Shown here piece after piece: positions 1 to 64,000 of a DNA stretch of 64,000 bases (the stretch's first letter is position 1; every line of letters begins with the position of its first letter). A program made the translations under genes and the position numbers. The stretch lies in contig NZ_CP063785.1 of assembly GCF_025860405.1 (NCBI RefSeq), positions 8,123,390-8,187,389 of the forward strand, given 5' to 3'. The DNA is from Tolypothrix sp. PCC 7712. GTDB lineage: Bacteria > Cyanobacteriota > Cyanobacteriia > Cyanobacteriales > Nostocaceae. The notes below the pieces were generated by a model. That model was not told the DNA's origin. It was given only the letters and a program-made list of their open reading frames with translations, and made no database searches.

Positions 1-1344
1 TGTCAGCAAGGAAAACGAGTTATTAGACTAAAGTCAGGCGATCCGTTTATTTTTGGGCGCTGTACGGCGGAAATTGAAGCTTTGAAAGCTGCTGGCTGTG
101 CATTTGCAGTAGTACCAGGAATTTCTTCGGCTTTAGCTGCACCTTTACTTACAGCTATTCCTCTGACAGATCCAGTTTTAAGCCGTTGCTTTGCCGTTTT
201 GACAGCCCATGAACCAGAGGCTTTAGATTGGGAAGCACTGTCACGGCTGGAAACCTTAGTGATATTGATGGGTGGACAGCATCTTGCAGAGATTGTACAT
301 CGCCTGATTAAGCAAGGGCGATCGCGTCTGACACCAATTGCAATTATTCGTTGGGCTGGTACTCCCAACCAACAAATTTGGGTAGCCCAACTGGGTAATA
401 TTCTCGAACAGACGGCTGGCTTATCTCTTTCGCCTGTGGTGATAGTAATTGGTGAGGTGGTGGGGCTACGCAATTACTTACAACCTGAGACAATATCTTC
501 AGAGAATTTAACTTTAGCCCAAACTTTTAGCCCTTCTACTATGTCAGGCAACTCTCAGCTCCCTCTTTGTGGTAAAACAATTTTAGTCACCCGTGCAGTT
601 GGACAGTCAAGCCAATTTTGCGATCGCCTCACAGCTGTAGGTGCTACTGTAATTGAAATGCCTACTTTAGAAATTGGCCCCCCTTCGAGTTGGGAAGCTT
701 TGGATAGTGCGATCGCTAATTTACCTCAATTCGACTGGTTAATTCTCACCTCTACCAATGGAGTAGACTACTTTTTTGATAGATTAACCGCACAGGGCAA
801 AGATGCACGTACTTTAGCCAATACTAAAATTGCTGTCGTTGGCGAAAAGACTGCCCAAAGTCTCAAACAACGAGGTTTACAACCCGATTTTATTCCCCCT
901 AATTTTGTTGCAGATTCTTTAGTAGAAAACTTCCCAGAGAATCTAGCGGGGAAAAAGGTGTTATTTCCTAGAGTGGAAAGCGGCGGTAGAGAAGTTTTAG
1001 TGAAGGAATTAACTGCTAAGAATGCAGAAGTCATAGAAGTTGCAGCATATCAGTCTTGCTGTCCTAGTACTATTCCCCAAGCTGCCGAATTAGCTCTGCA
1101 AAATCACTCAGTAGATATAATTACTTTTGCCAGTTCTAAAACTGTACAGTTTTTCTGCCAACTAATTAGTAGTAGATTTACCAATCACTTGGATATCTTA
1201 GCAGAAGTCTGTATTGCTTCCATTGGCCCCCAAACCTCCAAAACTTGTCATTCTTTAATTGGACGCGTAGATGTAGAAGCCGAAGAATATACTTTAGATG
1301 GCTTAACTCAAGCTTTAATTAATTGGGCGAAAAATAGGGATTAG
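1..1344 (+). CDS. cobA-hemD: Uroporphyrinogen-III C-methyltransferase / uroporphyrinogen-III synthase fusion, 5'-truncated by window edge
   Basis: The frame is open from base 1, so the true start lies upstream; 447 residues are visible. Residues 1 to about 160 are the C-terminal part of a SUMT/CobA methyltransferase: the family motif VIRLKSGDPFIFGR is at about residues 7-20, followed by VVPGISSALAAP. After a linker, residues about 185-447 match uroporphyrinogen-III synthase (HemD), starting at GKTILVTRAVGQ, with LILTSTNGVDYFF and a C-terminal TFASSKTVQFF segment. Known family roles: HemD closes hydroxymethylbilane to uroporphyrinogen III, and CobA methylates that product twice to precorrin-2, the entry to sirohaem and cobalamin. 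The fusion would couple consecutive steps in the cytosol. The next gene on the same strand is coaE, after 121 bases of heptamer repeats. Confidence 0.9.
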   Translation, partial: CQQGKRVIRLKSGDPFIFGRCTAEIEALKAAGCAFAVVPGISSALAAPLLTAIPLTDPVLSRCFAVLTAHEPEALDWEALSRLETLVILMGGQHLAEIVHRLIKQGRSRLTPIAIIRWAGTPNQQIWVAQLGNILEQTAGLSLSPVVIVIGEVVGLRNYLQPETISSENLTLAQTFSPSTMSGNSQLPLCGKTILVTRAVGQSSQFCDRLTAVGATVIEMPTLEIGPPSSWEALDSAIANLPQFDWLILTSTNGVDYFFDRLTAQGKDARTLANTKIAVVGEKTAQSLKQRGLQPDFIPPNFVADSLVENFPENLAGKKVLFPRVESGGREVLVKELTAKNAEVIEVAAYQSCCPSTIPQAAELALQNHSVDIITFASSKTVQFFCQLISSRFTNHLDILAEVCIASIGPQTSKTCHSLIGRVDVEAEEYTLDGLTQALINWAKNRD

Positions 1345-1357
1345 GGATTGGGGACTA

Positions 1358-1385
1358 GGTAATCGGTAATTGGTAATTGGTAATG
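1358..1385. repeat. Short heptamer array (GGTAATT-type)
   Basis: Four consecutive heptamers (GGTAATC, GGTAATT twice, GGTAATG) lie just after the cobA-hemD stop. This is the STRR type of tandem heptamer seen in heterocystous cyanobacteria. Confidence 0.75.
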
Positions 1386-1465
1386 GGAAGATATAGAATA
1401 CCAATCCTAAACACCAAACACCAAACCACACGATAAAGCGACAAGACAACACGAATAAATGACAA

Positions 1466-2062
1466 ATGAACAAACGGATTATTGGACTAACTGGAGGTAT
1501 TGCTACAGGTAAAAGTACTGTCGCTAATTACTTAGCTAGTGCTTACAATCTACCGATATTAGATGCAGATATTTATGCTAGAGATGCGGTGTCTGTAGGT
1601 TCACCGATTCTGAGTGCGATCGCTCAACGTTATGGCTCAGAGATTTTACTACCAGATGGTAACTTAAACCGCCAAAAGTTAGGCGAAATTATTTTTCATC
1701 TTTCAGAGGAACGCCATTGGGTAGAGAGTTTGATTCATCCGTATGTAGGCGATCGCTTCCTCCAAGAAATTGCGGAATCCTCGGCACCAACAATAGTATT
1801 AGTCATACCTCTGTTGTTTGAAGCGAACATGACTAATTTAGTGACAGAAATTTGGGTAGTGTATTGTTCCGAATCACAGCAGATGCAAAGATTAATACAA
1901 AGAAATCACTTAAACAAGGAACAGGCACAAGCTAGAATACTTAGCCAAATGCCCATTAAAGAAAAAATGGCTACAGCAGATTATGTATTAAATAACTCAT
2001 TTTCCGTAGAATCATTACTTAAGCACGTAGACGAGGCACTGAAAGCAAATAGCTCCAAATAG
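1466..2062 (+). CDS. coaE: Dephospho-CoA kinase
   Basis: 198 residues, the usual CoaE length. It catalyses the last step of coenzyme A synthesis, ATP-dependent phosphorylation of the 3'-hydroxyl of dephospho-CoA. The N-terminus carries a P-loop, GGIATGKST, at residues 10-18, followed by the family motif LDADIYARDAV. A lid-region RNHLNKEQAQARILSQMP stretch (family form Q-x-x-R-i-x-x-Q) lies in the C-terminal third and VLNNS near the end. The ATG at 1466 is used; an upstream ATG at 1459 is out of frame. No clear Shine-Dalgarno is visible. It is probably transcribed separately from cobA-hemD. Confidence 0.93.
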   Translation: MNKRIIGLTGGIATGKSTVANYLASAYNLPILDADIYARDAVSVGSPILSAIAQRYGSEILLPDGNLNRQKLGEIIFHLSEERHWVESLIHPYVGDRFLQEIAESSAPTIVLVIPLLFEANMTNLVTEIWVVYCSESQQMQRLIQRNHLNKEQAQARILSQMPIKEKMATADYVLNNSFSVESLLKHVDEALKANSSK

Positions 2063-2710
2063 AAGATTTTTGTTGCTTAAAATACATGCGATCGCTAGTG
2101 GCAAAATATTCGATACTGGTAGATTAATTAATAGACCAATATTCCACATAAAAAACTTCAATATCAATCAAATCTACACAATATCTTCGTAATTTTACAG
2201 TAGACGGCGAGATTACTCTTAATGTAGACTATTTATTAAGAGCGCATTCTATATTGAGGGTAGATAATTAGCTAGTTACAGATTGGATACTTCTGGTTTC
2301 TATGAACTATGGAGCTTTAGTATCACAAATAGTGTAAATTGTAACAAGTTAAAATATATGCCCTAATTTACTTTTGAGAAAAATAATTCTAAATAATAGT
2401 ATAGAATTATTTTTACCTGGTTAAAAAAATGCTAATTGTTTTTTAGTTTACATTTTTATAGGGTGCAGATAAAACTTGGGTTAGATATTCCTTAGCTGAA
2501 TTAAAGGTTAAGGTTTATCCAAAAAAATAAGCAAGACTAACTAAACTATATGGGGTAATTGCTGCCCTTATAGGATATTGTTTTGTTTGTAATTCAATAA
2601 ATTTCAAGGTTATTCCCTAATTAGATTTCATACACAATCTTCTCTCGGCTTAGTGTTCTAAAACCTTGTTACGACCCTCGTTATCAAAGTAACCTTGCGG
2701 AGAACTCACT
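2063..2710. other. AT-rich intergenic region, 648 bases, with a terminator-like inverted repeat
   Basis: No convincing coding frame. It holds one HIP1 octamer near 2088 and a perfect 13-bp inverted repeat (2379-2391 with 2402-2414, 10-base loop) flanked by A/T runs. The last 60 bases form the leader of the next gene, with GGAG about 10 bases before its ATG. Confidence 0.6.
2379..2414. terminator. Bidirectional terminator-like hairpin
   Basis: A 13-bp perfect stem (AAAAATAATTCTA with its complement), 10-base loop, and a T-run on the plus-strand side. It is weak because the stem is almost all A/T. It lies about 315 bases after coaE and could end that transcript. Confidence 0.35.
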
Positions 2711-3037
2711 ATGTCTCTTATTAAAACAGGTCTTAATTTCAGCTTCAGTTTAGTAAGTGGGTTCTTACCAATGCTTGTTATATTAAATGAATCAAAACAA
2801 AAGCATAAAATACATGATTATAGCCAATTAGTCCGTGGTAGAGACTATGTCTTTGATCAATTACACGGAGGCTTAGGTGGTTACATGACTGGTACAGGAA
2901 AAGGTATTAAACCCAGCGATTACATTCTGGTACAGTCTGGCTGTCAACCTTATCAATATCAAGTTGAAGAAATTGATTATTACTCAAATCCATCTGATAT
3001 GTGGATAGCTTTAGTGAAGCAAGTCAAATTGGACTGA
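2711..3037 (+). CDS. Hypothetical protein, 108 residues
   Basis: Family not recognised. The first 27 residues are hydrophobic (INLSFSLVSG-like, running to FLPMLVILNES) without a clear signal-peptidase site, so they may be a weak membrane anchor. The remainder is polar and rich in Tyr, Gly and Asp, with an RGRDYVFDQLHGGLGGYMTG stretch and a single Cys in QSGCQPYQYQ. The ATG at 2711 has GGAG about 10 bases upstream. It sits alone, flanked by long non-coding DNA upstream and a strong hairpin 38 bases downstream. That looks like a self-contained single-gene transcription unit, which supports it being real. Confidence 0.6.
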   Translation: MSLIKTGLNFSFSLVSGFLPMLVILNESKQKHKIHDYSQLVRGRDYVFDQLHGGLGGYMTGTGKGIKPSDYILVQSGCQPYQYQVEEIDYYSNPSDMWIALVKQVKLD

Positions 3038-3074
3038 AATTTGAGTAAACTCAGAATTTTTTATAAAAGCAGTA

Positions 3075-3105
3075 GATAGCCGAATTATTTCATAATTCGG
3101 CTATC
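3075..3105 (+). terminator. Rho-independent-type terminator hairpin
   Basis: A perfect 14-bp stem (3075-3088 with 3092-3105) with a 3-base loop, followed by TTATT. It is 38 bases past the 2711-3037 stop and also lies at the 3' end of the convergent gene 3124-4524, so it may serve both strands. Confidence 0.7.
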
Positions 3106-3123
3106 TTATTAGTTATGCATCAT

Positions 3124-4524
3124 TTATTCAAGATTTACGAGAAAGTGTGCAATTAAGGTATTCCTTTCATAGGAAAGTAAATAAAGATGCAATAAATTGG
3201 GGTTATCTTTATCCAGATGCATAATTGAACCATCAACCCCTAATTGATGATGATTAATCCATCTATTTTGAGAATCTACCAAAAAGCTAAAGAAGGGACT
3301 TTCATCTGGATGATTATTTTGTAAATCTTCGTAGCTTTGGAAAAATGGAGGTAAGCTGATACCCAATGGCATAGATAAGCCTTTGGTATAATCCGATATT
3401 GCCAACTTTGGCAAATCTTTGAAGTTCACACCGCCAATCAACAATCTATTTTTTTCACCTGTCTTCGTATCGCTAAATAGTAACTCGATTTCTTGTAAAG
3501 TTGATTGGCTATTAATTGGCTTAATATTCCGCAATGTTGCTTTTTCAAATTTACCGATTCTCCAGTACTGGGTATTCCAAGGTTGTTCTGGCTGATAAAA
3601 TCCTGGGGTACGAAAAGTTGCAAATTGAATTTCTTGCTGATTGCTATAAAAATCTCTCCAAGTGGTGAGGTTTTTTGTCAGCGTGGTGCGTACTTTTCTG
3701 CTCTGTTCTCCCGATGATATTATCTTTTCATCCAGAGGGAAATTAGTTAAAGCTAACTTTTCATTAATTACATTTCTGAGTAGATTATTCTTAATAATTG
3801 CACCGCTTGGTTCTTGCCAATGTTCTAATCTCCACCAATAATCCCAATAAGAAATTTTATTGGCATTTTCAAATATATTTTTATAATGCCCTATGGGAAA
3901 ATCAAACCAACCTTGATAGTAAAGAGTTTTATTGCTATCTTCTTTAGTGAAAAGGGCAATTTCCCAAAAACCAGCATTTAAGCAATTGTTAGTTAAGGCA
4001 ATTTCAGTGAGATTTTGTTGTTCAAAACCATCACCACCGATGATTTCGATATTTTCTGAATTAGCAGGAAAAGTTACCTGTTGTCGGTTCCATTCACGCT
4101 CAATCAAAGTAATTAATGCTAAATCTTTATCTTTTTTGAGCCATTCTGGGGTCTTGGGTACTAAGAGTTTTAGGTCAATATTTTTAATGACTATTTTTGC
4201 TGTGGTTTTGTTGTTTGGTTCTAGTACAAAATCGAAGTGAGTATCATCTCTCTTGATAATAGTTAACTTGCGGTTAGAATATCTTTGATAGTTTTTGCTC
4301 AATAATGCTGGATTTCCTGGATACTCAGCGTTAGATAATTCTTGGAGTTTGGCTACCATTTTATTGGCAACTTTATATCTGTTGTAAAACCAGAAACTAC
4401 CCAAACTGATGCCAGCCAACAATAAAATTAAGCTAGTAAATACTCTTTTTTTTGTAACTCTTAAACTTAATCTGCTCAGTAGGGGAATACTGGCATTGCT
4501 TTGCGTCTTGGAAGCGTTATCCAC
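3124..4524 (-). CDS. Membrane-anchored hypothetical protein, 466 residues
   Basis: Family not recognised. Residues about 30-48 (SLILLLAGISLGSFWFYN) form one transmembrane segment after a short basic N-terminus, giving a type II anchor with about 415 residues outside the membrane. The outer part is rich in Trp and Tyr (WFDFPIGHYK, SYWDYWWRLEHW, YQPEQPWNTQYWRIG), as in extracytoplasmic beta-rich folds. No catalytic motif is apparent. The start is GTG at 4524; AGAGG lies 9 bases upstream, and no ATG is better placed. Neighbours do not suggest a function: tldD lies upstream on the same strand, 348 bases away. Confidence 0.7.
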   Translation of the reverse strand: MDNASKTQSNASIPLLSRLSLRVTKKRVFTSLILLLAGISLGSFWFYNRYKVANKMVAKLQELSNAEYPGNPALLSKNYQRYSNRKLTIIKRDDTHFDFVLEPNNKTTAKIVIKNIDLKLLVPKTPEWLKKDKDLALITLIEREWNRQQVTFPANSENIEIIGGDGFEQQNLTEIALTNNCLNAGFWEIALFTKEDSNKTLYYQGWFDFPIGHYKNIFENANKISYWDYWWRLEHWQEPSGAIIKNNLLRNVINEKLALTNFPLDEKIISSGEQSRKVRTTLTKNLTTWRDFYSNQQEIQFATFRTPGFYQPEQPWNTQYWRIGKFEKATLRNIKPINSQSTLQEIELLFSDTKTGEKNRLLIGGVNFKDLPKLAISDYTKGLSMPLGISLPPFFQSYEDLQNNHPDESPFFSFLVDSQNRWINHHQLGVDGSIMHLDKDNPNLLHLYLLSYERNTLIAHFLVNLE

Positions 4525-4872
4525 AATTAAATACCTCTCACGCTAAATGCTGTTTAACAACAGAACAAAAGCGTTTTGATTGTAGAATTCCCCTCTGTTA
4601 GTTGATGCCAATCAAAACTCAACAGGATTTACGCAAAGCATGACCAATGTCAAAAAATTTCCATGAATACTATGTCATGAAAATTATGCAAACCGTTCTG
4701 AATAGTGAGAACAGCTAAAAATAAAATGTGTTTACCCTATGCTTAAAAGCATAGCTTAGAGCTTGCTAATTGGTGCAGGTAAATATGCCTTTAATTCGTA
4801 ATTTTTAATTCGTAATTCGTAATTAAAATTCTATGTTTCAAACTGAATTATTAATTACAAATTATGAATTTT
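4525..4872. other. Intergenic region, 348 bases, with heptamer repeats
   Basis: Contains a small hairpin (CTATGCTT/AAGCATAG around 4738-4755) and TTCGTAA-type heptamers at about 4794-4826, just downstream of tldD on its strand. No gene is seen. Confidence 0.55.
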
Positions 4873-6267
4873 TTAAGCTTCGCCTCCAACTACTACATCT
4901 CGAATTCGTAGACTTGGGCCACCACAACCTACAGGTAAACCATTTTGTCCACCTTTACCACAACCTCCAGATTCATCCCAGTAAAAGTCATCACCAATGG
5001 CTTCAATATCAGCTAAAGTTTGGAAAACATTTCCTGAAAGTGTGACATCACGCACAGGTTCAGCAATTTTGCCATTTCTAATCATCCATGCTTCACCAGC
5101 ACTAAAGGTAAACATTTCACCATTTGTCATGCCACCTAGCCAATTACGGGCATATACTCCTTCTTTAATATGGCTAAATAAGTCTACAACTGGTGTTGTA
5201 CCCCGTTCAATCCATGTGTTTGTCATCCGCACAATGGGCATAAAATGATAGTTGAGACAACGTGCATTGCCTGTAGGTGGTTCCTCTAATTTGCCTGCGG
5301 TTTCACGAGAATGTAATCTTCCTACCAAAAATCCATCTTTAATGAGTTGGGTGGTGGTGGCTGGTGTACCTTCATCATCGTAAAAATAACTACCACGATG
5401 TCCTGGAGGCGCAGCACCATCAAAAATTTGTAGTTCTTCTGGGCCAAATCGCCGTCCGATTGTCATGACTTCCAATAAATCGGGGTTTTCGTAAGCCATG
5501 TCTGCTTCCGAAAGATGCCCGAAAGCTTCATGAACAAACAAACCAGTTAATATGGGGTCAATAACCACAGTATAAGTATTGCCCTTAACTGACTGTAGAG
5601 ATAAAGCTGCGATCGCTCTTTCGGCTGCATTTTTAACTTGTGCGTCTAAATGAGTTAAGTCTTCATAGCCTTTGCGAGAACCAGTAGTTTCTCTTCCTGT
5701 TTGTACAGTTTCGCCGTTTCTTGCAGTGGCGGCGAAGCGCATTTCCATATCCACCCAAGATTGCTCAATAAATGTTCCCTCTGAGGTAGCCAGGATGATT
5801 TTTTGGGAACTATCACCGTAGCGTACCGAAGTAGTACTAATCCGGGGATCAACGCTTTTGAGTAACTCAGAATAGCGATCGCACAATTCTTTTTTCTGAA
5901 TCAGAGAAATTTTGCGCGGGTCTGTCCCGGTTAAGGGTAGACTGCATATTGCTTGTATCGGTTCAATGGGGGCTAGTATGGTTTCTTCATCTCCCACCAT
6001 GCGTGCAGCTGCGATCGCTTCTTCAATCCGTGCTGTAATTGTCGAAAGCTGATTAAAGCAGCTTAGACCCCACCCACCTTTATAACAAGCGCGAATATGT
6101 CCACCAATGGAGATACCCTCGCTTAGTGTTTCTACTTTATCACCACGCAATAAGATGTCTGTACCTTCTGCTTCTTCCAGGCGGATCATCAAATAATCTA
6201 CTTGAGATGAGTAGCGGGCGATTAGGTCAGAAAGCAAATTTTGTGCATCAGCAAGTTTAGTCGGCAT
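4873..6267 (-). CDS. tldD: TldD family metalloprotease
   Basis: 464 residues, normal TldD length. The zinc-binding motif of the family, HEAFGH (H-E-x3-H), is at residues 246-251, in the context GLFVHEAFGHLSEAD. Other TldD features are DEGTPATTTQLIKDGFLVG, the NARCLNYHFMPIVRMTN segment and the C-terminal GGCGKGGQNGLPVG glycine-rich end. TldD forms a cytosolic heterodimer with TldE/PmbA that degrades unfolded peptides and matures some modified peptides. PmbA is the non-catalytic partner; its gene is not seen in the window. The ATG at 6267 gives the conserved N-terminus. It appears to be monocistronic. Confidence 0.93.
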   Translation of the reverse strand: MPTKLADAQNLLSDLIARYSSQVDYLMIRLEEAEGTDILLRGDKVETLSEGISIGGHIRACYKGGWGLSCFNQLSTITARIEEAIAAARMVGDEETILAPIEPIQAICSLPLTGTDPRKISLIQKKELCDRYSELLKSVDPRISTTSVRYGDSSQKIILATSEGTFIEQSWVDMEMRFAATARNGETVQTGRETTGSRKGYEDLTHLDAQVKNAAERAIAALSLQSVKGNTYTVVIDPILTGLFVHEAFGHLSEADMAYENPDLLEVMTIGRRFGPEELQIFDGAAPPGHRGSYFYDDEGTPATTTQLIKDGFLVGRLHSRETAGKLEEPPTGNARCLNYHFMPIVRMTNTWIERGTTPVVDLFSHIKEGVYARNWLGGMTNGEMFTFSAGEAWMIRNGKIAEPVRDVTLSGNVFQTLADIEAIGDDFYWDESGGCGKGGQNGLPVGCGGPSLRIRDVVVGGEA

Positions 6268-6414
6268 TTCCAGGTAGTAAGCATGACGAACTGCATTTAT
6301 TTTCTAATTATTCGCGCAATTTCTGCTAGTGAGTTCCAAAATTAGTAGTGGTACAAAATTACAGTCTTGGATGCACAAGATAAGTACTAACGCAGGAGTA
6401 AATGACACACTCAT

Positions 6415-6660
6415 CTATGAAGCTACCTCTATCAACTCTTGGCGATGACTGGTTAATTCAAAGGTGATAGAACCTACATAGTTTTGATGAACAATTTTGT
6501 TGAGAATGATCAGTTCTGGAATTATCTCTCGTAACTTTTGCGTCAGAACTTCAATCGTAGAAGCTTCTGTCACTAATCCAGGCACATCATCACTAGTTGC
6601 AACCCAGACTTGTGCATCTGAGTCCCAAAATGCTTCTACCTTAAATGTGACTTGAGTCAT
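6415..6660 (-). CDS. DUF1902 domain protein
   Basis: About 81 residues from the ATG at 6660 (MTQVTFKVEAFWDSDAQVW...). The sequence fits the DUF1902 family, a small HicB-like fold: VTFKVEAFWDSDAQVWVA, then DDVPGLVTEAST and LREIIPELI. Its function is not established. A longer frame reaches an ATG at 6699, but those extra residues come from sequence at the edge of the mini-transposon at 6699-6900 and do not resemble the family, so I chose 6660. No toxin partner lies beside it. The element occupies the position where its promoter should be. Confidence 0.7.
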   Translation of the reverse strand: MTQVTFKVEAFWDSDAQVWVATSDDVPGLVTEASTIEVLTQKLREIIPELIILNKIVHQNYVGSITFELTSHRQELIEVAS

Positions 6661-6693
6661 CATTGAGTGTTTACAACTTAGTTTCAGTTTAGA

Positions 6694-6698
6694 ACACA
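6694..6698. repeat. Left target-site duplication (ACACA)
   Basis: Five bases identical to 6901-6905 on the other side of the mini-element, as expected for a 5-bp staggered insertion. Confidence 0.75.
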
Positions 6699-6900
6699 TG
6701 TAGCTTAAAAGATAAAGTGACCGTTTTTAAAGCAATAAGTGGCCGCAGAACAGAACCTATGACAGAAGCGTATTTGAGAGAATTGAGTGTGATCGCTTGT
6801 AAAGTATGGCGAAATTAGGGTGACGCAAAAATAAGCATTGCAGGTTTTTAAGGCGGCCACTTTATCCTTTAATTTCGGCCACTTTATCCCTTAAGTGACA
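6699..6900. mobile_element. 202-bp miniature inverted-repeat element, TGT...ACA ends
   Basis: It begins TGT at 6699 and ends ACA at 6900. The two 48-base ends are inverted copies of each other, with about 11 mismatches. Each end carries two tandem copies of a GATAAAGTGGCCG-like motif about 22 bases apart (right end: 6894 to 6852 read on the minus strand). It is flanked by the 5-bp direct repeat ACACA. TGT ends, multiple internal end sites and a 5-bp duplication are the pattern of the TnsB/IS21/Tn552-type DDE transposases. There is no transposase; the centre (about 6750-6850) has no gene. It is a non-autonomous relic or MITE mobilised by an element elsewhere. Confidence 0.8.
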
Positions 6901-6929
6901 ACACAGCTAGCTGTCTGAGCTAACTAGTC

Positions 6930-7352
6930 TCAAACATATTTCTGGGCGACTTTCCAGTAGCGTGAGAAGCGCTTCAGGTCAATATAGCCGTCGTAATCAA
7001 AAAATGGTTCTACCTCTAGCACTTCTATCGCTAAAGACGATTTCACCAACTTGCAGATATCAGTAAAGCGGGGACTGGGACTGGTGACTGTCACAACTAA
7101 ATTGGCATTATGCTCTTGGGCGAAGGTTAAAATTTCTTGAGCAACATTGCCACGGCGAATTTCTACAGGTAACTCTAGCAAGCATTCGTAGATAAAGGTG
7201 AGGCGTTTTAGGCTGAGTTGCCATTCTTCTATTAAATCGTCGTCCCAAACCCAAATAGCTGGCACATCAGGGTATTTTTGCAATGCAGGATTGTAGGGAC
7301 TCAGACAGTCTCCATGCACCCAAACAATTGGTTTGTTTTGATTATTTGGCAT
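6930..7352 (-). CDS. Photolyase N-terminal-domain-like protein, 140 residues
   Basis: The chain reads like the N-terminal alpha/beta (antenna) domain of DNA photolyase/cryptochrome alone. A first beta strand (IVWVHGDCLSPYNPAL) corresponds to the photolyase WFRxDLRxxDNPAL block. Then follow AIWVWDDDLI, SLKRLTFIYECLLELP (the R-x-x-F-L-x-E-x-L-x-x-L helix) and RGNVAQEILTFAQEHNANLV. The FAD-binding helical domain is absent, so it cannot be a photolyase on its own. It may be a stand-alone partner or sensor fragment; function unknown. It is an intact frame with an ATG start and no decay visible. A 19-unit heptamer array lies just upstream. Confidence 0.65.
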   Translation of the reverse strand: MPNNQNKPIVWVHGDCLSPYNPALQKYPDVPAIWVWDDDLIEEWQLSLKRLTFIYECLLELPVEIRRGNVAQEILTFAQEHNANLVVTVTSPSPRFTDICKLVKSSLAIEVLEVEPFFDYDGYIDLKRFSRYWKVAQKYV

Positions 7353-7376
7353 TTGGTATTTGTCAAGATATCAAAC

Positions 7377-7508
7377 GTTGACTGTTGACTGTTGACTGTT
7401 GACTGTTGACTGTTGACTGTTGACTGTTGACTGTTGACTGTTGACTGTTGACTGTTGACTGTTGACTGTTGACTGTTGACTGTTGACTGTTGACTGTTGA
7501 CTGTTGAC
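7377..7508. repeat. Heptamer array (GTTGACT)18 plus 6 bases
   Basis: Eighteen identical consecutive GTTGACT units followed by GTTGAC, 132 bases with no variants. It fills the gap between moaD and the photolyase-like gene. The same heptamer, with variants, recurs inside mfd at 63236-63375. Perfect identity suggests recent expansion by slippage. Confidence 0.95.
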
Positions 7509-7510
7509 CA

Positions 7511-7771
7511 CTAACCGCCGCTAACTGGGGGAATTAATACCACTTCATCACCATTTTGAAGAGGGGTATCTGGTTCCACAAATATAAGATTAATCCCATA
7601 CCGGGTGATGTCTCGAAATTGTTTTAGTTCTGGACGATCGCTAATCAAGCGATCGCATACTGCTTTCACTGGTGTACCGTTGGGAAATTCTAATACTAGT
7701 TCTGATGTCCCATACGCTTCTTGATAAGCAGCAAATAACTTGACGGTTATACTGATTGAAGAATTTGACAT
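7511..7771 (-). CDS. moaD: MoaD/ThiS family sulfur carrier protein (molybdopterin synthase small subunit type)
   Basis: 86 residues with a beta-grasp ubiquitin-like pattern: ITVKLFAAYQEAYG at the N-terminus, LVLEFPNGTPVKAVCDRL, then NGDEVVLIPPVSGG. The C-terminal Gly-Gly is the site adenylated and thiocarboxylated in MoaD/ThiS proteins. MoaD works with MoaE to put the dithiolene sulfurs into molybdopterin. The PPVSGG end favours MoaD over ThiS, but an alternative sulfur-carrier role (as in cyanobacterial copies near threonine synthase) cannot be excluded. No other moa gene is in the window. ATG at 7771. Confidence 0.82.
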   Translation of the reverse strand: MSNSSISITVKLFAAYQEAYGTSELVLEFPNGTPVKAVCDRLISDRPELKQFRDITRYGINLIFVEPDTPLQNGDEVVLIPPVSGG

Positions 7772-8325
7772 AAATAAAACTTATTATTCCCTGACTATCA
7801 TATTCAGGGATTATTTACCCAAAGTAACTTTTACCTATTAGGGTGATTGTGTTGGAGTTTACTGTAATTTAAAAACAAAAAATTTGCCTAAAAATATAAT
7901 ACTACAGACTTATGTAAAAATTTCAAATAATGAATGAATAACTGCCAATAAAAGCTGATAAACGCCGATAGTATGCAGATAATCCAGATGAGTATCTAAA
8001 TAAAACTACCTTAATATAGAGAATTATAGATTGACTCAGATAAGTGTGTTAATACAATTTATATAAAATCTGAAAAAATCAGATTTTATAGTTATAAATA
8101 TCACTCTAATAATTGCAAAAAGTATGATGCGTTAAGCATTTTGCCTAACGCATCACTAATAATATAGGACTCATATTTGATTTTTGAAAAAACCTAAGTA
8201 CACTTTTATTTCTTCTTCCCTGTTCCCTGTTCCCTCCCTACGCAAATAATTTCAGGAATCAAAGCGGATTCCTATATAAAGATAGTAGATAATTGATTTT
8301 TTTTGCTATTGCCTACCCTAATATC
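7772..8325. other. Intergenic region, 554 bases
   Basis: AT-rich, without a convincing coding frame. It holds the hairpin at 8126-8154 and a CCCTGTT-type heptamer patch near 8215-8235. The rest shows nothing I can name. Confidence 0.55.
8126..8154 (-). terminator. Hairpin terminator candidate downstream of the J-domain gene
   Basis: A 9-bp perfect outer stem (GATGCGTTA with TAACGCATC) plus inner GC pairs. Read on the minus strand it is followed by ATACTTTTTGC. It lies about 170 bases after the stop of the J-domain gene. Confidence 0.45.
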
Positions 8326-8961
8326 TTAAAAAATCTGATCTAAGCGCTGGAAATCGCGTTGCACCTCATTCCACAAAGCTTTATTGTTGGGGTCAGTTTT
8401 TAAAGCTTTTTTCAGATAAATTCTGGCCTTTAACACTTGGTGTTGATCAATTAGCACTCTTCCCCAAAGTTGATAAGCTATCGCTTGCCACTGGCGAACT
8501 TCTGCATCATCTGGTAAACGATCTGCTAAAGCCTCTGCGAGTGCGATCGCTTGAGGAAATCTTTTTTCTTTTAAAAAGCGCTGCAACTGCTCATAAGTCT
8601 TCCATTTTAGCCGTTGTTCTATGGCAGTCACGCTGGGCGGCTTTGGTGTAGTCGGTGGCTTTGGCGTTTTTACCGAAGTAGCAGTGGCTTTCTCTTGCGG
8701 CTGAGAAGCTGTCTTTGTTGCCTCAGCCTTAGATACTGGCTGTTGACTCGACTTTTCGCCAAAAGTGTCTTCTGGTATTACTACCGTCAACAGGAATTTG
8801 TAAGCCTCGGTTAAGGCAATAAACTTTTCTTTAGCTTGGTTGTCATCTGGGTTGATATCAGGATGATATTGCTGCGCCAATCGTCTATAAGACGTTTTGA
8901 TGTCGGCAAAAGAGGCTCCTGTTCTTAAACCCAATAAACGGTAGCAATCTCCAAGATCCAT
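8326..8961 (-). CDS. J-domain protein with C-terminal TPR-like region
   Basis: 211 residues. Residues 1-60 are a J domain with the HPD motif at 33-35 (YHPDINPDD) that stimulates DnaK ATPase. Residues about 75-115 are a Pro/Thr/Lys-rich linker. Residues about 118-211 are helical with TPR character (AEALADRLPDDAEVRQWQAIAY, then ARIYLKKALKTDPNNKALW). It lacks the G/F and zinc-finger regions of classical DnaJ, so it is a type III J-protein that probably recruits DnaK to particular partners through the TPR part. ATG at 8961. No co-transcribed gene is evident. Confidence 0.85.
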   Translation of the reverse strand: MDLGDCYRLLGLRTGASFADIKTSYRRLAQQYHPDINPDDNQAKEKFIALTEAYKFLLTVVIPEDTFGEKSSQQPVSKAEATKTASQPQEKATATSVKTPKPPTTPKPPSVTAIEQRLKWKTYEQLQRFLKEKRFPQAIALAEALADRLPDDAEVRQWQAIAYQLWGRVLIDQHQVLKARIYLKKALKTDPNNKALWNEVQRDFQRLDQIF

Positions 8962-9077
8962 CTTGAGCTATGAGCTAGCGAATATTCAGCTTAAAGCAAA
9001 AAGCTTTAAGTTGAGTTTTTAATAATAAAAAGTAATTTTCTAAGTGTAAGTTCAGTTTTAACAATTTGTCTTGGGTA

Positions 9078-9112
9078 TGGGGCATGGGGCATGGGGCATG
9101 GGGCATGGGGCA
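9078..9112. repeat. Heptamer array (TGGGGCA)5
   Basis: Five consecutive identical heptamers, followed by looser GGGGATT heptamers to about 9138 and a CCCCCT/CCCCTGC-rich stretch to 9195. They separate the J-domain gene from clpP3. STRR type. Confidence 0.85.
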
Positions 9113-9200
9113 TAGGGGATTGGGGATTGGGTAATTAGTAATAGTAATTTCTCCTTATCCCCCTCATCTCCCTCATCCCCCTGCCCCCTGCCCCTACCTC

Positions 9201-9794
9201 TTACGGACGTTCTTCAATCACGCGGTCAATTAAACCGTATTCTTTCGCTTCGGCGGCAGACATAAAAAAGTCACGATCCATGTCTTTTTCAATTTTGGCT
9301 AGAGTCTGACCTGTGTTGTTGGCATAAATCTGATTGAGCTGGTTACGAATCCGCAGAATCTCTCTAGCTTCAATTTCGATATCAGTTGCTTGTCCACGGG
9401 TACCACCAGAAGGTTGGTGAATCATAATCCGTGAATGAGGCAATGCCATGCGTTTGCCCTTGGTTCCCGCTGCCAATAGGAAAGAACCCATAGAAGCGGC
9501 TAAACCGACGCAAATTGTTACCACATCAGATTTGATGTGTTGCATGGTATCATATATCGCCAAGCCTGAGGTGACCATACCACCAGGGGAATTGATGTAC
9601 AAATAAATATCTTTACCTGGATCTTCGGAATCCAGGTATAGCATAACGGCAATAATTTGGTTGGCTATTTCGTCATCAATGTCACGCCCCAAGAAAATAA
9701 TTCTTTCCCGGTACAGGCGATCGTAGATACTAATCCAATCAGTAAACTGACCGCCGGGCATCCGGTAAGGAACTTTAGGAACACCTATAGGCAT
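9201..9794 (-). CDS. clpP3: ATP-dependent Clp protease proteolytic subunit ClpP3-type
   Basis: 197 residues. The full serine-protease triad is visible: Ser101 in [14 protein letters not shown], His126 in [11 protein letters not shown] and Asp175 in [16 protein letters not shown]. The oligomerisation motif INSPGG is present. ClpP degrades substrates fed by a Clp/Hsp100 ATPase. In cyanobacteria the ClpP3 subunit shares a mixed ring with ClpR, and the adjacent upstream gene here is clpR (101 bases away, same strand). The gene order matches the clpR-clpP3 pair of Synechocystis and Synechococcus, which supports the paralogue assignment. ATG at 9794. Confidence 0.93.
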
Positions 9795-9825
9795 TTTCGC
9801 TACTCCGTTTGTAATTTAAGTATTT

Positions 9826-9853
9826 AGTCATTAGTCATTCGTCATTCGTCATG
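9826..9853. repeat. Heptamer array (AGTCATT/CGTCATT)4
   Basis: Four consecutive related heptamers in the clpR-clpP3 spacer, followed by ACAAAGG/ACAAATG-type heptamers to about 9895. The spacer is therefore almost wholly repeat. Confidence 0.75.
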
Positions 9854-9895
9854 AGTTTTTAGACAAAGGACAAAGGACAAATAACAAATGACAAA

Positions 9896-10558
9896 TTAAA
9901 GAATGCTTGCAGGTAGAGGTGGATTTGCCAGTTCTTCTTTTTCAAAGACTCGGTCAATCAAACCATATTCCTTGGCTTGATAAGGAGTCATGTAGAAGAG
10001 GCGATCCATATCTTTGGTAATTTTTTCTGGGGGTTGTCCGGTGGTGCGATGTATGATGTCAACCATCGAAGCCTTGTTTGCCAAAACTTCCTTCGCCCGA
10101 ATTTGAATATCCGTTGCTTGTCCTTGGGCGTAGCTCTTGGGCTGATGCAGGATAATGGTGGCGTTGGGTAAACTAGCGCGGCAACCTTTTGTACCAGCAC
10201 CAAGTAACATCGCTGCCATACCCATTGCGGAACCGATGCAAATAGTATGGATGGGTGGCTTGATGTATTTCATGGTGTCATAAATGGCAAAGGCTTCGGT
10301 TTCAAAGCCAATGGGATCGCCACTATAACCGGATGTACCGGTGGAGTTGATATAAATTTTAATCGGCTTGTCTGGGTCGTCAGACTGTAAATAAAGGAGT
10401 TGAGCGACGATCAATTCCGTGACAGCTGGCACCAGTGGCATCCCCAGATAGACAATTCGCTCCTTTAATAAGAGTGAGGGTAAATCTGGCGGCGGTGTCC
10501 GGTAAGAGTTATCGCCGTAATAGGGGGCTTGAACAGCCTTGATGGGGGAAATGTCCAT
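9896..10558 (-). CDS. clpR: ClpR, catalytically inactive Clp protease subunit
   Basis: 220 residues, ClpP fold. The catalytic Ser is replaced by Gly113 (GSAMGMAAMLL where ClpP has [11 protein letters not shown]). The triad Asp is replaced by Leu187 (DMDRLFYMTPYQ against [12 protein letters not shown]). His138 (ATIILHQPKS) remains. A short insertion (STGTSGYSGDPIG) is present in the loop before the handle region. These are hallmarks of cyanobacterial/plastid ClpR. It forms the structural part of the ClpP3/R ring, which in cyanobacteria works with ClpC. First gene of the clpR-clpP3 operon; ATG at 10558. Confidence 0.93.
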   Translation of the reverse strand: MDISPIKAVQAPYYGDNSYRTPPPDLPSLLLKERIVYLGMPLVPAVTELIVAQLLYLQSDDPDKPIKIYINSTGTSGYSGDPIGFETEAFAIYDTMKYIKPPIHTICIGSAMGMAAMLLGAGTKGCRASLPNATIILHQPKSYAQGQATDIQIRAKEVLANKASMVDIIHRTTGQPPEKITKDMDRLFYMTPYQAKEYGLIDRVFEKEELANPPLPASIL

Positions 10559-10898
10559 AGCAACTGAGCGCCTGAAATTATGCCGTTAACTGTAATACAT
10601 ACTAGCGTGATGCTAGTTATCTTCAAGGTGTGGATTTCTGGCTAATGGCTCATGGGGGTGAGCATCTGCCAATCCTTAGCTTCTAAGATATTCTGAATAT
10701 AAGCTACTGCGATTTTAAGTTGCATATTTTTTCGTTAAGGTTGTCAAAAATCAAAGCTCAAAAAATTTGAGACCTGTCTCTGTGACTTTTGACATTTCAA
10801 AACGTTACAGCTTATAAATCTATTTATTTTCCGTAGCGCTAATGTTACGCTTTGAAGTTATTTATAAATATCTGTATCCTAACTAGGAACTTTGAGTT
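10559..10898. other. Divergent promoter region between clpR and the VWA genes, 340 bases
   Basis: Contains a short palindrome (ACTAGC/GCTAGT at 10601-10617), but no recognised factor site and no gene. It must hold the promoters of both flanking units. AGGAA precedes the VWA start by 13 bases. Confidence 0.5.
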
Positions 10899-12155
10899 AT
10901 GAAAGTTAACTTACAACCGACCCTAAATGATAGTAATTTAGATGCCAATCAAACGAATAGTCAGCGTCAGTTAGCAATTTCCATTTCCGCGATCGCAGAA
11001 GTTGTAGATCGCAATGTGCCGCTAAATTTATGCTTAATTCTCGACCATAGTGGTTCGATGAATGGGCGACCTTTAGAAACTGTCAAGCAAGCAGCAACTC
11101 GTTTGGTTGATAGACTTAAACCAGGCGATCGCTTGACGGTTGTAGTTTTTGATCACCGGGCTAAAGTCCTAATCCCTAATCAAGTTATTGAAGATCCAGA
11201 ATATATTAAAAGACAAATTAACCGCCTAACTGCTGATGGTGGCACAGCAATTGATGAAGGTTTGCGTTTGGGCATTGAGGAGTTGGCAAAGGGCAAAAAA
11301 GATACCGTTTCCCAAGTCTTTTTGTTAACTGATGGTGAGAATGAACATGGCAATAACGATCGCTGTTTGAAATTTGCCCAATTAGCTGCTAATTATAGTT
11401 TGACTTTAAACACCTTGGGTTTTGGTGACAACTGGAATCAGGATGTTTTAGAAAAAATTGCCGATGCTGGTTTAGGTACACTTTCTTATATTCAAAAACC
11501 CGATCAGGTAGTAGATGAATTTAGCCGTCTGTTCAGCCGTATTCAAACAATTGGCTTGACAAATGCTTATTTACTATTCTCCCTGATGCCAAATGTGCGG
11601 CTAGCGGAACTCAAACCCATTGCCCAAGTTTCCCCCGATACAATTGAGTTACCCTTTCAACAAGAAGCCGATGGCAGATTTGCTGTGCGCCTGGGAGACT
11701 TGATGAAAGATGCAGAGCGAGTAATTTTAGCTAATATTTATCTGGGACAATTACCCGAAGGGAAACAAGCGATCGCCAATTTGCAAGTCCGCTATGACGA
11801 TCCAGCTAGTAACCAAATGGGTTTGTTGACACCCAACATCCCAGTTTATGCCAATGTCACCAGAGTTTACCAACCAGCGGCTAATCCTGAAGTGCAACAG
11901 TCTATCTTGGCATTAGCGAAGTATCGCCAAACTCAGTTAGCAGAAGCCAAATTACAACAAGGCGATCGCGCTGGTGCAGCCACTATGCTGCAAACTGCTG
12001 CGAAAACTGCCTTACAAATGGGAGATACAGGAGCAGCCACAGTGTTGCAAACTTCCGCCACCAGATTGCAAGCTGGCCAAGAGTTATCTGAAAGCGATCG
12101 CAAGAAAACCAGAATTGTCTCCAAAACCGTGTTGCAAGATACACCCCGCCCATGA
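10899..12155 (+). CDS. VWA domain protein, copy 1
   Basis: 418 residues. Residues about 35-215 are a von Willebrand factor A domain with an intact metal-ion-dependent adhesion site: DHSGS (D-x-S-x-S) in CLILDHSGSMNG, a Thr in DGGTAIDEG, and Asp in FLLTDGENEHG. After it comes a beta-rich region (VSPDTIELPFQQEADGRFAVRLGDL). The helical tail (residues about 330-418) includes LAEAKLQQGDRAGAATMLQT and ends KKTRIVSKTVLQ. No signal peptide or transmembrane segment, so it is cytosolic. Family role: Mg-dependent protein-protein binding; the client is unknown. Its stop overlaps the start of the next, paralogous gene (ATGA), giving translational coupling. Confidence 0.85.
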   Translation: MKVNLQPTLNDSNLDANQTNSQRQLAISISAIAEVVDRNVPLNLCLILDHSGSMNGRPLETVKQAATRLVDRLKPGDRLTVVVFDHRAKVLIPNQVIEDPEYIKRQINRLTADGGTAIDEGLRLGIEELAKGKKDTVSQVFLLTDGENEHGNNDRCLKFAQLAANYSLTLNTLGFGDNWNQDVLEKIADAGLGTLSYIQKPDQVVDEFSRLFSRIQTIGLTNAYLLFSLMPNVRLAELKPIAQVSPDTIELPFQQEADGRFAVRLGDLMKDAERVILANIYLGQLPEGKQAIANLQVRYDDPASNQMGLLTPNIPVYANVTRVYQPAANPEVQQSILALAKYRQTQLAEAKLQQGDRAGAATMLQTAAKTALQMGDTGAATVLQTSATRLQAGQELSESDRKKTRIVSKTVLQDTPRP

Positions 12156-13432
12156 AAGTAAAATTACTGTCGGCGCTAAGTGATACTAATATCGATCTGG
12201 CTCAATCGAGTAGCCAGCGTCAACTAGGAATTGCGATTTCTGCGATTGCGGGGGAATATGATCGCTATCTTCCCCTGAATTTATGCTTGATTCTCGATAA
12301 AAGTGGTTCCATGCATGGAAAACCCATCAACACAGTGATTCAAGCAGTCGAGGGATTAGTCGATCAACTTAAAGTTGGCGATCGCATTTCGGTAGTCGCC
12401 TTTGCTGGTGCGGCTGAAGTGATTGTACCTAACCAAGAAGTCCAAGACCTAGACAGCATCAAAAAACAGATTAAAAGCAAACTTAACGCTAGCGGTGGGA
12501 CGGTAATTGCTGAGGGTTTAGGCTTGGGAATTACAGAACTGATGAAAGGAACCAAAGGAACTGTTTCCCAGGCTTTTTTACTCACAGATGGACAGGGTGA
12601 AAGCAGCTTGAAAATTTGGAAGTGGGAGTTAGGCCCCGATGACAACAAACGCTGTCTGGAACTCGCGCACAAGGCGGCTAAGTTGAACCTGACTCTGAAT
12701 ACTTTGGGATTTGGGACTAACTGGAACCAGGATTTACTAGAAAAAATTGCCGATGCTGGTGGTGGGACTTTAGCTTATATTGAGCATCCAGAACAAGCAG
12801 TTGATGAATTTAGTCGTTTATTTAGACGTATTCAATCTGTAGGGTTAACTAACGCCTATTTGCTACTGTCCTTAATGCCAAATGTGCGGCTAGCAGAACT
12901 CAAACCCATCGCCCAAGTTTCCCCAGATACAATTGAGTTACCAGTGCAACAAGAAGCTGATGGCCGCTTTGCGGTGCGCTTGGGAGACTTAATGCAAGAT
13001 GTAGAACGGTTAGTTTTAGCCAATATTTATCTTGGTCAGTTACCAGAAGGTAGACAAGAGATCGGGCAAATTCAAATCCGCTACGACGATCCAGCCTTAG
13101 ATAAACAAGGCTTACTATCTGCGATCGCACCTGTGTATGCAGATGTGGTGCGAGTTTACCAACCAACAGTTAATCCCCAGGTACAGCAATCAATTTTGGC
13201 ATTAGCCAAATATCGCCAAACTCAATTAGCCGAAGCAAAATTACAACAAGGCGATCGCGTTGGTGCAGCCACAATGTTGCAAACAGCTGCCAAAACCGCC
13301 CTGCAAATAGGAGATACAGGCGCAGCCACAGTATTACAAACTTCCGCTACTCGCCTACAAGCTGGGGAAGAACTTTCGGAAGCAGACCGGAAGAAAACTA
13401 GAATTGTCTCAAAGACAGTTTTACAAGAATAA
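12152..13432 (+). CDS. VWA domain protein, copy 2 (tandem paralogue)
   Basis: 426 residues, closely similar to the preceding protein along its whole length and sharing a four-base ATGA overlap with it. MIDAS residues are intact: DKSGS, ASGGTVIAEG and LLTDGQGES. Its VWA domain carries an extra loop, LKIWKWELGPDDNK, absent from copy 1. The C-terminal tail (YRQTQLAEAKLQQGD, TAAKTALQ, ATRLQAGEELSEADRKK) is nearly identical. The DNA is almost identical in blocks, for example around 11588-11655 and 12877-12944, suggesting a fairly recent duplication or gene conversion. The two proteins may form a heterodimer. No MoxR-type ATPase or kinase lies beside them. Confidence 0.85.
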   Translation: MKVKLLSALSDTNIDLAQSSSQRQLGIAISAIAGEYDRYLPLNLCLILDKSGSMHGKPINTVIQAVEGLVDQLKVGDRISVVAFAGAAEVIVPNQEVQDLDSIKKQIKSKLNASGGTVIAEGLGLGITELMKGTKGTVSQAFLLTDGQGESSLKIWKWELGPDDNKRCLELAHKAAKLNLTLNTLGFGTNWNQDLLEKIADAGGGTLAYIEHPEQAVDEFSRLFRRIQSVGLTNAYLLLSLMPNVRLAELKPIAQVSPDTIELPVQQEADGRFAVRLGDLMQDVERLVLANIYLGQLPEGRQEIGQIQIRYDDPALDKQGLLSAIAPVYADVVRVYQPTVNPQVQQSILALAKYRQTQLAEAKLQQGDRVGAATMLQTAAKTALQIGDTGAATVLQTSATRLQAGEELSEADRKKTRIVSKTVLQE

Positions 13433-13450
13433 TTGCTTGGGTGAGTAGAA

Positions 13451-13501
13451 TTTGTAATTCGTAATTTGTAATTCGTAATTCGTAATTCGTAATTCGTAAT
13501 T
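13451..13501. repeat. Heptamer array (TTCGTAA-type), about 7 units, ending at a start codon
   Basis: Consecutive TTCGTAA/TTTGTAA heptamers run from after the VWA stop to one base before the VOC ATG at 13503. The array occupies the whole ribosome-binding region of the next gene. Confidence 0.85.
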
Positions 13502-13502
13502 T

Positions 13503-13889
13503 ATGAAAATCAATGGCATTCATCACATCGCCATCATTTGTTCTGACTACGAACGCTCAAAAAAGTTTTATGTAGAGGTTTTAGGATTTACGATTATTGA
13601 AGAAACTTTTCGCGCACACCGCAATTCTTATAAGCTAGATTTACGAGTCGGCGAGAATAGCCAAATTGAATTATTTTCTTTTCCTAATCCTCCGCAAAGA
13701 CCTAGCACGCCTGAAGCTTGTGGGTTAAGACATTTAGCATTTGCAGTTGATGATATTGAGCAAACTGTGATTGATTTACAATCGCAAGGTATAGAAGTTG
13801 AGAATATGAGAATTGATGAAATTACAGGCAAAAAATTTACTTTCTTTAAAGACCCGGATAACTTGCCATTAGAAATTTATGAGAGCTAA
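13503..13889 (+). CDS. VOC superfamily protein (glyoxalase / fosfomycin-bleomycin resistance fold)
   Basis: 128 residues, one paired beta-alpha-beta-beta-beta unit of the vicinal oxygen chelate fold. Likely metal ligands: His7/His8 in INGIHHIAIICSD, Glu in QIELFSF, His in CGLRHLAFAVDD and Glu near the end in NLPLEIYES. The pattern FYVEVLGF is typical of the YaeR/GloA2-like subgroup. The substrate is unknown; lactoylglutathione lyase activity is possible but not shown. The ATG at 13503 gives the conserved N-terminus, but no Shine-Dalgarno is possible because the heptamer array abuts it. Confidence 0.85.
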   Translation: MKINGIHHIAIICSDYERSKKFYVEVLGFTIIEETFRAHRNSYKLDLRVGENSQIELFSFPNPPQRPSTPEACGLRHLAFAVDDIEQTVIDLQSQGIEVENMRIDEITGKKFTFFKDPDNLPLEIYES

Positions 13890-13915
13890 TGTTTAATTCT
13901 TAAATTAAATAAAAG

Positions 13916-14032
13916 CTACACTACTTGGTAAAATTGCAATTTCTTGCCTGCATCAAAACCCACATCTTGATTCACCATCGCGGCAATTTTTACACTTTGG
14001 CTATCGATGCTTTTAAAGTCTGTTGAGTACAT
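13916..14032 (-). CDS. Possible small ORF, 38 residues
   Basis: A short frame between the VOC gene and the histidine kinase, on the opposite strand. It starts at ATG 14032 with GGTGGA about 3 bases upstream and ends TAG at 13916. Its composition is protein-like (MYSTDFKSIDSQSVKIAAMV, then DVGFDAGKKLQFYQ). It could be a small protein or the tail of a lost gene. No family recognised. Confidence 0.25.
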   Translation of the reverse strand: MYSTDFKSIDSQSVKIAAMVNQDVGFDAGKKLQFYQVV

Positions 14033-14117
14033 TTCCACCGTGGGAAGTTAGACTAAATCTCTGCTGCATATCTGGGAATACTAAATCTAGAAAGTATCAA
14101 TAATTGGGTAGTAGGAT

Positions 14118-15941
14118 ATGACTCTAGTAAGTATTCCTGAAGATGAAATGAGTGCAGAGCTATATCAGTTATCAGGAGAAATAGAATTAGAGAAAATATT
14201 GACAACTTTTTTGCAGATAGCGATCGCATCAATGGGAGCGCAAATTGGTTGTTTAATTCTTTACCAAGATACACAATGGTTAGTAGTGGCACAAGGAGAT
14301 ACCAAACAGATCCAAAGTTTAGAAATACCCCTTGAGCGATACCAAGAAATACCTCAGATTTTAATTGATGCGGTAGTGCAGACACAACAGATGGCTGTGT
14401 TAGACAACTTCAGTCAAACAGTGGAATTTGCCGGCGATTGCTACTTTACCACCCACCAACCCCAATCGGTATTATGTACTCCCCTGACGCAGCAAGAAAA
14501 ATTAATTGGCGTTCTGTACTTAGAAAATAAGTCCCTCCAAAACGCATTTACAAGCGATCGCTTACAATTAATTCCACTCCTGAATGCCCAAATAGCAATT
14601 TCCCTGAAAAATGCTCAGTTGTATTGCCAATTAACAGCATATTCACGCAATTTAGCACAGAAAGTTGCAGCCCGGACTGAGGAATCGGAAGAAAAAAGCG
14701 AGCAACTATTAGCATTATTCAATGCCATTGAAGATGTGATTATTGTCACAGATGTAGATGGCAGATACCTGCAAGTTGCTCCTAGTAGCGCACCATTACT
14801 ATACAAACCTCCTACCGCAATTATCGGCAAAACTGCCCATGAAGTTTTTCCGCCTGATATGGCTGATTATTTCGTGAGGAACATTCAACAAGCGATCGCC
14901 ACTAAAAAAGCGCAGAAAATTGAATATAGTTTACTAATCGGCGAGCGTGAGATTTGGTTTGATGGCAATATCGCTTGCATGGGTGAAGACAAAGTAGTGA
15001 TCGTAGCTAGAGATATTAGCGATCGCAAACAGATGGAAAACCAACTGCGTGAACAGAAGGGAAATCTGGAAACAACTTTGCAAAAGCTACAACGCACTCA
15101 AACGCAATTAGTTCAATCCGAAAAAATGTCAGCGTTGGGACAATTGGTAGCAGGAGTTGCCCATGAAATTAATAACCCGATTAATTTTATTCATGGCAAC
15201 TTAGATTATATTCATCAACATACACAAGATTTACTGCACATATTAAGTGCCTATCAATCCCACTACCCTCATCCACCCGCATCGCTACAATTAGAACTAG
15301 AAGAATTAGAATTTAGCTTCTTAAGTGAAGATTTACATAGCATTTTGAAATCAATGAAAATTGGTTCGGAACGGATTCGCCAAATCGTCCTATCATTACG
15401 TAACTTTTCGCGGTTGGATGAATCAGAATACAAAGCTGTGAATCTCCACGAAGGCATTGATAATACCTTAATGCTGTTGCAAGTTCGACTGAAAGCACAG
15501 GCTGAACGTCCAGAAATTGCAGTGATTAAGGAGTATGGTGAGCTACCATTGGTAGAATGCTACGCTAAAGAAATTAACCAAGTGTTTATCAATATGATTG
15601 TGAATGCGATCGATGCTGTGGAAGAGAGCAATCGGGGTCGCAGTTTCGCGGAGATCACTAGTAACCCTAATCGAATTTGGATTCGCACAGCCAAGACAGA
15701 AGAAAACCAGGTGCAGATTATTATCGGGGATAACGGCATTGGCATTCCAGAACAATTGCGATCGCGTTTATTTGACCCTTTCTTTACTACCAAACCTGTG
15801 GGTAAAGGAACAGGTTTAGGGCTATCAATTAGCTATCAAGTAATCAAGGAAAAACATGGAGGTTCAATTCACGTCCACTCGACTCCCGATCAATCTACAG
15901 AATTTATTATTACCTTACCCGTCTCAAGGACTTCCAAATAA
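14118..15941 (+). CDS. Sensor histidine kinase, GAF-PAS-HisKA-HATPase
   Basis: 607 residues, no transmembrane segments, so cytosolic. Residues about 15-175 are a GAF domain (IASMGAQIGCLILYQ ... VLCTPLTQQEKLIGVLYLEN). A short coiled coil precedes a PAS domain at about 200-305 (LFNAIEDVIIVTDVDGRYL ... ARDISDRKQ). A second coiled coil leads to the H-box with His349 in VAGVAHEINNPINFI, the subtype common in cyanobacterial multi-sensor kinases. The ATP-binding domain is at about 440-604, with INMIVNAIDAV (N box), GDNGIGIPE and GTGLGLSIS. No response regulator adjoins it, so it is an orphan kinase. The signal is unknown, and the GAF lacks an obvious bilin-binding Cys context. Confidence 0.9.
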   Translation: MTLVSIPEDEMSAELYQLSGEIELEKILTTFLQIAIASMGAQIGCLILYQDTQWLVVAQGDTKQIQSLEIPLERYQEIPQILIDAVVQTQQMAVLDNFSQTVEFAGDCYFTTHQPQSVLCTPLTQQEKLIGVLYLENKSLQNAFTSDRLQLIPLLNAQIAISLKNAQLYCQLTAYSRNLAQKVAARTEESEEKSEQLLALFNAIEDVIIVTDVDGRYLQVAPSSAPLLYKPPTAIIGKTAHEVFPPDMADYFVRNIQQAIATKKAQKIEYSLLIGEREIWFDGNIACMGEDKVVIVARDISDRKQMENQLREQKGNLETTLQKLQRTQTQLVQSEKMSALGQLVAGVAHEINNPINFIHGNLDYIHQHTQDLLHILSAYQSHYPHPPASLQLELEELEFSFLSEDLHSILKSMKIGSERIRQIVLSLRNFSRLDESEYKAVNLHEGIDNTLMLLQVRLKAQAERPEIAVIKEYGELPLVECYAKEINQVFINMIVNAIDAVEESNRGRSFAEITSNPNRIWIRTAKTEENQVQIIIGDNGIGIPEQLRSRLFDPFFTTKPVGKGTGLGLSISYQVIKEKHGGSIHVHSTPDQSTEFIITLPVSRTSK

Positions 15942-16168
15942 AAAAATAATCAATCGCTTTGCCTGACTTTCTTGAGTAAGTGAGAAGAAGCATAGGGTTG
16001 CCAATGGTCGTGAACAACTTTGCCCTTAAAGTCAGACAATACTTTTATGCAAACTACCATAATTATTCTTGCAATAAAATAATTCTTACACCCCTACCTA
16101 GACAGTTACCAATAATCAATAAATTTTAAACTTTGCTGATTACATTATCCTCATGAATCCAATAAATA

Positions 16169-16193
16169 ATCGGTGCAGTTAACCTGCACCGAT
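16169..16193 (-). terminator. Terminator hairpin after the PIN/TRAM gene
   Basis: A 10-bp stem (ATCGGTGCAG and complement) with a 5-base loop. On the minus strand it is followed by TATTTATT, about 35 bases past the stop at 16227. Confidence 0.6.
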
Positions 16194-16226
16194 CGCCAAT
16201 TCAGATGGATTAAACATTCTATTGTC

Positions 16227-17303
16227 TTATGCCAATGCTGAAGCCTGTGGTTTAGCAAATATCATGCGTCCTGCTGTAGTTTGCAAAGCACTAGTGACTA
16301 CTACTCGCAGTTCACCACCTACATAACCACTACCTTCCTCAACGACAACCATTGTGCCATCGTCTAGGTAGCCGATTCCTTGGCTGGGTTCTTTACCTTC
16401 TTTGAGAATTTTCAAATCAAGGTTATCGCCAGGTAAATAGGTGGGACGGACAGCGTTAACTAAGTCATTGACATTTAAAACTGGCACTTTCTGAACGCTA
16501 GCAACTTTTGATAAGTTGTAGTCGTTAGTTAGCAATGTGCCGTTGATATCTTGAGCGAATCTGACTAACTTCGCATCAACAGTGGGAATATCTTCGTAAT
16601 CAGAGGGATTAATCAGGATGCGTTCTGGATAAGCTTCTTTAATGCGGTTGAGAATTTCTAATCCTCTTCTTCCCCGTACCCGTTTTTGGTCTTTACTCGC
16701 ATCAGCTACTTGTTGCAATTCTTGCAAGACAAATTGCGGTACGATAATTTGCCCTTCTAGAAACCCAGTTTCTAACAGTGCTTCAATCCGACCATCAATA
16801 ATACAGCTTGTATCTAAAACTTTAGTATTAGCAGGTTTAAGAGTACCTTCTGCTACCATCGTTTCTACGGTGTTGGGATTAATAAACCGCAATAAGCCGC
16901 GTCCGTGGGTATCTGCCAAATTCATACCAGTGACCGACAATATAATACTGCCAACCACTGCTACTAAAGGCTTGATAAAACTAAAATCTGGGGGAATGGG
17001 TAATAAAAATAACGGTGCAAGCATTAAGTTGGCTAACAATAACCCAATCACCAAACCAATAGCACGCGTTAAAATTACTTCTAGAGGCATTTCTCGGACT
17101 TGTGCTTCTAGGCGGCGATATGTAGTTTGGAAACTTAGCCCAATTGCACCACCAATGATTGCAGCAAAGACGGCAACCACTAAGCGCAAGGCTTCTAAAT
17201 TTGTTACCCGGTCTAGCGAGCCATTGGGTAGTAGTTCAATGCTGTAGAACCCAATTCCCGATGCTGCTAGGATGAATGAGAGAATAATAATGGCATCAAG
17301 CAT
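16227..17303 (-). CDS. PIN/TRAM domain membrane protein (YacL-like)
   Basis: 358 residues from ATG 17303 (MLDAIIILSFILAASG). An in-frame TTG at 17324 would add seven residues, but homologues begin at the MLDAII position and AGGA lies about 14 bases before the ATG. Residues 1-140 contain four transmembrane segments. A PIN domain follows at about 165-290 (LDTSCIIDGRIEALLETG, VPQFVLQELQ, DAKLVRFAQDINGTLLTND) with the acidic residues of a Mg-dependent ribonuclease. The C-terminal region (about 295-350) is a TRAM RNA-binding domain (EPSQGIGYLDDGTMVVVEEG). It is probably a membrane-bound RNase; its RNA targets are unknown. Confidence 0.88.
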   Translation of the reverse strand: MLDAIIILSFILAASGIGFYSIELLPNGSLDRVTNLEALRLVVAVFAAIIGGAIGLSFQTTYRRLEAQVREMPLEVILTRAIGLVIGLLLANLMLAPLFLLPIPPDFSFIKPLVAVVGSIILSVTGMNLADTHGRGLLRFINPNTVETMVAEGTLKPANTKVLDTSCIIDGRIEALLETGFLEGQIIVPQFVLQELQQVADASKDQKRVRGRRGLEILNRIKEAYPERILINPSDYEDIPTVDAKLVRFAQDINGTLLTNDYNLSKVASVQKVPVLNVNDLVNAVRPTYLPGDNLDLKILKEGKEPSQGIGYLDDGTMVVVEEGSGYVGGELRVVVTSALQTTAGRMIFAKPQASALA

Positions 17304-17553
17304 GATCTTGTGGTTTTCCTGCAACTGTATTAACCGAAAAAGTGTAAGTATTTTTTATTTCATAGGCAAATAGCTTTAGAAATGTTTACTTAACTCTAGG
17401 GGTTTAAGCAGGTAATATCTGCAAATATTATAACCAAATAGTTTTAGCTTCATATTTTTAATTGTTTTGTTGTAAAACGATAATACTTGTAAATAAACTA
17501 CTAATTTTTATCGTTTGTCATTCTCAGTATGATGAATTTTATTGTTTCTTACA

Positions 17554-18738
17554 ATGCCTCAAAAAGTTAATTTTTATAGCACTCCCACTTCTGCTTATGT
17601 GCATATTCCGTTTTGCAGACGGCGGTGCTTTTATTGTGATTTTCCCATATCTGTTGTGGGCGATCGCTTGCGCGGGGAAACATCTAATGCAATTTCTCAA
17701 TATGTAGAAGTGCTAACTCAGGAAATTCCTACCGCACCAAGATTTGGTGAACCTTTAAAGACAATTTTTTTCGGTGGTGGAACACCCTCGCTGCTATCAA
17801 TAGAGCAGTTACAGCAGATATTAACAGCTTTAGAGCAGCATTTTGGCATTTTACCTGGGTCAGAGATTTCTATGGAAATAGACCCAGGGACATTTGATTT
17901 AGCACATATAGCAGGGTACCGCAGTTTAGGGGTGAATCGTGTCAGTTTAGGTATACAAGCATTTCAAGAAGAGTTGTTAAAACTCGCTGGGCGATCGCAC
18001 TCAATTGCAGATATTTTTGCAGCTGTGGAATTAGTCCGCAAAGTCGAGATTCCCGAATTGAGTTTAGACTTAATTTCTGGTTTACCGCATCAGTCTTTAG
18101 AGCAATGGCAAGATTCCCTAGCTAAAGCAGTGGCGATCGCACCAACTCACATCTCGATTTATGACCTTACCATAGAGCCAGGTACAGCCTTTGGCCGATA
18201 CTATGAACCTGGCGCGAATCCTTTACCCACAGATGAAACCACAGTCAAAATGTACCAAATGGCACAGCAAACTTTGACTGATGCAGGTTATGAACATTAT
18301 GAAATTTCCAATTATGCCCAGCCTGGACATCAATGTCAGCATAATCGGGTTTATTGGGAAAATCGTCCTTATTATGGTTTTGGTATGGGTGCAGCCAGCT
18401 ATATTGAAGGTAAGCGTTTCACACGTCCACGTAAAACCAAAGAGTATTACGCATGGGTAAAAGCTGGTTGTGTCGTTGATTGTGAAATCACACCACCAAA
18501 TGAAGTGTTATTAGAAACCTTAATGTTAGGCTTACGCTTGGCTAAAGGCGTGAGTTTAGCAGCTTTAGCGGCGGATTTTGGCGAAGATAAACTAGAAGAA
18601 CTTCAGAAATTCCTACAGCCATATTTAATAAAAGGCTGGGTAGAGGTAATAAATGAAAGATTACGTCTAACCGATCCCCAAGGATTTTTATTTTCTAATG
18701 TAGTTTTAGCAGATTTATTTTCTAAATTTGGTGAATAA
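17554..18738 (+). CDS. hemW: Radical SAM protein HemW (coproporphyrinogen III oxidase-like / haem chaperone)
   Basis: 394 residues from ATG 17554; an upstream in-frame TTG at 17542 is less likely. The radical-SAM cluster motif is CRRRCFYC (C-x3-C-x2-C), in YVHIPFCRRRCFYCDFPIS. Other signatures: FFGGGTPSL, EIDPGT, RVSLGIQAFQ, SLDLISGLPHQ and the HemN C-terminal region. HemW differs from true HemN by lacking the longer N-terminus with an extra Cys; the start here fits HemW. HemW-type proteins bind haem and act as haem chaperones; older annotation as coproporphyrinogen oxidase is uncertain. It stands alone, followed by the toxin-antitoxin pair. Confidence 0.85.
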   Translation: MPQKVNFYSTPTSAYVHIPFCRRRCFYCDFPISVVGDRLRGETSNAISQYVEVLTQEIPTAPRFGEPLKTIFFGGGTPSLLSIEQLQQILTALEQHFGILPGSEISMEIDPGTFDLAHIAGYRSLGVNRVSLGIQAFQEELLKLAGRSHSIADIFAAVELVRKVEIPELSLDLISGLPHQSLEQWQDSLAKAVAIAPTHISIYDLTIEPGTAFGRYYEPGANPLPTDETTVKMYQMAQQTLTDAGYEHYEISNYAQPGHQCQHNRVYWENRPYYGFGMGAASYIEGKRFTRPRKTKEYYAWVKAGCVVDCEITPPNEVLLETLMLGLRLAKGVSLAALAADFGEDKLEELQKFLQPYLIKGWVEVINERLRLTDPQGFLFSNVVLADLFSKFGE

Positions 18739-18858
18739 GCATTCAGACTAAATGTACTAACAACATATTAAATTATCCGTTAAAATCCAGTGATGGAATT
18801 AAGTTGGATAGAACAATCTAAAATAATCTTATTATCTTTAAGTAGAGGTATTTAACCT

Positions 18859-19125
18859 ATGACTATTAATCTTAAACCAGAGCATGAGCAATTGATAAAA
18901 GCACAAATTGCTAGTGGTAGATTTACAAATGCAGATGAAGTAATTGGTACAGCATTGAAATTACTAGAAAAGTTGAATGCTGAGTACAGCCAATGGGTAG
19001 AAGAAACTCGCCAAAAAGTTGAAGTCGCTATTGCTGAAATGGAAAGAGGAGAAGGATTAGACGGTGAGACATTTACTATGCAAATACTTGAAAGATTCCA
19101 AAAAGCGCGAGAGGCGGCAGAATGA
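18859..19125 (+). CDS. ParD-type antitoxin
   Basis: 88 residues. The N-terminal third (MTINLKPEHEQLIKAQIASG, then FTNADEVIGTALKLL) matches the ribbon-helix-helix DNA-binding domain of ParD/CopG antitoxins. The C-terminal part is acidic and charged, the usual toxin-binding tail. AGAGG lies 12 bases before the ATG. It overlaps the toxin gene by four bases (ATGA). Expected role: bind and neutralise the partner, and autorepress the operon. Confidence 0.85.
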   Translation: MTINLKPEHEQLIKAQIASGRFTNADEVIGTALKLLEKLNAEYSQWVEETRQKVEVAIAEMERGEGLDGETFTMQILERFQKAREAAE

Positions 19126-19427
19126 GCCGTTACATCATCTCTCCTTCTGCAAGCAGAGATTTAAATGAGATTGCAGATTATTTTTTAACAATCAATCTGG
19201 AAGCAGGAGAAAAGCTTTTTCAAGAATTCAATAGAAAATGTCAAAACTTAGCTAAATTTCCCAATATAGGGCGTAGTTATTCTCACATTAAGCCGGAGTT
19301 GCGTGGTCTTCCGCTTGATGGTTACGTCATTTTGTATAGAGTGGTGGATGATGGTGTGGAAATTTTACGTGTAGTGAATGCGCGTAGAGATTTAGAAACA
19401 TTATTTTCAGATATAGACGATTCTTGA
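19122..19427 (+). CDS. RelE/ParE superfamily toxin
   Basis: 101 residues with the RelE/ParE fold pattern: YIISPSASRDLNEIADYFL, LAKFPNIGRSYSHIKPELRG, DGYVILYRVVDDGVEILRVV and a final NARRDLETL. This is the ParE subgroup (gyrase-directed toxin) rather than an mRNase, judging by the ParD partner and the RHRxL-like NARRDLE end. Translationally coupled to the antitoxin. Both genes look intact. Confidence 0.85.
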   Translation: MSRYIISPSASRDLNEIADYFLTINLEAGEKLFQEFNRKCQNLAKFPNIGRSYSHIKPELRGLPLDGYVILYRVVDDGVEILRVVNARRDLETLFSDIDDS

Positions 19428-19456
19428 AAAATGATTAAAATTGAGAAATTGAAATA

Positions 19457-19608
19457 TTAGAGTACTCCAAGTAAAAAAATGCTCAATTGTCATTGCGAAT
19501 GGAGCGAAGCGGAATGAAGCAATCGCAAGGGCTGAGATTGCTTCGCTACACTCCGTTTCGCTCGCAATGACAGGTTTTGGATCGTTTATTTTTTGGAACA
19601 CTCTTAAT
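19457..19608. mobile_element. Palindromic dispersed element (MITE-like) with GTCATTGCGA core arms
   Basis: A nested inverted repeat. The inner arms TGTCATTGCGA (19488-19498) and TCGCAATGACA (19562-19572) enclose GAGCGAAGC/GCTTCGCT-type sequence. The outer arms AGAGTACTCCAA (19458-19469) and TTGGAACACTCT (19594-19605) match imperfectly in inverted orientation. No gene is inside. GTCATTGCGAGCGAAGC palindromes are dispersed repeats known from cyanobacterial genomes. It sits just past the toxin stop and could form a large hairpin in the transcript. Confidence 0.6.
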
Positions 19609-19659
19609 TTATTGAGTAATAAAGCCTAATCAAATTATTCCAAATCTTAAGTATAAATT

Positions 19660-20694
19660 ATGTCTAATCAATTAGAACAGTTTGCGAGTGATAATAACTC
19701 TGGAATTTGCCCTGAAGCTTTAGAATATATGCTAAAAGCTAATGAGGGTAGCGCTCCGGCGTATGGAAATGATAAATGGACGCAAAAAGCAACAGATTAT
19801 TTTCGTGAGTTATTTGAAATTGATTGCGAAGTATTTTTTGCTTTTAATGGGACAGCAGCCAATTCTTTATCTTTAGCTGCACTTTGTCAGTCATATCACA
19901 GCGTTATTTGTCATGAAACATCCCACATTGAAACAGATGAATGTGGCGCACCAGAGTTTGCTTCTAATGGTTCCAAATTACTATTAGCTAAAGGCGAAAA
20001 TGGTAAGTTAACAGCACAGGCTATAGAATCACTAGTAACTAAGCGCACTGACATTCATTATCCTAAGCCAAAAGTTATTAGTATTACCCAAGCTACAGAA
20101 GTAGGAACTTTATATTCCTTGGATGAACTAGCAGCAATTAAAGAAACTGCGCGCAAGTATAACTTAAAAATTCACATGGATGGCGCTCGTTTTGCTAATG
20201 CAGTTGCTGCTATGAATAAAACCCCGGCGGAAATTTCTTGGAAAAGTGGTGTAGATGTATTATGTTTTTGTGGCACAAAAAATGGCATGGCTTTAGGAGA
20301 AGCAATTATTTTCTTCAATAAAGCTTTAGCAGAAGATTTTGACTATCGCTGTAAACAAGCAGGTCAACTAGCTTCAAAAATGCGATTTATTTCGGCTCCT
20401 TGGTTAGGTTTACTCGAAACTGGCGCATGGTTGAAGAATGCGCGACACGCCAATCAATGTGCTGAATATTTAGAAAATAAATTAATCAATATTGATGGCG
20501 TTGAGATGATGTTTCCCCGAGAAGCAAATGCTGTGTTTGCCAAACTACCAGAACATACTATTCAAATTTTAAAAGAAAAACGCTGGCAATTTTATACATT
20601 TATTGGTGTGGGTGGAGTCCGTTTTGTGTGTTCTTGGAATACTACACAATCTAGAATTGATGAACTGGTAAATGATATTAAGAATTCAATTTGA
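19660..20694 (+). CDS. ltaE: Low-specificity L-threonine aldolase (PLP-dependent)
   Basis: 344 residues, fold-type I aminotransferase-like. The likely PLP lysine is Lys207 in CFCGTKNGMALGEA. Other family marks: FASDNNSGICPEALE near the start, FFAFNGTAANSLSLAALC, CHETSHIETDECGAPE with the ring-stacking His, and LKIHMDGARFANAV with the PLP-binding Asp and an Arg. It cleaves L-threonine and/or L-allo-threonine to glycine and acetaldehyde in the cytosol; related enzymes also act on other beta-hydroxy amino acids. Monocistronic, ATG at 19660, no strong Shine-Dalgarno. Confidence 0.88.
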   Translation: MSNQLEQFASDNNSGICPEALEYMLKANEGSAPAYGNDKWTQKATDYFRELFEIDCEVFFAFNGTAANSLSLAALCQSYHSVICHETSHIETDECGAPEFASNGSKLLLAKGENGKLTAQAIESLVTKRTDIHYPKPKVISITQATEVGTLYSLDELAAIKETARKYNLKIHMDGARFANAVAAMNKTPAEISWKSGVDVLCFCGTKNGMALGEAIIFFNKALAEDFDYRCKQAGQLASKMRFISAPWLGLLETGAWLKNARHANQCAEYLENKLINIDGVEMMFPREANAVFAKLPEHTIQILKEKRWQFYTFIGVGGVRFVCSWNTTQSRIDELVNDIKNSI

Positions 20695-21037
20695 GGAAAA
20701 TAAATTGCATACATTAGTATATGTGATTTTTTAAGAGTCAAGGGTCAAGGGTCAAAAGTCAAATTTGAATCCCTTATTGATTTTTACTTACTCTTCCCCT
20801 TTTAGTTGGTAGATGCTTAAAAAGATTTTTCATTGTCACATAAGATGCTTATAGTGAGTATCGAAAAATTTTATGGTAAAAATTTGCTATCTGAATAAAA
20901 TCACAGACTCTTACAAAAGAACTGCTGAGATTTATTTTTGCTAGCTATAGCTATACGCTCCTATGCCAAAATGAAAATAACTAATACCATAAGGTGAGCG
21001 ATCGCTCTGAAAGCTAGATAAAGGATTGACCTGAGCA
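20695..21037. other. Intergenic region, 343 bases
   Basis: Contains AGTCAAGGGTC-type heptamers at about 20735-20762 and a HIP1 octamer just before 21010. It must include the promoter of the DUF2996 gene. Nothing else recognised. Confidence 0.5.
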
Positions 21038-21643
21038 ATGGCAGACGAAACCAATCAAAATCAAGCGGGAGAGGTAGCTCCCACCACTGACCAACCAGTA
21101 GCGACAGACCTCCCTACTGCCAATAAGCCAGATTCCAAAGCAACTGCTGTACCTCCCAAGCGCGAAAAACCTCCAGCTAAAGCCGCCGCAGGAGAAAAAC
21201 CCGCCGCTACAGCAGATGGAGAAGAAAAACCCGCTGCTAAAGCCGCCGCAGCCAAAAAAGAAAAGGCTCCTGCTGTTGAAGATAAGCCATTTGTAGAGTT
21301 TATCCAGCAACACTACTTACCTGCTGTACAAACGGCAATTACTCAGCAAGGTGTTGCTGATTTACAGTTGTCTTTTGCTAAACAGAAAGTTCCTATCTCT
21401 GGCTTTGAATCAGCCGAGGACTGCTACCAACTTGTGGGAAGTTGGCAAAACGGTTTGCGCCAGTTTAATCTTTATTTCCCCGATGAAGATATTCAAGGGA
21501 AAAAAGGATTCTCTTGTAATGAAGGTAAAAAACCTAGCACACTAGAATCCTTCTTAATAGATGAACGTAAAATCACTCTGGACTTACTAGTATTTGGTTT
21601 AGTGCAGCGCTTAAACGGGCAAAAGTGGCTAGGTAGAAATTAG
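21038..21643 (+). CDS. DUF2996-type protein with an Ala/Pro/Lys-rich disordered N-terminus
   Basis: 201 residues. Residues 1-80 are low-complexity: Ala, Lys, Pro and Glu, with repeated EKPAAKAAA-like units, a histone-H1-like disordered tail. Residues about 85-201 form a conserved cyanobacterial domain that I place in DUF2996 (FVEFIQQHYLPAVQTAI, then EDCYQLVGSWQNGLRQFNLY, and a C-terminal FGLVQRLNGQKWL). Function unknown. No transmembrane segment. The gene is followed immediately by a heptamer array starting at its stop codon. Confidence 0.7.
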   Translation: MADETNQNQAGEVAPTTDQPVATDLPTANKPDSKATAVPPKREKPPAKAAAGEKPAATADGEEKPAAKAAAAKKEKAPAVEDKPFVEFIQQHYLPAVQTAITQQGVADLQLSFAKQKVPISGFESAEDCYQLVGSWQNGLRQFNLYFPDEDIQGKKGFSCNEGKKPSTLESFLIDERKITLDLLVFGLVQRLNGQKWLGRN

Positions 21644-21677
21644 TCATTTGTCATTTGTCATTTGTCATTTGTCATTA
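21643..21677. repeat. Heptamer array (GTCATTT)5
   Basis: Four GTCATTT units and one GTCATTA, beginning at the last base of the DUF2996 stop codon. It is followed by an inverted partner, GACAAATGACAAA, at about 21684-21696, so a hairpin can form. Confidence 0.8.
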
Positions 21678-21706
21678 GTTATGAGACAAATGACAAAAAT
21701 GCTAGT

Positions 21707-21908
21707 AAGTAAGTCGGTGGAAATAAAGCAAACTATGTTAAAAAACGTAAATAGGCTTGAAATCCTTACCAATGTCGCCACTTGCTTTAAGCCGGGGAAC
21801 CCGTCCAACGCAGTGGCTCACCAATGACCTAGACGCTTTAGCGGCTTCCCGCAGGGTAGGATAAATGACAGCCTCAGCCAGTTATCTTTAATTTCGCCGA
21901 CCTACTTA
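21707..21908. mobile_element. Miniature inverted-repeat element, family A, copy 1 (about 200 bp)
   Basis: The left end AAGTAAGTCGGTGGAAA and the right end, read on the minus strand as AAGTAGGTCGGCGAAATT, are inverted copies. The right 50 bases match the right end of a second copy at 56819-56906 closely, including GGCTGTCATTT. The centre carries CGGGGAACCCGTCC and GCGGCTTCCCGCAGGGTAGG, common cyanobacterial repeat phrases, and no gene. A flanking AGT on both sides is a possible short target duplication; exact ends are uncertain. Confidence 0.65.
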
Positions 21909-21914
21909 GTACCT

Positions 21915-22409
21915 TTAGAGTTCATGGAAATGGTAGGTAACGGCTCCAGTTCTGGGGTCGTTATCTATTTTGGCGTATCCTGATTTATACATTTCCTTGA
22001 GGGCGGCTTCTACTTCTGCAAAGTTAGCTCCTGTACCTTTCACACCTTGAGTCACAGTGAGATAGCCACCATTTTTTTCTGCCACTTCAATCAGTTTAAC
22101 TATCAGTTGGTTACCAGTAGGGCGGTAAACTTGAGAAGCGATCGCAGGTTGATTCAGTGGTACACCCAAGGGAGATAAACCCGCTTTTGACCTCAGTTTG
22201 AGGCTATATTCGTCAACCATATTAGGGATGAGGAATAAATCGACGAACTGCCCACAGTAGAATAGCCCAAACGTACACAGCCACAACACACCCGTCCCGA
22301 TTTTGCCGTTGTATATCCGGTGCAGTCCCCCCAAGCCGAAAAACCCCATAGCACACAAGATGTAGGAAACAAGAAGACGGTCTTGATTGGTGTTATTATC
22401 AACCTTCAT
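21915..22409 (-). CDS. TM2 domain protein
   Basis: 164 residues. Residues about 10-70 are a TM2 domain: two transmembrane helices with LCAMGFFGLGGLHRIYNG, the GxxGxHRFYxG-like signature, then GVLWLCTFGLFYCGQFVDLF. The C-terminal half (about 100-164) looks like a small winged-helix-type domain (KLIEVAEKNGGYLTVTQGVK, then EVEAALKEMYKSGYA). Membrane-bound; function unknown. The downstream end lies only a few bases from the family A mini-element. ATG at 22409. Confidence 0.8.
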   Translation of the reverse strand: MKVDNNTNQDRLLVSYILCAMGFFGLGGLHRIYNGKIGTGVLWLCTFGLFYCGQFVDLFLIPNMVDEYSLKLRSKAGLSPLGVPLNQPAIASQVYRPTGNQLIVKLIEVAEKNGGYLTVTQGVKGTGANFAEVEAALKEMYKSGYAKIDNDPRTGAVTYHFHEL

Positions 22410-23089
22410 GTTGTTTTGATTCCCTTGGATTCGCGCTTACAATCTGAGACGCTTTTGTGGCGCTGTTTTGTTTCATACTCAGTCTGTTGTTAGCTTTTCG
22501 CCCACAAGCTGGATGCAAAAAAGAGTACAAAGACCTTAGCTGACTCCCAATACCAAATTGCTGATTCCGCAGAATATATAACTATTGTTGCAACTCTTAA
22601 CGTTTTATCTACAAATTTTGAGCCTGTACCTTGATAGACTGAACTTTATCAGCCTTAGTGATAAGTACTGTATCCCTTGCTCAAAAGCTAGAGGATTTAG
22701 CAATAATATAATTTGTAATTGATAATTCGTAATTCGTAATGAAAAGCTCATTTAAGAATTACGAATTATAGAGTGTACTGTAGGGCATACAGGAAATAGG
22801 GTTAGAGAGCAATCTCACCAGATCAACCCTAAATGCTTGGAGAGCTACCCATAAACAGGACTCTAGGTAAACACGTAATATCCTAGTTGGTTCGGGTAGG
22901 ACAAGATATGTAAGACCTAGCCAATTTTAGTAGCATAACTACTAAATGTAACTAGGCAATGTCTGCTCAAGAATCTCCCAAATTTTTGCAGATGGGAGAG
23001 CGTCAATGTCGTCTAGTTACGCCTTGAGAGCGTCTGACGTTGGCTTTCTGGTGTACTGAAGATAATAAAGACAGAAGAGAAATCAAAAC
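22410..23089. other. Long divergent intergenic region upstream of acsF, 680 bases, with possible RNA structure
   Basis: Contains TTCGTAA heptamers near 22707-22740. Several small inverted repeats lie closer to acsF: AGGGTT/AACCCT near 22799-22831 enclosing GAGA/TCTC, and TCTCCCA/TGGGAGA near 22974-22999. A long 5' leader with regulatory structure is possible but not shown. No gene. Confidence 0.45.
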
Positions 23090-24190
23090 ATGGTAGATTC
23101 CCTCAAAAAACCAGGCTTTGAAGAATTGCGTCCAGGGATTAAAGTCCCGGCAAAAGAAACACTATTAACACCCCGGTTTTACACCACCGACTTTGATGAA
23201 ATGGCGCGGATGGATATCTCCGTCAATGAAGACGAGTTACAAGCCATTCTCGAAGAGTTTCGTGCTGATTACAACCGCCATCATTTTGTTCGGGATGCCG
23301 AGTTTGAACAATCCTGGGATCATATTGATGGGGAAACTCGCCGTTTATTCGTTGAATTTTTAGAGCGTTCCTGTACAGCCGAGTTTTCCGGGTTTTTGCT
23401 GTACAAAGAACTTGGCCGCCGCTTAAAAGATAAAAGCCCAGTTTTAGCCGAGTGCTTTAACTTGATGTCACGGGATGAAGCCCGTCATGCTGGCTTTTTG
23501 AATAAAGCGATGTCAGACTTTAATCTTTCTCTAGATTTAGGGTTTTTGACAAAGAGCCGCGATTATACCTTCTTTAAACCGAAATTTATCTTCTACGCCA
23601 CATATCTTTCTGAAAAAATCGGTTATTGGCGTTATATCACCATTTATCGTCATTTAGAAGCACATCCCGAAGACCGGATTTATCCCATTTTCCGGTTCTT
23701 TGAAAACTGGTGTCAGGATGAAAACCGTCATGGTGATTTCTTTGATGCCGTGATGCAATCTCAACCGCAAATGTTGAATGACTGGAAGGCGAAGCTATGG
23801 AGTCGCTTCTTCCTGTTGTCAGTGTTTGTGACGATGTATCTCAATGACCTGCAACGCAAAGACTTTTACGCTTCTCTAGGATTGGATGCACGGGAATACG
23901 ACATCCATGTGATCAAAAAGACCAATGAAACCGCAGGAAGAGTTTTCCCGTTGATGCTGGATGTTGATAATCCAGAGTTTTATCAACGCTTGGATATATG
24001 TGTTGAGAAGATGGCAAAATTAAATGCGATGTCTTCGACAACCCCTTCGGGGAACGCCAACTCCAACACTCCTAAATTCCTGCAATTCTTCCAGAAGTTG
24101 CCAATTCTCACCTCAATTGGTTGGCATATGGTTAAGCTGTACCTCATGAAGCCCATTGATGCGGTTTCTGCTCAAGGTATGGCCCGCTAG
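23090..24190 (+). CDS. acsF: Magnesium-protoporphyrin IX monomethyl ester oxidative cyclase (aerobic)
   Basis: 366 residues, standard AcsF length. It forms the isocyclic E ring of chlorophyll from Mg-protoporphyrin IX monomethyl ester, using O2. Diiron-binding helices with E-x-x-H motifs are visible: [45 protein letters not shown] and [13 protein letters not shown]. It probably associates with the thylakoid membrane and with the Ycf54 partner, which is not in the window. It is monocistronic, with a strong terminator directly downstream. Expression is likely oxygen-related, as known for cyanobacterial AcsF copies; no site is recognised. Confidence 0.96.
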
Positions 24191-24215
24191 TTAATCAGGA
24201 TTTGACAAAATTGAG

Positions 24216-24249
24216 AGTGGTTCTATTTCATATAGAACCACTTTTTTTA
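24216..24249 (+). terminator. Strong rho-independent-type terminator of acsF
   Basis: An 11-bp perfect stem (24216-24226 with 24232-24242), 5-base loop, then a run of seven T's. It lies 26 bases past the acsF stop. Confidence 0.9.
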
Positions 24250-24328
24250 TGTCACTTTTTGCTCATATTAATCTTGTAATTTAAATAGATAACCGCAAGA
24301 TTATGCTCTTTAGCACCAGGAGAAGTAA

Positions 24329-24706
24329 ATGAGTCAGTCAATTGGACGTAATTGCTGGGCGATCGCAGAAGGTTATATTCCTGCTTATAGTAATGGCCCT
24401 GAACCTCAGTTTATTAGTCATGAAACAGTCTGTATTTTAAATGCTGGGGATCAAGATGCTCATGTAGAAATCACAATTTACTATAGCGATAGAGAACCTG
24501 TAGGTGGTTACAAAATCACTGTTCCCGCACGACGGACAAAACATATTCGCTTTAATGATCTCAAAGATCCAGAACCAATTCCTCACGATACTGATTTTGC
24601 AAGCGTGATTCAGTCAGATGCACCGATTGTCGTACAGCATACCCGGTTAGATTCACGACAAGCAGAAAACGCTCTTCTCAGCACCATCGCTTACGCTCAT
24701 AATTAA
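24329..24706 (+). CDS. Sensory rhodopsin transducer homologue (ASRT family)
   Basis: 125 residues that I recognise as the Anabaena sensory rhodopsin transducer family: IGRNCWAIAEGYIPAYSNG, HETVCILNAGDQDAHVEITI, VPARRTKHIRFNDL and PIVVQHTRLDSRQAENAL. In Anabaena this soluble beta-sandwich tetramer binds sensory rhodopsin and is encoded next to it. Here the neighbours are acsF and a lipase, and no opsin is in the window. The start is well supported by AGGAGAAG 4 bases before the ATG. It may serve a distant rhodopsin or a different role, since the family also occurs in organisms without rhodopsins. Confidence 0.88.
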   Translation: MSQSIGRNCWAIAEGYIPAYSNGPEPQFISHETVCILNAGDQDAHVEITIYYSDREPVGGYKITVPARRTKHIRFNDLKDPEPIPHDTDFASVIQSDAPIVVQHTRLDSRQAENALLSTIAYAHN

Positions 24707-25290
24707 ATTTATTATTCTTTGGCGACACTGCTTGATAGCAATAGCTAGTTTTCAATAATGTATTTATACCAGCGTAAATATATGAATAAGAGCGCACATC
24801 TGTACGCTCTTATTCATCATTGATGTGTTGCAAGGTCTTTAAAGTTGGGATTACAAGTATTTTTAAATAAATCTCCTGTATAGCGTAGCAATAGTCATAA
24901 ATATTTCGCTACAAAAGATGCAAACAGATAAATACTGCAGTCAGAACAGTCTCAACAATCAATTATTCAATTCCTACAACCCAAGCTAAAGTAAGGGTAC
25001 AAAAATTTCATACCCTGATCATAATCAGTAGCTTAACGCGCAATTTTACGTTCTTGCATAGAAAATAACTATTTTGCAGCTTTTTATTCCCTTTTCAAAG
25101 CAGATGTGACATTAAGCAAATTTTTTCAAAGTTTCAGCCTAATTACAAATTAAACCTGAGATAATGTGCCTTTAAGTTCTATAGCAATATTTAGTGAGCC
25201 TTGAGCATTTCTAAAAAGTAAGATTTTGGACTACTTGCATAAGTTCAGAATCTTGATTTTGCCTGTTTAAGTAATATCTAACAAAAGTAT
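24707..25290. other. Intergenic region, 584 bases
   Basis: Contains the hairpin at 24782-24817. The remaining about 470 bases upstream of the lipase-like gene are AT-rich, with no gene or recognised site. Confidence 0.5.
24782..24817 (+). terminator. Terminator-like perfect inverted repeat
   Basis: A 13-bp perfect stem (ATGAATAAGAGCG and complement) with a 10-base loop, 76 bases past the transducer stop. It has no T-run, so it may act as a stabilising 3' hairpin rather than a classical terminator. Confidence 0.5.
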
Positions 25291-26631
25291 ATGGGCAGTA
25301 ATCCAATTGTCTTAATCCACGGCTACTCTGCTTCTGGTGAATCTTTCAAAGTGTGGGAAAAAAAGCTAGAAGCGCGTGGGTATGATGTCTCAACTATCCA
25401 TGTTTGTAGCTATGTAACCTTGACTAACGAAGTCACAATTAAAGATATTGCCGAAGGTTTTGATCGGGCATTATCTATAGAGGGAGGGTTAGCCCCAGAT
25501 CAGGAATTTGATGCGATTGTGCACTCAACTGGAATGCTGGTGATTCGCGCTTGGTTAACTGCATACTCGCAAAAGCGACGAAATCGACTTAAACACGTGA
25601 TTGGATTAGCACCAGCCACCTTCGGTTCTCCCTTAGCCCATAAGGGACGGAGTTGGTTAGGTGCAATGTTTAAAGGAAACAAAGAGTTTGGCCCCGACTT
25701 TCTAGAAGCTGGGGATTTAGTCCTGGATGGCTTAGAACTGGGAAGCAAATTCACTTGGGATTTGGCACATAAAGATTTATTTGGTAGTGAAATATTCTAT
25801 GGGAACAAAAATGATACCCCTTATGTATTTACCTTCTGTGGTACCAGTCCCTATAGCGGTTTAGCCAAATTAGTCAGCGATCCCGGAACTGATGGTACTG
25901 TGCGCTGGGCGGGTTGTGGTTTAAATAGCCGCAAGATTGCACTTGACTTAACCAAGCAGCAGGAGGAGGAACAGCGCATCGATTTTGATGGTTCTAAAAA
26001 TGATGGTATTGCACCCACAGTATTAGTTGAGGGGTTGAATCACCAGACAATTATGAGCAATCCCCGTGATGAACTAGTGGATGCAGTTTGTGAAGCACTG
26101 CAATTCACCCCCGAACAAAAAATTCAGGATTGGCATCTAAAAACTACGGAGAAACTCTCACCAAAGACTATTGATTTGTGGCAGCAGTTTGTCGTTCGTG
26201 CCGTAGATGAACGTGACGATCCCATTCCTGACTACCACATTCAAGTATTCACCCAAGGTAATGATAACTTCCAAGCCATAGATAATTTTGCTGCCAACGT
26301 ACATACATATAGTGGGGATAAAAGTCTTCGCTGTTTTTATGTCAACTTAAATCGGATTCTCAATCCCCAAAATTTGCAGCAACCAACGAATTTACCAAAT
26401 TTGATGATGCGCGTTATTGCATCATCAGGTTCACAGCTAATTGACTATCTGGGAGTGAATAATAAAGGAGAGTGGGATGCACAGATGGATATCTCATACC
26501 TATTACGGGAATCCAAAGTGAGACTTTTCTGGCCGTTTACAACCACTCTGATTGAATTAAAGCTAAATCGCGAACCGCGTAAGGATGTTGCCAAGTTTTT
26601 ACAGCGGCTACAACAACTAAATTCAAATTAG
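25291..26631 (+). CDS. Alpha/beta-hydrolase, lipase-like
   Basis: 446 residues. The N-terminal half is an alpha/beta-hydrolase: oxyanion-hole HGYSASGESF at about residues 9-18 (SNPIVLIHGYSASG) and nucleophile Ser79 in AIVHSTGMLV. The elbow is V-H-S-T-G instead of the usual G-H-S-x-G. Candidate acid and His are in KNDGIAPTVL and LNHQTIM (His in EGLNHQT). The C-terminal part (about 290-446) is a separate beta-rich domain (WQQFVVRAVDERDDPIPDYH) that may bind substrate or partner. No signal peptide, so probably cytosolic. Substrate unknown; phospholipase/lipase class 2 similarity is an inference from the fold. Confidence 0.72.
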   Translation: MGSNPIVLIHGYSASGESFKVWEKKLEARGYDVSTIHVCSYVTLTNEVTIKDIAEGFDRALSIEGGLAPDQEFDAIVHSTGMLVIRAWLTAYSQKRRNRLKHVIGLAPATFGSPLAHKGRSWLGAMFKGNKEFGPDFLEAGDLVLDGLELGSKFTWDLAHKDLFGSEIFYGNKNDTPYVFTFCGTSPYSGLAKLVSDPGTDGTVRWAGCGLNSRKIALDLTKQQEEEQRIDFDGSKNDGIAPTVLVEGLNHQTIMSNPRDELVDAVCEALQFTPEQKIQDWHLKTTEKLSPKTIDLWQQFVVRAVDERDDPIPDYHIQVFTQGNDNFQAIDNFAANVHTYSGDKSLRCFYVNLNRILNPQNLQQPTNLPNLMMRVIASSGSQLIDYLGVNNKGEWDAQMDISYLLRESKVRLFWPFTTTLIELKLNREPRKDVAKFLQRLQQLNSN

Positions 26632-26756
26632 CGATCGCATAGTTTTTTCACTATACAGTCAAATTGTTATCAGCAGAGTCATACTGGTGATAACTCCAGA
26701 ATAAAATCCAATACAGTTCAGTTAAGAAAATAAATTGACAACAAAACAAATAATTT

Positions 26757-26822
26757 TGGAGGGGGTTTGGGGGACGCAACCGTCACCCAATCGGGGGTTT
26801 GGGGGAGAATCCCCCAATTTTG
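26757..26822. repeat. GGGGGTTTGGGGG-type dispersed repeat
   Basis: Two direct copies of GGGGGTTTGGGGGA (about 26761 and 26795) followed by an inverted CCCCC at 26813-26817, between the lipase-like gene and its convergent neighbour. No coding potential. It resembles intergenic repeat phrases common in Nostocales; G-quadruplex formation is possible. Confidence 0.55.
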
Positions 26823-26890
26823 CTAGCTGTTTCCACAACTGACAAATCAATCACTAATGATCTGAACTGTATTGGAATAAAATCAGTAAT

Positions 26891-28189
26891 TTAACTTGAT
26901 TTGGTATCATCTAACCTGCGTTGCCATTCCGCATCAATTTGTGCAGAACGCTCAAATTCCTGTTCCAGTAAATCAGTTTCGCTAGAGTACACCAAATCTT
27001 CTTTGCCAATCACCTTCTCTGCTGCAAACTGACGAGCATAGTCAATTTTTTGCTGTAAACTGGCATCCACATCTGTTAATAGTCTCGCACGGGAAAGGCG
27101 ATCACGGTTACGTGCGCTAATTTGGCGATTGCGCCACTGAATCCAGAAATAACGCAGTAAAGGTAGAGCTAAAAAACCTGTTCCATAAGCTAACAGTAGC
27201 CAGTAAATGCTTTGTACAAAAGCTACTAACCCACCTAATTGCGCTGCAACTGTACCATCTCTTAACAAACTTCCCAGTACTAAGGCTCCCACAAAATTGA
27301 GTATGCCTAACCCAGCACTAAGCATAATTTGTCCAGAACTTGCGGCACTAAAACGCCACAATGATTCCTCTAAATACACAGGTATTGATTGACGATAATT
27401 TTTGCTAGCCCTAACTTGTAACTCTGGGAAGTAATAAACAATTTGCCCTTCTGAACTTACCTCTGGTTGCCCATTAAATCTTGTGAGTACAGGTAACATA
27501 TAGTCTTCGTACTCTTGTTGATATTTCTCACCCAGATTATCCAAATAAGGAGCAATTTGTTCTGCTACTACTGCGCCACGATGATTGCGAATCACAGCCG
27601 CAATTTCTTGCCAACGGCGTTCTTCTAAGTTGGCGTTAGGATTACCATCACCAAACAAAAAGGAAAACACCGCCTCCAAAAAATTTAGATTACTACTCTG
27701 GTTTCTTTCCCGTCGTCGTTGCTGATATTCAGTATGATAATTGGGGCTTAAATACCAAAATAAATCAGGAAAAAAGAAGAAGCCTCCACCGCCGGAATAA
27801 CTACTTCTATTGTTGCTATCACGATCTGAGTTAAGAGAACTTTGAATTAAGAAGATGCTAATAATAATTAGGACGATAGAAACAATTAAGAAAATCCCAA
27901 AAGAAATCCTCACTAAGTAAAATAGAGCGCCCCAAATCTTTTGCCACCATTCTTGAAGGCGTAACTGCAAATATTTGTTGCGTAAAACTGCGCGAAAATT
28001 TTTGGGAAATAGATAAACAATGTCACCTGATTCTGCTACTTGCAAATGTCCGCCAGCATCAGATGCTAAAGCTAATAACCCTTGTCCAGCCTGTGCAATA
28101 TTTAATCCTGCCTGGGTAGCGACATCACCAACTGTGACGCGATAACCCAGTTGTTCCACAGCCTGCATAATGGTGGGATTGGGAGTCAT
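26891..28189 (-). CDS. Conserved cyanobacterial membrane protein, 432 residues
   Basis: The N-terminus (about 1-75) looks like a winged-helix-type module (MQAVEQLGYRVTVGDVATQA, then GGHLQVAESGDIVYLFP). A transmembrane segment follows at about 92-115 (LFYLVRISFGIFLIVSIVLI). Next is a Ser/Gly/Phe-rich loop, and then a second copy of the N-terminal-type module (QEYEDYMLPVLTRFNGQPEV ... EGQIVYYFPELQVRA). Two or more transmembrane helices lie at about 285-360. The module-TM-module pattern resembles a conserved cyanobacterial/plastid family; I know no proven function. ATG at 28189, divergent from the next gene. Confidence 0.7.
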   Translation of the reverse strand: MTPNPTIMQAVEQLGYRVTVGDVATQAGLNIAQAGQGLLALASDAGGHLQVAESGDIVYLFPKNFRAVLRNKYLQLRLQEWWQKIWGALFYLVRISFGIFLIVSIVLIIISIFLIQSSLNSDRDSNNRSSYSGGGGFFFFPDLFWYLSPNYHTEYQQRRRERNQSSNLNFLEAVFSFLFGDGNPNANLEERRWQEIAAVIRNHRGAVVAEQIAPYLDNLGEKYQQEYEDYMLPVLTRFNGQPEVSSEGQIVYYFPELQVRASKNYRQSIPVYLEESLWRFSAASSGQIMLSAGLGILNFVGALVLGSLLRDGTVAAQLGGLVAFVQSIYWLLLAYGTGFLALPLLRYFWIQWRNRQISARNRDRLSRARLLTDVDASLQQKIDYARQFAAEKVIGKEDLVYSSETDLLEQEFERSAQIDAEWQRRLDDTKSS

Positions 28190-28395
28190 TGCTCTCCCCT
28201 CCTGTTAAATATCTTTACTATCTTTCTTCAAGTATAAAGTTTTATTTGGGGTGTCTGGGGAGTGCGATCGCCAATTCAAGATTCACCTGCAAACCAATTC
28301 CCGATTTTTGCAAATTTGCGGTTTTAGTGGCCATTCTATTCATGTTAGAATTATCTTCCTCGGCTTGGTTAAACAGCAAATTTTCTGCTCGTCAT

Positions 28396-28875
28396 ATGGT
28401 TCAGTATACTCTCGCTCAAAGTCCAGAAATTATCCTCACTGTTTCTGGCAAAGACTCAGCCAAAGCCCGTGAGAAAGCAATGGATCAACTGATAGAACTG
28501 ATGGATGCAGGTAAGCTACCCACAGAACTAGAAGAAGGATTTGGCCCGCAACAATTAATTGAAGTTAAAGAGACAGCATCTGATACCGCTAGTGGTGAAG
28601 ATGCTATTACTCAAGCTGTCCAGATTCTCAGCAACTTAGCCACACTTAAGCTAAAAGTTCAAGAATCACGCAATGAAGCCATAGAAATCCGCAAGGCGGT
28701 TGATGTTCTGTTCTCAGATGACTCAGTTACTGAAGAAGAAATTACCCGCCTGAAAGAAGGATTCAAAGTTCTCAAGAATTTTGCCCAAGTTAATCTCCGG
28801 TTCCACGAAGCTAGAACTAAAGCCGAACAAGCAAGAGAAGTTCTAGATCAGGCTTTAAAATCACCCGACCAATAG
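28396..28875 (+). CDS. Hypothetical protein, about 159 residues
   Basis: The open frame reaches back to a TTG at 28189, overlapping the divergent gene's start, but the protein-like part begins at MVQYTLAQSPEIILTVSGKD (ATG 28396); an ATG at 28342 is also possible. The sequence is helical and charged: AKAREKAMDQLIELMDAGKL, then a long helix rich in Lys, Glu and Arg (LKVQESRNEAIEIRKAV and FHEARTKAEQAREVLDQAL). No Cys, no transmembrane segment in the short form. Not recognised. It shares an about 200-base divergent promoter region with the 432-residue membrane protein, so the two may be co-regulated. Confidence 0.6.
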   Translation: MVQYTLAQSPEIILTVSGKDSAKAREKAMDQLIELMDAGKLPTELEEGFGPQQLIEVKETASDTASGEDAITQAVQILSNLATLKLKVQESRNEAIEIRKAVDVLFSDDSVTEEEITRLKEGFKVLKNFAQVNLRFHEARTKAEQAREVLDQALKSPDQ

Positions 28876-28960
28876 TAGATAGTACTTAACAGTATTGTGG
28901 TAATTGTTAATCAGTAGCTAAGTTAATTAACCATGAATAACAATTACCCACATTTCTCTT

Positions 28961-31174
28961 TTAACTGCGGTTAGCTTTATTGATGTTAGAAGAGACATTG
29001 GCAGAGTTAGCACTGGTTGAGACTTTCTCCACACTAACTTTCTCACCACTCATGCTTTGTCTGTAATATTGTTGATAGTACTGATAAGAAACAGGCGCAG
29101 CATCTTTAGACTTATTAGCGATCATCCCTAATAGCGGAGTGCCAGAAATTTGAATCTGTTCTAATGCTTGCTGTAGTGCAGTACGTTTGAGCTTACCTAA
29201 ACCTGCAACTAGTACAAGCCCATCAGTATTGGCTGCTAATAAGTAAGCATCTCCAAATCCTAAAAGTGGAGGTGTGTCATAAATTACTAAGTCAAAACTA
29301 ACTTGCAATTCCTCCATCAAATTCTGCATTTTTTGAGACGCAAGCAACCTCATCGAGTCTGGCGGAATCGGCCCTGCTGGCATCACAAACATATTATCTT
29401 CTTGAGGAGATGGCTCAATCACATTGTGCCAGTCTAAATCTTGGGATATGACATCAGTCAAACCCTGAATATTCATGAGTCCAACTCGATTGTGTAGACT
29501 AGGCGCACGCAAATTAGCATCCACAAGTAATACTCGTTGTCCCATTGCTGCTGCTGCTTGTGCTAGCTGCGTCGCAATTGTAGACTTACCATCTCCTTGT
29601 CCAGCTGAACTAATGACGAGTGAGCGAATTGGTGTATCCGAACCCAACAGCAAAATATTCGTGTAAAGCGAGCGGAAAACTTCAAAGAAAGAAGATCCTT
29701 CTGTATTTTGCCCACCTCTGGAGAGACCGTCTTTCGTCCCTGCTTCTAGTTCTTTTCTTAAAGGAACTATTCCTAGTAATGGCAACCTGGTAGCATCTTT
29801 GAGTTCTTGAGAAGAGTAGAAAATATTACTGAGTTTATCTACAACTAAAGCTGTTCCTACACCCAAGATTAAACCCAACAAACCACCCAAAGCTAAATTT
29901 TTCTTTGCGCTGTCTGAGATTGCCAAAGGTTCATTGACTTTAGAGAGTTGCGGATCTAGCAGTACCCAAGGTTGTTGCTTTTGCGCTTTTTCAATTTGCA
30001 AAGCTTGTTGCTTACTTGTAAATTGAGTCAGAGCTTCGTTGGCAATTTGTAATTCTCTTTGGATATTGTCATAATTACGGCTGATAGTTGCCAACTTTCT
30101 AATTTCACTGTAAATATTATTGATTTTTTCATCAAGGGAGCGATCGCGCGCTGAAAGTTCCTGAATGCGGCTTTGAAAGTCCTTTTGTACCCGCGCCTCT
30201 TCTTGCGCTAGCAATGGCAGTAATGATTCTTTCTTTTGTTTTAAAGTAATCATTGCCGGGTTTTCATCTGTAAACACGGCTGACTGTTGTTTAATCGCAA
30301 TATCTGCTGCTTGGATCTGATCGAGAATCTTTTGGTAACGAGCATTATCACTTAACAACGAATTACCAGCCCTTTCGCCAGGTTCTTGGGCTAATTCTCG
30401 TTGTAAGTCTTCATACTTAGCTATCATTTGTTCTAGCTGGACTCGATTCTCTATTCGCTGTTGTCGGAAAACTGTCAATTGCCCAGACAATTCTTGAGCT
30501 TTCTGGGCAGGTTCAATCAAATTATTGTCCAACCGCAAATTTCGCAATTGCTCTTGCCAGTATTTTAAACTCTTCTCTAATGGCTGTTTTTGTCTATCCA
30601 CAAACTGAATAGCCACTTCCACATCTGATTGCCGTTCCTGCAAACTATATTGCAGATAAGCATCAGCAAGTAGCTTTAACACATCAGTCACTAGTTGTTG
30701 ATCTGAGTTCTGATATTCGATGCTGATGATATTTGGCTTTTTAGATGAGATAGTCAAGTAATAGACCAGCAAGTCATATGTGATTCCTGGGTATTGCTCC
30801 TGCAGCTTTTCCACAATCGGATTCAACACCTTAGGACTCTGTAAAACTGCGATCGTTGTCTGAACTTCCTTTGTTGACTCAGGAGGTGCTACTTTGTCTT
30901 GACTACTTATAGATTGAGGAACATTAGCCGTTACCTTATCCTCACCAGTCACTGGTTTGGTAAGAATATCAAAAGTGCCTTGATAAATTGGGGGATCGGT
31001 TTCCGCCTTAAGTACTGCTGCTGTTGCTACTAAGGCTGTTGTACCACCGATTAACAATAGTCTACGACGCAAAACTGCGCCAACTTGACCCAGGTTTAAT
31101 CCACCTTCTTCATCGTTTAACTGGGTAAAGTTTGATTGTGACAAGGGGTGAGAATATTTTTCCGACTTCAGCAT
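28961..31174 (-). CDS. Polysaccharide co-polymerase / BY-type tyrosine autokinase (Wzz-Wzc fusion)
   Basis: 737 residues from ATG 31174; a TTG at 31186 would add four. A Wzz domain follows the first transmembrane segment (RRRLLLIGGTTALVATAAVL), then a long periplasmic coiled-coil (about 190-400) and a second transmembrane segment (LALGGLLGLILGVGTALVV). The cytosolic BY-kinase domain has Walker A GQGDGKST, Walker A' VLLVDANLR and Walker B LVIYDTPPL. The C-terminus carries a tyrosine cluster (YQYYQQYYRQSM) of the kind that is autophosphorylated. It controls chain length and export in Wzy-dependent capsule/exopolysaccharide systems. It lies downstream of the glycosyltransferase locus on the same strand, with tRNA-Gln between. 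Confidence 0.92.
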   Translation of the reverse strand: MLKSEKYSHPLSQSNFTQLNDEEGGLNLGQVGAVLRRRLLLIGGTTALVATAAVLKAETDPPIYQGTFDILTKPVTGEDKVTANVPQSISSQDKVAPPESTKEVQTTIAVLQSPKVLNPIVEKLQEQYPGITYDLLVYYLTISSKKPNIISIEYQNSDQQLVTDVLKLLADAYLQYSLQERQSDVEVAIQFVDRQKQPLEKSLKYWQEQLRNLRLDNNLIEPAQKAQELSGQLTVFRQQRIENRVQLEQMIAKYEDLQRELAQEPGERAGNSLLSDNARYQKILDQIQAADIAIKQQSAVFTDENPAMITLKQKKESLLPLLAQEEARVQKDFQSRIQELSARDRSLDEKINNIYSEIRKLATISRNYDNIQRELQIANEALTQFTSKQQALQIEKAQKQQPWVLLDPQLSKVNEPLAISDSAKKNLALGGLLGLILGVGTALVVDKLSNIFYSSQELKDATRLPLLGIVPLRKELEAGTKDGLSRGGQNTEGSSFFEVFRSLYTNILLLGSDTPIRSLVISSAGQGDGKSTIATQLAQAAAAMGQRVLLVDANLRAPSLHNRVGLMNIQGLTDVISQDLDWHNVIEPSPQEDNMFVMPAGPIPPDSMRLLASQKMQNLMEELQVSFDLVIYDTPPLLGFGDAYLLAANTDGLVLVAGLGKLKRTALQQALEQIQISGTPLLGMIANKSKDAAPVSYQYYQQYYRQSMSGEKVSVEKVSTSANSANVSSNINKANRS

Positions 31175-31886
31175 AGCATTTGTCAACTAAACTACTTATA
31201 TTCCTTTAACAGGTGAATTCTTCGATTCAATCTTGGATAGGTAGTTAGATTGCTCCGAAGTAAGCTTTTTTGTTTCTGCACCCACGTAAATCAATTGAAT
31301 TGATTGACTACTTAGATAATACCATTAATAAATGTAGTAATATTTAATACGCAAGAACTACGTATGAGGAAAGATTTAGCTTTGACGACTTGATATAAAG
31401 CTCAAATAAACTTGAATACATATACTTTAACTACAGTAGCATTACGCAAGAAGAATTGGTGAAATTATTTAAAAGATTAAGTAGAATTTTCTTAACATAG
31501 GTCGGTTTTTCTAGTATAAATACGGTAAAATCACTCTTGAAATATACCTTATTACTTAGATTTTGCAAGTATATTTACTCGCAAAATCTTCCTTTTTCTA
31601 CTTGAAATATATTAAAGTTATTTTCAATACTGTTTTCAAAGTCTCCTAAAAAGACTGTGGAGCAGGTAAGTTCAGTTCCAATCAAGAGGTAGAAGTACAA
31701 GTATCTAACAGGATTTACTGTTGACTTAGTTCTGCTCAGGCTCAATATGAAGGTTGCTTGCAAAGCAGCGATCGCTTGCCTTGCTTCATAAAAATAAATA
31801 AAAAAATTCAGTGTACAGTGGTATTTTGAGTACACTGTGGAAGCCCTACAAAACTTTTGGTTCTTATTTTTAGAATAACTGTTTAA
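31175..31886. other. Intergenic region, 712 bases, upstream of the Wzz-BY-kinase gene
   Basis: Holds the promoter region of the kinase gene and an NtcA-like palindrome at 31337-31350. A possible 86-codon frame at 31575-31835 on the minus strand has no family resemblance and includes a HIP1 octamer; I do not count it as a gene. Confidence 0.5.
31337..31350. promoter_or_regulatory. Possible NtcA binding site (GTA-N8-TAC)
   Basis: GTAATATTTAATAC exactly fits the NtcA consensus core GTA-N8-TAC. It lies about 165 bases upstream of the BY-kinase ATG (minus strand). A -10 box at the ideal about 22-base spacing is not clear (TATTAT lies at about 12), so this is only a candidate for nitrogen control. 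Confidence 0.3.
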
Positions 31887-31958
31887 CTGGGGCGCTAGGA
31901 TTCGAACCTAGGGATGGCGGGACCAAAACCCGCTGCCTTACCACTTGGCTACGCCCCA
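31887..31958 (-). tRNA. trnQ: tRNA-Gln (UUG)
   Basis: 72 bases with a full cloverleaf. The acceptor stem TGGGGCG pairs with CGCCCCA; the anticodon stem GCGGG/CCCGC has loop TTTTGGT, giving anticodon TTG. The T-arm contains GGTTCGAATCC. The discriminator is G, and CCA is not encoded. It sits between the BY-kinase gene and the rest of the polysaccharide locus. Confidence 0.96.
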
Positions 31959-32100
31959 ATGCAAGATTGCACTTTAGATAATATAGCAGCTACTGCTGGG
32001 TTAGTGTCAAGTACTTTGAGCAAAAAAATTTAAGATTATTTGCTTTGCTTTATGGAAACATAGTGAATATACTGCCAATATTCATGAAATTAGTATAAAA

Positions 32101-33507
32101 TTAGCTACTGGTTTCATTAGCTTCTAGTTGTGCTAGAGGATCAAGCGATTGCCTGCTCATTTGTCGCTGATGCCATTGCAAACCAATCAAAATAGCTACA
32201 ATCATTGTTTGGCCTGGTTCCTCCATCTGAGTAATGATCAGTCCGTAAATGAACAAAGTCAGCATTAGCAGTTTGCTTAAATCGTCACGACACATACGAC
32301 TCCAAACGATATATCCCAAATACAGATAGGTAAGTAAACCCACAAAGCCTAAATCGCCCCAAATACCAGCCCAGCTGAAAAGAGGGATAAACAGAGAAGA
32401 TTCCAGAATCAACCAGTTAGAGTTGACATAAGCCCAAATTTCTTCGGTTACAGGATGAGTGGTAACACCTAACGGAGCAAGCATCGTTGCATAATCCCGG
32501 AATACCCATCCTCCTAGTCTGCTCACAGTATGACCAGGGCCTAAACCGATCAACCAATTCAAAGGAGAGCGAAAATAACCAGATATCATGCGAATACCTG
32601 CAATCTTAGCCTGATAACCTTCTCCATCGGGAGGAATGTAAAGTGATGTTCTATTTGCCCAATGTTTAAATGCTCCTAAAGCTTCTATATCTAGATTTTC
32701 TATTGCCCAAAAGAAACCTCCAATAACAATAACTACTCCTACAAAATATAAGAGCAGTTTGCGAAAATCATTAAATTTAGTTAGCACCAATATTATCCAA
32801 GCCAGAAAAAATACTACTAATATTTGTTTAGAGTCAGAAGCTACTAAGTGATAAAATGAGGCAAATATACAAAAAACTCGCCACCACAAAGGGGCGCTTT
32901 TAGCATTTATAAGATAGTATAAAGCAACGCTTACTGAAACTGAAACAGATACATAATTCCCGGCTCCCGATAAGTAGAATACACCCTGTACGTTATCTAA
33001 TAATGAATATCTAGAATATTTCATGATCCCTGTAATCAGCAGGAAATATTGCGCGATCGCTAAAACTATATTAATAACTGCAGAAACTAAAGTAAAAGAC
33101 CTTAATTTTTTCCAACTGGCTATTGATAGAGGCAGACATGATATCGCTAGCAATAGCATAAAAGGCTCAGTCAGTAATATAAAATCTAATATTACATTAA
33201 TAAAACCTGCACGATTTAATAGTGCACTGGCTACCATTACGCCTAATAATACCAATAATCCAGCAAGAATTTCCCTAGAAAACTTTATCTGTACCCGATT
33301 TCTTGTAGAAGTACTGGTTATGACAATTAGAAAAACAACAGGAACAATTAGAAAATGAACAAAATTTATAATTGATGGGGCACCAGCTGCATTAATAATC
33401 CGAGGATAAAAAGCGCTGGCGAAGGCAAATAATATTAAAAATATGTTTTTAACATACCCAGGTTTCTTTTTTTGATAAATTAGTGATTCATGAATCAAAC
33501 TATCCAT
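32101..33507 (-). CDS. O-antigen ligase / Wzy-type polymerase membrane protein
   Basis: 468 residues, about 11-12 hydrophobic segments and little soluble sequence. A large loop at about 265-350 (LDIEALGAFKHWANRTSLY, SPLNWLIGLGPGHTVSRLGG) with conserved Arg/His is the position of the catalytic periplasmic loop in the WaaL/Wzy superfamily. It would polymerise repeat units or ligate polymer at the periplasmic face. It is the last gene of the glycosyltransferase run, next to tRNA-Gln. Which of the two activities it has cannot be told from the sequence. Confidence 0.75.
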   Translation of the reverse strand: MDSLIHESLIYQKKKPGYVKNIFLILFAFASAFYPRIINAAGAPSIINFVHFLIVPVVFLIVITSTSTRNRVQIKFSREILAGLLVLLGVMVASALLNRAGFINVILDFILLTEPFMLLLAISCLPLSIASWKKLRSFTLVSAVINIVLAIAQYFLLITGIMKYSRYSLLDNVQGVFYLSGAGNYVSVSVSVSVALYYLINAKSAPLWWRVFCIFASFYHLVASDSKQILVVFFLAWIILVLTKFNDFRKLLLYFVGVVIVIGGFFWAIENLDIEALGAFKHWANRTSLYIPPDGEGYQAKIAGIRMISGYFRSPLNWLIGLGPGHTVSRLGGWVFRDYATMLAPLGVTTHPVTEEIWAYVNSNWLILESSLFIPLFSWAGIWGDLGFVGLLTYLYLGYIVWSRMCRDDLSKLLMLTLFIYGLIITQMEEPGQTMIVAILIGLQWHQRQMSRQSLDPLAQLEANETSS

Positions 33508-33612
33508 AGATTTTCCAGAAAATTCAGTTGATTAATTGATAATCTATCAATTAATTTTTCCACAACATGGCTTAATCAGCCTCGGTTATTAAAAATATTT
33601 AAAAAAATTATT

Positions 33613-34728
33613 TCAAATCATATCATAAAATTTGAGATATTGATTTGCAGTGTTTAGTTTGCTAAAACGCTGATCGGGAACAATTTCCTTATAATCCTGA
33701 TTATATAAGGATTCAGTAATCGCATTAGCAAGATTTTGGGCTATATCTCCCTCTAGTTCAAAATAATTGCAATTCTCATTCCCAATTTCTCTAAATATAG
33801 GAATATTAGAGCAGACTACTTTACAAGCAAGAGATAATGCTTCAGCTAAAGGCAAACAAAAGCCTTCTGTTGAAGACGGTACAACCAAAAGCTGACAATT
33901 CTCATACAACCAACGTAGTTCCTCGTCTTTTATTGATGTCATCATTAGAATACGGTCTTGTAGAGAAAGTGCTTGGATTTGGTGATGTATATTTTCTGTT
34001 TCTGGCCCAGTACTACCTACAATAATTAACTGAGTTGCATCGTTTATCTGTTTATTATTTAATAATATATGATAAGATTTGATGAGAATATCTAAATTCT
34101 TATTTTTGCGATGCTGGGCAACAGCTAATAAAAAATGTGATTTAATATTAGTAGATTTGATAGCTTGAGGAGTAACATGACTAAAATCTACATAATTATA
34201 AATGACAGCAGTTTGTTTGCGCTTTTCTATTTTGGAAAAATATTCTTGTAATTTATCTAAAGTATATTGAGAAACACAAGATAATCCATCACTATTACTA
34301 ATACATTGCTTTAGAAACAGTTGGTTAAATATTACATTAGGGTAACCGAAATTTTCAGGATACTCATAAGGATATAAATCATGAATAGTAGCTACCACAG
34401 GACATGGGAACAGTTGACGAATAAACGGTAGCGGAAATGAAAGATGAATTAAATCTGCATGATGTTGTTTGGCAAGTTGTGGTAAACTCCATAAATACCA
34501 AATATTTCTTTGAATGGCGGTATTTTTAATATCTACAATTACCAATTTAATTTTTTCTGATTCTAGAGAAAAAGACTTTTCAAAATATGCTTTTTGCCAT
34601 GAACCGATAATCAAACTAACTTTGCTAACTTTGTCTGTGTCAGCCAAGCATTTTGCAAGATTTGCAGCATGTCTACAAACTCCAGTAGGTTTTGTTGGTC
34701 TGTGTAAAGCAGCAATTAAAAGATGCAT
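33613..34728 (-). CDS. Glycosyltransferase, GT4-type
   Basis: 371 residues, GT-B fold. The N-terminal acceptor domain begins MHLLIAALHRPTKPTGVCRH. The C-terminal GT4 domain includes FLLAVAQHRKNKNLDILI and the E-x7-E motif region STEGFCLPLAEALSLACKVV. It transfers a sugar from a nucleotide donor, retaining configuration; donor and acceptor are unknown. It lies 105 bases upstream of the Wzy/ligase gene. Confidence 0.85.
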   Translation of the reverse strand: MHLLIAALHRPTKPTGVCRHAANLAKCLADTDKVSKVSLIIGSWQKAYFEKSFSLESEKIKLVIVDIKNTAIQRNIWYLWSLPQLAKQHHADLIHLSFPLPFIRQLFPCPVVATIHDLYPYEYPENFGYPNVIFNQLFLKQCISNSDGLSCVSQYTLDKLQEYFSKIEKRKQTAVIYNYVDFSHVTPQAIKSTNIKSHFLLAVAQHRKNKNLDILIKSYHILLNNKQINDATQLIIVGSTGPETENIHHQIQALSLQDRILMMTSIKDEELRWLYENCQLLVVPSSTEGFCLPLAEALSLACKVVCSNIPIFREIGNENCNYFELEGDIAQNLANAITESLYNQDYKEIVPDQRFSKLNTANQYLKFYDMI

Positions 34729-35082
34729 GATTTGATTAAATAATTGACTAGTGATTTAGATAAAATGTTGTACTTGTTTTAATTACTGAAATAAATTTTT
34801 AGCAATTGTTCTATTTTTTATCAGCAAATGCACAGCTAGCCAACTAATAAAAAACTATGTAAAGAACATATAATTTGAGAGAGAACACAATACTACGGCA
34901 TAAATCGATTCCTGCAAATCTTGCTTTCTTATCCATCTTACTGTCCTCGAATATTTTCTAGTTAAATACTATGTCATTTATTAGCTATCAATACTTGAAC
35001 AGTCTTTTTATTTGGTTTTAAGCAAAAATTAGTTTTGCAAGGCGCACTAGTGTAATTATTTTTTATTTAACAATCTGCTAAT
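34729..35082. other. Intergenic gap within the polysaccharide locus, 354 bases
   Basis: AT-rich. Holds the acyltransferase-like remnant at 34844-34936 on the minus strand and otherwise no gene. It is the largest gap in the glycosyltransferase run and may mark where a gene was lost. Confidence 0.5.
34844..34936 (-). pseudogene. Possible remnant of an acyltransferase-3 family gene (N-terminus only)
   Basis: A 30-codon frame with ATG at 34936 and GAGG about 9 bases upstream. The first residues, KKARFAGIDLCRSI, resemble the start of membrane acyltransferases (family 3: R-x-x-x-x-D-x-x-R-x-x-A). After that the frame runs into unrelated AT-rich sequence and a stop. Such enzymes acetylate polysaccharides, so a decayed copy here would make sense. 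The match is short. Confidence 0.3.
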
Positions 35083-36330
35083 TTAATTAAGTACTTTTGG
35101 TTTTTGAAAAGATATGACTTCTTCATAGACTTGAGCCAGGCGTTGACCCATAACCTGCCAACTATAAGTATCTCGAACTAACTGCCTTCCCGCTTGTCCC
35201 ATACGGACGCGCAGTTCTGGATCTTTAGCTAAAGTAATCAAGGCTTTTGACATATCATCAACTGCTTGCTCTGGGTTAATTGCAGCAATTTTGAAGCCAG
35301 TCTCTGCTGTTACCTGCTGCGCTGGGCCTCCCAAATCTAAACAGACAACTGGGCGGCCTGTTGCCATAGCTTCAATACATACCCATCCACCAGAATCATG
35401 TAAACTAGGGTGAACTAATACATGACAATTTCCTAAATTTTCTAGAGTCTTCTCGCGAGGTAATCTACCCCAAAATTTCACTTTATGTGCAATACCTAAC
35501 TGGGTTGCCATGCTTTGCAATCGTTCCCATTCTGGGCCATCCCCAACAATCCAATATTCTGCTTCAGTTAGGTTGGCTTTTGCAAAAGCTTGTAACCCTA
35601 AGTGAAAACCTTTCCAATGCAAAAGTCTGCCCATACTAATAAATCTGACAGGTTGCTGCGTAGGGATAGGGTATTGGTTAAGTACAGAGATTTCTTCTGT
35701 AAGTAAACCTGATTCCGAAATAAGATCTACAGATTTCACGCCCATTTTATACAACTTTTTAGCTGTATCTTCAGTTGTGGCTCTAACTACAGCACTCTTT
35801 CTTGCAGTTATATGTACAAATGGATCGAGTTCCCCTAAAGAACGAGAGATAATACGTGCTGCTTCGTAAGCTTTAGCGCGAAAGTCAAAATCCCGCCAAA
35901 ATGCCTTGGGAGCAGTTTCCCCACCTCCAACAGGGCCCCAGATAAAGGGAATGGGCAATAATGACAAAAAGCTGGGATTGGAATATTTAACAAACGTTAC
36001 ATGATGTGCAACATCAAAACCAATTTGACGATGCAATCTCCGAGCTACAAAGTATGCTTGTATCTGCCAGAGATAATAATGGATTTGCATTGCCCCATTC
36101 GACCCTAAGCGCCACAGTCCACCCAATATAGGTAAGGTAAAATAGACGAAGTGCAAGTTAGGATTTGGATTAGAGGCCAGCTCTGCTTCAATAGCTTCTT
36201 TACTTTCATCAGGTCGCGTTAATACCCAAACTTCATTGTATTTGGCAGCTTCCCAAACCACATTCCAGCCGACACCACGCTCAGAGCCTTTTCCAGGTTC
36301 ACACGAATAAGCAGAAATTAATATTTTCAT
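35083..36330 (-). CDS. Glycosyltransferase, GT4-type
   Basis: 415 residues from ATG 36330 (MKILISAYSCEPGKGSERGV). A longer frame to 36360 adds a hydrophobic leader (MFTRLYLYLL) not expected in the family. The N-terminal S-x-x-C-x-P-G-K-G-S-E-x-G-x-G-W motif marks a GT4 subgroup found in exopolysaccharide loci. The C-terminal domain has FISMGRLLHWKGFHLGLQAF and HDSGGWVCIEAMATGRPVV, where the first Glu of the usual E-x7-E is Asp or Gly. Cytosolic or membrane-peripheral; donor unknown. Confidence 0.83.
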   Translation of the reverse strand: MKILISAYSCEPGKGSERGVGWNVVWEAAKYNEVWVLTRPDESKEAIEAELASNPNPNLHFVYFTLPILGGLWRLGSNGAMQIHYYLWQIQAYFVARRLHRQIGFDVAHHVTFVKYSNPSFLSLLPIPFIWGPVGGGETAPKAFWRDFDFRAKAYEAARIISRSLGELDPFVHITARKSAVVRATTEDTAKKLYKMGVKSVDLISESGLLTEEISVLNQYPIPTQQPVRFISMGRLLHWKGFHLGLQAFAKANLTEAEYWIVGDGPEWERLQSMATQLGIAHKVKFWGRLPREKTLENLGNCHVLVHPSLHDSGGWVCIEAMATGRPVVCLDLGGPAQQVTAETGFKIAAINPEQAVDDMSKALITLAKDPELRVRMGQAGRQLVRDTYSWQVMGQRLAQVYEEVISFQKPKVLN

Positions 36331-36413
36331 AAGCAGATAAAGATACAGTCTGGTAAACAATGTTATTTAGATATTTGCATCAAACAGATGCTAAATGGAA
36401 AAATTTTGATGCA

Positions 36414-37529
36414 TTAATTTTTATTAGCTAATAATTTTTCATAAACTTCAGCTAGTTTTTCTGCTGTTTTTTCCCACGTAAATAATTGAGCTCTTGACAG
36501 TCCTTTATCGACTAATTCTTGATAATATATTGTGTCATTATGCAATCGCACTACTGCTTCTGAGATTGCTTGTGGTTCTTGGGGATTAACTAGAATAGCT
36601 GCATCTCCTGCTACTTCCGGCATAGCTGAAGTGTTGGAAGTAATAACTGGAGTGCCACAAGCCATAGCTTCTAAAATTGTGATGCCGAATCCTTCATGCA
36701 GCGAAGGCGCTATCAGAATATCAGCAGCATTATATATTTCGATTAGCGTTTTCTTATCTGGTTTACCAAAGTAAGTAATATAATTTTCTAACTGATGTTC
36801 TTGAATATATTCTTTTTGCTCATCTGTAAAGTCAGCCCCCACTTTCCAAAATTTAAAAGATATTTCTTTTTGTTTTAAAATATTTAAAGATTCAAGTATA
36901 GTAAAAATATTTTTACGAGGGTGATTGGCTCCTACATTTAGGAGATAAGTTGTTTGATCATTACAACTATGATTTTGGTAAAAAGCATCAATCTCAGATG
37001 GAGATAACTGCCGAAATATAGGATCTACAGCATTGGGAGTTACAGTAATTTTGGCAGGTTCTATATTTAATAATTTAGTAGTATCTTTAGCAGTTACACA
37101 AGAAACAGAAAAGATGTGATCGGCATATTTCATGCCTTTGACAGCAAATAACCAGACATTTTTACTCACAAATGGCAATTGCACCGAACCTTGAAGATTG
37201 CCTGAGTAATAAAAGTTGATTAAATCATGGCAAGTAACAACAACAGTTTTAGTAGTTTTTTGTAACCAATAAACAATATGAGCTTCTGCAGGTTCAATAA
37301 TATGGAAAACATCTGCTGATTGTTGTCTTACCAAGCTGGGAAAGCGCCAAAAGCGCTCATAGTATTTGATAACTCTTAGTAAAAGAGAAGAACTTGTTCT
37401 ATCATAATTACGCGGTGCTAAATCCACAATTTCCCAGTCAGGTCTGACAGTTTTTAAACCTGAAATAATCCCATTGGCATAGATATCCATGCTGAACTCT
37501 TGCATAGTACGCACAATAATTACACGCAT
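36414..37529 (-). CDS. Glycosyltransferase, GT4-type
   Basis: 371 residues. The GT-B C-terminal domain has [20 protein letters not shown] and the E-x7-E block [19 protein letters not shown]. The N-terminal domain ([20 protein letters not shown]) includes [14 protein letters not shown]. Most like the mannosyltransferase-type members of GT4, but donor specificity is not readable. ATG at 37529; the next gene of the run is 42 bases upstream. Confidence 0.86.
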
Positions 37530-37571
37530 GATTAATTCCCCTTAGCATCACACTCCAACTTTCAACTAACC

Positions 37572-38741
37572 TCAACTTTTGTTCATAGCATAGGCATGAA
37601 TGCTAGTTTGTCGGATGAGAGGTTGCCAAAGGTTGATTAAACGTTCAGCGATTCTTTCATGGCTATAATGCTGATTAACTCTAGCCATACCATGTTGCTT
37701 TAACTCTTGCCGCCAATTCGGATTGCAAATCATTCGCTCTAAAATTGCTGCTAATCCTGCTGATTCACCCTCTGGAAATATCAGATCAGAACGACCAATA
37801 ACATTGGCGATTTCACCACTACTAGAGCCTACTACAGGAACACCCATTGCCATTGCTTCAATTAAAACGTGACCAAATTGCTCTTTCCATGTAGTAGCAG
37901 TTAAGGAAGGCAGGACTAAAACATCAAATTTACTAATTTCTTCGGGTGCTTGCTCATGACGGACTGAACCGCGCCAAACTACTAAATCAGCTATTTGCTG
38001 TTTTTGAGCTTCTTGTTTGAGCGCTTGTTCATGGGAACCGGAACCACAAATAATAATCCGGGTATTGAGTCCTTTTTCTTTCAGTAGTCGTGCAGCACCA
38101 AATATAGTATCAACACCCTTCTCAGGAACCAATCTGCCCAGAAATCCTATGTGGAATTCTTCATTTTTCTTTTCAGGCGATCGCGGACTAGATAATTGAG
38201 TATCCACTCCCATCTGTGGCATCACTTCCATCAGTCCGGTATAACCCCATTGCCGTAATAAATTAGCTCCATCTTGATTACCTGGAAGCATCAACTTGGC
38301 TGTATTCATGACAAATTGACGTACCCAGCGACGCGCAACAGGCAGTTTGCGATCCATATTTTCCCAGCCAAATACAACCATTGGCTTGCCTGTGATTCTG
38401 CTCCAAATTGCTAACTCAAAAGTACAAAGTGAGAATACTTCTTCTTCCACTTGCACTATGTCAGGTTGAAAATTCTGCAGAACTTGCCACAGATGCCAAG
38501 GTGTATAGACATGAGCACCTCCACGACCAGAAAACAGTACAGGTGCTGTATAAACTTTAATGTTGGGATAAGGCTTTTCAACTTCAAACTGGCGATTCCA
38601 CTCCAGCGCTTTCCAGTTGCTAGGAGCTAGTAAGCCAACTTCAAATTTACCGGTTTCTGCGATCGCATTCAGCTTACCTTGGTTTATACCAACTACATAA
38701 GCGTGACTAACAAAAAGTACACGCAGCTTAGAGTTCGTCAT
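37572..38741 (-). CDS. Glycosyltransferase, GT4-type
   Basis: 389 residues from ATG 38741 (MTNSKLRVLFVSHAYV); an in-frame TTG at 38750 is less likely. The C-terminal donor domain has FHIGFLGRLVPEKGVDTIFG, IICGSGSHEQAL and the E-x7-E block KEQFGHVLIEAMAMGVPVVG. The N-terminal domain has DIVQVEEEVFSLCTFELAIW. It is separated from the methyltransferase gene by 45 bases. Confidence 0.86.
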   Translation of the reverse strand: MTNSKLRVLFVSHAYVVGINQGKLNAIAETGKFEVGLLAPSNWKALEWNRQFEVEKPYPNIKVYTAPVLFSGRGGAHVYTPWHLWQVLQNFQPDIVQVEEEVFSLCTFELAIWSRITGKPMVVFGWENMDRKLPVARRWVRQFVMNTAKLMLPGNQDGANLLRQWGYTGLMEVMPQMGVDTQLSSPRSPEKKNEEFHIGFLGRLVPEKGVDTIFGAARLLKEKGLNTRIIICGSGSHEQALKQEAQKQQIADLVVWRGSVRHEQAPEEISKFDVLVLPSLTATTWKEQFGHVLIEAMAMGVPVVGSSSGEIANVIGRSDLIFPEGESAGLAAILERMICNPNWRQELKQHGMARVNQHYSHERIAERLINLWQPLIRQTSIHAYAMNKS

Positions 38742-38786
38742 TGTGGGCAATTATCACTATAATTTGAACATAATTTTGCAAGGCTG

Positions 38787-39548
38787 CTAGGAGCGATATG
38801 CTCGAGCCAAGAGGTTTTTTGTTGGTATTCTAGGACGACCTGCTCCTTCAGCAATAAAAATGAGTTGATGTAGTAAACACAAGTAAGTTTCTTTGAACCG
38901 TCCCAAGATTGTAGATGCAGACCACTGTGGTTTGATCTCAACTTTATTAGCATCAAATCCACCTAGTAATAAAAGATGCAGAAGAGAGTGTTCTGTCACT
39001 CCGAATTCGTGAGTCAGGTCATTATATCTGCACAGACAACTAAATATACTGCCCATATTAGGTGTTTGAATCACAAGGCAGCCATTAGGTTTCAATTTTT
39101 CTCTAATTTGCTTGATAAATTTACTTGCTGATTGCTTTGGTAAATGTTCCAAAATATCTAAAGCAAAAATGAGATCATACTTTTCTGCATCTCTGAATTG
39201 GTTGAGTTGTTCTGCATTAAATTTCTGCACAAATGTTAATCCTAATTCATGGCAAATAGCTACATTTTGCTCGGAAATATCGAACCCCGAAAGATTCTTA
39301 TATCCTTTTTCTTTTAAGAAAGTTAATAAAGCTCCTTCGCCACAAGCCACGTCTAATATTTTGAGCGATCTATCTATTGGTAACCAATGCTTTAAAGAAC
39401 GTTGGAAGGATTTACAAATTTTCTCTTTGGCTTTATGATCTTTAACTGTTGGTCTACAAGAGATTTCATTATACCGCTCATAAATCTCTCCTGTGGTATT
39501 ACGTGTAGACGTTATTTTTAAAGACATAAAATTTGGACTCCAAACCAT
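38787..39548 (-). CDS. Class I SAM-dependent methyltransferase
   Basis: 253 residues. Motif I is ILDVACGEGALLTFLKEKG, then LSGFDISEQNVAICHELG with the acidic residue that binds SAM ribose, FALDILEHLPK (motif IV) and LKPNGCLVIQTPNM. The N-terminal region (IYERYNEISCRP) resembles methyltransferases of polysaccharide loci that act on a sugar or on lipid-linked intermediates. The start is ATG 39548; a second ATG at 39527 (MSLKITSTRN) is equally plausible. Confidence 0.8.
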   Translation of the reverse strand: MVWSPNFMSLKITSTRNTTGEIYERYNEISCRPTVKDHKAKEKICKSFQRSLKHWLPIDRSLKILDVACGEGALLTFLKEKGYKNLSGFDISEQNVAICHELGLTFVQKFNAEQLNQFRDAEKYDLIFALDILEHLPKQSASKFIKQIREKLKPNGCLVIQTPNMGSIFSCLCRYNDLTHEFGVTEHSLLHLLLLGGFDANKVEIKPQWSASTILGRFKETYLCLLHQLIFIAEGAGRPRIPTKNLLARAYRS

Positions 39549-39798
39549 AAATTCTGTTGAGAATTGGCAAGTTATTAGGAAATTCTAATAGCGATCCCAT
39601 TCAGCAAGCTGGACTAGCAATAGTCAAGTTAGGGATGAAATTAACATCAATTTCTGTTTGTTAATTGCTTGTGCAAATAAACCTATTAATAGCTCCTTCC
39701 CTACTCTCACAACCCCATCATTATTGCTGAAATGAGTACCTTGAACCACGCCTCTTTTTAACTTTTTAAGGTAATGGCAAATGAAGCTATGCACTTGG

Positions 39799-40896
39799 TT
39801 AAGTTAGAGCAAATTTTCTGTCAATTAGCTCTTTGACTAAGCGCTTCAGACGGCTCTGTCCATAGATCAGATCAAACCATTTTTGAAAAATATTATCTGG
39901 TAAATACTCACCCCAGCGAAATAGCCACTGTTGAGCTACAGACCAATTATTAAAATTGGGATGAGTCACAAGCTGCTGGTGTATTGTCCTGCGCTCTAAC
40001 TTAGATAAATGCTTAAAACGAGCTAGTAAATAAAGATCATGACAGACTGCAACACTAAAATGCAAATCTGTTAGGCTATCTGCAATGGCTGTACCATAAA
40101 TTTTTTGGAGAAACTGTTTTTGTTCTTGATGTACACGTGCTAAAGTCACTTGCTCTTTCTCTAGAAAATCTGCTGTCACAGTTGTTTGGCTAGTAGTATT
40201 TGAGCCATGTAAGCGAAATTTACTTAGTACATCTGGTGCTGAACCAATTACTGTGATAAATGGAGCAAAACGGAATATTAAACTATCTGCATTACGTACA
40301 AATGCTTCGTTCAGGGGAAAGATATAGTTGGCTACTTCGCGTCTGATACTTAAAGCAGATGCTGGAGGAATATTGTCAACGAATCCACCATTTTGTAAAG
40401 CAGAATGGCCCATCCAACCTGAAGCTAAACGCCTAAACATAGGAGTTGATTTTAATAAATTACCTTGGCCATCAATTTGAATTACATTATGAATGGCAAA
40501 GCCACATTTAGGGTTAAGTCTGAATACCTCTAAAATTTTCTGTAACTTATTATTCATCCAAATGTCATCGGCATCTAAAATGCAAATAATTTCACCCTTA
40601 GTGTGGCTATAAGCTGTATTTAATGCTGTGGCAACACCTCCATTTAGTTTGCGGATCAACTTGATTCGGGAATCTTTTTGAAGATAACTTTCGATAACTT
40701 CACAAGAGTTATCTTTGGAGCCATCATCACAAACTATGATTTCAAAATTGGTGTAAGTTTGTTGAAGAGCGCTGTCTAGAGTCTCGCCAATATATTTTGC
40801 ATAGTTGTAGTTGGGAACTAAAACTGATATTAAAGGTCTATCTGGCAGTTGAGGTAGTTCTATTGGTTGTAAATTTTGAGTTTGCAATTGTTGCAT
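39799..40896 (-). CDS. Glycosyltransferase, GT2-type
   Basis: 365 residues, GT-A fold. Nucleotide-sugar binding begins at LISVLVPNYNYAKYIGETLD, then VCDDGSKDNSCEVI and the metal-binding D-x-D-type site ILDADDIWMNNKLQ. The C-terminal 120 residues are helical (HLSKLERRTIHQQLVTHPN) and differ between paralogues. An inverting transferase acting at the cytosolic face; specificity unknown. Confidence 0.87.
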   Translation of the reverse strand: MQQLQTQNLQPIELPQLPDRPLISVLVPNYNYAKYIGETLDSALQQTYTNFEIIVCDDGSKDNSCEVIESYLQKDSRIKLIRKLNGGVATALNTAYSHTKGEIICILDADDIWMNNKLQKILEVFRLNPKCGFAIHNVIQIDGQGNLLKSTPMFRRLASGWMGHSALQNGGFVDNIPPASALSIRREVANYIFPLNEAFVRNADSLIFRFAPFITVIGSAPDVLSKFRLHGSNTTSQTTVTADFLEKEQVTLARVHQEQKQFLQKIYGTAIADSLTDLHFSVAVCHDLYLLARFKHLSKLERRTIHQQLVTHPNFNNWSVAQQWLFRWGEYLPDNIFQKWFDLIYGQSRLKRLVKELIDRKFALT

Positions 40897-40942
40897 TTGC
40901 TGAATCCTAAGATTTGAATTAACGCAATCTGTGTTTTAATTC

Positions 40943-42070
40943 CTAAATCGAATTTGCTATTTCTTTCTCAAATACACCCAGAGCCCGCACTACTGCTTGA
41001 TCCATATCATAGTACTTATAGTCTCCCAGCCTACCTGCAAATATTACTGTACCGTTGAGTTTTTCTACCTCTTTCAAATACAAATTCAAGCGATCGCGGT
41101 TTTCTTCATTGAGAATAGGATAATAAGGATCGTTTTTGCCAGGTACATAAGCTTGAGGATATTCCATTACCAAGGTAGTTTTAGGAGATGTTTGTCCCGA
41201 CAAATATTTTTGCTCGGTGATGCGTGTAATATCGTAGTCATTGGGGTAGTTGACTGTACCAACTTCTTGATACCATTCTTGATCTAGAGTCTCAAATTGA
41301 AAGCGCAAACTACGATAGGGCAGTTCGCCATACATATAATCGAAAAAGGTATCTATTGGCCCTGTACAAAGTATTCGGTTAAACTTTACATCATTGATAA
41401 TCTCGCGGTAATCTGTATTTAGGAGTACCTTAATGTTAGGATGAGCTAGAATTTTACGGAACATTTCGGTATAACCCAGCTTAGGCATAGCTTGGTAAGG
41501 GTCTTGAAAATAACGGTTATCCCGACTTATGTAAACTGGAACACGTCCTGTTACTCCCCTATCTAGTTCTTCTGGTTTTACACCCCACTGCTTCATGGTG
41601 TAATGGAGAAAGATATTTTGATAAATGTAATCAGCTAAAAAGCTTAAATCTCCACTAGCGCTTTCACGCAGTTTTAGGATAGGTATTTTTACTCCAAAAC
41701 CAAAGTGCTCTAGCAACAAATTTTCTAGCTTTTCTGCATATTTTGGAGGAAACAGGGCATAAAGAGAGTTCAAATTAAAGGGGATAGGAACCTTTTTACC
41801 CTCTACTACTCCCAGAACATGATGATAGTAATGTCTCCATTCTGTAAATTGTGAAAGATAATCCCAAACTTTTTTAGATTTGGTGTGAAAAATATGAGGG
41901 CCGTACTTATGAACTAAAATGCCATGCTCGTTGTAGTAATCGTAAGCATTACCGCCGATATGGTCTCTCTGTTCCACTATAAGTACCCTTTGTGCAAGTT
42001 GAGTAGCAATTCGTTCAGCTAGCACGCAGGCTGAGTACCCAGCACCTATAATCAGCCAATCAGTTTTCAT
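40943..42070 (-). CDS. glf: UDP-galactopyranose mutase
   Basis: 375 residues, the usual bacterial Glf length. It interconverts UDP-galactopyranose and UDP-galactofuranose using reduced FAD. It has the Rossmann FAD motif LIIGAGYSACVLAERIA, HIGGNAYDYYNEHG, and the family signature HKYGPHIFHTKSKKVWDYL. Conserved active-site arginines are expected in the SRDNRYFQDPYQAMPKLGYT region, and the C-terminal GRLGDYKYYDMDQAV is also typical. Its presence implies that the polymer contains Galf. It is the best functional clue to the product of this locus. Confidence 0.95.
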   Translation of the reverse strand: MKTDWLIIGAGYSACVLAERIATQLAQRVLIVEQRDHIGGNAYDYYNEHGILVHKYGPHIFHTKSKKVWDYLSQFTEWRHYYHHVLGVVEGKKVPIPFNLNSLYALFPPKYAEKLENLLLEHFGFGVKIPILKLRESASGDLSFLADYIYQNIFLHYTMKQWGVKPEELDRGVTGRVPVYISRDNRYFQDPYQAMPKLGYTEMFRKILAHPNIKVLLNTDYREIINDVKFNRILCTGPIDTFFDYMYGELPYRSLRFQFETLDQEWYQEVGTVNYPNDYDITRITEQKYLSGQTSPKTTLVMEYPQAYVPGKNDPYYPILNEENRDRLNLYLKEVEKLNGTVIFAGRLGDYKYYDMDQAVVRALGVFEKEIANSI

Positions 42071-42154
42071 AATAGAGTCTCCTTTATTAATAGCATGGCT
42101 GAGTTATGTTTTGGTCTATTCAATTTTTTGCGTATATTTAATTGATTCATAGTT

Positions 42155-43120
42155 TTAATGCTGAGTCTTTTGATTTGTAAAAATTTGAGTTAAAAGCGAT
42201 AGGCGACGAGAAAGATGGTAATTTAAAATTATTGGTATCCTGACGCATAATGCCCAAAAGAAAATTGGATTTTGCATGGCTACAATCCATGCATTTAAAA
42301 AATCCTTTTTTTTGATGTATGGTTTTACTTTATAAAATGCTCTAAGTAGCTTCATTTCTGATAAACGCCGATATAAAGAAGCTGCTATTTTTGGATCTTT
42401 TTTTGTAAATTCTTGCTGTAAAAGATATAAATTTGTATTGTAAGCTTGCTCATAAAATTGTGTCTGTTCAGTCATAAGTGAGCCAGTACGACTACGGTAA
42501 AAATAATAAGGTTCCGGCACAATTGTGAAGCAGGCTCCATTAACTAAGCATAATAAGAAGAGAAAAAGGTCTTCTCCATACTTCAATTCTTCATTAAATT
42601 CAAGAGCATGACAAATCAAAAATTCACGTTTTATTAAAGGCTTTGTGATGCCGAGGCTGAAATCAATAAAATATGTAGTATCTATGTTTATCGGAGTTTT
42701 AAAGTTTATTTTTTTTCCAGAAAAATATGTATTATGAGAGGAATCTGTATCATCTGCGATTAAATGCATATCATCTGCAATCAAGTCTGCATTTTTTTGA
42801 TAAGCTACTTGCAACAGCTTTTCTAATCTATTTGGTGCATACCAGTCATCTGAATCTAGTAGAGCAACCCATTCGCCTTTTGCCTCTTTTAGAGCACGGT
42901 TACGTGAGTAACTTGGCCCTTTATTACTTTCATTAACTAAGAGCTTAAGGCGCTGATCTGTAAAAGTTCTCACTACTTCTACTGTTTTGTCTGTGGAAGC
43001 ATCATCAACTACGATGACTTCAATCCTTGACTCAGTCTGCCCTAATGCAGATTCTATCGCTTGTTTGATATAGTTATCGGTATTATAAGCAGGAATAATA
43101 ATAGATACTCTAGGATTCAC
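42155..43120 (-). CDS. Glycosyltransferase, GT2-type
   Basis: 321 residues. GT-A motifs: VSIIIPAYNTDNYIKQAIES, VVDDASTDKTVEVV and LLDSDDWYAPNRLEKLL. Start is GTG at 43120 (codons Val-Asn-Pro-Arg-Val), with a GAGAGAAAG purine stretch just upstream; no ATG is well placed. The C-terminal half is variable, so donor and acceptor are unknown. Confidence 0.85.
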   Translation of the reverse strand: MNPRVSIIIPAYNTDNYIKQAIESALGQTESRIEVIVVDDASTDKTVEVVRTFTDQRLKLLVNESNKGPSYSRNRALKEAKGEWVALLDSDDWYAPNRLEKLLQVAYQKNADLIADDMHLIADDTDSSHNTYFSGKKINFKTPINIDTTYFIDFSLGITKPLIKREFLICHALEFNEELKYGEDLFLFLLCLVNGACFTIVPEPYYFYRSRTGSLMTEQTQFYEQAYNTNLYLLQQEFTKKDPKIAASLYRRLSEMKLLRAFYKVKPYIKKKDFLNAWIVAMQNPIFFWALCVRIPIILNYHLSRRLSLLTQIFTNQKTQH

Positions 43121-43241
43121 AAGCTTTCTCTCTTGACTTCTAAAATTGATTTAGCTATACAAAGAAGATGGGTTTCTAATTAATATTTGTAATAAGTGAG
43201 GAAATACCATCAAGAGATTGCTCCAAACTTAATACAAATAG

Positions 43242-44036
43242 TTATGTTTTTAAATAGCTTTTTATTCTACGTTCAATGCCTTTTTTCTTGGTCAAAAAAT
43301 TACCTTTGAACGCTAATTTTAATTGCTGAGATAAAGGAAGCCTTTGGCGATAAGTATTTAGAATTCGCTCTATACGCTCTAGCGTCTGACCACTTTGATT
43401 ACTATTGTAAGTTTTTGTGCCTTTGATTACTTGGAAATTTCCCCAAGTTTCATCTACATATTTAACTGTAGCAATTTGCACTACTTGTAAGAGGAAATGT
43501 AAATCCATAGCATCATGATCATCAACATCATATAAACCAATTATTTGATGTATTGAACTATGATAAAAATATGCAGATGGGTTTGCAGGAAAAGGGTTTA
43601 TATGCCATCCCAACAATAAATCATTAAACTGCATTTTCCGGGGTTTGTTAATTTGAAAAAGCTCACCCCTATCGTTCCATAAGTTACAGTTGCCGACGAG
43701 GAAGCTAGGATCGGGTAAGGTCTTAAAAATTTCTATGACTCTATTGAAAACATCCGATTCATAATAGTCATCTACATTCAGAAATCCGATAATCTCTCCC
43801 TCCGCTAGGGTAATACCTTTATTCATGGCATCCGACTGTCCCTTATCTTTTTCAGATATCCATCTAATATGTGGATATTGTTCTGCATAATTTTTAATAA
43901 TTTCTACAGTTCTATCTGTGGAGCCTCCATCGACAATAATATGTTCAACATCAGTACAGTTTTGATCAATAACATTTTTGATGCAGTCTTCAATGAAGCG
44001 ATCGCCGTTATAAACTGGGGTGATAATACTAATCAT
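43242..44036 (-). CDS. Glycosyltransferase, GT2-type (WfgS/colanic-type)
   Basis: 264 residues. Motifs: ISIITPVYNGDRFIEDCIKN, IIVDGGSTDRTVEIIKNY and FLNVDDYYESDVFN. The N-x-D-D site in place of D-x-D, together with DKGQSDAMNKGITLA, is typical of the WcaA/WfgS-like subgroup. Compact, with no transmembrane segment. ATG at 44036; 46 bases from the next gene of the run. Confidence 0.86.
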   Translation of the reverse strand: MISIITPVYNGDRFIEDCIKNVIDQNCTDVEHIIVDGGSTDRTVEIIKNYAEQYPHIRWISEKDKGQSDAMNKGITLAEGEIIGFLNVDDYYESDVFNRVIEIFKTLPDPSFLVGNCNLWNDRGELFQINKPRKMQFNDLLLGWHINPFPANPSAYFYHSSIHQIIGLYDVDDHDAMDLHFLLQVVQIATVKYVDETWGNFQVIKGTKTYNSNQSGQTLERIERILNTYRQRLPLSQQLKLAFKGNFLTKKKGIERRIKSYLKT

Positions 44037-44082
44037 GCTTTACCTCTAAGGATTAAAAACAATATTTGCCAAGAGCGAGATA

Positions 44083-45291
44083 CTAAATATGTATTAATTG
44101 TTTTGAAATATTATGCTGTGTAACCACTGATAGTAAAATTTCATAAATTTTCTGAGAATAAGTTTCTATACTGTACTCTTCAACAACTCTCTTCCATGCG
44201 TTCATTCCTAGCTGCTTTGCCCAGTCAGGATTTTCAATAAGTTGCTTCATACATGCTGCAAGCGCCTCATGATCACCTCGATATAGCAGACCAGTATATT
44301 CATGTTGAATAATCTCTGATGTTCCGGCATTATCATAACCAATCACAGGACGACATACAGACATCGCTTCTACGGTAACTCGGCCCATTCCTTCATTTTT
44401 AGAACACATCAAAATAACATCTGAATCTAAATATGCTTTATAAGGATCTTCTAAATAACCCCAAAATTCGACTAGATTTAGAACTCCCAAATCTTCAGTT
44501 AATTTCTTGAGTTGATCAAGATAATCATTATCACCATCTCCAACTATTAATAAGCGTACCTGAGGATATTTTTTGGCTATTTTTGCAAAAGCTTTAATAG
44601 CCACATCTTGCCCTTTATTTGGATGAATTAAACCGACTAATGTAAATGTAAATGGCCTATTAACCTTTAATGAGGAAATTCCTATTTGATATAGAAGTTG
44701 TAATTCTTCGGTTGAAGCAATACCGTTATATACAATATGCAAATTTTCTGTTGAGCAATCCGGAAAAAAATGCGATGCAATTGCTTTAGAAATAGCAATT
44801 TTTGCAGATGATTTTTGAATAAAATAACTGCAGAATGATTTACCCCAATCTAAATATAGATTATAGTCTTTATCTAGAAATTCTCTAAGATGCCAAATAT
44901 GTGGAACTTGTAGTTTCTCTGCTACTAGACTACCTGCTGGAGTTGCAGAAGAATTTGTATACACTACATCAATATTCCATAATTTTAATATTTCTTCTAA
45001 AGTAGGGATTAACTTAAAATTCAAATACAAACGTTTAAAAGCTTTCGGATAAAATGAAGCAATTTGGTAAGCCTTGTCTATAAAGCTACCTTTAAATTCA
45101 TCTGCCCACCATTGAATAGGAACTACCGCATATTCTATATTGAGAATCTTTAATTGGGCTGTCAATTGTCCCTCAAAGGGAGCAATAATATGAGGTACTA
45201 CACCATAAGGCTTTAAGCCATCTATTAAATTCAGAAGGGAGCGATTTGCCCCATATAAATTCGGAAAATGAGTGATGAAAGCTACTTTCAT
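44083..45291 (-). CDS. Glycosyltransferase, GT4-type
   Basis: 402 residues. The N-terminal domain starts MKVAFITHFPNLYGANRSLL. The C-terminal domain has FTLVGLIHPNKGQDVAIKAF, LLIVGDGDNDYLDQL and the E-x7-E block NEGMGRVTVEAMSVCRPVIG. ATG at 45291. An AT-rich gap of about 220 bases lies upstream, so this gene may have its own promoter. Confidence 0.85.
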   Translation of the reverse strand: MKVAFITHFPNLYGANRSLLNLIDGLKPYGVVPHIIAPFEGQLTAQLKILNIEYAVVPIQWWADEFKGSFIDKAYQIASFYPKAFKRLYLNFKLIPTLEEILKLWNIDVVYTNSSATPAGSLVAEKLQVPHIWHLREFLDKDYNLYLDWGKSFCSYFIQKSSAKIAISKAIASHFFPDCSTENLHIVYNGIASTEELQLLYQIGISSLKVNRPFTFTLVGLIHPNKGQDVAIKAFAKIAKKYPQVRLLIVGDGDNDYLDQLKKLTEDLGVLNLVEFWGYLEDPYKAYLDSDVILMCSKNEGMGRVTVEAMSVCRPVIGYDNAGTSEIIQHEYTGLLYRGDHEALAACMKQLIENPDWAKQLGMNAWKRVVEEYSIETYSQKIYEILLSVVTQHNISKQLIHI

Positions 45292-45510
45292 AAATGTGCC
45301 TTGTAATTATTTTTTATATGATTAAAATGTATGTATTTTAAATATTTTTTGCATAATTAACCTCAGGTAAAATTACATAATTTTGGCACCAACACATCCT
45401 TAGTATTGAGAATTTTTTATTGCTAGTCGCATCAATAATCGACTAATAGTCGAGTAATTTATATACGCTTGTACAAAATTTTTTATTTTCTATCCAAGCT
45501 ATATATTTAC

Positions 45511-46629
45511 TCAATTTTTAGTTAGCCCCATAACTTGGAGAAGACTATCTCTTTCTCTTTCCCATGTAAATAATTCTTGAGCTCTTTGCCAACCCGCAAA
45601 ACCCATTTTTGAGCGTAAATCAGCATCTTGTGCCAAGATCATAATTTTCTGTGCCATACTCAAGCAATCTCCCTCGCTAACTAGAAAACCTGTCTTCTCA
45701 TCTAATACAGCTTCAGGAATCCCCGCATGTATAGTGGAAACTACAGGAAGGGCACAAGCCATTGCTTCTAAAATTGATACAGGTAGACCCTCTTCATCTC
45801 CGCTGTCTGGGTCAACTATACTGTGCTGTAAAAAAATATCAGCTTTTTTCATATACTCCTGAACAAACTCATGGGGTTGACCGCCATGTAGGGTCACTTT
45901 GTTAGTAAGATCCAGTCCTTGAATAAATTGCCGGACTGCTGGTAACATCTCTCCTGTACCAATGTAATCTAGTCGCAAATTGGGGTATACTTTTACCGCT
46001 TTGCGAAAAGCTTCTAGTAGTAAAATTGGCCCTTTCTTCGGTACCATACGACCTACGGCAAGACAACGAATTATTTCTTTTTCTGACCTTTTTAAAGGTT
46101 CATCTGGTACGTCTACACCAGAGGGAATAATATGTATCTTCTGGGGATCTAAACCTAAATCTATGAGTCTGGTTCGACTGACCTGATTAATAGTAATTAT
46201 GCCTGCTGCTTTCTTGTAGCGTAAGTATTCTTTTTGCCAATAAGGATCTCGTAATAGTTCCGAAACATCTTTACCATGAGCATGGGCAAAAAAAGGGATA
46301 CCTAGCTCTTGGGCGATTTGGAAGAAATTGCACGAATAATGCAAAAATTCACCTAATATAACATCAACTTTATGTATTTTTAAAAAATTTTGAACAGCAA
46401 ACTTTGCTGTAGATGCACGTACTACTCTCTTAATCCCTCCACTACGTTCAGATAGGTCATAAACTTTTAAGACAGGACAATTTACATTCCAATAACCAGC
46501 ATCAAAACCAGAAACATAACTTGTAATTACTACCGTTTTACCTGGTAGTATATCTTCCATATGTCGTTTAATGAAAGTTTCAGAACGAGCACCAATTTGA
46601 CGGGCTATAACAGCAATAGTTTTATTCAT
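45511..46629 (-). CDS. Glycosyltransferase, GT4-type (colanic acid WcaL-like)
   Basis: 372 residues from ATG 46629 (MNKTIAVIARQIGARSETFI). The frame extends to a TTG at 46665, but the conserved N-terminus starts at the ATG. The S-E-T-F-I-x-x-H motif near the start and LGEFLHYSCNFFQIAQELGI with HAHGKDVSELLRDP resemble WcaL/AmsK-type enzymes. The donor domain has LAVGRMVPKKGPILLLEAFR, and the E-x7-E block is EEGLPVSILEAMACALPVVS. Specificity unknown. Confidence 0.85.
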   Translation of the reverse strand: MNKTIAVIARQIGARSETFIKRHMEDILPGKTVVITSYVSGFDAGYWNVNCPVLKVYDLSERSGGIKRVVRASTAKFAVQNFLKIHKVDVILGEFLHYSCNFFQIAQELGIPFFAHAHGKDVSELLRDPYWQKEYLRYKKAAGIITINQVSRTRLIDLGLDPQKIHIIPSGVDVPDEPLKRSEKEIIRCLAVGRMVPKKGPILLLEAFRKAVKVYPNLRLDYIGTGEMLPAVRQFIQGLDLTNKVTLHGGQPHEFVQEYMKKADIFLQHSIVDPDSGDEEGLPVSILEAMACALPVVSTIHAGIPEAVLDEKTGFLVSEGDCLSMAQKIMILAQDADLRSKMGFAGWQRAQELFTWERERDSLLQVMGLTKN

Positions 46630-46716
46630 AAAGCTCAAATTAATCTGTGATAGAGTGTTTTTCAATGGTACTTATTATCAGATTCATTAGTATTATATGA
46701 GATATTATAGTAATAA

Positions 46717-47454
46717 TTATAATTTTCCTTTTTGCGCTATCAAGGAATAACCTAATGGAAAGCTTTTAGAAGTTTTGGTAGAGATTTTTTTACCAATATA
46801 ACTGTTGATAAACAATGTACTAACATTACAATGAATTTTGCATAACATAGGTGATACATCCATCAAATTTTTTGCAACTATATCTAAAATTATTTCTGGC
46901 GCACCTCCATAAGGTTCTAATAAAATCACATTGAGCTTATTGTTCTCACAAAATCTTTTAATACAAAATTCTGTATATCTAAAATAATCATGAGGTTGCT
47001 CATGAATCCAATAAAAAAAAGGTACAGTCAAAATAAGATGACCACCTGGCTTTAGAAGCCTTGTTATTTCATTTATTAAGAATTCGGGATTAGCGATATG
47101 TTCAAGTACGTCAGTTAGGAGAATAGTATCAAATTGTTCACTTTCAAGAAGCAATCTATCATTTAAATCAAATACATAGTCAAGATATTTATTTTTGTGT
47201 ATACTATTAGACCAATCAACACAAACGTTATCGACAATCTTATCTCTATACATAGCATACAAAGGTACATTGCCACATCCTAAGTCTAGCAATAAACCTT
47301 TTGCATACTTGTTAATTAATGGTTCATAAGTTCGTCCTAGAATATTCACAATAAAGCGAGAGCCAACGCCAACATGAATAGGATTATTTGAGGCTCTATA
47401 TCCCTTGGTTGTCTGTACAAATTTTGTTTCTTCCCAAAAATCTTTATTTTGCAT
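46717..47454 (-). CDS. SAM-dependent methyltransferase
   Basis: 245 residues from ATG 47454 (MQNKDFWEETKFVQTTKGY). The longer frame starts at a TTG (47502) with no support. Motif I is LLLDLGCGNVPLYAMYRD, then VDWSNSIHKNKYLDYVFDLN, TILLTDVLEHIANPEFLI and LLKPGGHLILTVPFFYWIHE. It is the methyltransferase-11 type that often modifies sugars or terminates chains in polysaccharide loci. It lies between the flippase gene and a glycosyltransferase gene. Confidence 0.8.
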   Translation of the reverse strand: MQNKDFWEETKFVQTTKGYRASNNPIHVGVGSRFIVNILGRTYEPLINKYAKGLLLDLGCGNVPLYAMYRDKIVDNVCVDWSNSIHKNKYLDYVFDLNDRLLLESEQFDTILLTDVLEHIANPEFLINEITRLLKPGGHLILTVPFFYWIHEQPHDYFRYTEFCIKRFCENNKLNVILLEPYGGAPEIILDIVAKNLMDVSPMLCKIHCNVSTLFINSYIGKKISTKTSKSFPLGYSLIAQKGKL

Positions 47455-47515
47455 ACGATTATTTAAAGTGTATAGAATTATTTCTGTAATTACTCTAATC
47501 AAAAGATAAATTCAT

Positions 47516-49021
47516 TTATTTTGTTTTTTTAAATTCTCTTAAGAAGCTCAAGTAAAAATCCTTTTGCCCAAAGATATAAAACATTAATAAAACATATACT
47601 GCAATCATTACAAGAGAATAAATAATTAAGCAGATCCACATGGGTATGCTTGAGCTTATAACAATTTTGATTGCACATGCTATAGAACTAGATATTATAG
47701 AAGAAATAAATACTTGCTTTACAGCTTTTAGCACATCAAAGATAGTAATAGATGTACCACTTGTTGCATAATAAATGCATGGAGCAGCTTGTAAAAGCAT
47801 TGCAACAGTATAAGATAAAGCAACTCCATAAGCCTGATAAGGCAAGCCGATAAAGAATGATGCCACAACTAGGGATGAGGAGAATAAACCCCACTTAAAC
47901 ATCCTCTGAGTATTACCCGTGGAAATATAAAGCCAACCAGTAGTATTGCAAATAGGTTGAACTATTGCAGAGATACTTAACAATCTAAAAATAGCAACAG
48001 CATCTTGCCATTGAGAGCCAAGTAAGGTGCCAATAATTTCTTCTGCTGCCACAATCATAAAAGTAATTGTAGGCATGGTTAGAAAAGCAACTATTGATAG
48101 AGCCTTAAGATAGTAATGGCGAAATTTTTCTGGTTCCTGTTGCAATCTACTCAGACTAGGAATAGCAACACCAGTAATAGGTGCATTAATTTGATTAAGG
48201 GGCAGAAGTAATAATTGATAAGCTTTAGCGTATAAACCTAACTGTTGAGCGCCCCAAGAACGTCCGATTAGCACGTTGTCTAAGTTGCGGGCAAAATAGT
48301 TGATTGTACTGAAGGCTGTTAAGTGTCCACCAAAAGCCAACATTGAGCGCACACCCATGAGCCTTGCAGGGAAACCAGGACGCCAACTACAGGTAATCCA
48401 AAGACCTACAGTACCAATCACTCCACCTACTAGTGGCATAATAACCAATGCCCAATAACCCAATCCATAAAAAGCTGCAACAATTGCAGCTACTATGCTG
48501 AGAACTGTAGCAAACACATCGTTGAACATGAGTACTTTGTACTGCATTTGGCGATTCAGCAAAGCTGAGTGTTGCACACTTAATCCACTAATAATGAATC
48601 CACTTGTCAAAGCTAAGGTAATCCATATTAAACGAGGTTCATTATAGAACTCAGCAATTGCAGGTGCGATCGCAGCTGTTATTAAAGCTGTGACAACACT
48701 CAGACCTACATTCACCCAAAATAAAGTACTAACCTGCTCATGATTAATCTCTTCCTTTTGGACAGTCGCCATTGACAATCCCAAATCTTTAAACAAGGTA
48801 ACGAACCCTGTAACAGCAGTCACCATTCCGACCAAACCATAATCTTGAGGTGTCAGCAATCTAGCTAAAACTACGTTAGATACCAAAGTCAAGCCAAACT
48901 TGGCAATTTGGGCAACCATTGTGATTGCACCACCACGCACAGAGCGACCTTTTAAATCTGCTTTGAGATGATCGGTATTAAAATACTTTTGTTGTTTTTC
49001 ACTAGAAGAAAGATTTTTCAT
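47516..49021 (-). CDS. Wzx-type polysaccharide flippase (PST/MOP superfamily)
   Basis: 501 residues, about 12-14 transmembrane helices. The N-terminal family segment is RSVRGGAITMVAQIAKFGLT, LTPQDYGLVGMVTAVTGFV and FKDLGLSMATVQKEEI; a central FARNLDNVLIGRSWGAQQLG also supports the polysaccharide-transport branch of the family. It would flip undecaprenyl-linked repeat units to the periplasmic face, where the Wzy-type protein (32101-33507) could polymerise them. ATG at 49021. Confidence 0.9.
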   Translation of the reverse strand: MKNLSSSEKQQKYFNTDHLKADLKGRSVRGGAITMVAQIAKFGLTLVSNVVLARLLTPQDYGLVGMVTAVTGFVTLFKDLGLSMATVQKEEINHEQVSTLFWVNVGLSVVTALITAAIAPAIAEFYNEPRLIWITLALTSGFIISGLSVQHSALLNRQMQYKVLMFNDVFATVLSIVAAIVAAFYGLGYWALVIMPLVGGVIGTVGLWITCSWRPGFPARLMGVRSMLAFGGHLTAFSTINYFARNLDNVLIGRSWGAQQLGLYAKAYQLLLLPLNQINAPITGVAIPSLSRLQQEPEKFRHYYLKALSIVAFLTMPTITFMIVAAEEIIGTLLGSQWQDAVAIFRLLSISAIVQPICNTTGWLYISTGNTQRMFKWGLFSSSLVVASFFIGLPYQAYGVALSYTVAMLLQAAPCIYYATSGTSITIFDVLKAVKQVFISSIISSSIACAIKIVISSSIPMWICLIIYSLVMIAVYVLLMFYIFGQKDFYLSFLREFKKTK

Positions 49022-49197
49022 GAATCTCGGTTAGGTTGAAGATGATGGTCACTTCCCTGTGTCCAAAATTGATCTTTGTCTCTCAATATTCATACCCATT
49101 CAACATAGCTATTATTGGTGTTTACCAATTGTGGAATACACCCATAGCTAAATTTTCTAATTTAATTACATCTGAAATTTCTCAAATTTGAGGTTGC

Positions 49198-49995
49198 TCA
49201 ATCCCCGCTTCCTTGAAGGAAGACTTCTGCCAAACGACTGGATGAGAGTAACTGTTTTGTAGCCAGCCAAATAAAAGGTGGAATTGTTGTCATATAACGG
49301 CTCCAGAGACGGCGCGGTTCTTGAATCCAGCGATAAAGCCACTCAAAGCCTAATTCTCTAATTATGCGTGGTGCGCGCTTATGGATTCCTGCGTAAACTG
49401 GGAAAACTCCACCGACTCCAATCATGACAGCTTGGATTTTACCTTTGTGTTGAGCCATCCAATTTTCTTGTTTTGGACATCCTAATGATACAAATACTAA
49501 ACCAGCACCACTTTTATTGATTTTTTTGACCAAATCTGCGTCTTCAGTTTCTGTCAGAGGACGGAAGGGTAAAGGTTCCATCGCTGCTATTTTCAGGTTG
49601 GGAAATTCTTGATCCAGCCTTTTTCGCATTTTGGCAAGGATTTCGGTTTGGGAACCTAGAAAGAAAACACTAACATTTTGTATTTGAGCTAGCTTACATA
49701 ATCCTTGTAGAATATCCATCCCTGCTACACGGTCTTGGGAACGCGCACCCATCCGCCGCATCATCCAAACTAAAGGCATTCCATCAGGAGTGACGACATC
49801 TGCAGTTTTTAGTACTCTAGCAAACTCGGGATTCCAATGAGCTTCCATGAGCATATGTACATTGGCAACGCAGACTGTTTTACTCTCCCGAGCGATCGCC
49901 CACTTCAGTATTGTTTGTATTTGGTTTTCAAAAGTTAATGCAGTAATGGGAAAATCCAGAACTTTTTGAGTAGGTACTAATTTTACCTCTCCCAT
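49198..49995 (-). CDS. WecG/TagA/CpsF family glycosyltransferase
   Basis: 265 residues from ATG 49995. A perfect AGGAGG lies 5 bases upstream, so the extension to a TTG at 50013 is rejected. Family motifs: VCVANVHMLMEAHWNPEFAR, ADVVTPDGMPLVWMMRRMGA, SVFFLGSQTEIL, GLVFVSLGCPKQENWMAQHK, VMIGVGGVFPVYAGIHKRAP and LGFEWLYRWIQEPRRLW. These enzymes add the second sugar to an undecaprenyl-diphospho-sugar. It is the first gene of the polysaccharide run. The initiating transferase it would follow is not in the window. Confidence 0.92.
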   Translation of the reverse strand: MGEVKLVPTQKVLDFPITALTFENQIQTILKWAIARESKTVCVANVHMLMEAHWNPEFARVLKTADVVTPDGMPLVWMMRRMGARSQDRVAGMDILQGLCKLAQIQNVSVFFLGSQTEILAKMRKRLDQEFPNLKIAAMEPLPFRPLTETEDADLVKKINKSGAGLVFVSLGCPKQENWMAQHKGKIQAVMIGVGGVFPVYAGIHKRAPRIIRELGFEWLYRWIQEPRRLWSRYMTTIPPFIWLATKQLLSSSRLAEVFLQGSGD

Positions 49996-50000
49996 AAATT

Positions 50001-50006
50001 CCTCCT
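50001..50006 (-). promoter_or_regulatory. Shine-Dalgarno AGGAGG of the WecG-type gene
   Basis: Complement of CCTCCT, 5 bases before the ATG at 49995. It decides between the ATG and an upstream TTG. Confidence 0.85.
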
Positions 50007-50013
50007 GTGTCAA

Positions 50014-50953
50014 AAATCCTAAACATCAATTAGTTCATTGCCAACTGTGGAACAATCAGGTGATCCTATTGCTGACTTTCTTCTCAGTTTTTGGCATGGT
50101 CTGACTCATACACATGGAGATGCAATAGCTTTATCAGTAAGATTCTGGTTACCCTGGTATTTTTAAAACATGCGTTCCTCGTATCTTAGTTTACAAGCTT
50201 ATCTGAAGCTTTTCCCAAAATCTACTATAAACTTTATGGTTACTTTATATTTGCTTTGCAATTCCTTTACATAAAGATTACATTTTATTTAAATATCATG
50301 AACTGAGTAAAAGATCATCTGGAAAAAGAATTACGTAGAACAACTGGAAAATAATATTTTCAAGCTTTTAGCTCGAAGATAGTAGAGACAAAAAATCTCA
50401 TGAACTCTCTGAAAATAGATATTGGCAGTAACTAAAGTTTTAGTTAATCAAGATACATTTTGCTACGGTATATTGTTGTTTGTCTATTCAATTAGGGTGA
50501 TTATCTAGAGATTTTCGCATCCTCCAGAACTGTCTGCAGGTGCTGCGATCATCAGCAAATTAGCTGAAATTGGTATCAAACTCAAGCTAAAAATTAAAAA
50601 CTATGTAAGCTGAAGAATTGTCTGTGTGCATATATTACACTTTAATCAAATTATAAAGTATTAATTTCCACACAAAAGCAAGTTTGATTTCCTAATTAGC
50701 TAACGACTGCCCAACACAGTAATAGTTCCCTGATAGTGTTGCAGATAACTGTTTCGTACATTGATAACACAGACTCACCTGATTGTAAACGCTTTTTGAC
50801 TTGATATTTATCACCTAGACTCTGCAATTAACAGCGTCATCTTCCCTAGTATTGATATCTAATTTAAAATTTAATTAAAAATTCAATGACTTAATAATTT
50901 TTGTTTATATTTCAGACAATTATCTTTTAAATCTATATTTTTTGCATTTGCAA
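50014..50953. other. Long intergenic region, 940 bases, upstream of the polysaccharide locus
   Basis: AT-rich; must hold the promoter of the polysaccharide locus. At 50515-50612 on the plus strand a short frame (PPELSAGAAIISKLAEIGIK) reads like a gene fragment but has no start. No other gene, tRNA or repeat seen. Confidence 0.45.
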
Positions 50954-51148
50954 CTAAATAAAAAAGGAGAAGATTAATTTTTCTTCTCCCTTGGCATTGT
51001 TATTTTTATTGTCCGATTTTTGATTTTCTTTTAGCCTTTGTCGCAACATTTGCCTTTGCTTTTTAAGTTGTCGCTGTCTTGCTGAACCACCTTTCCCCTT
51101 GTCATTCCTTCCTTCTCGGCGAGGGGATTCCCATCTTTTCAATCTCAT
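50954..51148 (-). CDS. Possible small basic protein, 64 residues, ending in a terminator
   Basis: From ATG 51148 the product is MRLKRWESPRREGRNDKGKG and onward: very rich in Arg, Lys and Gln, with GSARQRQLKKQRQMLRQRLK. It looks like a nucleic-acid-binding or ribosome-associated peptide, but I recognise no family. The frame continues to a TTG at 51214, less likely to be used. Its last about nine codons lie inside the hairpin and T-run at 50960-50989. Either the stop codon is embedded in the terminator or this is a non-coding transcript. Confidence 0.45.
   Translation of the reverse strand: MRLKRWESPRREGRNDKGKGGSARQRQLKKQRQMLRQRLKENQKSDNKNNNAKGEEKLIFSFFI
50960..50989 (-). terminator. Strong rho-independent-type terminator
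   Basis: On the minus strand: GGAGAAGA, 8-base loop, TCTTCTCC, then six T's. It is a classic terminator overlapping the end of the small basic ORF and implies a minus-strand transcript through 51148. Confidence 0.85.
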
Positions 51149-51796
51149 ATTTTTTACTCTTTGTGTAACTGGAAAGTGAAAAACAATGGTGACTATGACG
51201 AAATGCAGACACAAACTTAATCAATTAATTTTGATTAGGGAGGAATTATTGCATCTCATCGTTAGCTCATAACTATATTAGCATTAAATCTTCATGGTTA
51301 GTTAGGCATGAACCAAATAAGAGTATAAACACTTATATTAGAAGAAATCTTATACATAGTATGCAAGTATTAAGTGGTAGCAAATATGTAATCTTAGCTA
51401 CTTCTTGCTAAGTCTGATGAGTCTTGGTTTTGATAGTTGATGATTTCGGAGTTTGATATTGAAGACCATAATGTATGGAATGCAGATAGTATCATTTCAA
51501 AATCTAGACGCAGTTAACTGTTGTATAGTTTCCTTTGTCCAAAAAAATAATTGGCGCTGAGATGCTATTCCATATTCAAATTGCATACTTCTAGTGGACA
51601 AAATACCTACCTCATAATACTTTCGACTTTTTAGGCGTATACACTAGATATGCTTCAGCTTACTCAGCTAAAGACTAGTAATGCTAGCTTGTAGCAACTA
51701 GTAACTTGCTTACCTAAAAAAAGTCAATTACGATAATTCTATGAGCCTTGCTAGAGAGCCGCTCAGTAAAAATTCTGATAACTCTATTATTCAAAG
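51149..51796. other. Intergenic region, about 650 bases, before tRNA-Leu(CAA)
   Basis: AT-rich, with no gene, hairpin or repeat that I can support. It includes the promoter of the minus-strand small basic ORF. Confidence 0.5.
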
Positions 51797-51880
51797 TGGG
51801 CAGGAGGAGAATCGAACTCCTATGACCGCAAGGTCGCCACATTTTGAGTGTGGTGCGTCTACCAGTTTCGCCACCCGCCC
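51797..51880 (-). tRNA. trnL: tRNA-Leu (CAA)
   Basis: 84 bases, class II with a long variable arm (GCGACCTTGCGGTCA). The acceptor stem GGGCGGG pairs with CCTGCCC with one G-U. The anticodon stem CCACA/TGTGG has loop CTCAAAA, giving anticodon CAA. T-arm GGAGTTCGATTCTCC. Discriminator A; CCA not encoded. Confidence 0.95.
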
Positions 51881-51937
51881 TTAGATGCAACTTTACTAAT
51901 ATACACTATCTGAGAGTTTTTCAACAAGGATAGAAAA

Positions 51938-53032
51938 TTATTTTTCTAAGGATTTGACTAAAGAAGGATCAATATCTTCGAGTTTGGCACAGCCACTAAG
52001 TGCCATAGCTAAACTTAACTCATCCTGTAGCAGCGCAATTACATGGGATGCACCAGCTTTTCCGGCTACTGCTAGTCCCCATAAAATTGGCCGTCCGATG
52101 AGTACAGCTTTTGCCCCTAATGCTAAGGCTTTAAGAATATCTGTACCACGACGGATACCACCATCCATCAAGATTTCGGCTTTACCATCTACAGCAGTGA
52201 CAATCTCAGCTAAAGCATCTAAAGATGCGATCGCACCATCCAATTGTCTGCCACCATGATTAGAGACAACTATGGCTTTGACTCCGCACTCGACTGCACG
52301 TATGGCATCATCTCCTCGTAATATACCTTTTATTACCAAGGGTAGAGGGCAAATTGATTGCAACCATGCTAAATCATCCCAAGTTAATGCCGGGTTTAGC
52401 TGTTGAGCAAAATAAGTAAACAACCCAGATTCACCTTGTGCATGGGGTATATCTAACCCTGAGATGGTTGCAAGATTAGCGGCGTGTAAGCCAGGTGGTA
52501 AGGAAAATTCGTTACGCTGATCTCGTTCGCGCCTTCCTAACATGGGAGCATCTACAGTTAAACATAATGCTTTGTAACCTACGTTATAGGCTCTTTCAAC
52601 TAAAGCGCGAGTTAAGCTTCTATCTTTATGGATGTAAAGTTGGAACCATTGCAAAGCATTAGGGAAATGTTGGCGTATCTCTGCAACATCTTCAATAGTT
52701 TTAGTCGCTAAAGTACTGAGAACCATACCCACACCTGCTGCTGCTGCTGCTGTGGCGGTAGCGATTTCTCCCTCTGGATGAGCTAGACATTGAAATGCCA
52801 TTGGTGCAATTAGTAAAGGTAGGGCAAGCGGTTGCCCTAGGATAGAGGTAGATAAATTGCGATCGCTCACATCTACTAACATGCGTGGACGCAACTTTAA
52901 GCGCTCGAATGCAGCACGGTTATCTCGTAATGTAATTTCATCTCCAGCACCGCTACTGTAATAATCAAGCGCCATTTGCGAGAGGTGCTGTTTTGCTAGC
53001 TGTTCGTATTCAAAAAGGTTGATTGGTTGCAA
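51938..53032 (-). CDS. FMN-dependent L-lactate oxidase-type 2-hydroxyacid oxidase
   Basis: 364 residues, TIM-barrel of the glycolate oxidase/lactate oxidase family. Active-site segments: YYSSGAGDEITLRDNR, LLIAPMAFQCLAHPEGE, QWFQLYIHKDR, LCLTVDAPMLGRRERD, VVSNHGGRQLDG (catalytic His and Arg) and MDGGIRRGTDILKALALGA. Met78 and Leu108 stand where plant glycolate oxidase has Thr and Trp, the pattern reported for the Nostoc lactate oxidase. It would oxidise L-lactate to pyruvate and reduce O2 to H2O2, possibly an O2-scavenging activity in diazotrophs. The start is a TTG at 53032: no in-frame ATG or GTG lies between it and the upstream stop. Confidence 0.85.
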   Translation of the reverse strand: MQPINLFEYEQLAKQHLSQMALDYYSSGAGDEITLRDNRAAFERLKLRPRMLVDVSDRNLSTSILGQPLALPLLIAPMAFQCLAHPEGEIATATAAAAAGVGMVLSTLATKTIEDVAEIRQHFPNALQWFQLYIHKDRSLTRALVERAYNVGYKALCLTVDAPMLGRRERDQRNEFSLPPGLHAANLATISGLDIPHAQGESGLFTYFAQQLNPALTWDDLAWLQSICPLPLVIKGILRGDDAIRAVECGVKAIVVSNHGGRQLDGAIASLDALAEIVTAVDGKAEILMDGGIRRGTDILKALALGAKAVLIGRPILWGLAVAGKAGASHVIALLQDELSLAMALSGCAKLEDIDPSLVKSLEK

Positions 53033-53142
53033 GTGATTGTGGATTTTGGCTAGGCGTTCGGTATTTTAATATCTCACGCCTAGATGCAGGGCGCAAAGAA
53101 GAAGACGAGATTTAAAATGCTCGCTTCTTCTTTTGAAAACTC

Positions 53143-54006
53143 TTACCAATTTCGCCATCCACCTTTGGGTGTAAGTTCGGTTGGTTTATGGTTGTGCAAT
53201 AAGTTTTGATATTCTCTGCTACTTGCCCATCTGTCAATTTCTCTGGCTCGCAGTACTGGTACTGGATGAGTTAATTGGGCTGTGCGGGCGGCTTTGACCA
53301 TTTCGCCGAGTTCGTTCTTGCTAATATCATCGTAGGCACGAGCTTGGGCAACAAAAGCATCAAGGTTAAGTTGCGGTGCTAAAGTTGGCGAACCACCAGC
53401 TAACTTCATCAAAACTGACATCACAACTTTGGGATCTTGGGTAGCTAACAATGCAGCGCGATCGCAAGTAAACTCAGCACAGCGTACCCATTCTAACAAT
53501 TGTGTTTGTATGGCTTGAGCGATGAAAGAGCCGACATTAGGTAAGATTGCGGCTGCTAAGACGAGTAAATTTACTGGAGTTAGGTAAACACTATGGTCAC
53601 ATTTAAGATGTCCTAACTCATGGGCAATGACCGCTTGAATTTCTTCTGGTGTAAGGATATCTATGAGCGAAGTATGCACCACAATGAAAGGTTGCTGACC
53701 TCGCATGGCAAAGGTATAGGCATTAGGCGCTGGATGTTGCCTGATATATAACTGAGGAGGCTCTATATCTAAGATTTTGCAAGCTTCTAACAGCAATTTG
53801 TATAAATCTGGCAGTTGTTTTTCACCTACCAAAACGCTAGAGGCAATATTTTCTACATAAAAAACCTGCTCTGCCATTGGCCCAAGCAGATTCCGCACCA
53901 TCATATCTAAACCTGGGATCTGTTTGAGAGTTTTTGTAGCTTCCAAGTCTAAGGGATGACGAAAAGAGTCGGCTTTTAAACCAATCAGCGGTGTTTTTAA
54001 TGACAT
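53143..54006 (-). CDS. M48 family zinc metalloprotease
   Basis: 287 residues from ATG 54006 (MSLKTPLIGLKADSFRHPLD). A longer frame starting at 54051 reads through the heptamer array (giving MPNAPCP-like residues) and is rejected. The zinc site HELGH is in AVIAHELGHLKCDH, with a downstream CAEFTCDRAAL that supplies the third ligand (Glu). The hydrophobic segment LTPVNLLVLAAAILPNVGSF follows the HExxH. It resembles the HtpX/Ste24-like cyanobacterial M48 group that acts on membrane or misfolded proteins. It ends GGWRNW, with a bulged hairpin at about 53095-53134 downstream. Confidence 0.87.
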   Translation of the reverse strand: MSLKTPLIGLKADSFRHPLDLEATKTLKQIPGLDMMVRNLLGPMAEQVFYVENIASSVLVGEKQLPDLYKLLLEACKILDIEPPQLYIRQHPAPNAYTFAMRGQQPFIVVHTSLIDILTPEEIQAVIAHELGHLKCDHSVYLTPVNLLVLAAAILPNVGSFIAQAIQTQLLEWVRCAEFTCDRAALLATQDPKVVMSVLMKLAGGSPTLAPQLNLDAFVAQARAYDDISKNELGEMVKAARTAQLTHPVPVLRAREIDRWASSREYQNLLHNHKPTELTPKGGWRNW

Positions 54007-54029
54007 GGTGTGAGAAGCGTAAAAGGGAA

Positions 54030-54064
54030 TGGGGCATGGGGCATTGGGCATTGGGCATGGGGCA
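54030..54064. repeat. Heptamer array (TGGGGCA/TTGGGCA)5
   Basis: Five consecutive heptamers, mixed TGGGGCA and TTGGGCA, followed by a CTGCTCC/CTCTGCT-type stretch at about 54085-54118. They fill the murA to M48 spacer; same family as 9078-9112. Confidence 0.8.
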
Positions 54065-54178
54065 TTGGAGTAAAAATTTCTCCCTCTGCTCCTCTGCTCC
54101 CTCTGCTCCCTCTGCTTTTTCCTAGCCCCTAGTCCCCAGTATAACGATTTAGTAGGGCGGGCAATGCCTACCTACTGA

Positions 54179-55555
54179 TTAGGACTGAATCGAGGCGGGG
54201 GAATTACTGATGCTAGAAGCTGAACCATCTGTGGATGGTTCACCTACACGCAGAATTTTCGCACCCAGCTGTTGCAACTTGAGATCGAATTGATCGTAGC
54301 CACGATCTAGGTGGTGTAAACCCTGAATTGTAGTTGTGCCTTCTGCTGCCAACCCTGCTAAGACTAGCGCTGCTGATGCTCGCAAGTCTGTGCCTAATAC
54401 TGGTGCGCCTGATAACATTGGTACCCCCCTCACGAAGGCAGTGTTACCTTTGACACGAATATCAGCCCCCAAGCGATTTAATTCGGAAGCATGACGTAAG
54501 CGGTTTTCAAACACAGATTCGTTAATCAGGCTGTCACCTTCCGCCAAAGTTAGCAAAGCCATAAACGGCGCTTGCATATCTGTGGGAAAGCCTGGATGCG
54601 GTAGAGTTTCTATATCGGTGGCTTTGAGAGTTGTCGCAGGGAGAACACGTAAGCAATCGGGCGCTTCTTCGATGATGGTTACGCCAATATCGCGTAATTT
54701 AGCAAGGACTGGGGTTAAATGCTCTGGACTGACTCGTGAGAGAAGCAGTTCTGAGCGAGTGATTGCCCCTGCAACTAAAAATGTTCCAGCCTCAATGCGA
54801 TCGGGAATAATTGTATATTCCGTCGAATGCAACTTGGACACGCCGACGATGGTAATTGTACTGGAACCAGCACCTTGAATCTTGGCTCCCATCGCGTTAC
54901 AGAAGTTTGCCAAATCAACTACTTCTGGTTCCCTGGCGGCGTTTTCAATGATGGTTTCGCCATCTGCAAGAGTAGCAGCCATCATCAAAGTTTCAGTTGC
55001 GCCCACACTGGGGGTATCTAGATAAATTCTGGCTCCTTTTAATCTGCCATTGCTTCCAGGAACATAGGCATTACAAATGCCATGCTCAATCTGAACTTCG
55101 GCTCCCATCGCTTGCAGTCCTCGGACATGCAAATCAACTGGTCTAGCTCCAATTGCACAACCTCCTGGTAATGGCATCTGAGCTACTCCCAGCCTTGCCA
55201 AAATCGGCCCAATGGCAAAGAAACTTGCCCGCAGTTGGGTAACTAATTCGTAGGGAGCCTTGGAAGTGGTAATTTCACTGGCATTGATATCTAAAATGTC
55301 GCCGTTGCGCGTGAGGCGAACGCCCAAAGCAGATAAAACCTCACCCATCCGTTCCACGTCCGCTAATAAGGGGACATTATGAATACGGCAATCTCCTGAA
55401 CATAGCAAGGTTCCAGCCATGATTACCAGTGCTGAATTTTTGGCCCCGCTAATTTTTACATGACCCCGCAAAGGATGCCCGCCCCAAATTTGCAAGACTG
55501 AGGAGTCTGCTTCCAGAGTGGATTTGGCATCTGGTAAGCTGCTAGAAGGATTAAT
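54179..55555 (-). CDS. murA: UDP-N-acetylglucosamine 1-carboxyvinyltransferase
   Basis: First committed step of peptidoglycan synthesis: transfer of enolpyruvate from PEP to UDP-GlcNAc. Motifs: [18 protein letters not shown] with the catalytic Lys and Asn, [16 protein letters not shown] with the PEP-binding, fosfomycin-sensitive Cys, [12 protein letters not shown] and [15 protein letters not shown]. The conserved frame continues upstream of the first TTG (55495): residues [20 protein letters not shown] precede [11 protein letters not shown]. No ATG, GTG or TTG occurs there, but GGAGG lies 7 bases before an ATT at 55555. I propose ATT as the start (458 residues); TTG 55495 (438 residues) is the conservative alternative. 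Confidence 0.9.
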
Positions 55556-55562
55556 AAGCCTA

Positions 55563-55567
55563 CCTCC
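55563..55567 (-). promoter_or_regulatory. Shine-Dalgarno GGAGG in front of the ATT codon of murA
   Basis: Complement of CCTCC, 7 bases before ATT 55555. No comparable site precedes the TTG at 55495. It supports ATT initiation. Confidence 0.6.
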
Positions 55568-55862
55568 AAGATAAATATGTCAATTTTATAAGGTTTGAAG
55601 TTGGTTCTGATTCTACAGTAAAGATTTGATTTGTCTACATTCTGTGCCTATTTCTTGCATCAATCAATGGTGGTTTTGGGTTGGGGATAATGGCTGAAAA
55701 CTAGTAAGGGCAAAGTTTCTAAGAATTTAAAATTTTTGACACCCAGCAAACATAGAAATTCTTAGCTGAGTACAATCCCATAGTCCTGAAAAACCAGACA
55801 AAGGACTTGACAAATTTAGATAAATGCGTAATAATCAAAAATCGTCATGTTAAAAAATGCCA

Positions 55863-55944
55863 GCGGAACTGGCGGAATTGGCAGACGCGCTAGATTCAGG
55901 TTCTAGTGCCGCAAGGCTTCCGGGTTCAAGTCCCGGGTTCCGCA
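55863..55944 (+). tRNA. trnL: tRNA-Leu (CAG)
   Basis: 82 bases, class II. Acceptor stem GCGGAAC pairs with GTTCCGC. The anticodon stem CTAGA/TCTAG has loop TTCAGGT, giving anticodon CAG. Variable arm TGCCGCAAGGCTT; T-arm CCGGGTTCAAGTCCCGG. Discriminator A; CCA not encoded. It lies on the plus strand, between murA and the TrmH-type gene. Confidence 0.96.
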
Positions 55945-56022
55945 TTTGAGTAATGAGTGCTGAGTTTTGATTCCTGAGTAGGAACAAGACTCAGCACTCA
56001 GCACTTTTAACTCACTACTGTC

Positions 56023-56808
56023 ATGTTGACCAGTTTACAAAATCCCCTAGTCAAGCAAATTCGCAAACTGCACGCGGCGAAGGAGCGGCATAAGCAAGAA
56101 TTATTTTTATTAGAAGGGACGCACTTGTTAGAAGAGGCTTGTGCGGTAAATTATCCTTTAGTGGTAGTTTGTTGCACTCCAGAATGGCAAGCTTCTCACC
56201 CTGAACTTTGGGAGCAAGCCTGTAGTAGTTGCGATCGCGCTGAAATTGTCAGTGCAGAAGTTTTAAATGCGATCGCCACCACAGTCCAACCAGATGGGGT
56301 AGTCGCCACCGCCAAAAGGCGCGATCGCCAAACACAATTACCTGAGACTGGGATAGTGCTAGCTGTGGAAACTTTGCAAGATCCTGGGAATTTAGGCACG
56401 ATTATTCGTACAGCCGCAGCCGCAGGTGCATCAGGTTTATGGCTGAGTGGGAATAGTGTAGATTTAGATAACCCGAAAGTTTTACGCGCCTCTGCTGGAC
56501 AATGGTTTCGTTTAGCAACAGCAGTCACAGAAGATTTAACAGCGACAATTGTGCAAAGTCAGCAAGCGGGAATGCAAGTCGTCGCTACTTTACCCAGCGC
56601 TACGTTAACTTACTGGGAAGTAGATTGGCGCAAACCCAGTTTAATTTTATTGGGCAATGAAGGTGCTGGTTTGTCACCAGAGATCGCAGCAATGGCAGAC
56701 AAGCAAGTACAAATTCCCCTCAGTCCAGGTGTAGAATCCTTGAATGTGGCGATCGCAGCTGCGTTGATGTTATACGAAGCCCAGAGGCAAATGATTTATC
56801 GTCAGTAA
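56023..56808 (+). CDS. TrmH/SpoU family RNA 2'-O-ribose methyltransferase
   Basis: 261 residues. An N-terminal substrate-binding domain (LTSLQNPLVKQIRKLHAAKE, then LFLLEGTHLLEEA) precedes a SPOUT domain with a SAM-binding knot: motif 1 VETLQDPGNLGTIIRTAAAA, motif 2 ILLGNEGAGLSPE, motif 3 IPLSPGVESLNVAIAAALML. Members methylate 23S rRNA or tRNA; the N-domain favours the RlmB/TsnR-like group, but the target is uncertain. ATG at 56023, close behind tRNA-Leu. Its 3' end abuts a mini-element starting at 56819. Confidence 0.9.
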   Translation: MLTSLQNPLVKQIRKLHAAKERHKQELFLLEGTHLLEEACAVNYPLVVVCCTPEWQASHPELWEQACSSCDRAEIVSAEVLNAIATTVQPDGVVATAKRRDRQTQLPETGIVLAVETLQDPGNLGTIIRTAAAAGASGLWLSGNSVDLDNPKVLRASAGQWFRLATAVTEDLTATIVQSQQAGMQVVATLPSATLTYWEVDWRKPSLILLGNEGAGLSPEIAAMADKQVQIPLSPGVESLNVAIAAALMLYEAQRQMIYRQ

Positions 56809-56818
56809 TACTTGATTG

Positions 56819-56906
56819 AAGTAAGTTGGTGAATATAGGCTTTAAGCCCATACTAATGACAAATGACAGCCTTCGCCACTTAATATTTAATTGCACCAGC
56901 CTACTT
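56819..56906. mobile_element. Miniature inverted-repeat element, family A, copy 2 (88 bp)
   Basis: Left end AAGTAAGTTGGTG (56819-56831) and right end CACCAGCCTACTT (56894-56906) are inverted copies. Read on the minus strand, the right half matches the right half of copy 1 at 21707-21908, including ATTAAA and GGCTGTCATTT. It is shorter, with the central part missing. Its right end reaches the stop codon of the minus-strand gene that ends at 56905. Confidence 0.65.
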
Positions 56907-57150
56907 ATTTGATGCGTTCCGCAAGATATTTCTCAATATCAGCCACCGCATCTTCAAAAGCTTCTAAATCAATAGAAGCTAAATCTTCTTCTTCAGCTTT
57001 GAGTTGAGCATCGCTGAGACTACCATTAGAAAATCCTGATGTAGTTTGATCTGGGGTTGGATTTCCTTGTAAAATAGTCTCCAATTCATCCAAGGCTGCT
57101 TCAAACTCTTGGGCTGCAGTTTCCCGTTCTTCTTGCTGACGTTGCTCCAT
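56905..57150 (-). CDS. Hypothetical acidic protein, 81 residues
   Basis: From ATG 57150 (MEQRQQEERETAAQEFEAAL); the frame extends to a GTG at 57183, and AGGT about 9 bases before 57150 supports the ATG. Two acidic helical segments (FEAALDELETILQG and LEAFEDAVADIEKYLAERIK) are separated by a Pro/Thr/Ser/Gly-rich linker. No transmembrane segment. It is conserved-looking but unrecognised. The TAA stop lies at the boundary of the family A mini-element. Confidence 0.6.
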   Translation of the reverse strand: MEQRQQEERETAAQEFEAALDELETILQGNPTPDQTTSGFSNGSLSDAQLKAEEEDLASIDLEAFEDAVADIEKYLAERIK

Positions 57151-57348
57151 AAGATTGACCTGAGAATGTGAATTGATTGGCACGATTTTGAATGCGGTGA
57201 CTAAATTTGTATCTTTTTGAGATTACATATCATAGTCTGGATTTTCCGGAATTATCGCGTCATATTGTATCAAATTTACATATTGAGAGTTGAAACTGGA
57301 ACCGTGATCATTACTAGAAACTTTTCATCAGGATTTCATAGATAACCA

Positions 57349-57777
57349 CTAGTTCGTGGCGACGCTAGAGTTTATTGTTGCTGAGAATTTATCTAACATC
57401 ATAGTGGGAATGGGTCGCGGACGCATGGTTTTAGCATCTACCCATACCCACATGGCTTCGGCTGTGACTAGTAACTCATCTTGGTTTTGTTTACGAATTT
57501 CATAAAGTCGAAAGCAGCGAGTCCCCCGTATTTCCCGCAACCAAGTTGTGACTTCTAAAGTATCACCTGCAACGGCTGGGCGGAGATAGTCAATTTCTAC
57601 CCGCCGCATCACAAATACACCACCCGATTGTTTGTAGACATCGAAACTTAAACCCAGGTGTTCAGAGTGTTCAATTGCTGCTTGTTCAAGATAATTTTGG
57701 TAGACAGCATTGTTAACGTGTCCGAGAGCATCCATTTCGTAGTGACGAACACGTAGTAAAGTTTTGAAAAATTGCAT
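57349..57777 (-). CDS. Acyl-CoA thioesterase, hotdog fold (YbgC/FadM type)
   Basis: 142 residues, one 4HBT domain: LLRVRHYEMDALGHVNNAVY carries the catalytic Asp of the YbgC/FadM group (Y-E-M-D-A-x-G-H-V-N-N), followed by YLEQAAIEHSEHLG, VEIDYLRPAVAGDTLEV and TAEAMWVWVD. It hydrolyses an acyl- or aryl-CoA; the substrate is unknown. In cyanobacteria one candidate pathway is phylloquinone synthesis, but this sequence is closer to the generic FadM-like group. ATG at 57777. Confidence 0.83.
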   Translation of the reverse strand: MQFFKTLLRVRHYEMDALGHVNNAVYQNYLEQAAIEHSEHLGLSFDVYKQSGGVFVMRRVEIDYLRPAVAGDTLEVTTWLREIRGTRCFRLYEIRKQNQDELLVTAEAMWVWVDAKTMRPRPIPTMMLDKFSATINSSVATN

Positions 57778-57849
57778 GGAGAGTTGTAAATTGATCGCTG
57801 TTTGAGACTTTCTTTATATTAGTTTTTTGGATCATCGAGATTTATACCT

Positions 57850-59596
<1,747 letters not shown>

Positions 59597-59809
59597 CTAT
59601 GTGTTGTTGAAACTCTCCCAGTCAACACCTAGCTGGCGAATTGCAGCCCGAAGTGTTCCGAGTTTGAGATCCCGACTTCCCCAATCTGGTAATACGGTGA
59701 CTTGCTGTGTGTCGGGATTAAACCACTTGCGATGAGAACCTCCACCTCGCCGAGGTAATTCTTGACAACCCAGTGCTTCTAATTTTCGAGCCGCCTCACG
59801 ATATTTCAT
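59597..59809 (-). CDS. hicA: HicA-type toxin (mRNA interferase)
   Basis: 70 residues from ATG 59809 (MKYREAARKLEALGCQELPR). The family active-site His is in GGGSHRKWFNPD (G-S-H motif of the dsRBD-like fold), followed by VTVLPDWGSRDLKLGTLRAA and LGVDWESF. HicA toxins cleave or block mRNA. The ATG overlaps the stop of the upstream antitoxin by four bases, giving order hicB-hicA, the reverse of the E. coli hicAB order. The frame extends to 59836 only by reading into hicB. Confidence 0.87.
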   Translation of the reverse strand: MKYREAARKLEALGCQELPRRGGGSHRKWFNPDTQQVTVLPDWGSRDLKLGTLRAAIRQLGVDWESFNNT

Positions 59810-60051
59810 GGAGTTGTCACCACAGTTTCCAACCATAGAGCATGATTGGTGTCAGCAACTCGCATATTTATTGGTAAAGGTCGTCCCAAATCCTCATAAG
59901 CCTCGACTACAGCAGTCAAAGCATCTCTAACATTTGTTAAAGCCTCCTCAACTGTATCCCCTTCAGTAACTAATTCTGGTAGCAAAGGTGATGTGACGGT
60001 AAATCCGCCTTCAGGTTGGGGTGTCAGCAATAATGGAACTTTATATAGCAT
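59806..60051 (-). CDS. hicB: HicB-type antitoxin
   Basis: 81 residues, partial RNase H-like HicB fold: VPLLLTPQPEGGFTVTSPLL, LPELVTEGDTVEEALTNVRDAL and AYEDLGRPLP. The last about 20 residues do not form a recognisable DNA-binding domain, so autoregulation may need a partner or be absent. ATG at 60051; coupled to hicA through ATGA. The pair sits 45 bases downstream of mfd on the same strand and could receive read-through from it. Confidence 0.85.
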   Translation of the reverse strand: MLYKVPLLLTPQPEGGFTVTSPLLPELVTEGDTVEEALTNVRDALTAVVEAYEDLGRPLPINMRVADTNHALWLETVVTTP

Positions 60052-60096
60052 CAGGCACTTGTCCTTTTTTCTCTAAATTGTCATGCTTCCAACCAA

Positions 60097-63000
60097 TCAA
60101 ACAACAGCCGCTTCAGGAATCGCACCCTGCATTTTACTCATAGCATCAAGTAAACTCTGCAATTGTTTATCTGCTTTGAGAACTGCTAAACCCCTAACTG
60201 TTACTTTACCTGGAGAATAGACAAAGCGTGTTTTCAAACTGTCTGGTAAGTTCGCAGCGAGTAAGTTCCAAGCTGGTTCTTCCATTGGAGTTTCTAAAAT
60301 AATGTGCTGTTTGTTTTCGGGTTTAATGCGACTAAATCCTAATTTCTTAGCTAGCTGTTTGAGTTCCATTACTAGCAATAACTGACTAGCTGGCGCGGGA
60401 ATTGTACCGTAGCGATCGCTCCATTCGGCTTGAATCTGGTTTAATTCTTCTCTAGATTTCGCTGCTGCGACTGCACGGTAAGCACTCATCTTTTGATCTA
60501 AGTCGGGGATGTAATCAGCAGGAATGAAGGCTGTGAGGTTGAGGTCAATTTGCGTATCGTCAACTTTGGGTATTTCTTGACCGCGGATTTCGCGAATCGA
60601 TTCTTCCAACATTTCCATATACAAATCAAAGCCGATCGCATCCATTTGACCGGATTGTTCTGCACCTAGCAAGTTCCCGACACCACGTATTTCCATGTCG
60701 CGCATTGCTAGTTGATACCCAGAACCCAGTTGTGTAAATTCCTGAATTGCCCGTAATCTCTGGCGTGCGGCTTCCGATAATGTCCGTTGCTGGGGGTAAA
60801 ATAACCAGGCGTGAGCTTGAATCCCCGCACGTCCCACACGACCGCGTAATTGATACAATTGCGATAACCCGAAGCGGTGAGCATCTTCAATTAAGATGGT
60901 GTTGACTCTGGGAATATCTAAACCAGATTCAATAATTGTCGTACAAACCAAAATCTCTGCATCACCATTGTTAAAGGTAAGCATTGTTGATTCTAATTGT
61001 CCTTCATCCATTTGACCGTGAGCTACGGCAAACCTAGCTGAGGGAATGATTTCGCGCAATTTTGCGGTTGTTTCTTCAATGCCTTCTACCCGGGGAACTA
61101 CGTAAAATACTTGTCCGCCTCTGTCTAGTTCTTGACGAATAGCTGTACGGATAGTTTCATAATTCATCTGGGCAAGATGAGTTTGAATTGGTCGCCGGGA
61201 TGGGGGTGGTGTGGTAATTAAGCTCATTTCCCGAATCCCTGACAAAGACATATATAAGGTACGGGGGATAGGTGTAGCGGAGAGTGTCAGCACATCCACC
61301 TGAGTTTTCAGGCTTTTAATTTTCTCTTTTTGGTTAACGCCAAAGCGTTGTTCTTCATCCACAACCAACAGTCCTAAATCGCGGAAAGATACACCTTTGC
61401 CTAAAAGCTGGTGTGTTCCCACTACTACATCTAGTTCCCCCGTCGATAAGCGCTTTTGAATTTCTCGCCGTTCTTCCGCAGTCCGGAAGCGGTTGAGTAA
61501 GCCAACATTCACTGGGTAAGGGGCAAAGCGTTCTTTGAGGGTGTGGTAATGTTGCTGGGTGAGGATGGTTGTTGGTGCAAGTAAAGCCACCTGTTTACCA
61601 GCTGTGACAGCTTTGAAAATGGCGCGAATAGCAACTTCCGTTTTCCCGAAACCGACATCGCCACAAACCAAGCGATCCATTGGGCGATCGCTTTCCATGT
61701 CGCGTTTGACATCTTGTACTGCTTTTAGCTGGTCTGTAGTCGGTTGGTAGGGGAAAGAATCTTCCATTTCCTCTTGCCAAGGCATATCTTGTGGGTAACT
61801 AAAGCCTTCTTGCTGCGATCGCGCTGCATATAATTTCAGCAAGTCCACTGCCAATTTCTTGATGGCTTTGCGGACTTTATTTTTGGTATTTTCCCAAGCT
61901 TTACCCGTCATTTTGTGCAGTTCGGGTGCTTTATCGGCGGTAGTACGGAACCGCGATAAAGAACCAACTTGATCGGCTGCAACTCTCAGCAAACCGTCAG
62001 CATACTGCACCACAATATAATCACGGGTTTCATCGTTAATTGTCAGACTTTCGAGTTTGACAAATTTACCAATCCCGTGACTGCGGTGAACTACATAATC
62101 TCCCTGACGTAGCTTATTGGGGTCAACTTGCTTTGATGCAGCTTGGCGGCGCTTGCGAATATAGCTAGGTGTAGCTAAGGAATGTTGTCCGTAAAATTCC
62201 CTGTCTGTAACTATTACCAAGCGGAAAGTTGGGAGAATAAAACCTTCGAGTTCCGCCAATCCAGAATATTTAAGTGCTACAGGTATATGGTTAATTTGCA
62301 GCTTCTCAATTGCGAGGTAATCACGGGGATTCGGGATAAACTGCGCCGGACAATCATGCTCTTGCAACAGCGAAACTGAACGAGAAGGTTGAGCCGAAAT
62401 TAGCCAAGTCGAAAAATTGCGATCGCGTTCTTGGCGTAATGTGTCAGCCAGTTTAGCAAATTGATGTGGTGTAACGGGAACAGGTCTACTGGCGAGATTA
62501 ATTCCGGTATTTTCTTCTGCCAGTTCCGATAAATATACTCGTTTAAACTTCTCTGCTGTTGCTAAACAGTCATCAAAAGACCGATGGATTTTCGGCAATT
62601 GTAAAGAACCTAGACCAATTTCCCCAGTTCCCAGCGACCATTGTTCCTCAGCATTTTCTACCCAGCGATCGCTATGAGCATGACATTGTTCTGGCTCATC
62701 AATGGCAACTAGGGTATTTTCGCTTAAATAATCTAATAAAGATGCTGGTTGCTCAAAAGCTAACCCTAAAAAGCGACGGCTTCCTTCTAAGAGTGCTGAG
62801 TCCTCAGTGTTGAGTCCTGAGTCTGAAGTTAATTCAGCAGTTATGGCTGCGAAATCAGCATGATTCTTTAGTTCATCTGTAACAATGGGCGCAAAACTTG
62901 TAGGAGTGAGAACAATGTGGTCAATTTTGTCAAGGGCAGATCGTTGAGTTGAGGGATCGAATTCCCGGATTTGTTCGATTTCGTCTCCGAACCATTCCAG

Positions 63001-63729
63001 CCGCACTGGTAACTCTGATGCTACCGGAAAGATATCAACAATATCACCGCGCCGACTCCATTGCCCTTCTGTTTCTACCAAGGGTACTCGTTCATAACCT
63101 AAAGTAGCGAGTTTGGTACTAAAGGTATTTAAGCCAAATTCCATCCCCTTTTTTAAAGTCAAGCAATAAGGGATAAAAGCCTCTGGTGGTGGTAAATGAG
63201 GTTGTAGCGCCCCCGTTGTCGCCACAATCGCGATTGTTGACCGTTGACTGGTGACTGTTGACTGTTGACTGGTGACTGTTGACTGTTGACTGTTGACTGT
63301 TGACTGTTGACCGTTGACTGTTGACTGTTGACTGTTGACTGTTGACCGTTGACTGTTGACCGTTGACTGTTGACTTTTGGCTGCTTCTTGACTCTTGACC
63401 AAATCAGCCAACACCTGCATTTGTCCCCAAGTCATTTCCGTTTCGGGGTCAAAAGGCTCATAGGGTGAAGCTTCGGAGGTGGGATAAAAATAGATATTTT
63501 TCCATCCCATCGCTTCTAATTGTGCATAAGCGCGTCCAGCTTCCTCCAAAGTGGCACAGACCACAAATAAATTCTTTTCAGAATTTTGCGCCAATGCTGA
63601 AGCCACTAAACCCTTAGGAAGGCGGGGAATACCATTTAACCGCAAATCCTGTTGACGATTGAGTTTAGAAACTAGCTCGGTGGTTAGTGGCGATCGCACT
63701 AAAGCACGCACAATAGAAGAAAATGCCAT
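60097..63729 (-). CDS. mfd: Transcription-repair coupling factor
   Basis: 1210 residues, full length for Mfd. Domains in order: UvrB-homology region (about 1-400), RNA-polymerase-interaction domain ([20 protein letters not shown]), SF2 translocase with Walker [19 protein letters not shown] box [30 protein letters not shown], motif VI region [16 protein letters not shown], and the C-terminal TRCF domain that binds UvrA. It removes RNA polymerase stalled at lesions and recruits UvrAB. Residues about 119-165 are a low-complexity insert of STVNSQQ heptads, encoded by a 20-unit DNA heptamer array. The rest of the protein is intact, so the insert is apparently tolerated. Confidence 0.97.
63236..63375. 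repeat. Heptamer array inside mfd, 20 units (GTTGACT with GTTGACC and GGTGACT variants)
   Basis: Twenty consecutive 7-base units, 140 bases, within the mfd coding region. Read on the coding strand it is AGTCAAC repeated, open in all three frames, giving Ser-Gln-Gln-Ser-Thr-Val-Asn every 21 bases. It is the same heptamer as the intergenic array at 7377-7508. Confidence 0.95.
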
Positions 63730-63810
63730 AACTTTTACTATAAATTTGGAGTCGTCGAGTGGCAGCTTATGTCAACCATTTTAAATACTGTTAACAGCCG
63801 TCTGGGGACT

Positions 63811-63917
63811 GGGGATTGGGGAACTCGGGGCCCCCTCTGGGGATAAGGGGTAATGGGGACTGGGGACTTGGGGATTGGGGAACTCGGGGCCCCCTCTGGG
63901 GATAAGGGGTAATGGGG
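63811..63917. repeat. 59-bp tandem duplication in a G-rich STRR region
   Basis: A unit starting GGGGATTGGGGAACTCGGGG at 63811 recurs at 63870 (period 59). Each carries GGCCCCCTCTGGGGATAAGG. The surroundings (63800-63960) are GGGGACT/GGGGATT heptamers. No gene; a minus-strand proline-rich frame here is an artefact of the repeat. Confidence 0.85.
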
Positions 63918-64000
63918 ATTGGGGAATGAGGGGGATGAGGGAGCAGGGGGGACAAGGAGACAAGGAGCAATTACTATTACTCATTACTCATTACTCATTA

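Follow-up and report, generated by a model that had tools for sequence, protein, structure and literature searches.

What is the short sequence bounded by TGT and ACA beside a DUF1902 gene of Tolypothrix sp. PCC 7712, how did it come to be there, and what chose its place? An earlier note, made from the DNA alone, had described in the window (the whole stretch that was analysed, 64,000 nucleotides) a 202-bp TGT...ACA element between two copies of ACACA, and the coordinates that it gave proved exact. The complete element (TGTAGC...GTGACA) occupies 6699-6900 on the + strand, with ACACA at 6694-6698 and again at 6901-6905. Its 48-base ends are imperfect inverted repeats, as had been proposed, the arms at 6699-6746 (+) and 6853-6900 (-) being 77% complementary. 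Each end had also been said to carry two sites. A site scan with GATAAAGTGGCCG, allowing up to two mismatches, found three of these four putative transposase-binding sites, one in the left end (6711-6723, one mismatch) and two exact ones in the right end (6854-6866 and 6876-6888). The fourth, GCAATAAGTGGCCG at about 6733-6745 in the left arm, is one base out of register and was missed at the two-mismatch limit. The number of sites is by itself weak evidence: three were counted in the element against 0.92 expected, at least three occurred in 7 of 100 shuffles, and at up to two mismatches GATAAAGTGGCCG is not enriched genome-wide (69 and 84 occurrences, the reversed control giving 99 and 104). 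Exact GATAAAGTGGCCG occurs four times in the genome, in every case within two copies of the 202-bp element.

All eight genomes of the genus that were searched, the own genome included, match the region. The locus is empty in three of them (G007, G003 and G005), with a single ACACA and no element, and also in a fourth, G002, which has AAACA in place of ACACA; in G001, G004 and G006 the alignment ends short of the insertion site. As the empty sites hold one copy of the 5-bp sequence, insertion with 5-bp target duplication is shown, and the empty sites that the earlier note had proposed to look for are present in four relatives. At a second locus, G002 carries a 202-bp copy that is 96% identical and has its own duplication, ACCTT. 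Given this copy and the empty sites, the element is not a product of chance.

The element is one of a dispersed family. Matches were found in 60 of 217 genomes of the taxonomic family (E up to 1e-6) and in 15 of 58 relatives (E up to 0.01), and a plasmid search with the element returned 13 records, every one from cyanobacterial genera. Within the own genome, the matches are two fragments, one of 165 bp on the chromosome (query 38-202, 95%) and one on contig C15, the rest having E values of 0.1 or worse. Among the loci in hand, 43 full-length hits reduced to 28 copies with distinct flanks once those hits were removed that start after query base 12, end before base 195 or come within 20 bp of the end of a locus, together with repeats sharing identical 12-bp flanks. 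A perfect 5-bp duplication borders 7 of these 28 copies, compared with 1 of 756 mismatched flank pairs. The element is short, has inverted ends, lacks a transposase gene, occurs in multiple copies and has an autonomous relative. It shares its traits with prokaryotic MITEs, including the cyanobacterial Nezha, which PMC10969869 characterizes as short, non-coding, with inverted ends and a target duplication, and mobilised in trans. We conclude that the element is a MITE, in which very little other sequence separates the left and right ends of a Tn7-like transposon.

The earlier note had foreseen this origin, taking the element for a non-autonomous passenger of a TnsB-like transposon, and TnsAB-TnsC-TniQ relatives with matching ends do exist. 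These are Tn7-like transposons of 5.5-5.7 kb, all of them in other genomes. The best, L223 (G220:C191:109-5673, 5565 bp), has near full-length matches to TnsAB, TnsC and TniQ; its two ends are identical over 50 bp and agree with the MITE ends at 43/50 (left) and 42/50 positions. Pfam domains in L223 are rve (below the cut-off) and Mu-transpos_C in TnsAB, AAA_22 and TniB in TnsC, and TniQ. L224 and L163 resemble L223 in ends and genes, and L163 carries the duplication ACTGC. A further element with MITE-type ends, L088, has a TnsA-like domain and has lost the middle of TnsB; the TnsA-like N domain was detected in L088 and in the own-genome family A described below, and L223 gave no match to it at E up to 0.01. 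Arrays of transposase-binding sites of about 20 bp on both sides are given as a Tn7-like hallmark in PMC8649781. The elements studied here have TGT...ACA ends with paired putative transposase-binding sites on both sides, and in the autonomous relatives TnsB, the TnsC ATPase and TniQ lie between matching ends. IS21, named earlier as a possible family, is ruled out by the same gene content, as relatives with these ends encode TnsAB, TnsC and TniQ and not istA/istB. A CRISPR-associated parent was also considered and rejected: L163 (2118-7787) contains tnsAB, tnsC and tniQ only among frames of at least 150 aa, and the frames of at least 100 aa in L088 likewise include no cas genes. In one further locus, L166 (G057:C8), sites like those of the MITE stand at one contig end together with a 901-aa TnsAB frame and TnsC over two frames; two more large frames adjoin TnsAB/TnsC and may be cargo.

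Does the element do anything besides carrying ends? An RNA gene was rejected, Rfam giving no match at E up to 0.1; the element folds strongly (z -5.3), as inverted ends would lead one to expect. A simple scan found no outward sigma-70 promoter or terminator. A short open frame, MTEAYLRELSVIACKVWRN, lies at 6759-6818 (+) and stops 82 bp before the right tip. It is not maintained as a peptide, the differences between 15 copies and the window copy falling 26, 56 and 23 on the three codon positions; in an alignment of 16 copies, conservation is about equal in the interior and the ends, and there is no codon pattern. In four relatives (L223, L224, L163, L088) the tniQ stop stands at a distance of 85-88 bp from the tip, in L228 and L229 at 68 bp, and the frame has a YLRE(L/I) string in common with family B. 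From this similar distance and the shared string, MTEAYLRELSVIACKVWRN may possibly be a relic of the 3' end of tniQ. A search for a sequence from which the MITE interior could derive directly at the nucleotide level found none. Elsewhere in the window, at 7378-7509, a 7-base tandem repeat (TGTTGAC) was seen by eye, running for about 130 bp between two frames.

The own genome does not supply the parent that the earlier note had expected to be recognisable there. Apart from the 165-bp and C15 fragments, a search with the MITE gave no strong match to its ends, and no TnsAB element with MITE-type ends was found among the places compared, which are ten of the 14 TnsB-type (Mu-transpos_C) places in the genome. 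These ten belong to three multicopy families, A (four copies), B (two) and C (four), which end differently; the other four places lie outside them, at C1:2877585, C3:5401, C3:11080 and C4:81907. Family A consists of four nearly identical TnsAB-TnsC-TniQ copies of about 4,904 bp (L150-L153, on G000 C1 and C4), with 5-bp duplications in two of the four; the copy at L153 is followed by a second, partial right end. We take 4,904 bp to be the length of Tn5469, and family A is probably that transposon. Its TniQ has 273 aa and the TniQ domain only, while that of family B has 529 aa. Family C has four copies of about 4.75 kb (L156-L159; G000 C3, C4 and C5), one of which, L157, has TnsAB and TnsC and no TniQ among frames of at least 120 aa.

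Inspection of the flanks of the 28 copies revealed that the outer tip of another Tn7-like element recurs just outside them. We built a tip matrix of 24 positions from eight autonomous elements, using both ends of each, and ran it over flanks of 300 bp. The loci scored were the best matches of each search together with chosen stretches, a part of the 217 genomes. The best tip lay 50-56 bp from the insertion point in 30 of 44 elements, namely 25/28 MITEs, 5/6 autonomous relatives and 0/10 copies of the own families A-C (one weak best match in family C lies at 57 bp). The autonomous relative that does not fit is L223, whose flanks are short. Among the five that do, L229 (G215:C17) has a second end of its own type at that place; two right ends of that type stand 51 bp apart there, possibly by self-targeting or by end duplication. 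Widening the range to 49-57 bp again gave 25 of the 28 MITEs, with 18 flanks at exactly 53 bp; L181, L187 and L198 break the spacing. When a positive score was required, a tip stood at 49-57 bp on either side of 23/28 copies, compared with 130/20000 random positions in the window. All seven MITEs with a perfect duplication fit, six at 53 bp and one at 55 bp (the window copy belongs to this group, with a negative score), and the autonomous L163 is also at 53 bp. The spacing holds in 18 of the 21 copies without a perfect duplication as well. Insertion occurs in either orientation (17 L-side and 12 R-side flanks), a freedom that may follow from the near-identical ends; classical Tn7 inserts in a fixed orientation.

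The 53-bp rule arose from the first 28 copies and was then tried on others. A second set of 40 stretches was fetched from the same genomes once the rule had been noticed; flanks under 100 bp and those already present in the first set were dropped, and the set still includes tips that lack TGT and a few L228-type tips. Here 21 of 47 flanks, in 19 of 33 loci, had a tip at 50-56 bp, compared with 60/2350 random positions. In a strict set, from which ends without a strict site were dropped, 38 of 70 flanks fell at 49-56 bp and 24 at exactly 53 bp. We expect one fitting flank per element, so about half of the flanks would be near the maximum. Classifying all loci in hand by type of end, in sets that may overlap and with 0.045 expected per flank, tips at 49-56 bp were found for 71/146 flanks of mini-type ends (peak 53) and 33/73 of L228-type ends (peak 51), and for 11/51 of A-type, 1/9 of B-type and 0/22 of C-type ends. 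From the A-type excess, tip placement may reach beyond the MITE clade. Taken together, most of the examined copies are placed about 53 bp inside tip-like sequence, and statistically this placement is non-random.

An ordinary untargeted MITE could also cluster near other tips if it shared genomic refuges with them, such as the vicinity of tRNA genes and plasmids, and if a few nested arrays were inherited. Some copies may indeed be inherited rather than independent, some have outer families in common, and in L180, L184, L185, L186 and L188, judged by eye, the copies or their outer, nested Tn7-like tips stand close to tRNA-like sequence. We regard this explanation as highly improbable, as it leaves the sharp spacing unexplained (peak at 53 bp, with 18 flanks, and 24 in the strict set). 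The insertion events with eight different duplications all keep the spacing, the second set repeats the peak, and the own families A-C have none of their ten copies at 50-56 bp, the weak C match lying at 57 bp.

Many of the target tips are those of other Tn7-like families. In L234, a MITE with the duplication GTAAG interrupts the left end of an A-like (Tn5469-like) element, 55 bp in from its tip. This host has tnsAB, tnsC and tniQ matches, its left end resumes past the MITE as in an uninterrupted own copy, and the element is apparently complete. On C15 the own copy stands 52 bp within a B-like tip that scores 24.7. The other chromosomal copy of the own genome has one intact flank, in which no tip is seen.

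A 4701-bp unit in G024 has an inner element of 4595 bp between two outer tips, left and right, of 53 bp each. It occurs twice in the chromosome, each time between other outer flanks, and one contig is exactly this unit, with one mismatch to each site's copy. The outer duplication is CAGTC at one site and absent at the other. As the unit stands at two sites with different flanks, the composite seems to move by its outer ends. The inner Tn7-like element of the unit (L088, L089 and L090) has a gutted TnsB. Outer tips on both sides without an inner duplication characterize L081, L192, L092, L091, L088, L089 and L228, of which only L088 and L091 have an outer duplication. These elements, and the G024 unit in particular, could be taken to mean that the outer tips in general are parts of composites made by recombination and were never insertion targets. 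We consider this improbable, since perfect 5-bp duplications, the mark of insertion, lie exactly at the inner junction in eight cases, and recombination after insertion could account for the remaining elements. The two-tip elements are what one would expect if an element had inserted at each tip and the inner copies had then recombined.

What, then, was the target of the window copy? The insertion lies in the upstream region of the DUF1902 gene at 6415-6663 (-; PF08972, E 2.5e-20). The proposed target is the tip-like TGTGACTTGAGTCATCATTGAGTG at 6646-6669 (+), which overlaps the start of that gene and whose first base is 53 bp before the insertion point. It is the best of 277 flank offsets, with a score of only -8.3, and its position alone has p of about 0.036. 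The four empty-site relatives carry TGTGATTTGTGTCATCA there, at 53 bp (54 bp in L215). We interpret the window copy, with modest confidence, as an off-target insertion at a pseudo-tip. The window contains a second tip-like sequence, TGTGACATTAAGCAAATTTTTTCA at 25105 (+), with a score of 13.9.

Our overall reading, which we hold to be probable, is that this Tn7-like MITE family inserts about 53 bp inside the tips of Tn7-like transposons, with TniQ as the probable tip reader. The matching ends suggest that an autonomous relative would supply the proteins that mobilise the MITE in trans. The family inserts about 53 bp inside the tips of other Tn7-like elements, just beyond their two outermost putative transposase-binding sites; now and then, and probably in the window, a chance tip-like sequence at 53 bp serves instead. 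TniQ, which in this clade has about 525 aa, may bind the transposon tips through its C-terminal half, TnsC would set the distance and TnsAB would join the ends there. According to PMC11406308, C-terminal DNA-binding parts are usual in Tn7-like TniQ proteins and presumably specify the target, and the Tn7-like TnsC ring fixes the distance. The TniQ proteins of the clade are 523-530 aa long, and we infer that they read tips and that the shorter TniQ of family A does not. Family B has a TniQ of the same size range, and neither of its two copies is placed at a tip; TniQ length by itself is therefore not the explanation.

Recognition could also be of a different kind, in which the foreign TnsAB bound at its own ends is sensed, rather than the tip DNA. 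The insertions lie just beyond the two outermost putative binding sites, and the targets are varied, the 21 positive-score targets at 53 bp in the strict set including 16 with less than 75% mutual identity. A 1999 study, to judge from its title, reportedly provides a precedent in Tn5053, which would sense res sites occupied by resolvase. PMC11406308 likewise offers Tn5053 as a precedent for the sensing of resolvase-occupied res sites. Bound TnsAB is harder to reconcile with the pseudo-tip of the window, which stands at a gene start and has, by eye, no second site, or with degenerate targets such as those of L179 and L195. We regard sensing of the bound transposase as unlikely, and prefer the reading in which TniQ recognises the tip DNA.

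Known systems resemble this behaviour in part. IS5075 and IS4321, of the IS110/IS1111 family, insert into the terminal inverted repeats of Tn21-like transposons. They are thus like the MITE family in inserting at the ends of other transposons, but use an unrelated recombinase, and their target lies within the repeat itself, with no distance. Tn5469 of Fremyella diplosiphon is, like family A, a small TnsAB-TnsC-TniQ transposon without cargo. Family A, which is Tn5469-like, differs from the MITE clade in its end sequences, in its 273-aa TniQ and in tip placement (0/4 copies). PMC11406308 presents Tn5469 as apparently untargeted only. The Tn5053 family (TniABQ, the 'res site hunters') is alike in having a single TniQ and a target that belongs to other transposons or plasmids, as described in PMC11406308. 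The target of Tn5053 is the res site of Tn3-type elements, whereas the targets here resemble Tn7-like tips and lie at about 53 bp. In the literature searched we found no report of Tn7-type MITEs or of tip targeting; Hsieh and Peters 2023, outside that coverage, may describe it. In a term search of PMC10969869, Tn7 appeared as an example of a target site and in a reference, and not as a parent of MITEs.

A broader possibility, which we consider evenly balanced, is that this Tn7-like clade and its MITEs use the tips of other Tn7-like elements as their attachment site, at 53 bp (51 bp in the sister type). Insertion in both tips followed by recombination would then provide an element with foreign ends, by which a foreign transposase could move it, and the G024 composite would be an example. 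Target choice is the chief difference among Tn7-like elements, and a selector that reads the tips of rivals would be one more life style; the 2024 review PMC11406308 expects further life styles among TniQ proteins. Programs that find transposon boundaries could mistake outer for inner tips where these stand 53 bp apart. If the reading is correct, the family would represent a natural protein-guided integration system with a fixed distance. Tip targeting would account for the nested ends in these genomes, and the tips of rivals would serve the clade as harmless and mobile landing sites.
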